This document shows positions 1-38,273 of a stretch of 38,273 bases of DNA, one piece after another. Source of the stretch: Methylobacter sp. (GTDB lineage: Bacteria; Pseudomonadota; Gammaproteobacteria; Methylococcales; Methylomonadaceae); NCBI GenBank assembly GCA_004299305.1, contig SCPZ01000114.1:1-38273 (forward strand). Reading direction: 5' to 3'. A program made the position numbers and the translations under genes. Positions within the stretch are counted from its first letter, which is position 1. Each line of letters begins with the position of its first letter. The notes under the pieces were generated by a model that saw only the letters and a program-made list of their open reading frames with translations, was not told the origin of the DNA and searched no databases.

Positions 1-2
1 GC

Positions 3-125
3 CATGCGGCGTTGAACATGATGCGACAGGTCCAAAAGAAACGGGTGTCCATCAAACGTATGCGCAAGGCGGCTGGCTGGGATGATTCGGTCTTAACTGA
101 TATTTTGGCTCAGGTTTTTTCATGA
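3..125 (+). pseudogene. C-terminal end of an ISAs1-family (H-repeat-like) transposase, cut by the window edge
   Basis: Frame 3 is open from the window edge to TGA and encodes about 40 residues ending in KRMRKAAGWDDSVLTDIL. This resembles the conserved tail of ISAs1-family DDE transposases (KGKRL-AGWDD-YL). Only the last part is visible, so I cannot say whether the gene is intact to the left. Ten bases past the stop lies GGTAGCCCTG; its complement CAGGGCTACC would fit an ISAs1-type terminal repeat ending near base 135. Family assignment rests on recognising the tail motif only. Confidence 0.6.
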
Positions 126-319
126 GGTAGCCCTGCTTAAACTCTGTTTAGACGTTGTATTTTTGTTAATTTTTTTTACTTAGGCTGTTTTTATTCGTTT
201 TTTATTTCATTCCGGGCTTGTACTTTATTTTGGAACTAAACGCGGTTTAGAGGTTTAGCCTAATGCTGTAACTTTAAATTTGCGGTAACATAAACACCTC
301 AACAAAACGAGGCGATGTC
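126..319. other. Spacer between transposase end and toxin-antitoxin pair
   Basis: No gene is supported here. The probable IS terminus is at about 126-135. The rest is AT-rich with recurrent TTTAG motifs and should contain the promoter of the toxin-antitoxin pair, possibly with an autoregulatory operator. I could not pick a convincing -35/-10 pair. Confidence 0.3.
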
Positions 320-517
320 ATGATTGATTTACCAACACCTACCGAAACCCGCATTATTCAAGCTGCCAATGATTCCGGCTTAAGTATTGCCGCTTTTCTT
401 GATCGATTGCTTGAGCAATACCAATTTGATAAACAAGAAATAGATCAGGCTGAAGCCGCTTTAAAAGAAGAGGGGGGTATTTCCCTTGAAGCTTTCCGGG
501 CTTATCATGGCGTATAG
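320..517 (+). CDS. Type II antitoxin, RelB/ParD-like
   Basis: This 65-residue acidic protein sits directly upstream of, and overlaps, a RelE/ParE-type toxin gene; that arrangement and its size define it as the antitoxin. The N-terminal half (TETRIIQAANDSGLSIAAFL) resembles a small DNA-binding/dimerisation segment, and the acidic C-terminal half (about residues 36-55) should wrap the toxin. The ATG follows the purine-rich GAGGCGATGTC. Antitoxins of this class usually repress their own operon. The exact subfamily cannot be settled by eye. Confidence 0.75.
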   Translation: MIDLPTPTETRIIQAANDSGLSIAAFLDRLLEQYQFDKQEIDQAEAALKEEGGISLEAFRAYHGV

Positions 518-770
518 CATCATTATTAAGCCTAGCGCAAATAAATCGTTACTGAAATTACCTAAAACTATTCAAACTCGCATTCTTAACGCACTTCAAC
601 ACCTGGCCGTCAATCCTCGTCCACCAGGTGTTTTAAAATTGCAATCATCCTTTGATCTTTATCGTATACGAATAGGCGATTATCGCGTTATTTATTCCAT
701 TGATGAACAACAAATTCAAGTTCTTATTGCTAGTGTTGGTCATCGTAAAGATATTTACGATTATCTTTAA
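507..770 (+). CDS. RelE/ParE-family toxin
   Basis: The 87-residue protein has the RelE/ParE core: the N-terminal strand YSIIIKPSANKSLLKLP, a helical pair, LYRIRIGDYRVIY and the end HRKDIYDYL. Conserved basic residues lie in the RIRIGDYR segment and in HRKDIY, where RelE-type mRNA interferases carry active-site or RNA-contact residues. I chose the ATG at 507, which overlaps the antitoxin stop by 11 bases and implies translational coupling; an in-frame TTG at 486 is less likely. RelE (ribosome-dependent mRNase) is favoured over ParE (gyrase poison) by the YR-IY and HR-DIY pattern, but this is not proven. Confidence 0.85.
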   Translation: MAYSIIIKPSANKSLLKLPKTIQTRILNALQHLAVNPRPPGVLKLQSSFDLYRIRIGDYRVIYSIDEQQIQVLIASVGHRKDIYDYL

Positions 771-800
771 GTCGCTTTAAGTTAGAATTTTTAGGCATCG

Positions 801-1193
801 TCATAATCTTTTTTTAATTGAATGCATTTTTTTTGAAAGTAGCTTTTTTGTGATTCGTACTAATCCCGAGACGCTGTAAAGTTGTTTTAATTCAGTTTCA
901 AGTTGATCTACTTTTTCCATATCTTTACGCATTTGTAGCAGGGTTTCGGGTCGCCATCGCTTATTTTTGTGTATCAAAGCGCCACGACTAAATAACCAGC
1001 CGTCCCAACCAGGGCAAGCGATATATGTCCTATCCCAAAAACGTAAAAGGCGCTCAGCCATAACAGGAGCGCCTTCCTTATCCATGCGTTCGATTTCTGT
1101 TTCATCAACGCCAAGCAGCTCGGCTGCTTGTTTTTTGTTTGGGCAAATTTTATTGCGAGTGTGGTAAAAATCGGTTTTCTTTTTCGCCGCCAT
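801..1193 (-). CDS. VC1465/XafT-like Xer recombination activation factor (DUF3653-type)
   Basis: The 130-residue basic protein has an N-terminal helix-turn-helix-like part (about residues 18-40, NKKQAAELLGVDETEIERMD) and a signature CPGWDGWLFSRGALIHKNKR followed by WRPETLLQ. I recognise this pattern from the VC1465-type family that includes XafT of the TLC phage satellite, which activates XerCD recombination at dif independently of FtsK. The strongest support is context: a dif-like site lies 78 bases upstream of its start codon. It is convergent with the toxin gene. The family call comes from memory of the motif, and it could also be an ordinary phage-type regulator. Confidence 0.65.
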   Translation of the reverse strand: MAAKKKTDFYHTRNKICPNKKQAAELLGVDETEIERMDKEGAPVMAERLLRFWDRTYIACPGWDGWLFSRGALIHKNKRWRPETLLQMRKDMEKVDQLETELKQLYSVSGLVRITKKLLSKKMHSIKKRL

Positions 1194-1221
1194 GTTTATG
1201 ACTCCAAATAATTAAAAATTT

Positions 1222-1333
1222 GACTAACGCAAGAAGTATGCCGACCAGGGATATAATTATAATGCATCCAATTTGACATAATATACATTATGCGAAGTCT
1301 TTGGGGCTGTGTGGTGCAGTTCTTGCGTTAGTC
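1222..1333. repeat. 14-bp perfect inverted repeat flanking the dif-like site
   Basis: GACTAACGCAAGAA at 1222-1235 is matched exactly by its complement at 1320-1333. The arms are separated by 84 bases, and their midpoint (about 1277) nearly coincides with that of the dif-like site (about 1284). The symmetry suggests accessory protein-binding sites around the Xer site, or a hairpin in single-stranded DNA. Confidence 0.7.
1271..1298 (-). other. dif-like XerC/XerD recombination site
   Basis: Read on the minus strand the site is ACTTCGCATAA (XerC arm), TGTATA (central region) and TTATGTCAAAT (XerD arm). Compared with E. coli dif (GGTGCGCATAA, TGTATA, TTATGTTAAAT) it matches 24 of 28 positions, with the central hexamer identical and one mismatch in the XerD arm. 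It is either the chromosomal dif itself or an attachment junction of an Xer-exploiting element; the adjacent XafT-like gene favours the second. No second copy was found in the window, so a partner junction would lie to the left of base 1. Confidence 0.8.
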
Positions 1334-1361
1334 TGAGTCCTATCCACTACGAGTTAAAATC

Positions 1362-1421
1362 ATGACCAAATACCACGAAGCCCCGCAAACGTTTAAAGAA
1401 TGGCGACAATTTGCTTTTTAG
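1362..1421 (+). CDS. Tiny ORF, possibly a truncated gene start
   Basis: A 19-codon reading frame (MTKYHEAPQTFKEWRQFAF) begins just beyond the inverted repeat around the dif-like site. It looks like the first residues of a protein cut off by an insertion or deletion, but it has no clear ribosome-binding site and may not be expressed. Confidence 0.2.
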   Translation: MTKYHEAPQTFKEWRQFAF

Positions 1422-1430
1422 TGGCATCAC

Positions 1431-3650
1431 TTACAACACAAAATCCTCAGCCGCCAGGCTACTTACACCAGTCAACTTGATGGAAAAATCCGCAGCACTA
1501 TCCGCATCGTTGTTGCCGTAAAGAATGCTCTCGCTTTGGTCGAAATACAACGCGCCCGGATTGGCAAAGGTTCCTGAAAAAGCGCCGCCTACCGTGGGCT
1601 CGGTAAAAGCATTGTTGCCTGCAAACGCGGTGTTCGCATCGATAGCCCGCAGGTCAATTTTATCGCCTTGGTCATGGCTAAAATCGACGATGGTGTCGCG
1701 GGTAGTTGCGGTGATGCCGGATTCCGCTTCCGTGTTGAATTTAAATTTGTCTGCGCCTGATCCGCCGATAAGGCTGTCAGCCCCCAAACCGCCCTGCAAG
1801 TTATCATTACCATATTCACCATAGAGCCAATCGTTATCTGCTCCACCATACAGCCTATCGTTACCGCCCCTCCCATTGAGGTAGTCATTCCCGGCAAAAC
1901 CGTAGATTTTATTAGCTTGAGCCCCCCCCCACGCACCCAAGTTGTCATTTTTGGTGCTGCCGCAAATCTCGCCGAAATTTTGGACAATATTAATCCTACT
2001 TGAACCGGTCGCAGTCAGGGTATCGCCTGTTCCTTGTTCGCCGGTATTGCCGTCGTTAAACATCCAGTCAACTTGCACAGAGTGTACGGCTGATCGGCCA
2101 TCGCTCGGACTGGGTGGATTGTCGGTGGCGTTGCTATAAGCTATCGAAGATAAAACCGCATCGACTCGCGCTTGGGTGGCATCGCTATTGAAATTAATCG
2201 TCAGTGTGCCGTTACTGCTGCTCACGGCGCCAATAATAACACCCGATAAAACCGCATCACCGCCGCTAAAACTTAATGGACCGCTGCCTGAAAATACGTC
2301 TTCGGCATTTGCCCCGCCTTGACGCGCCAAGGTAATGGAAGCACCGTTGTAATTATCTTGGGCGGCTAATTCGGCATCGTAGATTTGCACTGTTTGGTCT
2401 AAACCGACTGCTGCGCCGTTTTCGCTGTAAATGGTATTGCCGTTAATGGTACTGCCGGCGGTAAAACTGGTGTCCAGCGAGCCGTCGCTGTTGTAGCGGG
2501 CCAAGGCAAAATCGTACTTGCCGTCGCTGTAGCGAGTCCCGCCCAGCAGGATCTTGCCATCGACTTGTACGGCGACTGAAGCGACTGAATAGCCTAAGCC
2601 GGTGACTTTTCCGTCACCGTCAAAGCTATTGTCCAATGAGCCATCGGTATTGTAGCGGACTACGCCGTAACTCCCCGCCAGCAAAATCTTGCCATCGGCT
2701 TGCACGACAACTGAGTTGGCTTCGCCACCCAAGTCGGTGGTGACCTTACCGTCACCGCCAAAGCTGGTATCCAACGAACCGTCGGAATTGTAACGCACTA
2801 AGGCGATGTCGCCGTTGACGTTGTTGTAGCTGTACCCGCCCAGCAGAATCTTACCATCGGCTTGCACGGCGACTGATGAACCATAGTCAGTGCCACCCAA
2901 GTCGGTGGTAACCTTGCCGTCACCGTCAAATCCGGTATCCAATGAGCCGTCGCTGTTGTAGCGCACCAGAGCGAAGTCGACGCCGTTGTAACTATATCCG
3001 CACAGCAAAATTTTGCCATCGGCTTGCACGCTGACTGAGTGGCCATAGCCCTTCATATCGGTGGTAACTTTGCCGTCTCTGTCAAAACTTGTGTCCAGTG
3101 AGCCGTCGGAGTTGTAGCGCACCAAGGCAAAGTCGAAGTAGCTGCTGTAGTTTGTGCTTAGCCCGCCCAGAATGATCTTTCCATCGGCTTGCACGGCGAC
3201 TGATTGACCAACGTCAGCTGTGCCTCCCAAGTTGGTGGTAACTTTGCCATCTTTGTCAAAGCCGGTATCCAACGAGCCATCGGAGTTGTAGCGCACCAAA
3301 GCAAAGTCATTGCCGCTTCCTCCCAGCAGAATTTTGCCATCGGCTTGCACGGTGACTGAGTTGCCACTGCCCGAGTCGGTGGTGATCTTGCCGTCACCGT
3401 CAAAACCGGTATCTAGCGAGCCGTCGCTATTGTAGCGCACCAGGGCAAAGCCCCAGCCGTACCAACAGCTGTAGCTGTACCCGCCCAGCAGAATCTTACC
3501 ATCGACTTGCACGACAACTGAGTTGCCCCTGTCAGTACCGCCTACGTCGGTGGCTAGCTTGTCGCCCACAGCAAAAGTAGGAGCAGTATTAGCGGCAATA
3601 GTATCTGTAGAGTTATTCAATTTTGCTGTTGGTACGGTTGTTTGACTCAT
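1431..3650 (-). CDS. Secreted delta-60-repeat protein with C-terminal RTX calcium-binding domain
   Basis: The 739-residue protein has three regions. Residues about 25-395 carry seven delta-60 repeats (FALVRYNSDGSLDTGFDGDG with VQADGKILLGG), a family thought to fold as a beta-propeller. Residues about 400-560 form a linker. Residues about 575-635 hold RTX-type nonapeptides (GRGGNDRLYGGADNDWLYG), followed by a serralysin-like end (DTIVDFSHDQGDKIDLRAID). There is no N-terminal signal peptide, as expected for type I secretion via the C-terminus. The ATG follows AAAGAGCAACCCAAC. No ABC/HlyD/TolC-type exporter genes are nearby. Substrate or function is unknown; adhesion or a surface enzyme is possible. 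Confidence 0.9.
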   Translation of the reverse strand: MSQTTVPTAKLNNSTDTIAANTAPTFAVGDKLATDVGGTDRGNSVVVQVDGKILLGGYSYSCWYGWGFALVRYNSDGSLDTGFDGDGKITTDSGSGNSVTVQADGKILLGGSGNDFALVRYNSDGSLDTGFDKDGKVTTNLGGTADVGQSVAVQADGKIILGGLSTNYSSYFDFALVRYNSDGSLDTSFDRDGKVTTDMKGYGHSVSVQADGKILLCGYSYNGVDFALVRYNSDGSLDTGFDGDGKVTTDLGGTDYGSSVAVQADGKILLGGYSYNNVNGDIALVRYNSDGSLDTSFGGDGKVTTDLGGEANSVVVQADGKILLAGSYGVVRYNTDGSLDNSFDGDGKVTGLGYSVASVAVQVDGKILLGGTRYSDGKYDFALARYNSDGSLDTSFTAGSTINGNTIYSENGAAVGLDQTVQIYDAELAAQDNYNGASITLARQGGANAEDVFSGSGPLSFSGGDAVLSGVIIGAVSSSNGTLTINFNSDATQARVDAVLSSIAYSNATDNPPSPSDGRSAVHSVQVDWMFNDGNTGEQGTGDTLTATGSSRINIVQNFGEICGSTKNDNLGAWGGAQANKIYGFAGNDYLNGRGGNDRLYGGADNDWLYGEYGNDNLQGGLGADSLIGGSGADKFKFNTEAESGITATTRDTIVDFSHDQGDKIDLRAIDANTAFAGNNAFTEPTVGGAFSGTFANPGALYFDQSESILYGNNDADSAADFSIKLTGVSSLAAEDFVL

Positions 3651-4192
3651 GTTGGGTTGCTCTTTTGTTAGGTTATAGACAGGAAGATCTTTTTAGAACG
3701 GTTAATGCTAGATGCTAGTTAAGCTTGAACTATACCTTGATACCGATGCATTTCCCACTTTTAAATCACCATTAATCAGGAGCAACAACCGTTATATTGG
3801 CATCCAGTACGTCCTACACTTAGCTCCATATTCACACAGATAGACGCTGATAAAACATTCTGTTATTCGAAGTTGGCGCTTGCTCTCGTTCCCACGCGTT
3901 GCGATGATCTTTATACACAAGTCGGCGGGAGACCGTGATTTCGGCAGAAATGCCGGAATGCAACGGCGCGCCTTTACCCTGTCTCTCTAACGTTAGGCTG
4001 GAAACATGCCGATATGCAGACCTTCCAGGTTTTTAAAACCTGGAAGGTCTAACTTGCTTAAACCCCCCAACGAACCGCGTACACAGAAACAAAGCCAATT
4101 CCGTAACTGCTCAACGAGTGTTTTGCTGCTATTATCTTTAACACCGCTACAAACTAACAACGCAATGAAACCCTATACCAAGGATTAACCCC
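3651..4192. other. 540-bp intergenic region with a palindromic repeat
   Basis: It contains the upstream regions of the divergent RTX gene and acs. Visible items are a TCGTTCCCACGCGTTGCGAT fragment (about 3889-3908), related to the larger palindrome at 33803, and the 33-bp palindrome at 4018-4050. A reading frame starting at 4006 runs through the palindrome and looks spurious. Confidence 0.6.
4018..4050. repeat. 33-bp perfect palindrome, family A copy 1
   Basis: AGACCTTCCAGGTTTT is followed by one base and its exact complement. An identical copy lies at 25146-25178 and a two-mismatch copy at 22692-22724. This fits a dispersed REP/MITE-type repeat that folds into a 16-bp hairpin. Confidence 0.9.
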
Positions 4193-6130
4193 ATGTCAGA
4201 CCATAAAATTTATGACCTAAAGCCGGAAATAGCGGCCCAAGCGCACATTAGCGCCGAAACCTACCAAACCTTGTACCAGCGTTCCATAGCCGAACCGGAA
4301 GCTTTTTGGGCTGAACAGGCCGGACAATTCCTGGACTGGAGCAAACCTTGGGATAAGGTCATGGACTGCGATTTCAAGACCGGCCATATCCGCTGGTTTG
4401 AAGGCGGAAAACTCAACGTCAGCGTCAATTGCGTGGATCGCCATCTTGCCGCACGCGCCGATCAAGTCGCCATTATCTGGGAAGGCGACAATCCGGCGCA
4501 GGACAAAAAAATCACTTACCGGCAATTGCACGAACAAGTCTGCAAGTTCGCCAATGTCTTAAAAGCCCAAGGCGCCAAAAAAGGCGACCGCGTTTGCATC
4601 TACCTGCCGATGCTCAGCGAGGCGGCGGCGGTGATGCTGGCCTGCACCCGCATCGGCGCGGTGCATTCGATCGTATTCGGAGGATTTTCCGCCGAGGCGT
4701 TAAAAGACCGGATTTTGGATGCCGATTGCCGGTTTCTGGTCTGCGCCGACGAAGGCTACCGTGGCGGCAAAACCATCCCCATTAAAGCCAACGCCGATAA
4801 GGCGGCTGCGGCCTGCCCCGGCCTTGAAAAAGTCATTATGATAAAAAATACCGGCAATACTGTTGACTGGCACGAACAACGCGACATCTGGTATCACGAG
4901 GCGATGGCAAGCGCATCTGCCGACTGCCTCCCCGAAGCCATGGATGCCGAAGACCCGTTATTCATCCTGTACACCTCAGGTTCCACCGGCAAACCTAAAG
5001 GCGTGTTGCACACGACCGGCGGTTATTTGCTGTACGCCGCGATGACCCACAAATATGTGTTCGATTACCACGACGGCGATATTTATTGGTGTACCGCCGA
5101 TATAGGCTGGGTGACTGGCCATTCCTATATGATCTACGGCCCGTTATGCAACGGAGCCACTACCTTGATGTTTGAAGGCGTGCCGACTTATCCCGATGCC
5201 AGCCGCTTTTGGCAGGTGATAGACAAGCATCAAGTTAATATCTTCTATACCGCGCCAACCGCGATCCGCGCACTGATGGCGCAAGGCGATGAATTTGTCG
5301 AACGCTGTTCTCGGCAGAGTTTAAGGATACTCGGCAGCGTTGGCGAACCGATTAACCCGGAAGCCTGGGAATGGTATTACCATAAGGTTGGGGACAGTCG
5401 CTGCCCGGTCGTCGATACCTGGTGGCAAACCGAAACCGGCGGCATCTTAATCACTCCGTTGCCCGGCGCGATAAGCTTAAAGCCGGGTTCAGCCACCCTG
5501 CCCTTTTTCGGCATCAAGCCTGAAATCATGGACAACAGCGGCCAAATTATGGAGGGCGCAGCCGAAGGCATTTTGGTCATCAGCCGTTCCTGGCCGGGAC
5601 AGGCGCGTTCCGTTTTCGGCGACCATCAGCGTTTTGTCGACACCTATTTTAAAAATTACCCCGGTTATTATTTTACCGGAGACGGCGCGCGCCGCGACCA
5701 GGACGGCTATTTCTGGATTACCGGCCGGGTTGACGATGTGATCAATGTCTCCGGCCATCGCATGGGTACAGCGGAAATCGAAAGCGCACTGGTGTTGCAC
5801 GAACATGTCGCCGAAGCGGCGGTGGTCGGTTATCCGCATGATATTAAGGGGCAAGGCATCTACGCCTATGTGACTTTAAATGTCGGCATCGAGCCTTCCG
5901 AAGAGTTGCGTAAAGAACTGATCGACCTAGTCAGGCAAGAAATCGGCCCGATTGCCAACCCGGATATTATCCAGTGGGCGCCGGGACTGCCCAAAACCCG
6001 TTCAGGTAAAATCATGCGCCGCATTTTGCGTAAAGTGGCCTCCAATGAAATCGGCAGCCTGGGCGATACCTCAACCCTGGCCGATCCGGCTGTGGTTGAC
6101 GATATTATTGAGCATAGGGCTAATAAATAA
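4193..6130 (+). CDS. acs: Acetyl-CoA synthetase (AMP-forming)
   Basis: The 645-residue, full-length enzyme converts acetate, ATP and CoA to acetyl-CoA via acetyl-AMP. The P-loop-like motif [11 protein letters not shown] is at about residue 260, the acyl-binding segment [10 protein letters not shown] near 410-420, and the C-terminal [11 protein letters not shown] contains the catalytic lysine (K606, equivalent to Salmonella K609 that is controlled by reversible acetylation). N-terminal sequence [20 protein letters not shown] is typical of Acs. The ATG at 4193 follows AAGGATTAACCCC. It is monocistronic, with no acetyltransferase or deacetylase gene beside it. Confidence 0.97.
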
Positions 6131-6615
6131 CTGCCTACAGCCCATAACTGCAAGCGAGAGGGCGTGCCGTGCGCGCCCTACGATAGAGTAAACCCACCCT
6201 TCGCTCTTACAGTCGCAACTATTCGGTAGTTACCAAAAAAAGGCTATCCACTTAAGCCGGGACAGATAACATCCCTTCAAGGGATGTTATCTGTAAAATC
6301 GTCCCGCTTTAAATTGGAAGCCTTTCTTCGTGTCCTTCGTGGTGAATTTTTGCAACTGTTCTCGGCCCTTGTTAAAGACTTGAAAGCGACCAAAGCCAGC
6401 TCTCCAATAAATTTCTCTGCTGGAGTTCAAAGTCGGCTTCGAATTTTGCATATATTTTGTGACGCGCCGGAGTGCGCGTCAGGCAGAGCGAGTAGTTACG
6501 AATTTTTTTAAGTTTTTTAACCGGCTTCTTCTGGATTTAGCCGTTATTAATCAGAACTCACCTGATTTCATCGTAACTGTTTGGTTTCGAACGGTGTTTT
6601 TATTCTCTCGCCAAA
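6131..6615. other. Intergenic region downstream of acs
   Basis: No convincing gene. It contains a short GC-rich hairpin (AGGGCG at 6159-6164 with CGCCCT at 6174-6179), the 33-bp palindrome at 6262-6294, and AT-rich sequence leading to the nrdJ operator. Reading frames at 6284-6511 and 6459-6647 have no family resemblance and cross repeat or operator sequence. Confidence 0.55.
6262..6294. repeat. Palindrome, 15-bp perfect arms
   Basis: ACAGATAACATCCCT, a TCA loop and the exact complement. It is 130 bases past the acs stop. There is no following T-tract, so a REP-like element or mRNA-stabilising hairpin is more likely than a classic terminator. Confidence 0.75.
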
Positions 6616-6631
6616 ACACTATATATTGTGC
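6616..6631. promoter_or_regulatory. NrdR box 1
   Basis: ACACTATATATTGTGC closely fits the NrdR box consensus acaCwaTATaTwGtgt. NrdR is the ATP/dATP-sensing repressor of ribonucleotide reductase genes. It pairs with a second box 32 bases downstream, the usual three-helical-turn spacing, and lies about 100 bases upstream of nrdJa. Confidence 0.85.
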
Positions 6632-6647
6632 TATCCTGAAAATATAA

Positions 6648-6663
6648 ACACTATATATCGATT
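6648..6663. promoter_or_regulatory. NrdR box 2
   Basis: ACACTATATATCGATT matches the left half of the NrdR box fully and the right half weakly. The first conserved base is 32 bp from that of box 1, on the same helix face. The nrdJ promoter must overlap this region. Confidence 0.8.
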
Positions 6664-6717
6664 ACCAAGCTTAATCCGGCTAATCTTTAAATTTCCACTA
6701 CTACCCGAGACATCCCA

Positions 6718-8868
6718 ATGCCGACAAAGCTACATGTCATCCCGAACACCGTGACCGAAATACCTTTTCAAGACGCTTCAATGGATATTTGGGATACCAA
6801 ATACCGTTTAAAAACCAAAGATGGCGAACCTATTGACGGCGCCATTGATGACACCTACCAACGGGTTGCCAAAGCGCTTTCCGAGGTAGAAAAAGGCAAA
6901 ACCAAGCAAGAGCAATGCTACAAAGACTTTCTGTGGGCATTGCGTCAGGGCGCTATTCCCGCCGGGCGTATTACCTCCAATGCCGGGGCATTAGAGCACA
7001 AACCGGCCACATCGACGATTAACTGCACGGTATCCGGCACCATCGCCGATTCCATGGATGATATTCTGCACAAGGTGCATGAAGCAGGACTAACGCTAAA
7101 AGCCGGTTGCGGAATCGGTTATGAATTTTCGACCCTACGGCCTAAAAACGCTTACGTTTCCGGTGCAGGCGCTTACACCTCAGGTCCGTTATCGTTCATG
7201 GACATCTATGACAAGATGTGTTTTACCGTGTCGTCCGCAGGCGGCAGACGCGGCGCACAAATGGCGACTTTCGATGTCGGCCATCCCGATGTCGTCGAAT
7301 TTATCCGCGCCAAACGCGAAGACGGACGGCTGCGCCAGTTTAACCTGTCGCTGCTGATCACCGCCGAATTTGTCGAAGCGGTAAAAAACGACCTGCCTTG
7401 GTCGCTGTCATTTCCGGTCACCGAAAAAGAAGTCAATCTTGATAACCTGGATTTGACTGACGACAAACAAATCATCTGGCGCGACCTGCCCTATATAGAC
7501 GGTTATATCCTTAACGAAGACGGCATGGTCGCCTGCAAAGTCAGCAAAACCATGCCTGCACGGCGTTTGTGGGACATCATCATGAGTTCGACTTACGACT
7601 ATGCCGAACCGGGATTCATCCTGATCGACAAGGTTAACGAGATGAACAACAATTGGTTTTGCGAGAAGATCAGGGCGACAAATCCTTGCGGAGAGCAGCC
7701 GCTTCCGCCTTACGGGTCCTGCCTTCTAGGTTCGATCAACCTGACCCGCTTCGTTAAAAAGCCATTCACCGGCGATGCGCATTTCGACTGGGACAGCTAC
7801 CGCAAAGCCATCAAAATTTTCACCCGTATGCTGGACAACGTGGTTGAAATCAACGGCCTGCCCCTGCCCCAACAACGTGAAGAAATTCTCAGCAAACGCC
7901 GTCACGGCATGGGTTACCTGGGTTTGGGCTCGACCGTCACCATGATGGGCATGAGATACGGCGATGAACAGTCGCTGCAATTTACCGAAGAAGTCACCAA
8001 AGTCCTGGCCGTCGAAGGCTGGAAAGCCGGACTTGCGCTTGCCAAAGAAAAAGGCCCGGCGCCGATTATGGAGCAAATGTTTAACGTTACCGGCGAAATG
8101 CTGCATAAGCGCCCTGAAATGATTACCGACGGACATAAAATCGGCGACCGGATACCCGGCAAGCTGCTGCATAGCAAATACAGCCGTTATATGCAGCAAC
8201 TGGGCCGGGAAGAACCCGAACTGGTCGCCGAGCTGATCGAAACCGGCTCCCGCTTCACTCATCACAGTTCTATTGCGCCGACCGGCACTATTTCCCTATC
8301 GCTGGCCAATAACGCCAGCAACGGCATAGAACCGAGCTTTGCGCATCATTATTCGCGCAACGTAATCCGCGCCGGTAAAAAATCAAAGGAAAAAATCGAC
8401 GTATTTTCCTTTGAATTGTTGGCCTACCGCGCTTTGATCAATAGCGATGCGATGCCATACAGCGAAGATCCTGCCCGGCAATTACCGGATTATTTCATCT
8501 CGGCGGATGACGTGACCCCGACACAGCATGTCGATATTCAGGCTGCCGCGCAAAAATGGATAGATTCGTCGATCTCGAAAACCGCCAACGTGCCGACCGA
8601 TTATCCGTATGAAGATTTTAAGTTTATCTATGAATATGCCTACGACAAAGGTCTGAAAGGTTGCACCACATTCCGCTTTAACCCTGAAGTGTTCCAGGGC
8701 GTCTTGGTTAAGGAATCGGATCTTGAAAACACCACCTACCAGTTCACGCTGGAAGACGGTCATGTGGTGGAATTTAAAGGCAATGAGGAAGTGGAATACG
8801 ACGGCGAAACCCACAGCGCCGCTAACTTGTTCGATGCCTTGAAAGAAGGCTATTACGGCAAATTTTAA
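6718..8868 (+). CDS. nrdJ: Adenosylcobalamin-dependent (class II) ribonucleotide reductase, catalytic subunit NrdJa
   Basis: The 716-residue enzyme reduces ribonucleoside diphosphates using a B12-derived thiyl radical, without oxygen. Active-site residues are visible: C103 (STINCTVSGT) and C335 (PYGSCLLGSINL) as the redox pair, and N322-P-C324-G-E326-Q with C324 as the radical cysteine. The phosphate-binding SSIAPTGTISL segment is also present. The C-terminal redox tail is missing from this polypeptide and is found in the separate NrdJb gene at 9833, as in Pseudomonas nrdJa-nrdJb. Unusually, another gene starts at the very next base after the stop and separates the two. NrdR boxes lie upstream. 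Confidence 0.95.
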   Translation: MPTKLHVIPNTVTEIPFQDASMDIWDTKYRLKTKDGEPIDGAIDDTYQRVAKALSEVEKGKTKQEQCYKDFLWALRQGAIPAGRITSNAGALEHKPATSTINCTVSGTIADSMDDILHKVHEAGLTLKAGCGIGYEFSTLRPKNAYVSGAGAYTSGPLSFMDIYDKMCFTVSSAGGRRGAQMATFDVGHPDVVEFIRAKREDGRLRQFNLSLLITAEFVEAVKNDLPWSLSFPVTEKEVNLDNLDLTDDKQIIWRDLPYIDGYILNEDGMVACKVSKTMPARRLWDIIMSSTYDYAEPGFILIDKVNEMNNNWFCEKIRATNPCGEQPLPPYGSCLLGSINLTRFVKKPFTGDAHFDWDSYRKAIKIFTRMLDNVVEINGLPLPQQREEILSKRRHGMGYLGLGSTVTMMGMRYGDEQSLQFTEEVTKVLAVEGWKAGLALAKEKGPAPIMEQMFNVTGEMLHKRPEMITDGHKIGDRIPGKLLHSKYSRYMQQLGREEPELVAELIETGSRFTHHSSIAPTGTISLSLANNASNGIEPSFAHHYSRNVIRAGKKSKEKIDVFSFELLAYRALINSDAMPYSEDPARQLPDYFISADDVTPTQHVDIQAAAQKWIDSSISKTANVPTDYPYEDFKFIYEYAYDKGLKGCTTFRFNPEVFQGVLVKESDLENTTYQFTLEDGHVVEFKGNEEVEYDGETHSAANLFDALKEGYYGKF

Positions 8869-9603
8869 ATGACCAATGGGTTCTCGGAATACATCGTTTA
8901 TGTTGATGAAAGCGGCGACCATGGTTTGAATACCATAGATCCCAGCTACCCCATATTTGTGCTGGTTTTTTGTATCTTTAAAAAACGGGACTATGTGCAA
9001 AGAGCAGTCCCGTTATTGCAAGAATTTAAACTAAAGCATTTTGGGCATGATCAAGTCGTTTTGCATGAAACCGATATTCGTCGCGACCGAGGCAGCTTTT
9101 CGTTTTTAAAAAGCAGACAACTCAAAACGGATTTTTTAGATGAGTTAACCGGAATTATCCAAGAAACACCTTTCACACTCATCAGCACCGTAATAAAAAA
9201 AGAAGCGTATCGCCAAGGCCATCATGAACCGGAAAACCCCTACCATATCGCCTTGCGTTTCGGTTTGGAGCGTATTTTTTATTATTTACGGCAACAGTCC
9301 TCTGTTACACATATCGTTGTCGAGCAACGCGGCAAGGTCGAAGATAACGAGTTAGAGCTTGAGTTCCGCCGAATTTGCGCAGGAAATAATTACCCACGAC
9401 AAGCACTGCCTTTTGAGCTGGTGTTTGCGGATAAAAAAAGCAATTCGGCTGGTTTACAATTGGCTGACTTAGTTGCACGTCCAATCGGATTGCACATACT
9501 AAAGCCGGAGCAAAGCAATAGGGCTTTTGAGATTATTAGCGAGAAGTTTTACAAGAACGGTCAAGGTGACAAAATCGGCTACGGACTAAAATGCTACCCG
9601 TAA
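8869..9603 (+). CDS. DUF3800 domain protein between the two nrdJ genes
   Basis: The 244-residue protein has DUF3800 hallmarks: YVDESGDHG at residues 11-19, HETDIRRDRG near 65-74, VVEQRGKVEDNELE near 148-165, and KSNSAGLQLADLVARPIG near 190-207. The acidic residues suggest an RNase H-like nuclease fold; members often occur in defence islands, but no activity is established here. Its ATG abuts the nrdJa stop codon with no Shine-Dalgarno sequence, so translation probably relies on coupling. The position inside the NrdJa/NrdJb pair suggests acquisition by transfer. Confidence 0.85.
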   Translation: MTNGFSEYIVYVDESGDHGLNTIDPSYPIFVLVFCIFKKRDYVQRAVPLLQEFKLKHFGHDQVVLHETDIRRDRGSFSFLKSRQLKTDFLDELTGIIQETPFTLISTVIKKEAYRQGHHEPENPYHIALRFGLERIFYYLRQQSSVTHIVVEQRGKVEDNELELEFRRICAGNNYPRQALPFELVFADKKSNSAGLQLADLVARPIGLHILKPEQSNRAFEIISEKFYKNGQGDKIGYGLKCYP

Positions 9604-9609
9604 AAAACA

Positions 9610-9639
9610 AAAAGCCCCGATGTAACCACCGAGGCTTTT
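9610..9639 (+). terminator. Probable Rho-independent terminator after the DUF3800 gene
   Basis: AAAAGCCCCG pairs with CGAGGCTTTT (one mismatch, 10-bp loop), six bases after the stop codon. The descending arm ends in only four T residues, so strength is uncertain. A terminator here would force nrdJb to use its own promoter. Confidence 0.55.
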
Positions 9640-9682
9640 GGTCGACCGAGAATCCTCAATCCTTGGCCTCATTATCGTTAAG

Positions 9683-9723
9683 TTACTACCAGCAGTCAAG
9701 TAAAGTATAACTACTGGTAGTAA
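9683..9723. repeat. Inverted repeat upstream of nrdJb
   Basis: TTACTACCAG at 9683-9692 and its exact complement CTGGTAGTAA at 9714-9723, 110 bases before the nrdJb start. It could be an operator, a transcript hairpin, or the scar of an insertion. Confidence 0.5.
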
Positions 9724-9832
9724 TCGGCAAGGCATTAAAGGGATAAAGTACAATCCACTAACATATTTCATGTAATCCAAAGTAATGGCTTTCAAATTGA
9801 TTACATCTTTAACACCTATCAAGGCAGACATC

Positions 9833-10513
9833 ATGACACTACATAAAATCAGCAAAAAAATCGTCAGCTACAAAGTCCTGACCAAAGACGATGTAGAACC
9901 AGTTAAGCAAGAGCCGACACAGCCGTCGCTGGAAAGCATGAACGAAAACCTTGCGCGCCCGGAAGTGCTGCTCGGTTCCACCTATAAAATCAAAACCCCG
10001 CAGTCGGAACATGCGCTGTATATCACGATCAATGACATCATCCTGAACCATGGCACCGCCCACGAAGAACGTCGGCCTTACGAAATCTTCATCAACTCCA
10101 AAAACATGGAGCATTTCCAATGGGTGTTGGCGCTGACCCGGCTGATTTCGGCGGTGTTCCGCAAAGGCGGCGACGCCTGCTTTTTGGTCGAAGAGATGAA
10201 AGCGGTATTCGACCCACACGGCGGCTATTTTAAAAAAGGCGGCGTGTTCATGCCGTCGCTGGTCGCCGAAATCGGCTATGCGATTGAATCGCATATGAAA
10301 CACATCGGCATGATCAAGCCGGAAAAAATGACCGATCACCAAAAAAAATTTCTTGATGAAAAACGTAAAGAGTTTGAAGCGCAGCATGGGGAGTCGGAGG
10401 GACAGGCGTTTCCTGAAAAAGCCGTACTTTGTAACAAATGCAGCACTAAGGCGATGGTGCTGATGGACGGTTGTATGACTTGTTTGAATTGTGGGGAGAG
10501 TAAGTGTGGGTGA
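9833..10513 (+). CDS. Class II ribonucleotide reductase C-terminal subunit NrdJb (TSCPD and zinc-ribbon tail)
   Basis: The 226-residue protein supplies the C-terminal part of split class II reductases. Residues about 1-160 form the TSCPD-type domain. The end carries CNKCSTKAMVLMDGCMTC then LNCGESKCG, a cysteine-rich tail that in this family binds zinc and shuttles electrons from thioredoxin to the active-site disulfide. I chose the ATG at 9833 (AAGGCAGACATC upstream; MTLHKISKKIV is a family-like start) over an upstream in-frame ATG at 9785. Its partner NrdJa is 964 bases upstream, separated by the DUF3800 gene and a probable terminator. Confidence 0.9.
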   Translation: MTLHKISKKIVSYKVLTKDDVEPVKQEPTQPSLESMNENLARPEVLLGSTYKIKTPQSEHALYITINDIILNHGTAHEERRPYEIFINSKNMEHFQWVLALTRLISAVFRKGGDACFLVEEMKAVFDPHGGYFKKGGVFMPSLVAEIGYAIESHMKHIGMIKPEKMTDHQKKFLDEKRKEFEAQHGESEGQAFPEKAVLCNKCSTKAMVLMDGCMTCLNCGESKCG

Positions 10514-10555
10514 TGTCCACTTTTTTCATCTGCCCGAATATCCGACGATGCCAAT

Positions 10556-10578
10556 TCATCAGGTAGATTTCCTGATGA
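10556..10578. terminator. Hairpin after nrdJb, possible terminator
   Basis: TCATCAGG and CCTGATGA form an 8-bp stem with a 7-base loop. A T-rich stretch follows only after about ten bases, so it is a weak terminator candidate. Confidence 0.3.
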
Positions 10579-10610
10579 TCAAAATTATATTTTTATAAAA
10601 GGACAGAAAG

Positions 10611-10835
10611 ATGGATAACTACCACATTACAAAAGACGAAGATAAATGGAAGTTGACTAAAGAGGGGAATCAACGCCCGTCAAAGACAGCGGATACCAAA
10701 CAAGAAATTATTGAAAAAACACGAGATTTTATGGCCGATAAAATTGGATCGGTAAAAATCCATAAAGTAAAGAACGGAATCCAAGAGGAACGTACATATC
10801 ATAGGAAAGATGATCCCCGTAAAAGCAGAGGATAA
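10611..10835 (+). CDS. DUF2188 domain protein
   Basis: The 74-residue basic, soluble protein matches the small DUF2188 pattern: YHITKDEDKWKLTKEGNQRP, a helix with KQEIIEKTRDFM, the strand VKIHKVKNGIQEERTYHR, then a charged end. The ATG follows a good ribosome-binding site (AAAGGACAGAAAG). Function of the family is unknown. It is not obviously co-transcribed with the next gene, 69 bases downstream. Confidence 0.75.
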   Translation: MDNYHITKDEDKWKLTKEGNQRPSKTADTKQEIIEKTRDFMADKIGSVKIHKVKNGIQEERTYHRKDDPRKSRG

Positions 10836-10904
10836 AAATAATATTTTGTTGCATCCAACCATTAATATCAGAGCAGTGCAATTTATACAAATCAAGGAAG
10901 CTAA

Positions 10905-11501
10905 ATGGAAGAAGGGCTATTACGACAGCGCAGGAATTTAATGATTACCTGTGCAATTTTATGGATTATGAAGTCAGGTGAAGTCGAGTTTTCAAAAATT
11001 AGCTTTGCCGGATTTGATGTTACTTTTAAGGATCCTAATGCGTTGACCTTGTCTATGTGGATTACATTCGCGTATTTTTTGTGCAGGTACTACCAATATT
11101 TTTTAAATGAAGGAATTTCTAAGTTAGAGCATATATTTAGAGATTCGTTTAACCAAAAATGCGAGTCTCGCATTCGCCAATTGGTAGAAGAGAGATACCC
11201 CCAAAATACTGAAAAACATTTATATAACTATGGATTTCTGAAAAACAATCACTGGATATATAAGGGCGGCATTCAACATCCATATGATCCGTCATTATCA
11301 GAGTCGAAATTTGAGCAATTCGAGATCGCAATCAGCCGATGGAAATTATGGAAGGGCATCTTGTCTGCCATTATGGATTCTATTTTTAGGAACAGTGTTG
11401 TCACAGACTATCTACTGCCTTTCATTCTTGCTGATTTCATACTTTACTATTGTGGTAAAAATGATTGGAATGGTAGTTTTCTTCATTTAATCATGCCATA
11501 G
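10905..11501 (+). CDS. Unrecognised membrane protein
   Basis: I do not recognise this 198-residue protein. It has a hydrophobic stretch at about residues 48-66 (LTLSMWITFAYFLCRYY) and another near residues 170-182 (LPFILADFILYY), separated by a charged soluble part with several aromatic residues. The start is supported by AAGGAAGCTAA. The gene is clearly more AT-rich than its neighbours, which together with its isolation suggests horizontal origin. Confidence 0.6.
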   Translation: MEEGLLRQRRNLMITCAILWIMKSGEVEFSKISFAGFDVTFKDPNALTLSMWITFAYFLCRYYQYFLNEGISKLEHIFRDSFNQKCESRIRQLVEERYPQNTEKHLYNYGFLKNNHWIYKGGIQHPYDPSLSESKFEQFEIAISRWKLWKGILSAIMDSIFRNSVVTDYLLPFILADFILYYCGKNDWNGSFLHLIMP

Positions 11502-11828
11502 GATATGCAGCTCGTAGGTTGGGCTAACCTAGCGTTAGACGAGCAACATTCCGATATGCAAACCTTCCAGTCAGGGTACGCTGCGCGTACCTTTATTTAT
11601 ATTTCGTGGCGATTAAGAAGCAACGTTCTAAACAGGTGAGACGCTACAGGATGTAAGCCGAAATAAGCCATCTCTCGCTACGCCCTTCGGCTTTGCTCAG
11701 AAGAGCTACTTCGACAAGCTTTAGCACTACCAACAACATGAAGAAGCATAGGCAAAAATAATTGAAAATAGCCATAAGTCGTTAAGCTCAATTAAGCCCA
11801 AACTTATCTTATCGATTCAAGTGCTCTT
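11502..11828. other. 327-bp intergenic region
   Basis: No gene is visible. It contains the short hairpin GGGTACGC/GCGTACC (about 11574-11591) and a CCGATATGCA-ACCTTCCAG stretch (11551-11570) resembling the left flank of the family-A palindrome at 4009-4027, probably a degraded copy. Confidence 0.45.
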
Positions 11829-12317
11829 TTAAAAGGTAGTTGGTCCATTCCAGTCATTATGAGCACGGTGTGTTGCTCTCGCCAAGGCGCTCTCAGCATC
11901 ACGCCAACCTTCACAGCAGTTGTTCCCCTTGTTGCCCCTTATTAGATTGAGCAGGCTTTTGGCCTTCGCGTAAATTATAAAAAACAGAACAATCAGTTGT
12001 TGTTTCCATGGGGAAATGGGTGCCAAACTACATATTAGTTTGTCGTCATGCAAGCCTTGGTCGATCATTCCAACAGCGCCCCAAGCATGAACCCTTACCG
12101 TTGTCCCCAAGGGGAGTCGCGGGCCTAGCACTACCGCATCCAGCAGATCGCCGTCCAATCCGATGAATGCGGGAATAGAGCCATAATTGAACGGACAAGG
12201 TAAGGGAGAAATAAAATCCAACTTTCCGGTAGAACCTCGCTTCAAAAAACTACCACGCGGTATCTCAATGACGACGTCGACCAAATGTGCCGCTTTATGT
12301 ATATCCACTGAATTCAT
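11829..12317 (-). CDS. Divergent family I inorganic pyrophosphatase
   Basis: The 162-residue protein keeps the metal-binding signature DGDLLD (D55, D57, D60, equivalent to D65/D67/D70 of E. coli Ppa) and D86 and D91 in MIDQGLHDDKL (equivalent to D97/D102). The EIPRGS start of the fold and the PFNYGSIP segment are also present. The usual lysine/tyrosine pattern near residues 25-35 differs, and the C-terminal helix carries an insertion-like GNKGNNCCEGW. It probably hydrolyses pyrophosphate, but it is unlikely to be the cell's housekeeping enzyme. It is not in an operon with the upstream Hsp70-like gene (about 100-base gap). Confidence 0.75.
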   Translation of the reverse strand: MNSVDIHKAAHLVDVVIEIPRGSFLKRGSTGKLDFISPLPCPFNYGSIPAFIGLDGDLLDAVVLGPRLPLGTTVRVHAWGAVGMIDQGLHDDKLICSLAPISPWKQQLIVLFFIIYAKAKSLLNLIRGNKGNNCCEGWRDAESALARATHRAHNDWNGPTTF

Positions 12318-12415
12318 TGAGCTATATTGAGTTTTCGTTAGTTTTGAAATTGATATTCCAGCGGTAAGACATGCATCCCAAAGGGTACAGAAAATGCCGC
12401 GGCAATCGCCTTAGG

Positions 12416-13714
12416 TCAATTAAGCCCTAAATAATACCGTCTGGCATCACAGGCTAAACCAAAGCCAACGCTTGATAATCGATTACCATCTGAAATTTCA
12501 GCGTTTGGAAATAGGTGGCGGGTGATTTTTTGAACCATCGGAATAGCAGTGCCGCCACCGGTTAGAATGACGAGAGCAATATCATCTTGTTTTACCCCGG
12601 CCATTCCAATGCAATCATTAATGGTTTTTTGGATGCTCTGAAGATTCCCATATAGACTGTCCTCAAATTGTGTTCGGTCAATATGCGCTTTTAAATCGGC
12701 TTCAATAAAAGACAGATCAGCCGTTGTTTGTGCGCATGAGCTAAGCTGAATTTTGCTTTCTTCAACGACAGACATCAAGGTGTGCCCCTGCTCTTCCTCT
12801 ACAATTGACAGCAACCTGTTAGTTAGCGCTTTATCATTCGATTGGCTGATTAACTCCTTCAAATCCCTTTTATATTTTTGCGTATACATGTACTGAATTT
12901 TACTTAATTCAGAAAGGTCAAAGAAAGGCGTTATTGGAAACCCCAGTCCTTTGGAACCCCAAAGGGAACCCAGTCCTAATAGCGGCATAAAACATTTCAT
13001 GCTCAATGCTCGATCAAAATCATTACCGCCCATTCTAACCCCTGCATTAGACAGAATGTCCTCCTGGCGATCAGGCTTGTCGATATAGCGTTGCGATAAG
13101 CGCATGACCGTAAAGTCCGACGTACCGCCGCCAATGTCCATAACGACCGCTAAACGTTCGGCATCGCCCATATTAAATTCATGAGCAAATGCGGCGGCAA
13201 TGGGCTCATATTGAAAGCGAATATGTTTAAATCCGGCAGCTGAAAAGATGTCTTCCAGCTGCCTTTCCGCCTCTTTGTCGGCTTTATCGTTGCCGTCGAT
13301 AAAATGAACGGGCCTGCCGGCAACGACATTTTTGATTTCCCTCTCCGCCGATAGCTCGGCTTTATTTTTTATATCTTCAATAAAATGGCCAATAATGTTC
13401 TCGAATTTTGTTTTTCTTCCGCTGATATGGGTGCCTTCTTTCATGAGAGACGTTCCCAGTACACGTTTAAAACTTCTCATAAATCGGCCATCCTCTTGAG
13501 CGACATGGGCATTAATCGCTTTACGGCCAAAAACAACCGTTGAACTTTCTGTCGGAAAAAAAATGGTCGAAGGTATGGTTAAATGTTCCTCTTCTACTGG
13601 AACCAGGGTTATTTGATCATCATTACCCTGAGCAATGGCCACAGTTGTGTTAGAGGTTCCAAAATCGATTCCACAGGCAATTTCATTCGATTCATACATT
13701 TTAAGTGTTTTCAT
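12416..13714 (-). CDS. Hsp70-family protein, YegD-like
   Basis: The 432-residue protein has the actin/Hsp70 ATPase signature: GIDFGTSNTTVAIA near the N-terminus, VMDIGGGTSDFTV near 185-200 and VILTGGGTAIPMVQ near 380-395. It lacks the Hsp70 substrate-binding domain, and with about 430-450 residues it matches E. coli YegD. The start is uncertain: ATG at 13714, another ATG at 13699, and a TTG at 13735 are in frame and none has a strong ribosome-binding site. It is divergently oriented to the exonuclease gene. Role unknown; a non-canonical chaperone is the family guess. Confidence 0.88.
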   Translation of the reverse strand: MKTLKMYESNEIACGIDFGTSNTTVAIAQGNDDQITLVPVEEEHLTIPSTIFFPTESSTVVFGRKAINAHVAQEDGRFMRSFKRVLGTSLMKEGTHISGRKTKFENIIGHFIEDIKNKAELSAEREIKNVVAGRPVHFIDGNDKADKEAERQLEDIFSAAGFKHIRFQYEPIAAAFAHEFNMGDAERLAVVMDIGGGTSDFTVMRLSQRYIDKPDRQEDILSNAGVRMGGNDFDRALSMKCFMPLLGLGSLWGSKGLGFPITPFFDLSELSKIQYMYTQKYKRDLKELISQSNDKALTNRLLSIVEEEQGHTLMSVVEESKIQLSSCAQTTADLSFIEADLKAHIDRTQFEDSLYGNLQSIQKTINDCIGMAGVKQDDIALVILTGGGTAIPMVQKITRHLFPNAEISDGNRLSSVGFGLACDARRYYLGLN

Positions 13715-13735
13715 TCTAAATTTTATCGTAAACAA

Positions 13736-13940
13736 GACAGTCGCTGCTCATAAACAGCAATCTCGGAAAAGGGCTAAGGGAGAATAAAATGCTCAAGTTA
13801 TTTCATACACATTTCTAAGCATTGTAGAATGCAATGAAGCCACATTTCCAACAAAAACCCCGCCAACAACATTAGGCGATTTCCGGCGAAAAATAAGCGT
13901 TAAGAAAAAACCCCGCTTAAGAAGAAAGGTATCGTACATT
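13736..13940. other. Divergent intergenic region with repeat remnant
   Basis: Between the Hsp70-like and exonuclease genes. At 13872-13895 a 24-bp stretch (TAGGCGATTTCCGGCG then AAAAATA) matches one end of the palindromic element at 21909-22070 at 22 of 24 positions. It is probably a degraded end of that element family. Confidence 0.45.
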
Positions 13941-14561
13941 ATGAGTAAAATTGTCATTATTGACTTTGAAACGACCGGATTATCACCAGAACTGGGTGAC
14001 AGGGCCACTGAGGTTGCCGCTGTTATCATTGATGGCGATAAAGTAATCGATAAATTCCAGAGTCTTATGAATGCCGGAGTGGCAATTCCCAGCTATATCC
14101 AACAGTTAACAGGCATATCGAATGCCATGCTTCGTAAAGCGCCATCCTGCCAACAGGTAATGCAGGAGCTTGCTGATTTTATCGGCGATAGTCCTCTTTT
14201 GGCGCACAACGCTTCTTTCGACACCAAGTTTCTTGATGCGGAATGGGCTCGCATTCATTATAAACGCCGCCAAGCGTTTGCTTGCTCAATGTTGTTATCA
14301 CGTCGTATTTACCCGCACTTTCCAGATCATAAGCTAGGCACTCTGGTACGTCATTTAAAACTTCCCACTACCGGAGAATATCATCGCGCCCTAGCCGATG
14401 CTGAAATGACAGCAAGTCTAATCATCAAAATTAAATATGATATTCAGGAAAAGTATAATCTGTCATCAGTACCCCATGAATTGCTGTGCCTTTTGCAAAA
14501 AACACCGAAAGCCGGAATAGACAACGCTATTAAAAAGGCACAAATAAAATTAGGATTATGA
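13941..14561 (+). CDS. DnaQ-like DEDDh 3'-5' exonuclease
   Basis: The 206-residue protein shows all three exonuclease motifs: ExoI IDFETTG (D8, E10), ExoII HNASFD (H89-D94) and ExoIII HRALAD (H148, D153), giving the DEDDh catalytic set. It resembles the epsilon-type exonuclease family (PolC/DnaQ-like domains). It is too divergent to be the replicative proofreading subunit and lacks a clear C-terminal polymerase-binding tail; repair or RNA/DNA turnover is possible. It is monocistronic. Confidence 0.88.
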   Translation: MSKIVIIDFETTGLSPELGDRATEVAAVIIDGDKVIDKFQSLMNAGVAIPSYIQQLTGISNAMLRKAPSCQQVMQELADFIGDSPLLAHNASFDTKFLDAEWARIHYKRRQAFACSMLLSRRIYPHFPDHKLGTLVRHLKLPTTGEYHRALADAEMTASLIIKIKYDIQEKYNLSSVPHELLCLLQKTPKAGIDNAIKKAQIKLGL

Positions 14562-14642
14562 CTATGCCATTATAAAATGGCACCAATAAAACCGGACCTT
14601 GCGCATAAAACCGCGCTGGGGCGATTACCTCTTGAGCTCCAC

Positions 14643-15206
14643 ATGCTGAAACGATTACTGTCGATTGCCTTGCTCGCCCTGCCTATTACCGCATGGGCAT
14701 TTTTTAAACCTGTACGGGTCCTTATCCCCGAGTTGGCTGGCGTCTCATGCATCGGTAAAGTCATTTGCACCGACGATCCATCACGCTATGCCCAGGCTTC
14801 AAGCCTATACGAAAACGCCATCCAGTTTGTCGGCACATCCGTTGGTGAGATAGGACATAAGCCCCTGGTAATCTTTTGCGCAACCGACGGATGCTTCCAA
14901 TCGTTTGGTCTCGGTAAACGTTCAGCTGCAACCATCGGAACCTTCGGCATCGTTGTTAGCCCGCGTGCATGGAAGCCGCACTATGTCCAGCATGAAATGA
15001 TCCACCATCTCCAGAAGGAAAGACTGGGCAATCTTAATGCATGGATCAGCACGCCTGAATGGTTTATTGAGGGCATGGCTTACTCTCTTAGCAAAGACCC
15101 GCGACCTGTTCTTGCCGAGCCCTGGCAGCAGTATCGTTCTCGCTTTGAGGCTTGGTATCAACAGGTGGGGAAGGCGCAGCTCTGGACGGAGGCTGCCAAG
15201 CTATGA
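14643..15206 (+). CDS. Secreted zinc metallopeptidase-like protein (HExxH)
   Basis: The 187-residue protein starts at an internal ATG that gives a clean signal peptide (MLKRLLSIALLALPITAWA). The zinc motif HEMIHH (H117, E118, H121) is followed 22 residues on by E143 in EWFIEGMAY, the gluzincin pattern with the third ligand. It is small for a peptidase and has cysteines (SCIGKVICT and FCATDGC) that could form disulfides in the periplasm. The upstream 22-codon extension in the same frame is rejected because it hides the signal peptide. Substrate unknown. Confidence 0.75.
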   Translation: MLKRLLSIALLALPITAWAFFKPVRVLIPELAGVSCIGKVICTDDPSRYAQASSLYENAIQFVGTSVGEIGHKPLVIFCATDGCFQSFGLGKRSAATIGTFGIVVSPRAWKPHYVQHEMIHHLQKERLGNLNAWISTPEWFIEGMAYSLSKDPRPVLAEPWQQYRSRFEAWYQQVGKAQLWTEAAKL

Positions 15207-15378
15207 ATACATATAATCCTGCGGCGTAGTAATAAGATGGACAATCGAAATAAAATGAATGTCGTAATAAAATCAAAAGGCTCGTAATATCCAGCTTTGC
15301 CTGATGACATTGCGCCCACTCGCCACCTTGTCATCGTTGTTGCTAGTTAGCCCCTACACAACTTCCAGGAGATTTAAT

Positions 15379-16182
15379 ATGAAGATACCGTTTGCCCTTA
15401 TTCTTGCCGTATTGATTACCGGATGCACTCAAGTTACCACAGAGCCGGGATACGAAACCGTTATCATCGATAACCCCTGGTTCTTTGGTCATGGCGGGGT
15501 GCGCGATGAAACGCAGAAACCGGGATTGTCATGGTATTGGTGGTCCACTCGCGGGGTATCCGTCGCTTTGACGCCGATAAAATATAATGAACCACTTGAG
15601 CATTTGGCGACTAATGACAACAATTTCATCAACTATGCCAGTTACATCGTGCTGCAATGGAAAAATCCGGCTGACCTCGTTAAGAAATTCGGCTATGAAA
15701 ACTGGTATGAGCACAACCTGAAAGAGCAATACCGCACCATCGTGCGCGACGTAACGAAAAAATACCAGATGACTCCGATCATGACCGATCCTGATACTCT
15801 TGCCAGCATAGAAAAGGAAATTGCCGAGCAGTTTAGGAAACATATCGAAAAAACAGGACTTCACGTATCACTTATCAACGTCAACATGGGCAAAGCGCTT
15901 CCTGATCCGGCAGTCATTGCTGAAATGAACAATACTGCCGTTCAACAGCAGCGCGTCAAGACTGAAGGGCAGCGCAAGTTATCGGAAGATTCAAGATTTC
16001 AAGCCGAGCAGAGTCGAGCTCACGCCGACAATGCCTACCGTGAACAAATGAAGCTTGATGCGGCGCAGTTCGTGCAACTGGAATCCATCAAACGGTATTC
16101 CGACGCGTGCAAAGAAAGTAAAAACTGCGTGATAGTGCAAGGTAACGCACCTGTGCTGGTGGGGTCGGTGAATTCCCGTTAG
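15379..16182 (+). CDS. Lipoprotein with band 7/SPFH-like domain
   Basis: The 267-residue protein starts at the ATG at 15379 (GGAGATTTAAT upstream) and has a lipoprotein signal peptide ending in LITGC, with C16 as the lipidated cysteine. Residues about 45-200 follow the SPFH pattern: VALTPIKYNEP, YASYIVLQWKNPADLVKKFG, NLKEQYRTIVRDVTKKY, and IEKTGLHVSLINVNMGKALP. An alanine/glutamine-rich helical region follows (about 190-235). Lipid anchoring is unusual for SPFH proteins, which normally use an N-terminal membrane helix. It lies downstream of the metallopeptidase gene, but the 172-base gap argues against tight operon coupling. Confidence 0.78.
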   Translation: MKIPFALILAVLITGCTQVTTEPGYETVIIDNPWFFGHGGVRDETQKPGLSWYWWSTRGVSVALTPIKYNEPLEHLATNDNNFINYASYIVLQWKNPADLVKKFGYENWYEHNLKEQYRTIVRDVTKKYQMTPIMTDPDTLASIEKEIAEQFRKHIEKTGLHVSLINVNMGKALPDPAVIAEMNNTAVQQQRVKTEGQRKLSEDSRFQAEQSRAHADNAYREQMKLDAAQFVQLESIKRYSDACKESKNCVIVQGNAPVLVGSVNSR

Positions 16183-16237
16183 CGCTAAGCGCTCATCATG
16201 TAGTTCTCATGCGCTGGAGAATTAAGTTAAGCCCAAA

Positions 16238-16298
16238 TGGAGTACAAGGCTGGCCTTGTACTAACCGCTCCATAGTGCAAGGCCAGCCTTGCACTCCA
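16238..16298. repeat. Inverted repeat of the GGAGTGCAAG family, copy 1
   Basis: TGGAGTACAAGGCTGGCCTT and TGGAGTGCAAGGCTGGCCTT (complement of the right arm) form about 22-bp arms with two mismatches around a short spacer. Related palindromes occur at 17291-17334 and 36283-36326. Confidence 0.8.
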
Positions 16299-16349
16299 CC
16301 CGCTAGGAATGCGCAACCATTAACTTAATGGCAGCGCAGAACAAACTAA

Positions 16350-17021
16350 TTAATGATTAGCCCCAAGCACAGGAAATCCTAATCGGTCAAGACGCCTTTG
16401 CGTACGCACTGAACGCGGCAAAATGTGTCCCAGCCGAAGCATTTCCCGGACATCCTTTAATTGCGCCACACCCACAGAACCAAACAGAATATCCGTAAAA
16501 GGAAAGACAACATTAAAGTTTTTTCTGGCGTTCTGGTGATGGAGGAAATGATGTCTGGCGAGAAATCGGTATGCGCCCCAATTCCGAAAGATCACATCTT
16601 CGGGGATATGCATCTGTCTATGTATCGTATTCCACAAGAAACGATGCATAAAGAAAACACTAATAAAAATAATCCCGCCCCATGGGTTAAACCACATCAA
16701 TGTCCCCCATACCGGCATGGTAAGTAAAAGCATCGCAAAAATATCGATGAGAAGAATTTCCAAATTCTCCTCACGACCTACTGAGTCGGGTTCGTAATCG
16801 AATTTACGGTACCACTTTGCATGATGACGAACGGCATGGGATTCAAAAACTTCAATAAGGTAAGGTAAAAAACTATATACCCCCTTAGCAAAGCGCTTTT
16901 GGTGCATGAAGTGTTTATGTATAAGATATTCAAATACTGAGATAAGTAGATAGCTGAATACAAGCCAGAGAAGAATTTCTCCGAGCGAAAAAAGAACGGA
17001 TTGGAAAGATAAGAATTTCAT
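16350..17021 (-). CDS. Fatty acid hydroxylase / sterol desaturase superfamily membrane protein
   Basis: The 223-residue membrane protein carries the di-iron histidine boxes of this superfamily: HKHFMH (35-40), SHAVRHH (61-67), TIHRQMH near 131-137 and ARHHFLHH near 152-160. Hydrophobic helices lie at about 10-33 and 90-125. The enzymes use O2 and a di-iron centre to hydroxylate or desaturate lipids; the substrate here is unknown (carotenoid, fatty acyl or hopanoid lipids are possible). It stands alone, convergent with the lipoprotein gene. Confidence 0.85.
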   Translation of the reverse strand: MKFLSFQSVLFSLGEILLWLVFSYLLISVFEYLIHKHFMHQKRFAKGVYSFLPYLIEVFESHAVRHHAKWYRKFDYEPDSVGREENLEILLIDIFAMLLLTMPVWGTLMWFNPWGGIIFISVFFMHRFLWNTIHRQMHIPEDVIFRNWGAYRFLARHHFLHHQNARKNFNVVFPFTDILFGSVGVAQLKDVREMLRLGHILPRSVRTQRRLDRLGFPVLGANH

Positions 17022-17290
17022 TTTACTCTACGGTTGTGACTAATCTGGACGGAAGTTTGCTAAAAGTCACACAGAGAAATCATGGATTAATATGGCGAGC
17101 CAAACAGAACAGCTCGAACCGGCTCCATTATAAACCATTTAATCATTGTATATTTTTTACCCTATCGTCCAATCTCAATATTGCAGCATAGAACATGCTG
17201 CGTCCTACGTTTATAGGCTCTTGTATTTCGCACATTGAGTCCAGCGTAGCGCGTAGAAACATGAAATAAAGTAGACAACTGTGTGCAGCA

Positions 17291-17334
17291 GGAGTGCAAG
17301 CTTTGCTTGCATATGCAGGCGAAGCCTGCACTCC
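17291..17334. repeat. GGAGTGCAAG-family palindrome, copy 2
   Basis: 44 bp: GGAGTGCAAGCTTTGCTTGC and GCAGGCGAAGCCTGCACTCC around ATAT. It contains two nested hairpins and matches the complement of 36283-36326 at 40 of 44 positions. Confidence 0.85.
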
Positions 17335-17554
17335 GACTATTGGCAACTTGCCTAAGTTATTCCATGCTCATTCCTAACTCCAATGAGCCAGCTGGGCATG
17401 AAGTAGTGGACGCGCTAGGTTCTATGTTGTATGGTCGGTATTTAGACGCGCCGACCCCAACTCGTTGCGTAGCGCGCCTTGGCCGCTTTTCCGAGCGCCT
17501 CGTGCATCGTTATAGCAAGTCAGGGGAAAACCGGGAGCAAAGGTGAACCGACAA

Positions 17555-17689
17555 ATGAGAATTCAAGCTCCAACACAGAAGAAAAAAGAATTTAAAGCTT
17601 TTGTGACGCCAAAAATAAAGAGCTTTAAAGCGCTAAATAGCCCGGAAGCGTGGCTAGCGTTACTTAAATTGTTTGCACCCGGCTCTTGA
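17555..17689 (+). CDS. Small ORF of unknown significance
   Basis: 44 codons (MRIQAPTQKKKEFKAFVTPK and so on), lysine-rich at the start, ending KLFAPGS. An upstream GGTGAACCGACAA gives a marginal ribosome-binding site. No family recognised. It could be a remnant of a mobile gene. Confidence 0.25.
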   Translation: MRIQAPTQKKKEFKAFVTPKIKSFKALNSPEAWLALLKLFAPGS

Positions 17690-17963
17690 GAGCCCTACCT
17701 AAAATCCTCCAACAGACCACGATGAGCTTTCTACGGCCCTGATTATGTGTTGTCACCGACAATCAGCCGGAATACACACTATTTTTTAGCAACTCTGGTA
17801 TCCTAGACCTTGCTCTTTGGCACACCTCCCGTCCAAACGGAATTTCAAGGTGGCCCCCGCGAGTGCCTTTTCGGCTTGTATGCCTCTTCTTGCGAAGTTT
17901 TGTGCCCGTTCGATCAGAACATTTTCCTGATGCACAACCCCTTCCCCATGAGAAGAAAACGCT

Positions 17964-18632
17964 ATGCCCAATTACCATGTCAAATACGAAACCGCTACTG
18001 TTGGCGGCACCGACTACTTGATCCGTTCCCTGTTAAACCTTCAGCAATATTCCGATCCCCACGGCGAAGCCGAACTCGTAGGCATTTCGCCCGCCAGCTG
18101 GTCGCTGTTCGGGCACATTTGGCCGTCAGCCCGGATACTTGCCGAGGCCATGCATACCTTTGATCTGGCCGGGAAACGCATCCTTGAAATCGGCGCAGGT
18201 CTCGCCCTGGCGAGTTTGGTCATCCATCGCCGGGCGGGAAATATGACCGTCAGCGATTGGCATCCCTTGAGCCAGGCTTTCCTGAAAGAAAACCTGCTGC
18301 TAAACAAGCTGGGACCGATGAAATACCAAACCGGCAACTGGGAGGGCAGCAACCCCGACCTGGGCCAGTTCGACCTGATCATCGGCAGCGATGTGCTTTA
18401 TGAGCGACAACAGCCCGGCCAGCTTGCCGGGTTCATTGATCGTCATGCTGCGCCGTCCGCCCAAATCATTATTGTTGATCCCGATCGCGGCAACCGTGTC
18501 GGTTTCTGCCGGGAAATGACCTGCCTGGGTTATGGCTACACGACTCGACGCGCCAACCGTTTCATCGAAAACGGCGACCCGTTTAAAGGACGTTTCCTGA
18601 CCTTTACCCGTCCACCGGCGTTGGTGCCCTGA
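17964..18632 (+). CDS. Class I SAM-dependent methyltransferase (lysine-methyltransferase-like)
   Basis: The 222-residue protein has a SAM-binding motif I (ILEIGAGLALASLVI, about residues 73-87), the post-I region TVSDWHPLS and motif IV-like DLIIGSDVLYERQ (about 134-146). The GIWPSA-type segment before motif I (FGHIWPSARILAEA) and SDVLYE resemble the METTL/FAM86 group that methylates protein lysine or histidine. The substrate is unknown. The TPMT-type gene downstream overlaps it by one base (TGATG). Confidence 0.8.
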   Translation: MPNYHVKYETATVGGTDYLIRSLLNLQQYSDPHGEAELVGISPASWSLFGHIWPSARILAEAMHTFDLAGKRILEIGAGLALASLVIHRRAGNMTVSDWHPLSQAFLKENLLLNKLGPMKYQTGNWEGSNPDLGQFDLIIGSDVLYERQQPGQLAGFIDRHAAPSAQIIIVDPDRGNRVGFCREMTCLGYGYTTRRANRFIENGDPFKGRFLTFTRPPALVP

Positions 18633-19303
18633 TGACCGGACGCGACAACGTCCTTTGGTTGCAATGCTGGCGCGATAGGCAAACCGGTTTTCACCAGAAA
18701 GCGGTAAACCAACTTCTTGCCAAGTTTTGGCCCAACCTCGCACTGGCTCGAGGAAGCCGCGTGTTCGTACCCCTCTGCGGCAAGAGCCTGGACATGATAT
18801 GGCTTGCCAATCAAGGGCATGAAGTTATCGGCGTTGAGTTGAGTCCGATTGCGGTTCGGGCCTTTTTCAGGGAGAACAACTTGCGGCCTAGCCGACGGCA
18901 GGTTGGCAAGTTCACTCTATGGAAACATGACAGACTCAGTATTCTCTGTGGCGATTATTTCTCACTGAGCGAACACGACCTGGGACAAATCGATACGGTT
19001 TACGACCGGGCAGCGCTCACCGCACTGCCGGAAGATCTTCGCCAGCGCTATGTCGCCCACTTGAAACTGATTGTGCAGGAAACCACCAATATTTTTCTGC
19101 TAACCACTGAGGATGCGGAAGAAAACCAGACTCCAAGCCAAGTCCTTGGCGTTGCCGAAGAGATCAAAACACTGTACTCGGAGGATTTCAAAATCGATTT
19201 GGCTCATGTTGAAAGCGTGTTCGAGGTCGATCCGACATCGCAAAATAAGCTCGCAGAGCGTACCGAGTACAAGGTCTACCGACTTTCCACTCGATCGGGG
19301 TAG
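18632..19303 (+). CDS. tpm: Thiopurine S-methyltransferase family protein
   Basis: The 223-residue protein has the bacterial TPMT pattern: WLQCWRDRQTGFHQKAVNQL at the N-terminus, SAM motif VFVPLCGKSLDMIWLANQGH, VIGVELSPIAVRAFF, then DTVYDRAALTALPEDLRQRY. Bacterial TPMT methylates thiol, selenium or tellurium compounds, giving tellurite or selenite tolerance in some species. The ATG overlaps the upstream stop (TGATG), so it is translationally coupled to the methyltransferase at 17964. Confidence 0.9.
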   Translation: MTGRDNVLWLQCWRDRQTGFHQKAVNQLLAKFWPNLALARGSRVFVPLCGKSLDMIWLANQGHEVIGVELSPIAVRAFFRENNLRPSRRQVGKFTLWKHDRLSILCGDYFSLSEHDLGQIDTVYDRAALTALPEDLRQRYVAHLKLIVQETTNIFLLTTEDAEENQTPSQVLGVAEEIKTLYSEDFKIDLAHVESVFEVDPTSQNKLAERTEYKVYRLSTRSG

Positions 19304-19592
19304 CCTTATTTCGGCACTAATTCCGTCGCCCTAAAAAAAATCAGTCAGTCACGGATTTACACAGATAAACACTGATAAACCTAGAAAAATCATTTCGTCC
19401 ACGAAAACCAACAGTAGGCGCTTTAGGCGACACGAAAAGCACGAAAAATTTCAAAAGGTATCAAAGCGTAGGCCGTTACCCAAAGGGTAACGCAAAGAAT
19501 TGATGTAAGCCGTTGTAATCTGTGAATATCCGCGTTCATCCGTGGCTCAATTGCATTTTTTATGGGTCATCAATATGCCCCCAAAACCCCGT
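19304..19592. other. Intergenic region with degenerate repeats
   Basis: It holds the perfect palindrome CGTTACCC-AAA-GGGTAACG (19474-19492) and a CACGGATTTACACAGATAAA stretch related to the sequence at the right edge of the window (about 38247-38268, complement). No gene is seen. Confidence 0.5.
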
Positions 19593-19976
19593 TCAAAACC
19601 AGCCAAGACGCTTGCAAGCGCCATACACAAGATACCCGCCAAGAACGCAGACAAAGAGACCGAAAATAAGACGAAGCTGCGGCCCCTGCATTTGGTTGGC
19701 AAAATAGGCGCCAATCCATGAGCCTAGGAACATAGTTGCGGCCAAAATGACAGCCGCCTTCACATTTACATTTCCGTGCCGGTAATATTCGAATGCCGCC
19801 GCAAGACCGACGGGCGGGAGCAGCAACGCAAGCGTGGTTCCGGTTGCCATGTGTTGAGAGAAACCGGCCCAATAAATAAGCGCCGGTACAATGATAATAC
19901 CTCCGCCAATGCCGAAGAAACCCGCAGCGATACCGCCGAAAACACCGATAATCACAAAGATGAGCCATAACGGCAT
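19593..19976 (-). CDS. Half-size TauE/SafE family membrane protein
   Basis: 127 residues, with hydrophobic segments over roughly 3-25, 45-62, 73-92 and 103-122, and the family motif GGIAAGFFGIGGGIIIVPAL near the start. Full TauE/SafE permeases have about 250 residues built from two such halves, so this is a single-half member that would have to dimerise. It may export sulfite or other organosulfur anions by family analogy. The neighbouring GGDEF gene ends 24 bases upstream in the same orientation. Confidence 0.85.
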   Translation of the reverse strand: MPLWLIFVIIGVFGGIAAGFFGIGGGIIIVPALIYWAGFSQHMATGTTLALLLPPVGLAAAFEYYRHGNVNVKAAVILAATMFLGSWIGAYFANQMQGPQLRLIFGLFVCVLGGYLVYGACKRLGWF

Positions 19977-20000
19977 TTGGCTTCTCCTTACATCCTGTCT

Positions 20001-21938
20001 TTAGGAACGACCAGCCTGTTTAGCCTGATACATACCTTGATCGGCTCGGTGAATCAGGGCATTGATTTCTGTTGCATCGTCAGGATAAAGACTGATGCCG
20101 ATGCTCGCGCCAATGGTGACAACTTGATCCTTAACCGTACAAGGTTGGCAAATCAAATCCTGCAACTTATCGACAACCCTTTGCGCGTTTTTAAGCGAGC
20201 TTATATCTTGCAGAACAATCAGGAACTCGTCGCCGGCAAGCCTGCCGACATAGTCGCACTCACGGATGGCTTGCTGGAGACGTTGCGCAACGGTCAGCAA
20301 CAGTATATCTCCCGATTCGTGTCCCAGACTGTCGTTAATCGCCTTAAAACCGTTTAAATCGAGAAACAGGATTGCCAGCTTGGTTTGTTGCCGCGCGGCA
20401 GTCGCCAGCGATTGTTTCAGCAGGTCGAGAATCAACGCCCGATTCGGCAGCGAAGTCAGGTTGTCGTAATGCGCGGCTTGTTCGAGCTGTTGCTCCAAAC
20501 GCTTTTTTTCCGTGATGTCACGCGCCATGCAAATGATGAAACTCGATTGATCGTGCTTGTCCTTGAAAGGCGCATTCAGCCATTCGCATAGAATTTCACT
20601 ACCGTCTTGTTTGATATTGATATTCTCGGAGTGGGTGACGGTGTGTTCTTTATGTACGCCAGCCAGGACTTTTTCCAATTCATGGCGATTTTCCGGCGGA
20701 ACAATTGTCGAAGCATTTTTGCCCAGGATGTCTTTAGCACGCCACAGAAAAGTTTTTTCAGCTTCGGCATTCCAGCTTTGAATGCGGTTTTTATCGTCCA
20801 ACACAATCAAACTCAGCGGTGCATGATCGAACATGGTGTTGAGTCTGGCTTCATTGATACGCGCCGTCCGATAGAAGCGGAACAGCATTACGGTTAATAC
20901 CGTTAATAACGACAGGCCTGCCGCCGCGTAATAAAGCTTGATCCTGAGTTTTTTCAGGTCGGTTGCCGAGTTGGGGAAATACAGCATCGCCTCGACATCA
21001 AAATGCTCCGGCAACAGTCCGAGCTGACGGTAGGTTTGGGCGATATGCTGCCAGCGACCGGCATTCATATAACCGGGATCGATCAGTTCCGGCTGCATTA
21101 AATCGTGCATTGCTTTCGCCTCAAACTGCAAATGCTCAATGCTGTGGCGTTGCGAATAGCGCTGGTAAATCAATTGCACGATTTCGTCGGGATTTTGCAT
21201 CGCATAGCGCCAACCGCGCAACGTAGCGTCTCTAAACGCCTTGACCTGTTGCGGGTGCTGTTCCAATTCGGATTCCAGCGTAAAAAAGTTATCGCCGTAA
21301 AAATCGATGCCGCTCATGCGCGGACTGAATTGGCTGTAAGCACGTCCCTGTTGCTTGAGCAGATAGAGTTCGTCGGTCACATAGGTCGACATCGCATCGG
21401 TTTTACCGGAGAGTAAATCGTTTAAATCGAAGCTGTGATGCTGTAGGTTGAAGGCTTTTTGGGTAAAGCCTTCCTGAAACAGATAGGCAAATAACTCCGC
21501 CGAGCTCGGTTCTATCATTACCTTGCGATCGATCAGTTTATGGATATTATCGATCCCCGAATCGGCCAGGACAACCAAGCTGAGCGGTGAATGCTGAAAA
21601 ATCACCCCCAGCACAACCACCGCATCGCCGCGATAACGGTTCAGGATCAGCTCGCTGGTGCCGACGCCGAACTGAGCGCGTCCGGCAATCACTTCCTGGG
21701 CGGGATCTACGCCGGGAGCCGCTTCGACAATGCTGACATCAAGCCCCGCGTCCCGGTAAAAGCCCTTCTCCTTGGCCGCGTAATAGCCTGCAAATTGAAA
21801 TTGATGTTTCCATTTCAATTGCAGGGTGACCGGCTCCAGCTCGACCGACCAAGCCGAATTGGCGCTAAATAGCAAACAAACTAACGGCAGGATTTTAATA
21901 AAGTATTTAGGCGATTGCCAAGAATAAATATACCCCAA
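20001..21938 (-). CDS. Membrane sensor diguanylate cyclase: NMT1/THI5-like periplasmic domain, PAS, GGDEF
   Basis: Domains in order: a signal-like segment (FIKILPLVCLLFSANSAWS), an NMT1/THI5-type substrate-binding domain (LQLKWKHQFQFAGYYAAKEK), a transmembrane helix (LSLLTVLTVMLFRF), a PAS domain, and a GGDEF domain with LAGDEF and an RECD I-site five residues before it. The AGDEF form is usually active. It should make c-di-GMP in response to a periplasmic ligand, perhaps a pyrimidine or thiamine precursor given the adjacent cytosine deaminase (inference). The open frame continues upstream to a TTG at 22100, but there is no ATG and the first ~55 codons come from a palindromic element. I used the TTG at 21938, which places the signal segment at the N-terminus; the native start may have been lost. 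Confidence 0.85.
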   Translation of the reverse strand: MGYIYSWQSPKYFIKILPLVCLLFSANSAWSVELEPVTLQLKWKHQFQFAGYYAAKEKGFYRDAGLDVSIVEAAPGVDPAQEVIAGRAQFGVGTSELILNRYRGDAVVVLGVIFQHSPLSLVVLADSGIDNIHKLIDRKVMIEPSSAELFAYLFQEGFTQKAFNLQHHSFDLNDLLSGKTDAMSTYVTDELYLLKQQGRAYSQFSPRMSGIDFYGDNFFTLESELEQHPQQVKAFRDATLRGWRYAMQNPDEIVQLIYQRYSQRHSIEHLQFEAKAMHDLMQPELIDPGYMNAGRWQHIAQTYRQLGLLPEHFDVEAMLYFPNSATDLKKLRIKLYYAAAGLSLLTVLTVMLFRFYRTARINEARLNTMFDHAPLSLIVLDDKNRIQSWNAEAEKTFLWRAKDILGKNASTIVPPENRHELEKVLAGVHKEHTVTHSENINIKQDGSEILCEWLNAPFKDKHDQSSFIICMARDITEKKRLEQQLEQAAHYDNLTSLPNRALILDLLKQSLATAARQQTKLAILFLDLNGFKAINDSLGHESGDILLLTVAQRLQQAIRECDYVGRLAGDEFLIVLQDISSLKNAQRVVDKLQDLICQPCTVKDQVVTIGASIGISLYPDDATEINALIHRADQGMYQAKQAGRS

Positions 21939-22070
21939 ATGACGCAGGATTTTTGTTCGTCTGCAAGGCGTAAAAATGGGCGCATAGCAAGCTATGCAAC
22001 CATTTTTACAACGCAGCAGACGGGCAAAAAGACCAGTCAGGTGGGTATATTTTTCGCAGGAAATCGCCTT
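21909..22070. repeat. Approximately 160-bp palindromic (MITE-like) element at the 5' end of the GGDEF gene
   Basis: Outer arms AGGCGATT and AATCGCCT, then TAAATATACCC/GGGTATATTT, CGTCTGC/GCAGACG and GTAAAAATGG/CCATTTTTAC pair around a central CGCATAGCAAGCTATGC. The right end abuts the deaminase stop codon and the left end enters the GGDEF coding frame. Degraded ends of the same family appear near 12405 and 13872. Confidence 0.8.
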
Positions 22071-22521
22071 AAGCACAATCACATTCGCCAATGTCTTCAA
22101 ACCAAAGCTGCGGCGATTGCTCGATAAAACGCTTCATCAACACGATACAATCGGCATCGTGCATTTCAATGACCTTTACCCCGGCGTCTTTGAGCCAATC
22201 CAAGTGGCCTTCGAAATTGAGCGATTCGCCGACCACCACCGTGCCGATATTAAATTGCCGGATTAAGCCTGAGCAATACCAACAGGGCGCCAAAGTCGTC
22301 ACCAGAATTTTGTCGCGATAATTAGTTTGGCGACCGGCTTTACGGAAGGCATCGGTTTCGCCGTGAACGGACGGATCGTTATCCTGCACCCTGCGATTGC
22401 GCCCGCGTCCGAGCAAATTGCCATGCGCGTCGAACAGCGCCGCACCGACCGGCACGCCGCCTTCATCAAAACCGGCTTGGGCCTCGGCAAACGCCACAGC
22501 CAACATATTTGTATAGTTCAT
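22069..22521 (-). CDS. Cytosine deaminase, yeast FCY1-like
   Basis: The 150-residue protein has the zinc deaminase set H53-G-E55 (VHGETDAF) and C80/C83 (APCWYC). Its end WFEDIGE and the VVGESLNF segment follow yeast cytosine deaminase closely, so it probably converts cytosine (and perhaps isocytosine or 5-fluorocytosine) to uracil. The bacterial CodA enzyme is unrelated. GGAGAATTCACG precedes the ATG. The downstream GGDEF gene on the same strand is separated only by the palindromic element, which suggests they once formed an operon. Confidence 0.88.
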   Translation of the reverse strand: MNYTNMLAVAFAEAQAGFDEGGVPVGAALFDAHGNLLGRGRNRRVQDNDPSVHGETDAFRKAGRQTNYRDKILVTTLAPCWYCSGLIRQFNIGTVVVGESLNFEGHLDWLKDAGVKVIEMHDADCIVLMKRFIEQSPQLWFEDIGECDCA

Positions 22522-22623
22522 CGTGAATTCTCCAGAGTGGATATATACTGCGAGCAGTCATGATTTGCGCTTTTTTGAATCCCCCTCGGCAACTACTTCC
22601 TGCGTCTCCTAGAGTGCCTACTG

Positions 22624-22753
22624 TTGGCTTAGCCATTAAACGGTCGTTTAGAGTTTTATGGCTAGATTAGCCTATTGAAAAATATATTGTAAGACCTTCC
22701 AGATTTTAAAAGCCTGGAAGGTCTAAATACCGGTCGGGGTCTGAATAGTTACC
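22624..22753. repeat. Long inverted repeat, left copy (contains family-A palindrome 22692-22724)
   Basis: From TTGGCTTAGCCATTAA to CTGAATAGTTACC this 130-bp block is the inverted, about 95% identical counterpart of 25118-25252, differing by a few substitutions and a four-base gap after the ATATATTGT segment. It contains a two-mismatch copy of the 33-bp palindrome. Confidence 0.88.
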
Positions 22754-22764
22754 CCTGTCTTAAG

Positions 22765-24507
22765 TTAAATAAACGTAGCTGTTGTCAACGATGTGATTAT
22801 TGAGCCGGTGACCTCAATCACAAAATCAGTAGCGGTAAAGGTATCGGTACGATCTAAATCGACAGCGAGAAATGCCCTTGTTGTCAGGTCGCCGCTACTA
22901 GCCGTTACTATTGCAGCATCAATACCTCCCGAACTATTTTTAAATCCTGTAGACGATGATAACAAGGCATTCATATTATCAACAAATGTAAGCTCGTTAA
23001 GCTCTCCCGCCAAAGGATTAGCGACAACTGCCGTCACCTTAACTTTTAAATTAATCCTGTCCTCGCTGCCATTATTCAGGCTTAAATCCCCGTATAAATC
23101 AACTCCCGCGATGGATGTTGTCGTACATGCCGTATCAGCGATGCCGACAAACTTTATAATGTCATTGCCGGCGCCGGTTGTTACGCTGTCCTGACCGGCG
23201 CCGCCTATGATGACATCATCGCCCTCGCCGCCATCGAGAAGGTCATTACCTAGTCCGCCATCCAGCGTATCATTGCCTAATACGCCGGTTAGACTGTCCT
23301 TACCCTCGCCGCCTGTCAGCTTGTTGTTTCTTAAATCACCCGTCAAAGCATCCTCGTAATGACTGCCAATCAAGTTCTCGAAAGCATAGATCGTATCATT
23401 ACCGGAACCGCCTGTGGTTTGTGGAGAAGCGTCGTCGAGCTTGACGGTAACGCCGCTAATTGCGCCAAATTGATAGGATAGCGTGTCTTCTCCAATATCG
23501 CCGTTTAAAATATTACTGCCGCTATTGGCATAAATTGTGTTGTTTAACGCATTACCGCTACCGTTAATATCCGCTGTACCTGTCAGGCGCAGTTCTTCGA
23601 CATTATTAACGCCCGTTCCATTTAAGCTAAAAGTAACGGTTGAATACACCATGTCCCTACCTGCGCCTTTTTCAAGGATCGTATCATTAGGATCATCGAC
23701 CATATAAATATCATTACCCGCTAAACCAACCAGGACATCTGCACCTGCGCCGCCATCCAGAACATTATCACTGCTGTTACCGGTCAGCTTATTAACTGCG
23801 CTATTGCCAATACCGACTAATGCGCCTGTGCGTAAAATTAAGTTCTCCAGGCCCGTAGCCAGCACATAGTCAATATTGCTGATCACCGTATCAATACCAC
23901 CGCTATCAGTAACTACATCACCCGCCGTAATCAAATAGGTGTCATTACCCCCTGCTCCGGTTAAGGTATCAATACCCATGCCGCCATCGAGTCTACTGCC
24001 GGTGCCGACTCCGGTCAGATTATCGTTAAAGTTAGAACCAATGACATTTTCGATATTTTTTAATACATCGGTCCCCGCTCCGCCTGTAGCCGTTTGCGCA
24101 GCCAAGTTAACTTTTACCGCCGACCAGGCTTTGGCATAAGAAACCGTATCAATGCCCTTCATACCGTCCATATAATCATCGAAATTAGTGCCTATCAACA
24201 TATTGCCAACAACCAGTGAATCATCATTAGTCGTCGCTTCTTTATTATCCCCAATAATTAATTTGCTGCTGTCTGCAAAGGTAAAATTAGCGCTAGTAAT
24301 TTTGCTTTGGGTAAAACCCCTTAAGGTGATAGTTTTTGCCCCGGCTTTTATTTCAAGACCGGCGCCGACGATGGTTAATGTAAGCTCGGAAGCGCTTATG
24401 GATGTATCATCAAAAATTAATTGATCGCTAGTTGAAAAAATTTCCGCCGTCGGAGGAGGCAGCGTGACGACAGCATCAGATAGTGAAGAATAGGTATAAG
24501 TGGTCAT
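22765..24507 (-). CDS. Secreted RTX (haemolysin-type calcium-binding repeat) protein
   Basis: The 580-residue acidic protein has no signal peptide. Calcium-binding nonapeptides are scattered from about residue 110 (GTNFDDYMDG) and concentrate at about 400-460 (GGEGKDSLTGVLGNDTLDGG, LGNDLLDGGEGDDVIIGG). The C-terminal end (FTATDFVIEVTGSIITSL) is the likely type I secretion signal. The N-terminal 100 residues are a beta-rich region without recognised motif. It forms a cassette with the downstream-oriented H-NS gene between the long inverted repeats. Function unknown; no exporter genes are nearby. Confidence 0.88.
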   Translation of the reverse strand: MTTYTYSSLSDAVVTLPPPTAEIFSTSDQLIFDDTSISASELTLTIVGAGLEIKAGAKTITLRGFTQSKITSANFTFADSSKLIIGDNKEATTNDDSLVVGNMLIGTNFDDYMDGMKGIDTVSYAKAWSAVKVNLAAQTATGGAGTDVLKNIENVIGSNFNDNLTGVGTGSRLDGGMGIDTLTGAGGNDTYLITAGDVVTDSGGIDTVISNIDYVLATGLENLILRTGALVGIGNSAVNKLTGNSSDNVLDGGAGADVLVGLAGNDIYMVDDPNDTILEKGAGRDMVYSTVTFSLNGTGVNNVEELRLTGTADINGSGNALNNTIYANSGSNILNGDIGEDTLSYQFGAISGVTVKLDDASPQTTGGSGNDTIYAFENLIGSHYEDALTGDLRNNKLTGGEGKDSLTGVLGNDTLDGGLGNDLLDGGEGDDVIIGGAGQDSVTTGAGNDIIKFVGIADTACTTTSIAGVDLYGDLSLNNGSEDRINLKVKVTAVVANPLAGELNELTFVDNMNALLSSSTGFKNSSGGIDAAIVTASSGDLTTRAFLAVDLDRTDTFTATDFVIEVTGSIITSLTTATFI

Positions 24508-24765
24508 AAGATTATTTTATTAAGATGAGAGTGGATACATTAAGATGTCAATTGCCCAAACTAATTCATGTCAGTAAAACTTTTCCATTCACCGATACAA
24601 ATAGTACGAGGGCATAAAGACTGACAATAAAGCTGTTTTCATGGCTTTTCGGACCCAGATTCTATAATAGCAACCGCAATTAGCAAAAAAACTGAGTATC
24701 TTTTTTTGAGAAAATGCCAAACCACCTACCGAAAAATCGTGCCCTCTTCCAGATAGAATAAAATT

Positions 24766-25080
24766 TTATACTTCGAACTCAGAACGCTCATGTCCGGCAC
24801 TCTGTAATTCCTGCATCCATTTTGGCGCAACCCCACGACCTGTCCATGTTTTATTGGGGTCATCGGGATGACGATATTTAATGGCAACTTTTATACCCTT
24901 GCGAACAGACATTTTGTCGGGCTCGTGAATCTCCACAATAACGCCAATAGAAGCGGCCAATTCTTTAATTTGTGCGATAACTTCTTTATGCTTCTGAGCC
25001 AGTTTGTTTTTTAATACTTTTCTTGCATTTTCAATAACTACTTGCAACTCATGTTCAGAAAGATCTTGATATTCGTTCAT
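24766..25080 (-). CDS. H-NS family nucleoid protein
   Basis: The 104-residue protein has a coiled-coil N-terminal half (about 5-50, ELQVVIENARKVLKNKLAQ) and the H-NS DNA-binding signature near 68-90: IKYRHPDDPNKTWTGRGVAP. The core TWTGRG and P-W match the AT-hook-like loop. Such proteins silence AT-rich, often foreign DNA; this one lies directly upstream of the RTX gene inside the same inverted-repeat cassette, so it may control that gene (inference). AAGGGTTAAAT precedes the ATG. Confidence 0.92.
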   Translation of the reverse strand: MNEYQDLSEHELQVVIENARKVLKNKLAQKHKEVIAQIKELAASIGVIVEIHEPDKMSVRKGIKVAIKYRHPDDPNKTWTGRGVAPKWMQELQSAGHERSEFEV

Positions 25081-25117
25081 ATTTAACCCTTAAAATAAAA
25101 AAAACGGTATGTTCATT

Positions 25118-25252
25118 GGTAACTATTCAGGCCCCGACCGTATTTAGACCTTCCAGGTTTTTAAAACCTGGAAGGTCTTAGCGTAACAATATATTTTTCA
25201 ATAGGCTAATCTAGCCATAAAACTCTAAACGACCGCTTAATGGCTAAGCCAA
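25118..25252. repeat. Long inverted repeat, right copy (contains family-A palindrome 25146-25178)
   Basis: This is the inverted counterpart of 22624-22753. It begins with GGTAACTATTCAG and ends with TTAATGGCTAAGCCAA. The 33-bp palindrome inside is identical to that at 4018-4050. Just outside (25266-25283) GGGGACTGAATACTTACG repeats the element's own inner edge imperfectly. Confidence 0.88.
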
Positions 25253-25731
25253 TCGTATGGAGCTAAGGGGACTGAATACTTACGTTCATTGTAGCATCAA
25301 TTAAAATCATAATTATATTGCCTTATATCAAGTATACATCATTATTATAAAACATGCTGTTTTCATCTCCTATACCCAGATAATAAATGCAATTGGAAGC
25401 ACATAATATGAACAATGCTTTCCTAAAAAATAATACACAACTACCATCGCTATATTATCAAAACCAGTCGTTCATATCATTATCCATTGTACAGATACCG
25501 AATATCTAAATTTAATTACACTATTCCCTATTTTCCGTATCGACCTACTACCTAATTTATATTGCCTATATTAAAACCATATTGACTCTATTTTAGATCA
25601 AAACATCTTAATCGCCTTTCTTGGCTAAATACCGCATATTTTAATCAGCGAATGCGTTAAATTTTGATAAGATATTTCTTAAAGAGCTCAGACAAAGACA
25701 AAATCCTTACAGAATAAATCGGACATTCATA
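25253..25731. other. AT-rich 480-bp region upstream of sucA
   Basis: No gene is visible. Very AT-rich, a likely site for the sucA promoter and an H-NS target. I cannot fix a -35/-10 pair with confidence; TTGACT at about 25579 has no good -10 partner. The sucA ATG has only a weak ribosome-binding site. Confidence 0.45.
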
Positions 25732-28557
25732 ATGAGTAAGCTGCTTAAACTTTTTCAAGATTCTTCTTCCCTCTATGGCAGCAACGCCGGCTTTATTGAA
25801 AACCTATATGAACGCTTTCTGGAAGACCCTGACTCGGTTGAACCCAGCTGGCAAGCAAAATTCAAGGATATTCACAACGGCGCCGATTTTGAGACACCGC
25901 ACAGCCCCGTCATAGAACGCTTTGCGCAACTTGCACTTAAATCGCAAGGCAGGCTGGCGAAATTACAGGATTTTACCGAAGAAAGCGTCAAAAAACAGTC
26001 GGCTGTTGCCCGGCTGATTAATCATTACCGGGTTCGCGGACATCAGATTGCCAACAATAACCCGCTGGGGAAAACCTTGCCGCCGCCTGCCGACATGGAT
26101 CCCGCTTATTACGGTCTTTCCGAGCCGGACATGGACACCTTGTTCGATACCGGCGCGCTTTATGGTGTTGACCGATTGCCGTTACGCGACATTATTGCCA
26201 ATCTGCAAGAGATTTACTGCGGCAGCATCGGCGCTGAGTACATGCATATAGTCGATACTCAAATCAGGCGCTGGATAATAAACCGCCTGGAAAGCTCTAA
26301 AGCCAACTTAGAACTGGAGCCTGAAAAAAAATACTGGTTACTACAATTACTGACCGCCGCCGAGGGCATAGAAAGCCATTTGCACAATCGCTTTGTCGGC
26401 CAAAAACGTTTTTCCCTGGAGGGCGGAGAATCGCTGATCCCGATTCTGGATGAATTAATTCAAGGGCTCGGAGCAAAAGGCGTTAACGAAATCGTGATCG
26501 GCATGGCGCATCGAGGCCGGTTAAATGTATTGGTCAACATCCTGGGTAAAAGCCCCGCCAGCCTATTTAATGAATTTGCCGGCACCTCGCCGCTTTCGCC
26601 GGGCGTCAGCACCGGCGATGTAAAATACCACATGGGTTTTTCATCCGACCTTAGCACCCCCGGCGGGCCGACTCATATAACATTGGCATTCAATCCATCG
26701 CATCTGGAGATCATTAACCCGGTTGTCGAAGGTTCGGTCAAGGCTCGCCAGGACAGGGCCGGAGAAAACGGCATAAACACGGTGATCCCGATATTAATCC
26801 ACGGCGATGCGGCCTTTTCAGGCCAGGGCATCATCATGGAAACCTTGAATATGTCGCAAACCCGCGCTTTTTCCACCGGCGGAACCGTACATATAGTCAT
26901 CAATAATCAAATCGGCTTTACCACCAGCAATCCGCAGGATGCACGCTCCACGCTGTATTGCACCGATGTGGCCAGCATGATCCAGGCGCCGGTTTTTCAT
27001 GTCAACGGCGATGACCCCGACGCCGTTATATTTGTCACCAAGCTGGCGATAGATTACCGGATGACCTTTAATAAGGATGTGGTCATCGATCTTATTTGCT
27101 ATCGGAGGCTAGGACATAATGAAGCTGACGAACCGTCGACCACTCAACCTTTGATGTATAAAAAAATCCGCAAACTGAAGACGACGCGGAAAATTTACGC
27201 AGAAAAACTCATTAAAGCCGGTCTTATCACCGCCGAACAAGCGACAGAGTTGGAGCAAAATTACCAAAAACTGCTCGAAGCCGGTGAAGTCGTTTCCAGA
27301 CCGGTCCTGACCGACGGCCCCTACCCTTACACCAATCAATGGAATAAATTCCTGGGCAGCGACTGGAAGTCACCCTGCAATACCTCGGTTTCCATAGACC
27401 GCCTGCGTTTTTGTAACGACAGAATGCAGCGTTTGCCGACCGGTTTTGAATTACACCCCAGAGTCGCCAAAGTCATGGAGAACCGCCGTAAAATGGCGGC
27501 GGGAGCCATGCCGCTGGATTGGGGATTTGCCGAAAACATGGCCTATGCGACACTGCTGATAAAAAAATACCATGTGCGTTTGATCGGGCAAGATGTCGGT
27601 CGCGGCACCTTTGTACATCGCCATGCTGTTTTTCATAATCAACTCAATAATAAAACCTATACGCCGCTTAAGCACCTGGATAAAGATCAGGGCAATGCAC
27701 AGATTTTCGATTCCCTGCTTTCCGAGGCGGGCGTGTTAGGTTTCGAATACGGCTACAGCACCACGATGCCGAATACCCTAGTTATCTGGGAAGCGCAATT
27801 CGGCGATTTTGCCAATGGTGCGCAAGTGGTTATCGATCAATTTATCAGTTCCGGCGAAACCAAATGGGGCCGCATGTGCCACTTGGTCATGTTGTTGCCG
27901 CACGGCTTTGAAGGCCAAGGACCGGAACACTCCTCCGCCCGGCTGGAACGCTACCTGCAACTGTGCGCCGAACATAACATCCAGGTTTGCTGTCCGACTA
28001 CGCCTGCGCAAATTTTTCATTTGCTGCGCCGCCAGATGTTGCGCCCTTATCGAAAACCATTGATAGTCATGAGCCCCAAGAGCTTGCTGCGGCATAAACT
28101 TGCGGTTTCCACACTGGAAGATTTGACTGGCGGTCAGTTCCTGCCCGTCATCGGAGAGCAAGATGACATCAACCCCAAAAAAGTGACGCGCCTTGTCTTA
28201 TGTGCAGGCAAAGTCTACTACGACCTGCTGGAAGTACGGCGTCAGGACCAGCTTAAGCATGTCGCCATTGCCCGTATAGAACAGCTCTACCCTTTCCCCG
28301 ATGAATTATTTAAAGCGGAAGTCGCCAGATACCCCTTGCTGAAAGAGTTCATCTGGTGCCAGGAAGAACCCCAGAATCAAGGCGTCTGGTATCAGTCCAA
28401 ACATCACTTTAGCGACAACCTCGACCCCAAAATCAACATGACTTATGCCGGTCGCGAAGCATCGGCCGCGCCCGCCGTCGGCAATTTTCGCGTCCATATC
28501 GAACAACAAAAAGCAGTCGTCCAATCGGCCCTTTACGGCAAACCTTCAGGAAAATAA
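25732..28557 (+). CDS. sucA: 2-oxoglutarate dehydrogenase E1 component
   Basis: The 941-residue protein is the thiamine-diphosphate E1 that decarboxylates 2-oxoglutarate and passes the succinyl group to the E2 lipoyl arm. It opens with the typical small N-terminal helix domain ([20 protein letters not shown]), which binds E2 and E3, then [13 protein letters not shown] near 260, the TPP-binding GDAAFSGQG and NNQIGFTT near 362-400, and the C-terminal [15 protein letters not shown]-type segment ([20 protein letters not shown]). Length is normal. It is the first gene of sucA-sucB-lpd; sucB begins two bases after its stop. Confidence 0.97.
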
Positions 28558-28559
28558 TA

Positions 28560-29822
28560 ATGAGCATTGAAGTCCTAGTTCCCAACCTCCCCGAATCCGT
28601 TTCCGATGCGACGCTGATTACTTGGCACAAGCAACCCGGCGACACCGTTATCAAGAACGAAAATCTCGTCGACCTTGAAACGGACAAAGTAGTGCTCGAA
28701 GTTCCGGCCCCGGAATCCGGCATCCTCGGCAAAATACTCAAGAATGACGGCGCCATTGTAGTCGGCGGCGATGTATTGGCCTTGCTGGAACCCCAAGCCA
28801 TTCAACTGCCTTCCGGGCAAACTGTAAAGACGCCTCCTGAACCCGAAGACGATGAATCGGACATACCGCTAAGCCCTTCGGTGCGCCGATTAATTGCCGA
28901 AAATGCGCTGAACCCTTCCCTGATCAAAGGTTCAGGAAAAGATGGCCGCCTAACCAAGACCGATGTATTGGATTACCTGCATAAAAAAACCTTGCAGGAA
29001 GCCCAGCTCATAATACCGGCTAGCAAAGTCGAAATCCCCCTCGACACCCCCTTAGCAAAAGGGGGAGCAGAAAGCCCTCCGTTGATGAAGAAAGACACCG
29101 AAGACAGGGGAATTTCAAACCTGCGCCCGGAACAGCGCGTCCCGATGACCCGGCTAAGAGCCAAGGTCGCCGAACGCCTGTTACAAGCACAGCAAAATGC
29201 GGCAATGCTGACCACATTCAACGAAGTCAACATGCAAAACGTGATTGATCTTCGCAACCAGTACAAAGCCCGATTCGAGCAAAAACACCATGTCAAACTC
29301 GGCTTCATGTCGTTTTTTGTCAAGGCCTCTATCGAAGCGTTAAAACGCTTCCCGGCCATCAACGCCTCCATTGACGATAACGATATTATCTATCACGGCT
29401 ACTACGACATAGGCATCGCCGTCAGCACCGAGCGCGGCCTGATCGTACCGGTATTACGCGACGCAGATCAGCTCGATTTTGCCGGCATCGAACAAAGCAT
29501 CGTCGACTTCGGCGCAAAAACCAAAGCCGGCACCCTAACCTACGACGACTTGAAAGGCGGCACCTTCACCATTACCAACGGCGGCATTTTCGGCTCGATG
29601 CTGTCCACGCCGATACTCAATCCGCCGCAGTGCGCCATCTTGGGTATGCATGCGATCAAGGAGCGGCCTGTTGTTGAGAACGGGCAGATTGTTATCAGGC
29701 CGATTATGTATCTGGCCTTATCCTACGATCATCGCCTGGTTGACGGGCGCGAAGCCGTGCAATTTTTAGTCACCATCAAAGAATGCCTGGAAGCGCCCGC
29801 TCACCTATTGCTTAATATATAG
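28560..29822 (+). CDS. sucB: Dihydrolipoamide succinyltransferase (E2 of 2-oxoglutarate dehydrogenase)
   Basis: 420 residues: a lipoyl domain with the modified lysine K43 in [11 protein letters not shown], a peripheral-subunit-binding domain at about 103-140 ([17 protein letters not shown]), and a catalytic core with [13 protein letters not shown] near the C-terminus. It transfers the succinyl group to CoA. It is preceded by sucA, whose end AGGAAAATAAT supplies its ribosome-binding site. Oddity: the linker between about residues 157 and 187 ([20 protein letters not shown] and on) is encoded by a palindromic repeat and differs from the usual Ala/Pro-rich linker; see the separate repeat entry. 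Confidence 0.96.
29031..29116. repeat. In-frame palindromic repeat inside sucB
   Basis: GAAATCCCCCT and AGGGGAATTTC form the outer arms (one mismatch), and CCCCCTT(29047-29053)/AAGGGGG(29059-29065) an inner hairpin. The unit keeps the sucB reading frame open and sits between the E3-binding and catalytic domains, where extra residues should be tolerated. Confidence 0.65.
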
Positions 29823-29868
29823 CGGCTACTCTATGCGCTGAATAATTACCCGACTTTTAGGATAACTC

Positions 29869-31296
29869 ATGCCAAACAAGCAAACGCAAGCGTTCGACGT
29901 AATCGTGATCGGCGCAGGGCCGGCAGGCTATTCAGGCGCCATACGGTGCGCCCAACTCGGCTTGAAAACAGCCTGTATTGATAACTGGTACGACAAAAAA
30001 GGCTTAGTCAGCCTGGGCGGCACCTACCTCAATGCGGGGTGCGTTGCGTCTATCGCCTTGCTGGAATCGGCGAAAAATTATCACTCGTTGATCCATAACC
30101 TAAAAGAACACGGCATCCATACCAAAGCGGTTTCCCTGGATATTCCGCTAATGATGCAGCGCAAAAACAACATTATCGACACACTCAGTCAACAAATTGC
30201 CGACTCGTTTACAGATCACAAAATTACCTACATACAGGCGGAAGCCAAACTGCTCAATGAGCGACTGGTGAAAATTACGCCGCTTGATCAATCGGCGGCA
30301 TCAATACTCGAAGCTAAGCATATTATCCTGGCCTCGGGCTCTTCCCCGATCGACTTATCCTGCGCACCGATAGACAACGAATTTATTATCGATTCGACAA
30401 TGGCTTTAAACCTCGACGCGGTACCCAAGCGTTTAGCCATTATCGGTGCGGGTGTCATCGGCCTTGAATTAGCCAGCATCTGGAACAGGCTTGGCGCTGA
30501 AACGATTTTGCTGGAAGCGCAGGAAACATTTTTAAGCATGACCGACCAGCAAATTGCGCGGGAAGCTTATCGTATTTATAGCGAACAGGGATTGGAACTG
30601 CGCTTGGGGGCACGGGTCATTTCAGCCAAAAAAGGCAGTAAAAAGGTCACCGTAGAATATCAGGACAGTGACGGCACACATGCCCTGCGGGTCGATAAAC
30701 TCATTGTCGCATCCGGTCGAAAACCCAATACCGAAAACCTGGCCGCCGCCGAAGCCAACTTACTGCTCGACGAAAACGGCTATGTCCACGTCGATGAAAA
30801 TTGCCGCACCACCCTGCCCGGCGTTTACGCCATCGGCGACCTGACCTTGCTCGGTCCGATGATTGCCCATAAAGGCATAGAAGAAGGCCTATTTGTTGCC
30901 GAGCAAATCGCCGGTATTCACAACGCCGTCAACTATGGACTCCTGCCCAGCGTTGTTTTTACCGATCCTGAAATCGCCTGGGTAGGTCAAACCGAACAAG
31001 CCTTAAGAGCCATGGGCGAATCCATCAAAATCGGCACATTCCCGTTAAATGCCACAGCTCGGGCTCAAGCCATGGGCCAAACTGAAGGCATAGTTAAAAT
31101 CATCGCTGACGCAAATACCGACACCATACTCGGCGTTCATATTATTGGCACGCAAGCCTCAGAAATGATTGCCGAAGCCGTACTGGCTATGGAGTTCTCC
31201 GCCAGCAGCGAAGACTTGGCCAGAACCATACACGCCCACCCCACCCTTGCAAAAGCCCTGCATGGCGCGGCGCTTGCTCTTAAAAACAAGAAATAA
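29869..31296 (+). CDS. lpd: Dihydrolipoyl dehydrogenase-like protein (E3) lacking catalytic residues
   Basis: 475 residues with the full pyridine-nucleotide-disulfide oxidoreductase layout: FAD motif VIGAGPAGYSGAIRCAQLG at the N-terminus, NAD motif IIGAGVIGLELASIWNRLG near 192-211, FAD motif VYAIGDLTLLGPMIAHKGIE near 320, and a dimerisation domain. The position as third gene after sucA and sucB gives the Lpd call. The redox centre, normally GG-CLNVGCIPSKA, reads GGTYLNAGCVASIA here: C58 remains but its partner is Y53, and the conserved lysine of PSK is I62. The active-site dyad HAHPTL-E is HAHPTLAK, so the glutamate is K462. It can bind FAD but should not reduce lipoamide. A second Lpd elsewhere in the genome would have to supply the activity. 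Confidence 0.9.
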   Translation: MPNKQTQAFDVIVIGAGPAGYSGAIRCAQLGLKTACIDNWYDKKGLVSLGGTYLNAGCVASIALLESAKNYHSLIHNLKEHGIHTKAVSLDIPLMMQRKNNIIDTLSQQIADSFTDHKITYIQAEAKLLNERLVKITPLDQSAASILEAKHIILASGSSPIDLSCAPIDNEFIIDSTMALNLDAVPKRLAIIGAGVIGLELASIWNRLGAETILLEAQETFLSMTDQQIAREAYRIYSEQGLELRLGARVISAKKGSKKVTVEYQDSDGTHALRVDKLIVASGRKPNTENLAAAEANLLLDENGYVHVDENCRTTLPGVYAIGDLTLLGPMIAHKGIEEGLFVAEQIAGIHNAVNYGLLPSVVFTDPEIAWVGQTEQALRAMGESIKIGTFPLNATARAQAMGQTEGIVKIIADANTDTILGVHIIGTQASEMIAEAVLAMEFSASSEDLARTIHAHPTLAKALHGAALALKNKK

Positions 31297-31307
31297 GGGA
31301 GCGCTGT

Positions 31308-31376
31308 GGATAACTGGGGTCAGGGATAACTGGGGTCAGAGTAAACTTAGATTAACTTTACTCTGACCCCAGTTAT
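31308..31376. repeat. GGGGTCAGAG-type palindrome with tandem unit
   Basis: GGATAACTGGGGTCAG is repeated twice (31308-31323, 31324-31339). ATAACTGGGGTCAGAGTAAA at 31326-31345 pairs perfectly with 31357-31376. This hairpin ends the truncated Rhs reading frame that follows on the minus strand, and is a known type of REP-like sequence often associated with IS200-like transposases. Confidence 0.8.
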
Positions 31377-32085
31377 TCCAGCTGTAGTTGGCGGTTTTGC
31401 CACGGGCATCGATGCGGGTGGCGAGGTTTCCGGCGGCATCGTGGTTGGCATCGGTGCTGCCGGTGTCGGGGCTGGTTTGTTTGCGCAGGTTGCCCAAGCT
31501 GTCCATGGCGTAATGGGTGCTGAGGTTGCGCGGGTCGGTGATACTGGTGACTTGTCCCTGGCTGTCGTAGGCGGTGTCGATTTGTCCCAGGGTGCTGCCG
31601 ATGATGCTTGGATGGGGTTCAAGTTGACGAACCGCTTGGTTCAGGGTGTCGTACTGGGTCTGACGGATGCGCCCGAGCGGGTCGGTGATTTGGGTCAGGT
31701 TGCCGTTGGCGTTATATTGGTAGCTGGTGATTGCCGGAGCCGAGAAGCTGGCGTTCACTGATCGCGCTTGGCTCAGAGTAACGGTGCAGGTGGTTGCGGT
31801 GCCGGTACATGCGCCGAACCAGCCGCCGAAGGTCGAGCCGGTTGTCGGTATCGCGGTTAGGGTGACGACGCTGCCGGGTGTGAAGGTTGCGCTACAGGTT
31901 GCACCGCAGTCGATTCCGGCTGGTGAGCTGGTGAGGGTGCCGGTTCCTGATCCGGTTTTGGCGAGATTGAACCTTCTTGGCCGGACGACAGTTTTTCGTT
32001 GCCCAAAATTCCGGTGTTCGGTTGTGGAACGGCGGCGAATAGGTTGATAACCGTTTTTATATTTAAGCATCAAAATATTGGGCAT
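31336..32085 (-). pseudogene. Rhs/YD-repeat protein fragment with InlB-like domain
   Basis: The 249-codon frame holds YD-repeats (YQYNANGNLTQITDPLGRIR, YAMDSLGNLRKQT, HDAAGNLATRIDARG) after a divergent InlB B-repeat-like domain (FTPGSVVTLTAIPTTGSTFG, then GWFGACTGTATTCTVTL). It lacks the Rhs N-terminal export region, core DPIG motif and toxin tip. The 3' end is lost in the palindrome at 31326-31376, which supplies the last codons and stop. It is a remnant, and its first 30 residues look off-frame. Confidence 0.8.
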
Positions 32086-32196
32086 GAATATTGTTGGAAT
32101 GTTAAACCCCGAGGTTCACGAACAATCCATTTCGAGTATCAAGATTTACAGCATAGCTAGACATCGAAAAGGGGCGCGATGCGCCCCCTACCCGGC

Positions 32197-32568
32197 TTAA
32201 GCACCCATTGCAGATAAAAGTATTGCTTTAAGGTTTTCCACATCATCACCCATTACAAAATCTATCGCAGAATCACCATAATCATTTCTAATCGTTGGAT
32301 TGGCTCCAGCGTTTAAAAGAGCTAAAACGATTTCCTTATGCTTTTTAAGAGCCGCATTATGTAACGGTGTATTTCCGATATCCCCTCTAACGTTTACATC
32401 AACATTCGTACCTAACATAGTTATTAAGTCGTCTATATCACCTCTATAACTTGCAATATGCAACGGGGTTTCTTCATCAATGCCAGCTTGATCAAATCTA
32501 AAGAGATCAACATTTTCAAAGGAATCCATCTTTTTATACTTTTCCAAGAGAATCTCTTTATACGTCAT
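32197..32568 (-). CDS. Ankyrin-repeat protein, candidate Rhs immunity protein
   Basis: 123 residues from the ATG at 32568, preceded by AAAGGTG; an upstream ATG at 32592 would overlap the Rhs stop by 10 bases. It contains about three ankyrin repeats: ETPLHIASYRGDIDDLITML, VNVRGDIGNTPLHNAALKKH, and a final NPTIRNDYGDSAIDF unit. Its position directly downstream of the Rhs toxin tip, in the same direction, is where cognate immunity genes lie. Ankyrin-type immunity proteins are known in polymorphic toxin systems, but the pairing here is inferred. Confidence 0.75.
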   Translation of the reverse strand: MTYKEILLEKYKKMDSFENVDLFRFDQAGIDEETPLHIASYRGDIDDLITMLGTNVDVNVRGDIGNTPLHNAALKKHKEIVLALLNAGANPTIRNDYGDSAIDFVMGDDVENLKAILLSAMGA

Positions 32569-32582
32569 TTGTGATGCACCTT

Positions 32583-33770
32583 TTATGGGCATTTTTTAGG
32601 GCACATCTCGTCATATTGTTTTTTCCACTCTGCAATTTCTTGTCTTTTCAATTGAATTTCATTGAAATGGCGACCGCTTGGAAACTTTGGATGCGGCCAA
32701 TTTTTATCCCACTGTTCTTTCATATCATAAAGTTGCTCATGGTGGTCAATTTTATTTCTTAGATCTTTACATGGATCGCCAGTTTTTGAATATCCTTGGT
32801 CTGCAAAGTCTTTATATGCTTGATGCTCCTGATTCCTTCTGACCTTATCACTTAATGAATCAGCAATCATTCCCCCTCCAAGCCCAAAGGTCAAACCATC
32901 TACAATAGCCTGACCCGCAGTGATAAGGATTGTCCCTTCAATAATACAAGCGTCTTCCAAACATAATCCCTTTGAATCAGCCCACCTAATTGGATTCCCT
33001 CTGACATAGGTATAAGTATTAACCCCACCGCTTTGCCCAATCGGATCACTTTCAATATATCTACCCGTCTTCGAGTCATAATCCCTAAAATAGTTATAAA
33101 ACAGCCCGGTTTCCGCATCGTAATATTGCCCCGGAAAGCGCAGGTTAAAGACAAAGTCGCCTAGGCCTGAAGGGTTTTGATCCGGTAGGCTGTTGCCGAA
33201 AGCTTCGGACTCCCAAGTCCACACGATTTTGCTGTCATTTGGCCGAGTAATTTTTCTCGGCGTCCCCAGATGATCGGCATGGATGTAGTAGATGTCGGTT
33301 GTGGCACTTGCGGGGATTGTCGGTTTCAGCACCGCCACCGGCAAGTCGCCCAGCCAGATGATTTCCTGAATCAGTTGGCCGGTGGCGTCATATTCGCCGG
33401 TCAGATGGCCTTGCTCGTCATAGAAATATTGGGTGGTATTGCCTCCGTTGGTTTTAGTCACGCGCTGGCCGATGGCGTCGTAGCCGTAGTTGACTGTTTG
33501 CCCGGTTGCTGTGTCGGTGGTTGCGATGCGCCGTCCTGCTGAGTTATAGCTGTGGGTGAACCTGCCGTCGCCGGTCAGGTTGCCCATTAGATCGTAACTG
33601 TAACTGACGGTTTGCGCTCCGCTCTGGCTTTGCAGCCGGTTGCTGTTGGCATCGGTGCTGTAGCTGTACTGGGTGGTATTGTCCTTTATTTTGCCGGTGC
33701 GGTTACCGCTCAGATCGTAACTGTAGTCGATGCGGCTTAGGGCCGGTTCGCCGCGTTGGCTGCCGGTCAA
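32583..33770 (-). pseudogene. C-terminal part of an Rhs/YD-repeat protein with a toxin-like tip, 5' truncated
   Basis: The 395-codon frame (TTG at 33770) contains YD-repeats, the Rhs core DHLGTPRKITRP and RFPGQYYDAETGLFYNYF, then YDSKTGRYIESDPIG. The tip that follows (about 260-395) has a hydrophobic piece and a charged, cysteine-bearing end (CKDLRNKIDHHEQLYDMKEQ, WKKQYDEMCPKKCP); I do not recognise its activity. The 5' end is broken: upstream codons are stopped by a palindromic repeat inserted at 33803. It may be a silent orphan tip, or expressed as a fragment. Confidence 0.82.
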
Positions 33771-33802
33771 TCGATCGAGTTGGTCGTATTCGTGGCGTTT
33801 TT

Positions 33803-33911
33803 ATCGTTCCTACGCTCCGGCGTGGGAATGCATCCTACAACGCTCCAGCGTTGCTAACCGCGACGCTAGAGCGTCACTAACTGCATTCCCACGCCGGAGC
33901 GTGGGAACGAT
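33803..33911. repeat. 30-bp-arm palindromic element interrupting the Rhs gene
   Basis: Arms at 33803-33832 (ATCGTTCCTACGCTCCGGCG and on) and 33882-33911 pair over 30 bases with one mismatch. The interior has two smaller hairpins (AACGCTCCAGCGTT; GACGCTAGAGCGTC). It introduces the stop that cuts the Rhs frame. Confidence 0.88.
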
Positions 33912-33965
33912 GCGAAATCCTGTTTTCTCGTTTCCATGCGTAAGGCCATAAGATGCGCAAAAGTT

Positions 33966-34034
33966 ATAGGATGTGCTGAGGTACGAAGCGCATCATTCGC
34001 GACAGATGCGCCTCCTATCGTCGGCACATCCTAT
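33966..34034. repeat. Palindromic element with ATAGGATGTGC arms
   Basis: ATAGGATGTGC at 33966-33976 and its complement at 34024-34034, with an inner GCGCATC/GATGCGC pair. It lies immediately upstream of the HNH gene's open frame. Confidence 0.75.
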
Positions 34035-34111
34035 GGCCCTCCCAAAATTTTCTCTCGCTTAACTCTATCTCCCAAAGAATCGGCGAAATCGATAAACACT
34101 ACGCCGTCTTT

Positions 34112-34729
34112 ATGAGCAAAAATTCTAACGGCAAATGCCCTTTTTACGGAATCAACGATGTAAAAGGCGATTATCACACTAAGCGGGAGGCTTATGACCA
34201 TTATTTACCTAAAGGGACATATCCGTTTAACTCGATCAACTTTCGTAACTTGGCGCCCGCTTGCCATGAATGCAACAGCTCTTACAAATTAGCCCAAGAC
34301 CCGCTTTATAAGGCTAAAGACCCTCTCTTGGCACAAACTGGAGGCAGACGAAAATCGTTTTACCCTTATCAGGTCAACAAATACACCATTGAATTCAAAA
34401 TTACACTGAATGGTCATGACTGGACTAATATTCAGCCCACCGATATTGAATTGCACACAGGGCCAAACGAATATCGTGAGGAATTAGATACTTGGCTGGA
34501 TATATATGGAATTGACGAGCGTTATAAAGCCAAATGTTGCGGAGAAAACGATGGCAAAGGTTGGATCAGGGAAATCGTTGATGAATCCCAGAACTTTAAC
34601 CTAACGCCACAGCAATATTTGCAAGGCAAACTAAAAACAGCAATAAACGCCCCTTGGGTAGATGTTAATTTTTTAAAGAAACCTTTTCTTGAAGCCTGCC
34701 GTAACGCCGGGTTATTTGATGACGCGTAA
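34112..34729 (+). CDS. HNH endonuclease domain protein, possibly 5' truncated
   Basis: 205 residues from the first ATG. The N-terminal half shows an HNH pattern: C-P-F-Y-G, then DHYLPKGTYPF, NFRNLAPACHECNSSYK, with paired cysteines for a structural zinc. The same frame remains open upstream for more than 20 sensible codons (LNSISQRIGEIDKHYAVF) to the palindromic repeat at 34034, so the true N-terminus may have been removed by it. The C-terminal part (about 90-205) is not recognised. It may belong to the decayed toxin locus or to a defence function. Confidence 0.75.
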   Translation: MSKNSNGKCPFYGINDVKGDYHTKREAYDHYLPKGTYPFNSINFRNLAPACHECNSSYKLAQDPLYKAKDPLLAQTGGRRKSFYPYQVNKYTIEFKITLNGHDWTNIQPTDIELHTGPNEYREELDTWLDIYGIDERYKAKCCGENDGKGWIREIVDESQNFNLTPQQYLQGKLKTAINAPWVDVNFLKKPFLEACRNAGLFDDA

Positions 34730-34951
34730 TAGGACAGATGTTAATTGATGAGGCGAAATACGAGGCCTCTTCAGGCTCATTCAGTATTGGAATAGGCTAA
34801 AACTTAAAGATCGAATAACAATACAATTAAGTAGCGAATTAGTGGATGTCATAGACTTGAATGGGATATTATCAAACTGAAGAAAGTACGGTGCTAGGGT
34901 TAGGCGTTTACAAAAGTACGCGATGCTCACTTTAAAATAGAATTAATTCCA
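34730..34951. other. Intergenic region upstream of the HD-GYP gene
   Basis: 222 bases, AT-rich, with no hairpin or gene I can support. It presumably holds the HD-GYP promoter. Confidence 0.3.
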
Positions 34952-36166
34952 ATGATCAAAAAAATCACTATCCAGCAGCTCAAACCCGGCATGTTCATTC
35001 ATGATATAAATTGCGCCTGGATAGAGCATCCGTTTCTAGTGGGAATGCTCAAAATTAAGGACGATAAAACAATCAAAAAAATCACCGACCTCGGTGTCCG
35101 TGAACTGTATATTGATACGCTGAAAGGGCTGGATGTGCTTGACGCGCCCACCGAAACTGAAGTCAAGGCCGAGATTGAGCATAAAATGATAAAAATGGTT
35201 CAACAAGCTAAGCCGATTGCCACTACATCCACATTGTCGGAAGAGCTTAAGAGATCCAGGAAAATACACAGTGAAGCTAATAAAATCATATCTAACATTA
35301 TGAACGATGTGCGCATCGGTAAGCAGATTGAACTGGAGCGGATTGATCCTGTGGTCGAGAAAATGGCCAATTCGATACTGCGCAACAAGGACGCCATGCT
35401 TAGCTTGTGCAGGATCAAGAACAAGGACGACTACACTTTTCTTCACTCTGTCAGCGTTGGCGCGTTGCTGATCTCTTTCGCCTATGCACTGGATTTTAAT
35501 CGTAATGTAATAAAACAACTCGGCATCGGCGGCATGTTACACGACATTGGTAAAACCAAGGTGCCGAATGAAATATTGAATAAGCCTGGCAAGTTGACCG
35601 AAGATGAATTCGTTATTATGAAGTCACATGTGGTGCATGGCTGTAGCATCCTGAGAAAGTCGCCCGGCATTTCCCAGGTGTCTTTCGATGTGACCTCCCA
35701 ACACCATGAGCGCTTTGATGGCAGCGGCTACCCGCTAAGACTGAAGAATGCGGAAATGTCGGTTTACGGACAAATGGCAGCTATCGTCGATGTTTACGAT
35801 GCAATTACTGCCGATCGCTGTTACCACAAGGGCATGGAGCCTACCGTTGCAGTCAGGAAATTGTTTGAATGGAGCAAATTTCACTTTAATCCCAAGCTGC
35901 TCCGCACTTTCATCCGCACTGTCGGCATCTATCCGGTCGGCACTCTGGTAATGCTGGAAAGCGGCAAGATCGGCATCGTCATCGAACAATGCGAAACGGA
36001 TATGACCCGGCCCCAGGTGCGCATTATCTTTGATGCCAAGAAAGATTATTTCATCACTCCGCATGACATCGATTTGGCAAAGCCATTAGGACATGGCGGG
36101 GGCGACAGGATTGTTAACTATGAATCTCCAGCCAAATGGAACATAGACCCTGATAAATTTATGTAG
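34952..36166 (+). CDS. HD-GYP domain cyclic-di-GMP phosphodiesterase
   Basis: 404 residues: an N-terminal DUF3391-type domain (about 1-90, QLKPGMFIHDINCAWIEHPF), then HD-GYP with H197-D198 in MLHDIGK and G259-Y260-P261 in FDGSGYP. HD-GYP enzymes hydrolyse c-di-GMP with a bi- or trinuclear iron site; all key motifs (HDIGK, HHERFDGSGYP, DVYDAITADR) are intact. It probably lowers c-di-GMP, opposite to the GGDEF protein at 20001. No partner receiver domain or operon. Confidence 0.94.
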   Translation: MIKKITIQQLKPGMFIHDINCAWIEHPFLVGMLKIKDDKTIKKITDLGVRELYIDTLKGLDVLDAPTETEVKAEIEHKMIKMVQQAKPIATTSTLSEELKRSRKIHSEANKIISNIMNDVRIGKQIELERIDPVVEKMANSILRNKDAMLSLCRIKNKDDYTFLHSVSVGALLISFAYALDFNRNVIKQLGIGGMLHDIGKTKVPNEILNKPGKLTEDEFVIMKSHVVHGCSILRKSPGISQVSFDVTSQHHERFDGSGYPLRLKNAEMSVYGQMAAIVDVYDAITADRCYHKGMEPTVAVRKLFEWSKFHFNPKLLRTFIRTVGIYPVGTLVMLESGKIGIVIEQCETDMTRPQVRIIFDAKKDYFITPHDIDLAKPLGHGGGDRIVNYESPAKWNIDPDKFM

Positions 36167-36403
36167 AGCAACAACGCTTCATTTTCGGGCCATAGTCGAA
36201 ACGGTGATCGGTCAATTTTACAGCGTTTTCAATTTAAATTAGTTGCTAACAATTAAAAAGCTATGTCGTTATCATAGTCGCTGGAGTGCAGGCTTCGCCT
36301 GCGCTGGCAAGCAAAGCTTGCACTCCTGCGTCCCATGATTTCAATAAGCATCGTAGCTTTTTTAGTAATTAACTGAATTTAAAACGCTGTAATATCGAAA
36401 AAT
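36167..36403. repeat. MITE-like element with nested GGAGTGCAAG-family palindrome (36283-36326), copy 3
   Basis: Outer arms near 36217-36229 (TTTACAGCGTTTT) and 36381-36392 pair, and the similarity continues imperfectly inward to the AAAAAGCTATG/CGTAGCTTTTTT stretches. Inside sits a 44-bp palindrome matching 17291-17334 in complement at 40 of 44 bases. The region has no gene. Confidence 0.75.
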
Positions 36404-37219
36404 TTATCGTTGGCAAGCATTACAAAATACTGTTGAACGATTAGCTATCCTGATTTCTGTTAAGGGCTGATTACAATTAATACACGGCAATCCGGTACGG
36501 CCATAAACTTTAAGTTGCTGCTGAAAATAACCGGGTTTTCCGGCTTCATTGACAAAATCTCTCAGTGTTGTACCGCCTTGCGTAATGGCATGTTGTAAAA
36601 CCACGCGAATACATTCGGCCAGTTTTTGATAACGCGCTAAAGAAATTTTTCCGGCTTGCCGCGTAGGCTGTATGCCGGCCATAAACAGGGCTTCGTTAGC
36701 ATAAATATTGCCAACGCCCACTACTATGTGGCTGTCCATAATGAATGACTTTACCGCTATTTTGCGATGTTTGGACAATGCGTAAAGTAGTTCACCGTTA
36801 AACTCGGGTAACAGCGGCTCCGGGCCCAAGTCTTTTAGCAATTTATGTTCCGCTACGGGATTTGTTGTCCATAACACCGCGCCAAATCGGCGTGGGTCGT
36901 TATAGCGCAGCACTGTGCCGTCGTTAAAAACAAAATCAAGATGATCGTGCTTACCGACCGTTTGGTCTGTAGACATAATCCTTAAACTGCCGGACATGCC
37001 TAAATGTAACAGCACTGTGCCTGATACGGTAGAAAACAGCAGGTACTTCGCTCTTCTGGAGACCGACTGGATGCTGAGTCCGGCTAAAGTTTGATTAAGC
37101 GTTTCAGGCACAGGCCAGCGCAGTTTGGGCTGGCGAATGATAACCTGTCTGACGGTTTGCCCTTCAATATAGGGCGCGATGCCTCGACAGGTTGTTTCTA
37201 CTTCGGGTAATTCAGGCAT
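36404..37219 (-). CDS. mutM: Formamidopyrimidine-DNA glycosylase
   Basis: 271 residues, normal for the family. It starts PELPEVETTCRGI with catalytic P2 and E3, K58 in RRAKYLLF, and ends with the zinc-finger CINCNQP and FCNACQR (four cysteines). It removes 8-oxoguanine and formamidopyrimidines and nicks the DNA. Downstream of a MITE-like element, it is not clearly in an operon with the upstream gene at 37276. Confidence 0.96.
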   Translation of the reverse strand: MPELPEVETTCRGIAPYIEGQTVRQVIIRQPKLRWPVPETLNQTLAGLSIQSVSRRAKYLLFSTVSGTVLLHLGMSGSLRIMSTDQTVGKHDHLDFVFNDGTVLRYNDPRRFGAVLWTTNPVAEHKLLKDLGPEPLLPEFNGELLYALSKHRKIAVKSFIMDSHIVVGVGNIYANEALFMAGIQPTRQAGKISLARYQKLAECIRVVLQHAITQGGTTLRDFVNEAGKPGYFQQQLKVYGRTGLPCINCNQPLTEIRIANRSTVFCNACQR

Positions 37220-37275
37220 AAAATCCGGGTTCGAAGGGGCTGAACCATGATATGCCGTGTGCTGTACTCGGTAGT

Positions 37276-38109
37276 TTAGTTGTTTTCATAAGCAGAAATC
37301 AGTTGCTCCATTACTTTTTCATTGTTTAAGCATTGATCTATTTTTGCACTTATCATTGTTTCGTAATGACGGCATAAAACAGAGTCTGTAGGCCGTGGGG
37401 GAGCAAGCGCTTCAATCATGGTGCATAAATGGGTCAGGTAATGCCGTCTCAGTATTGAATCTTGAGGAAGGCTGCTGTTTTTTTCTGCGGGACAAATCAC
37501 CGACTCATTTTCCTGTGGCGTTGCAAAAGCTTTAGTTTTACCTGAGTCCTTATTGTTTTCATATTCAGAAATCAGTTGCTCCATTACTTTTTCATCACTC
37601 AGGCACTGCGCTATTTTTGCAGCTATCATCGTCTCGTAATGGCGACATAAAACGGAATCTGTAGGCCGAGGTGGAGCAAGCGTTTCAATTACGGTACATA
37701 AATGGGTCAGGTAATGCCGTTTTAGTATTGAATCTTGAGGAAGGCTGCTGTTGTTTTCTGATGGAACAACTGTCACCTCATTTGTTTGAGGCTTCGCTGA
37801 AGGCTCGACAAGCTTAGGTTCCAGAGAAGCATCTACTGCTACTTCATTTGCTTGAGGCTCCGCTAAAGGCTCGACAAGCTTAGCTTCCAAAGAAGAATCC
37901 ACGGATATTTCATTTGCTTGGAGCTCCAGCTCCGTAGAAGGTTCGGCATTATTTATGGGGGTGTCCGTTGAGCTAAGTTCTTGCTGTTCTGGAACTTTAG
38001 GTTCATTTATGAGTGTTTCTTTAGATTCGCTTTGTATACGTGATTTTAAAAAAAACCGTACTGCTATTATCAAAACGATAAGTACTACTATTATTTCAAG
38101 TGCATCCAT
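37276..38109 (-). CDS. Membrane-anchored protein with a tandem internal duplication, family unrecognised
   Basis: 277 residues. An N-terminal transmembrane anchor (residues 4-20, LEIIVVLIVLIIAVRFF) is followed by an acidic spacer with repeated QANE/LVEP-type units (about 60-115). Then come two copies of a 67-residue module at 120-186 and 211-277, offset by 91 residues, with 59 of 67 identical. The module holds LTHLCT, PPRPTDSVLCRHYETMI and KVMEQLIS. I do not know the family; the cysteine/histidine pairs (THLC, LCRHYE) could bind metal, but this is not shown. AT-rich and distinct from mutM in codon style. Confidence 0.6.
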   Translation of the reverse strand: MDALEIIVVLIVLIIAVRFFLKSRIQSESKETLINEPKVPEQQELSSTDTPINNAEPSTELELQANEISVDSSLEAKLVEPLAEPQANEVAVDASLEPKLVEPSAKPQTNEVTVVPSENNSSLPQDSILKRHYLTHLCTVIETLAPPRPTDSVLCRHYETMIAAKIAQCLSDEKVMEQLISEYENNKDSGKTKAFATPQENESVICPAEKNSSLPQDSILRRHYLTHLCTMIEALAPPRPTDSVLCRHYETMISAKIDQCLNNEKVMEQLISAYENN

Positions 38110-38273
38110 AATGGCTCTCCATATTTAAAAATGTTATCAGATGTTAAAAGTTCGTAACTATTCAGCGTATGCTAAAAATGATTAATGGAACACGGATGAC
38201 ACTGATTAAACGGATAATCACCGATTAAAAACCCAGAATATTTTGAAAAAAATCTGTGTAAATCCGTCCTATC
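38110..38273. other. Right-edge intergenic region
   Basis: No gene. GTAACTATTCAGC (38152-38164) resembles the inner edge of the 22624/25118 repeat, and CTGTGTAAATCCGT near 38253-38268 is the complement of the stretch at 19352-19368. Confidence 0.4.

Follow-up and report, generated by a model that had tools for sequence, protein, structure and literature searches.

We identified, directly behind sucA and sucB in a Methylobacter genome, a gene for a lipoamide dehydrogenase (Lpd; the E3 component) homologue without the redox disulfide, referred to here as pseudo-E3. Judged by its sequence, pseudo-E3 is real, unusual and conserved, and the prediction that it is non-catalytic for the E3 reaction is well supported. 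The best explanation as a whole, with a probability of about one half, is that pseudo-E3 is an ancient, nucleotide-binding subunit on E2 that restricts recruitment of the true E3. Among the options raised in an earlier note on this DNA, a structural or regulatory pseudo-E3 fits best.

Operon and altered active site

The window (the whole stretch of DNA analysed, 38,273 nucleotides) carries sucA, sucB and the pseudo-E3 gene in this order, with 46 bases between the last two. The gene thus has the E3 position in the operon, as the earlier note had it; the span given there, 30001..31255, covers most of the open reading frame but not its full extent (29869-31296). The features are as follows.

25732..28557, + strand: sucA, 2-oxoglutarate dehydrogenase E1, 941 aa (NF006914, 1320 bits against a cut-off of 764; TIGR00239, 1223 against 770)
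28560..29822, + strand: sucB, dihydrolipoyllysine succinyltransferase E2, 420 aa (NF004309, 564 bits against 449)
28866..28970, + strand: E3-binding (peripheral subunit-binding) domain of SucB, residues 103-137 (PF02817, 44.5 bits against 23.7)
29869..31296, + strand: pseudo-E3, Lpd homologue without redox disulfide, 475 aa (open reading frame; TIGR01350, 457.7 bits against 408.8)
29911..29928, + strand: first FAD (Rossmann) motif GAGPAG of pseudo-E3, residues 15-20
30016..30054, + strand: altered redox loop GGTYLNAGCVASI of pseudo-E3, residues 50-62
30025..30027, + strand: codon 53, TAC (Tyr), replacing the first redox Cys
30040..30042, + strand: codon 58, TGC, second (flavin-side) Cys, retained
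30052..30054, + strand: codon 62, ATC (Ile), replacing the flavin-site Lys
30445..30462, + strand: NAD-binding motif GAGVIG of pseudo-E3, residues 193-198
30826..30840, + strand: second FAD motif YAIGD of pseudo-E3, residues 320-324
31237..31239, + strand: codon 457, CAC, catalytic His position, retained in the window copy
31252..31254, + strand: codon 462, AAA (Lys), replacing the dyad Glu

A profile search matched the lipoyl, E3-binding and catalytic domains of SucB, all three. Pseudo-E3 scores above the curated E3 cut-off (TIGR01350), and automatic annotation names it as E3 because this score is passed. Metabolic models that use the name may therefore credit 2-oxoglutarate dehydrogenase (OGDH) with an E3 that is probably absent.

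The codons read at 53, 62 and 462 (TAC, ATC and AAA) bear out the three replacements described in the earlier note, and codon 60 (GCG) places Ala where Pro is conserved. Its statement that the catalytic disulfide is lost holds for the first Cys but not for the second, Cys58, which is present; similarly, the His-Glu dyad has lost its Glu but not its His. Thus the Cys pair CxxxxC (Y53, C58), the Lys of PSK (I62) and the dyad (K462) of an E3 are all broken in the window protein, and the FAD and NAD Rossmann motifs (GAGPAG, GAGVIG, YAIGD), which the note also reported, are in place.

A promoter and terminator scan gave counts close to the shuffled mean. Immediately downstream of the suc operon, by eye, are YD/RHS-type repeat ORFs (31336-32085 and 32583-33770) with a short ankyrin-like ORF (32197-32592) between them, the whole block (31336-33770) being on the minus strand. 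Also by eye, a 580-aa ORF at 22765-24507 (minus strand) has RTX-like glycine/aspartate repeats.

Active-site residues across copies

Residues were counted in 113 aligned rows, 106 of which are distinct after removal of 7 duplicates. The rows comprise 44 loci of the pseudo-E3 type from earlier homology searches (L003 and L053-L057, which repeat genes already included, were left out) and 69 from a search of the host family. Nine of the 69 were taken automatically and 60 were picked by hand, low-identity copies first, as a sample of 149 matching genomes. Copies L043, L045 and L048, from other families, stand outside the 106. The comparison set consists of 77 Lpds chosen regardless of motif: 7 matches from families f7 and f8, and 70 named records (L068-L137) from the best 80 of 522 confirmed matches. 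For these 70, sucB is on the same stretch in 66.

Cys53 occurs in none of the 106 distinct pseudo-E3 copies; the position is Tyr (65), His (23) or Phe (16) in 104 of them, and Val and Asn account for one each. Lys62 is likewise absent from all 106, and the residue there is always hydrophobic (Ile 41, Met 38, Leu 14, Val 12, Phe 1). Other catalytic positions are more variable: Cys58 is kept in 82 copies and lost in 24, His457 is lost in 21, and both are absent in 14. Position 462 is Glu in 79 copies, Lys in 23 and another residue in 4 (Glu lost in 27). All 77 comparison Lpds (70 of them from the best 80 of 522) have Cys53, Cys58, Pro60 and Lys62, and likewise His457 and Glu462.

Residues outside the redox site are well conserved. 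G195, G198, G323, D324, H334 and K335 are invariant in the 106 copies, and Glu200 is present in 104. In 69 of 69 host-family copies, the GxGxxG for NAD and the GD pair in the second FAD motif are intact. Columns G15, G17 and G20 of the first FAD motif are invariant in 14 divergent copies (alignment A1), and the third Gly of this motif is missing in some copies of genus g28. The comparison set has 133 positions with an identity of 96% or more, and 108 of these are conserved in 80% or more of 40 family copies. We infer from these motifs that pseudo-E3 still binds nucleotides.

Seven copies from genus g28 (L193, L194, L204, L209, L211, L216 and L222) have a redox loop that is eroded further, some without GG. 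The eroded copies are still full-length, with an open frame behind sucB; the first FAD or the AHK motif is eroded in some.

Among the named loci (the best 80 of 522 confirmed matches), Cys53 is missing from the ten nearest, L058-L067, and present in the remaining 70. The ten are assigned to Methylobacter, Methylovulum, Crenothrix polyspora and unclassified Methylococcales or Methylococcaceae. The type I methanotroph host proposed in the earlier note agrees with a pmoA-family match that spans 237 of 238 positions and with Methylobacter as nearest named relatives among these best 80 of 522.

The survey of Cys-to-Tyr and Glu-to-Lys changes that the note suggested finds both recurring. All 23 same-genus genomes, counting the host's own, have Tyr53. 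Lys462 is nearly restricted to the genus (22 of 23 genomes), with one further case, L043, in family f5. A sequencing error, which the note considered as a way to restore Cys53, is excluded: Cys53 and Lys62 are lost in 106 of 106 distinct copies, and the gene and its Tyr53 recur in every same-genus genome.

Distribution, phylogeny and selection

The pseudo-E3 gene has no stop within the match in any of the 23 same-genus genomes. A match at E ≤ 1e-100 was found in 149 of 201 host-family genomes, and none in 52. In the wider order, the disulfide-less form occurs in one of three f2 genomes and in the single f5 genome, and the intact form in all f7 (5/5) and f8 (2/2) genomes. At the same threshold we identified no pseudo-E3 match in two f3 and six f4 genomes, and the five f6 genomes have a single distant off-operon relative, L048. 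Families f4 and f6 carry sucA in 11 of 11 genomes. The absence of the Lpd from f4 and f6 is based on this homology search and not on the ORF table, which hides genes in GC-rich loci (e.g., sucA and sucB in L142).

L048 (7602-9080 in G052, f6) encodes an E3-like protein of 47% identity that has lost the first Cys (GGTSLLNGCIPAK, HAYPSLSD). It is not beside sucAB and is preceded by a small secreted cupredoxin-like ORF.

In G030 (L138, about 5700-7176) pseudo-E3 is frameshifted behind intact sucAB, and this lineage seems to be losing the gene. The matched range is interrupted by a stop in G179, G189 and G194 in the host-family search, with G179 reading as a full-length frame, and at least 7 host-family matches are partial. 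Because 52 of 201 family genomes have no match and the G030 copy is frameshifted, pseudo-E3 is dispensable, a point against the explanation preferred here. One genome bin, G008, holds two pseudo-E3 genes (on C131 and C6), 88-89% identical to the window gene, which may reflect a mixed bin or a duplication.

In a first tree, built from all columns and long rows, the relationship between the f1 clade and the f2/f5 pair (L043, L045) was unresolved. A second tree of 55 rows, rooted on two Pseudomonas rows, left out the active-site columns; it included 5 of 7 rows from f7/f8 and 27 of the 70 named ones, and L048 was omitted for its long branch. Here the 23 disulfide-less rows (f1, f2 and f5) form a single branch (support 100/99) that connects at 98/96 to the intact f7 and f8 Lpds, which are of the same order. 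Several separate losses are disfavoured by this single branch. The simplest reading of the tree is a single loss, retained since.

Median dN/dS of pseudo-E3 is 0.098 (223 of 253 same-genus pairs, with dS <1.5), close to 0.076 for sucB (210 of 231 same-genus pairs), both being rough values from a simple counting method at a mean dS near 1. We conclude from these codon comparisons that pseudo-E3 is under purifying selection. The altered loop (residues 48-66, 19 codons) has a ratio of 0.03, the lowest of 8 regions within the genus, and therefore the altered site itself is constrained in the genus.

Linkage to sucB and intact E3 at other loci

By a distance rule, sucB is upstream of pseudo-E3 in 64 of 69 further host-family loci. 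Of the remaining five, four have no sucB on the stretch retrieved, and in the fifth sucB is present and the ORF overlap is longer. All ten named loci of the pseudo-E3 type (the nearest ten among the best 80 of 522) have sucB upstream. In G037 and G040, pseudo-E3 follows sucB and sucA is on a different contig: in G040 other genes come after sucA, and in G037 the sucA contig ends there and sucB is preceded by an unrelated ORF. This linkage to sucB apart from sucA indicates E2, the bearer of the E3-binding domain, as the partner. The lipoyl-lysine, E3-binding and catalytic sites are present in 37 of 37 selected SucB proteins. Pseudo-E3 may thus be a subunit of the OGDH complex, held by the E3-binding domain of SucB. 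In G033 a different gene stands behind sucAB, and in G044 and G050 (L143, L146) an ispG-like ORF, by eye, follows sucA with no sucB alongside.

A second intact lpd at another locus, which the earlier note had suggested as the source of E3, is indeed present. The own genome encodes two intact PDH-type Lpds, C120 (behind an aceF-like E2) and C79 (apart), which are 34-36% identical to pseudo-E3 and have an intact active site. The intact motif GGVCLNVGCIPSK was found in all 23 genomes read for it (20 of 20 further genomes, plus G030, G033 and G035), and a lipoamide dehydrogenase match above cut-off in 61 of 61 genomes. G012 and G026, two incomplete genomes, have pseudo-E3 and a low-scoring Lpd-like frame as their best Lpd matches. 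C79 and C120 are likely the working E3.

Of the 52 host-family genomes without a pseudo-E3 match, 20 were sampled for sucB, and the motif of other Lpds was read in G030, G033 and G035. Sixteen of the 20 keep sucB. Seven of these (G035, G085, G107, G122, G124, G138 and G145) have a single Lpd-like match at E ≤ 1e-30, and that of G035 reads as intact. Thus, where sucB is kept without pseudo-E3, a shared E3 from elsewhere must serve the complex, if it is active.

A further Lpd-like domain, with an intact CLNTGCIPSK, is fused behind a TVP38/DedA-like membrane domain in L004 (724-2934 in G000:C132; by eye). Frames of about 720-760 aa are common among relatives.

Relation to methanotroph physiology

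A passage of PMC517821 states that nearly all type I methanotrophs lack 2-oxoglutarate dehydrogenase activity, and that Methylococcus capsulatus has the genes with the activity reported missing. A model of M. capsulatus blocks the OGDH reaction because no activity has been measured, as described in part of PMC6288188. For Methylotuvimicrobium alcaliphilum, Table 3 of PMC5802761 gives pyruvate dehydrogenase activities of 120 (methane) and 290 (methanol) nmol/min/mg, and lists 2-oxoglutarate dehydrogenase with NAD+ as not detected. Models of Methylobacter and Methylomonas described in excerpts of PMC7333651 assign the reaction <2% of TCA flux, and the regulating factor is called unclear there. 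Other accounts describe a functioning cycle. A succinate dehydrogenase mutant of Methylomonas DH-1 accumulates succinate (PMC6373157, in part), and a complete cycle in M. buryatense is attributed to Fu et al. 2017 as cited by PMC6373157. An excerpt of PMC10602362 describes the M. buryatense cycle as complete on methane and incomplete on methanol.

Pseudo-E3 is carried by G032 (L038). On a small contig of this genome, an 18-kb stretch matches a M. alcaliphilum plasmid with 59% covered at 96.1% identity, and the plasmid protein search gave 628 records, all <60% identity. G032 may be Methylotuvimicrobium-like, judging from one plasmid comparison, and plasmids move. If so, the activities measured in M. 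alcaliphilum would fit the explanation preferred here.

A full block of OGDH by pseudo-E3 is disfavoured, in so far as those strains carry the gene, by reports of a working OGDH or a complete oxidative cycle in DH-1 and M. buryatense. The earlier note proposed the altered gene as one molecular cause of the missing activity. This may hold in part, but pseudo-E3 is not the general cause, because f4 and f6 have sucA without it (bar L048) and M. capsulatus, by the passages cited above, is also without activity. Pseudo-E3 as the single cause was rejected on the same evidence, and there is no unique tie between pseudo-E3 and the phenotype. A conserved pseudo-E3 in the suc operon, with its putative link to the methanotroph TCA question, is a concrete and testable candidate for part of the long-debated OGDH question in type I methanotrophs.

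Function of pseudo-E3

We suggest that a dedicated OGDH-type Lpd lost its dithiol site in an ancestor of the methanotroph lineage, probably once both complexes could be served by a PDH-type Lpd from another locus. What was retained would be a folded E3-like subunit that binds nucleotides. Pseudo-E3 most likely binds SucB at its E3-binding domain, in competition with true E3; the amount of pseudo-E3, and perhaps its bound FAD or NAD(H), would limit NAD-linked 2-oxoglutarate dehydrogenase flux. Pseudo-E3 may in this way be a brake on OGDH. That gammaproteobacterial methanotrophs made it into a metabolic valve, in which a nucleotide-sensing pseudo-E3 on E2 displaces true E3 and adjusts NAD-linked TCA flux to NADH status, is a tentative extension that we consider rather unlikely. 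If true, it would account for low or undetected OGDH in extracts of methanotrophs of this family despite sucAB.

Pseudo-E3 could instead be a structural subunit only, one that takes up space at the E2 periphery or stabilises it (affecting stoichiometry or solubility, or covering free E3-binding domains) and does not regulate flux. The sucB linkage, the kept fold and catalytic residues that are free to vary support this as well as they support a brake, and in genus g28 the loop, GG, and first FAD or AHK motif erode in some copies whose frame remains open behind sucB. However, the NAD motif and second-FAD GD, kept in 69/69 copies, are more than pure filler would seem to need, and there are lineages with sucB but without pseudo-E3, so that we consider a purely structural role rather doubtful. 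We regard it as unlikely that pseudo-E3 is a flavoenzyme that passes electrons by a different route (as an NADH diaphorase, a transhydrogenase, or a quinone or peroxide reductase). The FAD and NAD motifs are kept, as is Glu200 (104/106), and SthA, a relative, functions although it lacks the usual disulfide. The loop is strongly constrained in the genus (0.03), and the site is patterned, with an aromatic residue or His at 53 in 104/106 and a hydrophobic residue at 62 in 106/106, which is not free drift. On the other hand, Lys62, which presumably aids flavin reduction in the Lpd family, is gone in 106/106 copies; Cys58 and His457 vary, leaving no conserved alternative catalytic set visible; and the transhydrogenase model (NF003585, SthA) scores 297 bits against a cut-off of 465. 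The erosion in genus g28 leans towards a non-redox role, at least there.

The earlier note also offered a decaying gene, an operon relic on its way out. The 52 of 201 family genomes without a match, the frameshift in G030, the eroded g28 copies and some partial matches are what decay might produce, but 23/23 same-genus genomes have no stop in the match, the median dN/dS is 0.098, and the two losses, like the retained motif residues, are common to 106 distinct copies. With conservation across the family and one clearly frameshifted copy (G030), ordinary decay is rejected as the main reading, and we consider it very improbable. It is more improbable still that pseudo-E3 remains an E3, turning over lipoamide through Cys58 alone or a relocated thiol. 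The TIGR01350 score (457.7 vs 408.8 bits) and the His457 and Cys58 of the window copy would fit such an activity, as would Cys54 in L193, L216 and L222 (all genus g28; L193 also has Cys58). However, Cys58 is missing in 24/106 copies, His457 in 21/106 and both in 14/106, no Cys is found anywhere at 49-56 in 103/106, and known Lpds require both redox Cys. The E2-bound, nucleotide-binding subunit that limits recruitment of true E3 therefore remains our preferred explanation.

Comparison with known systems

Pseudo-E3 combines clade-wide loss of catalytic residues with purifying selection, as expected of a pseudoenzyme, and would be an E3-derived one inside a 2-oxoacid dehydrogenase complex. We found no earlier description of such a protein among the papers listed in literature searches (titles and abstract openings; few subscription journals covered).

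The closest structural comparison is LpdG of Pseudomonas (5u8u/5u8v, 1lpf), which shares 51% identity and the FAD and NAD motifs with pseudo-E3, and whose gene also stands behind sucAB. An AlphaFold2 model of pseudo-E3 (mean pLDDT 90.1, pTM 0.87; a monomer without ligand, which says nothing on binding) superposes on 5u8v over nearly the full length (TM 0.97, rmsd 1.0). Unlike LpdG, the window protein lacks the redox disulfide and the flavin-site Lys, and its dyad Glu is replaced by Lys. In f7 and f8, the intact Lpds share the position behind sucAB (seen for L042), but have Cys53, Cys58, Lys62, His457 and Glu462 in 7 of 7. The PDH-type Lpds C79 and C120 belong to the same superfamily as pseudo-E3.

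SthA, the Si-specific transhydrogenase, is another E3-like flavoprotein, and it works without the Cys pair; to our knowledge it has no linkage to an E2. Mammalian E3BP, a non-catalytic subunit of 2-oxoacid dehydrogenase complexes that serves assembly, resembles pseudo-E3 as a dead relative of a complex component. Unlike pseudo-E3, however, E3BP stems from E2 and not from E3.
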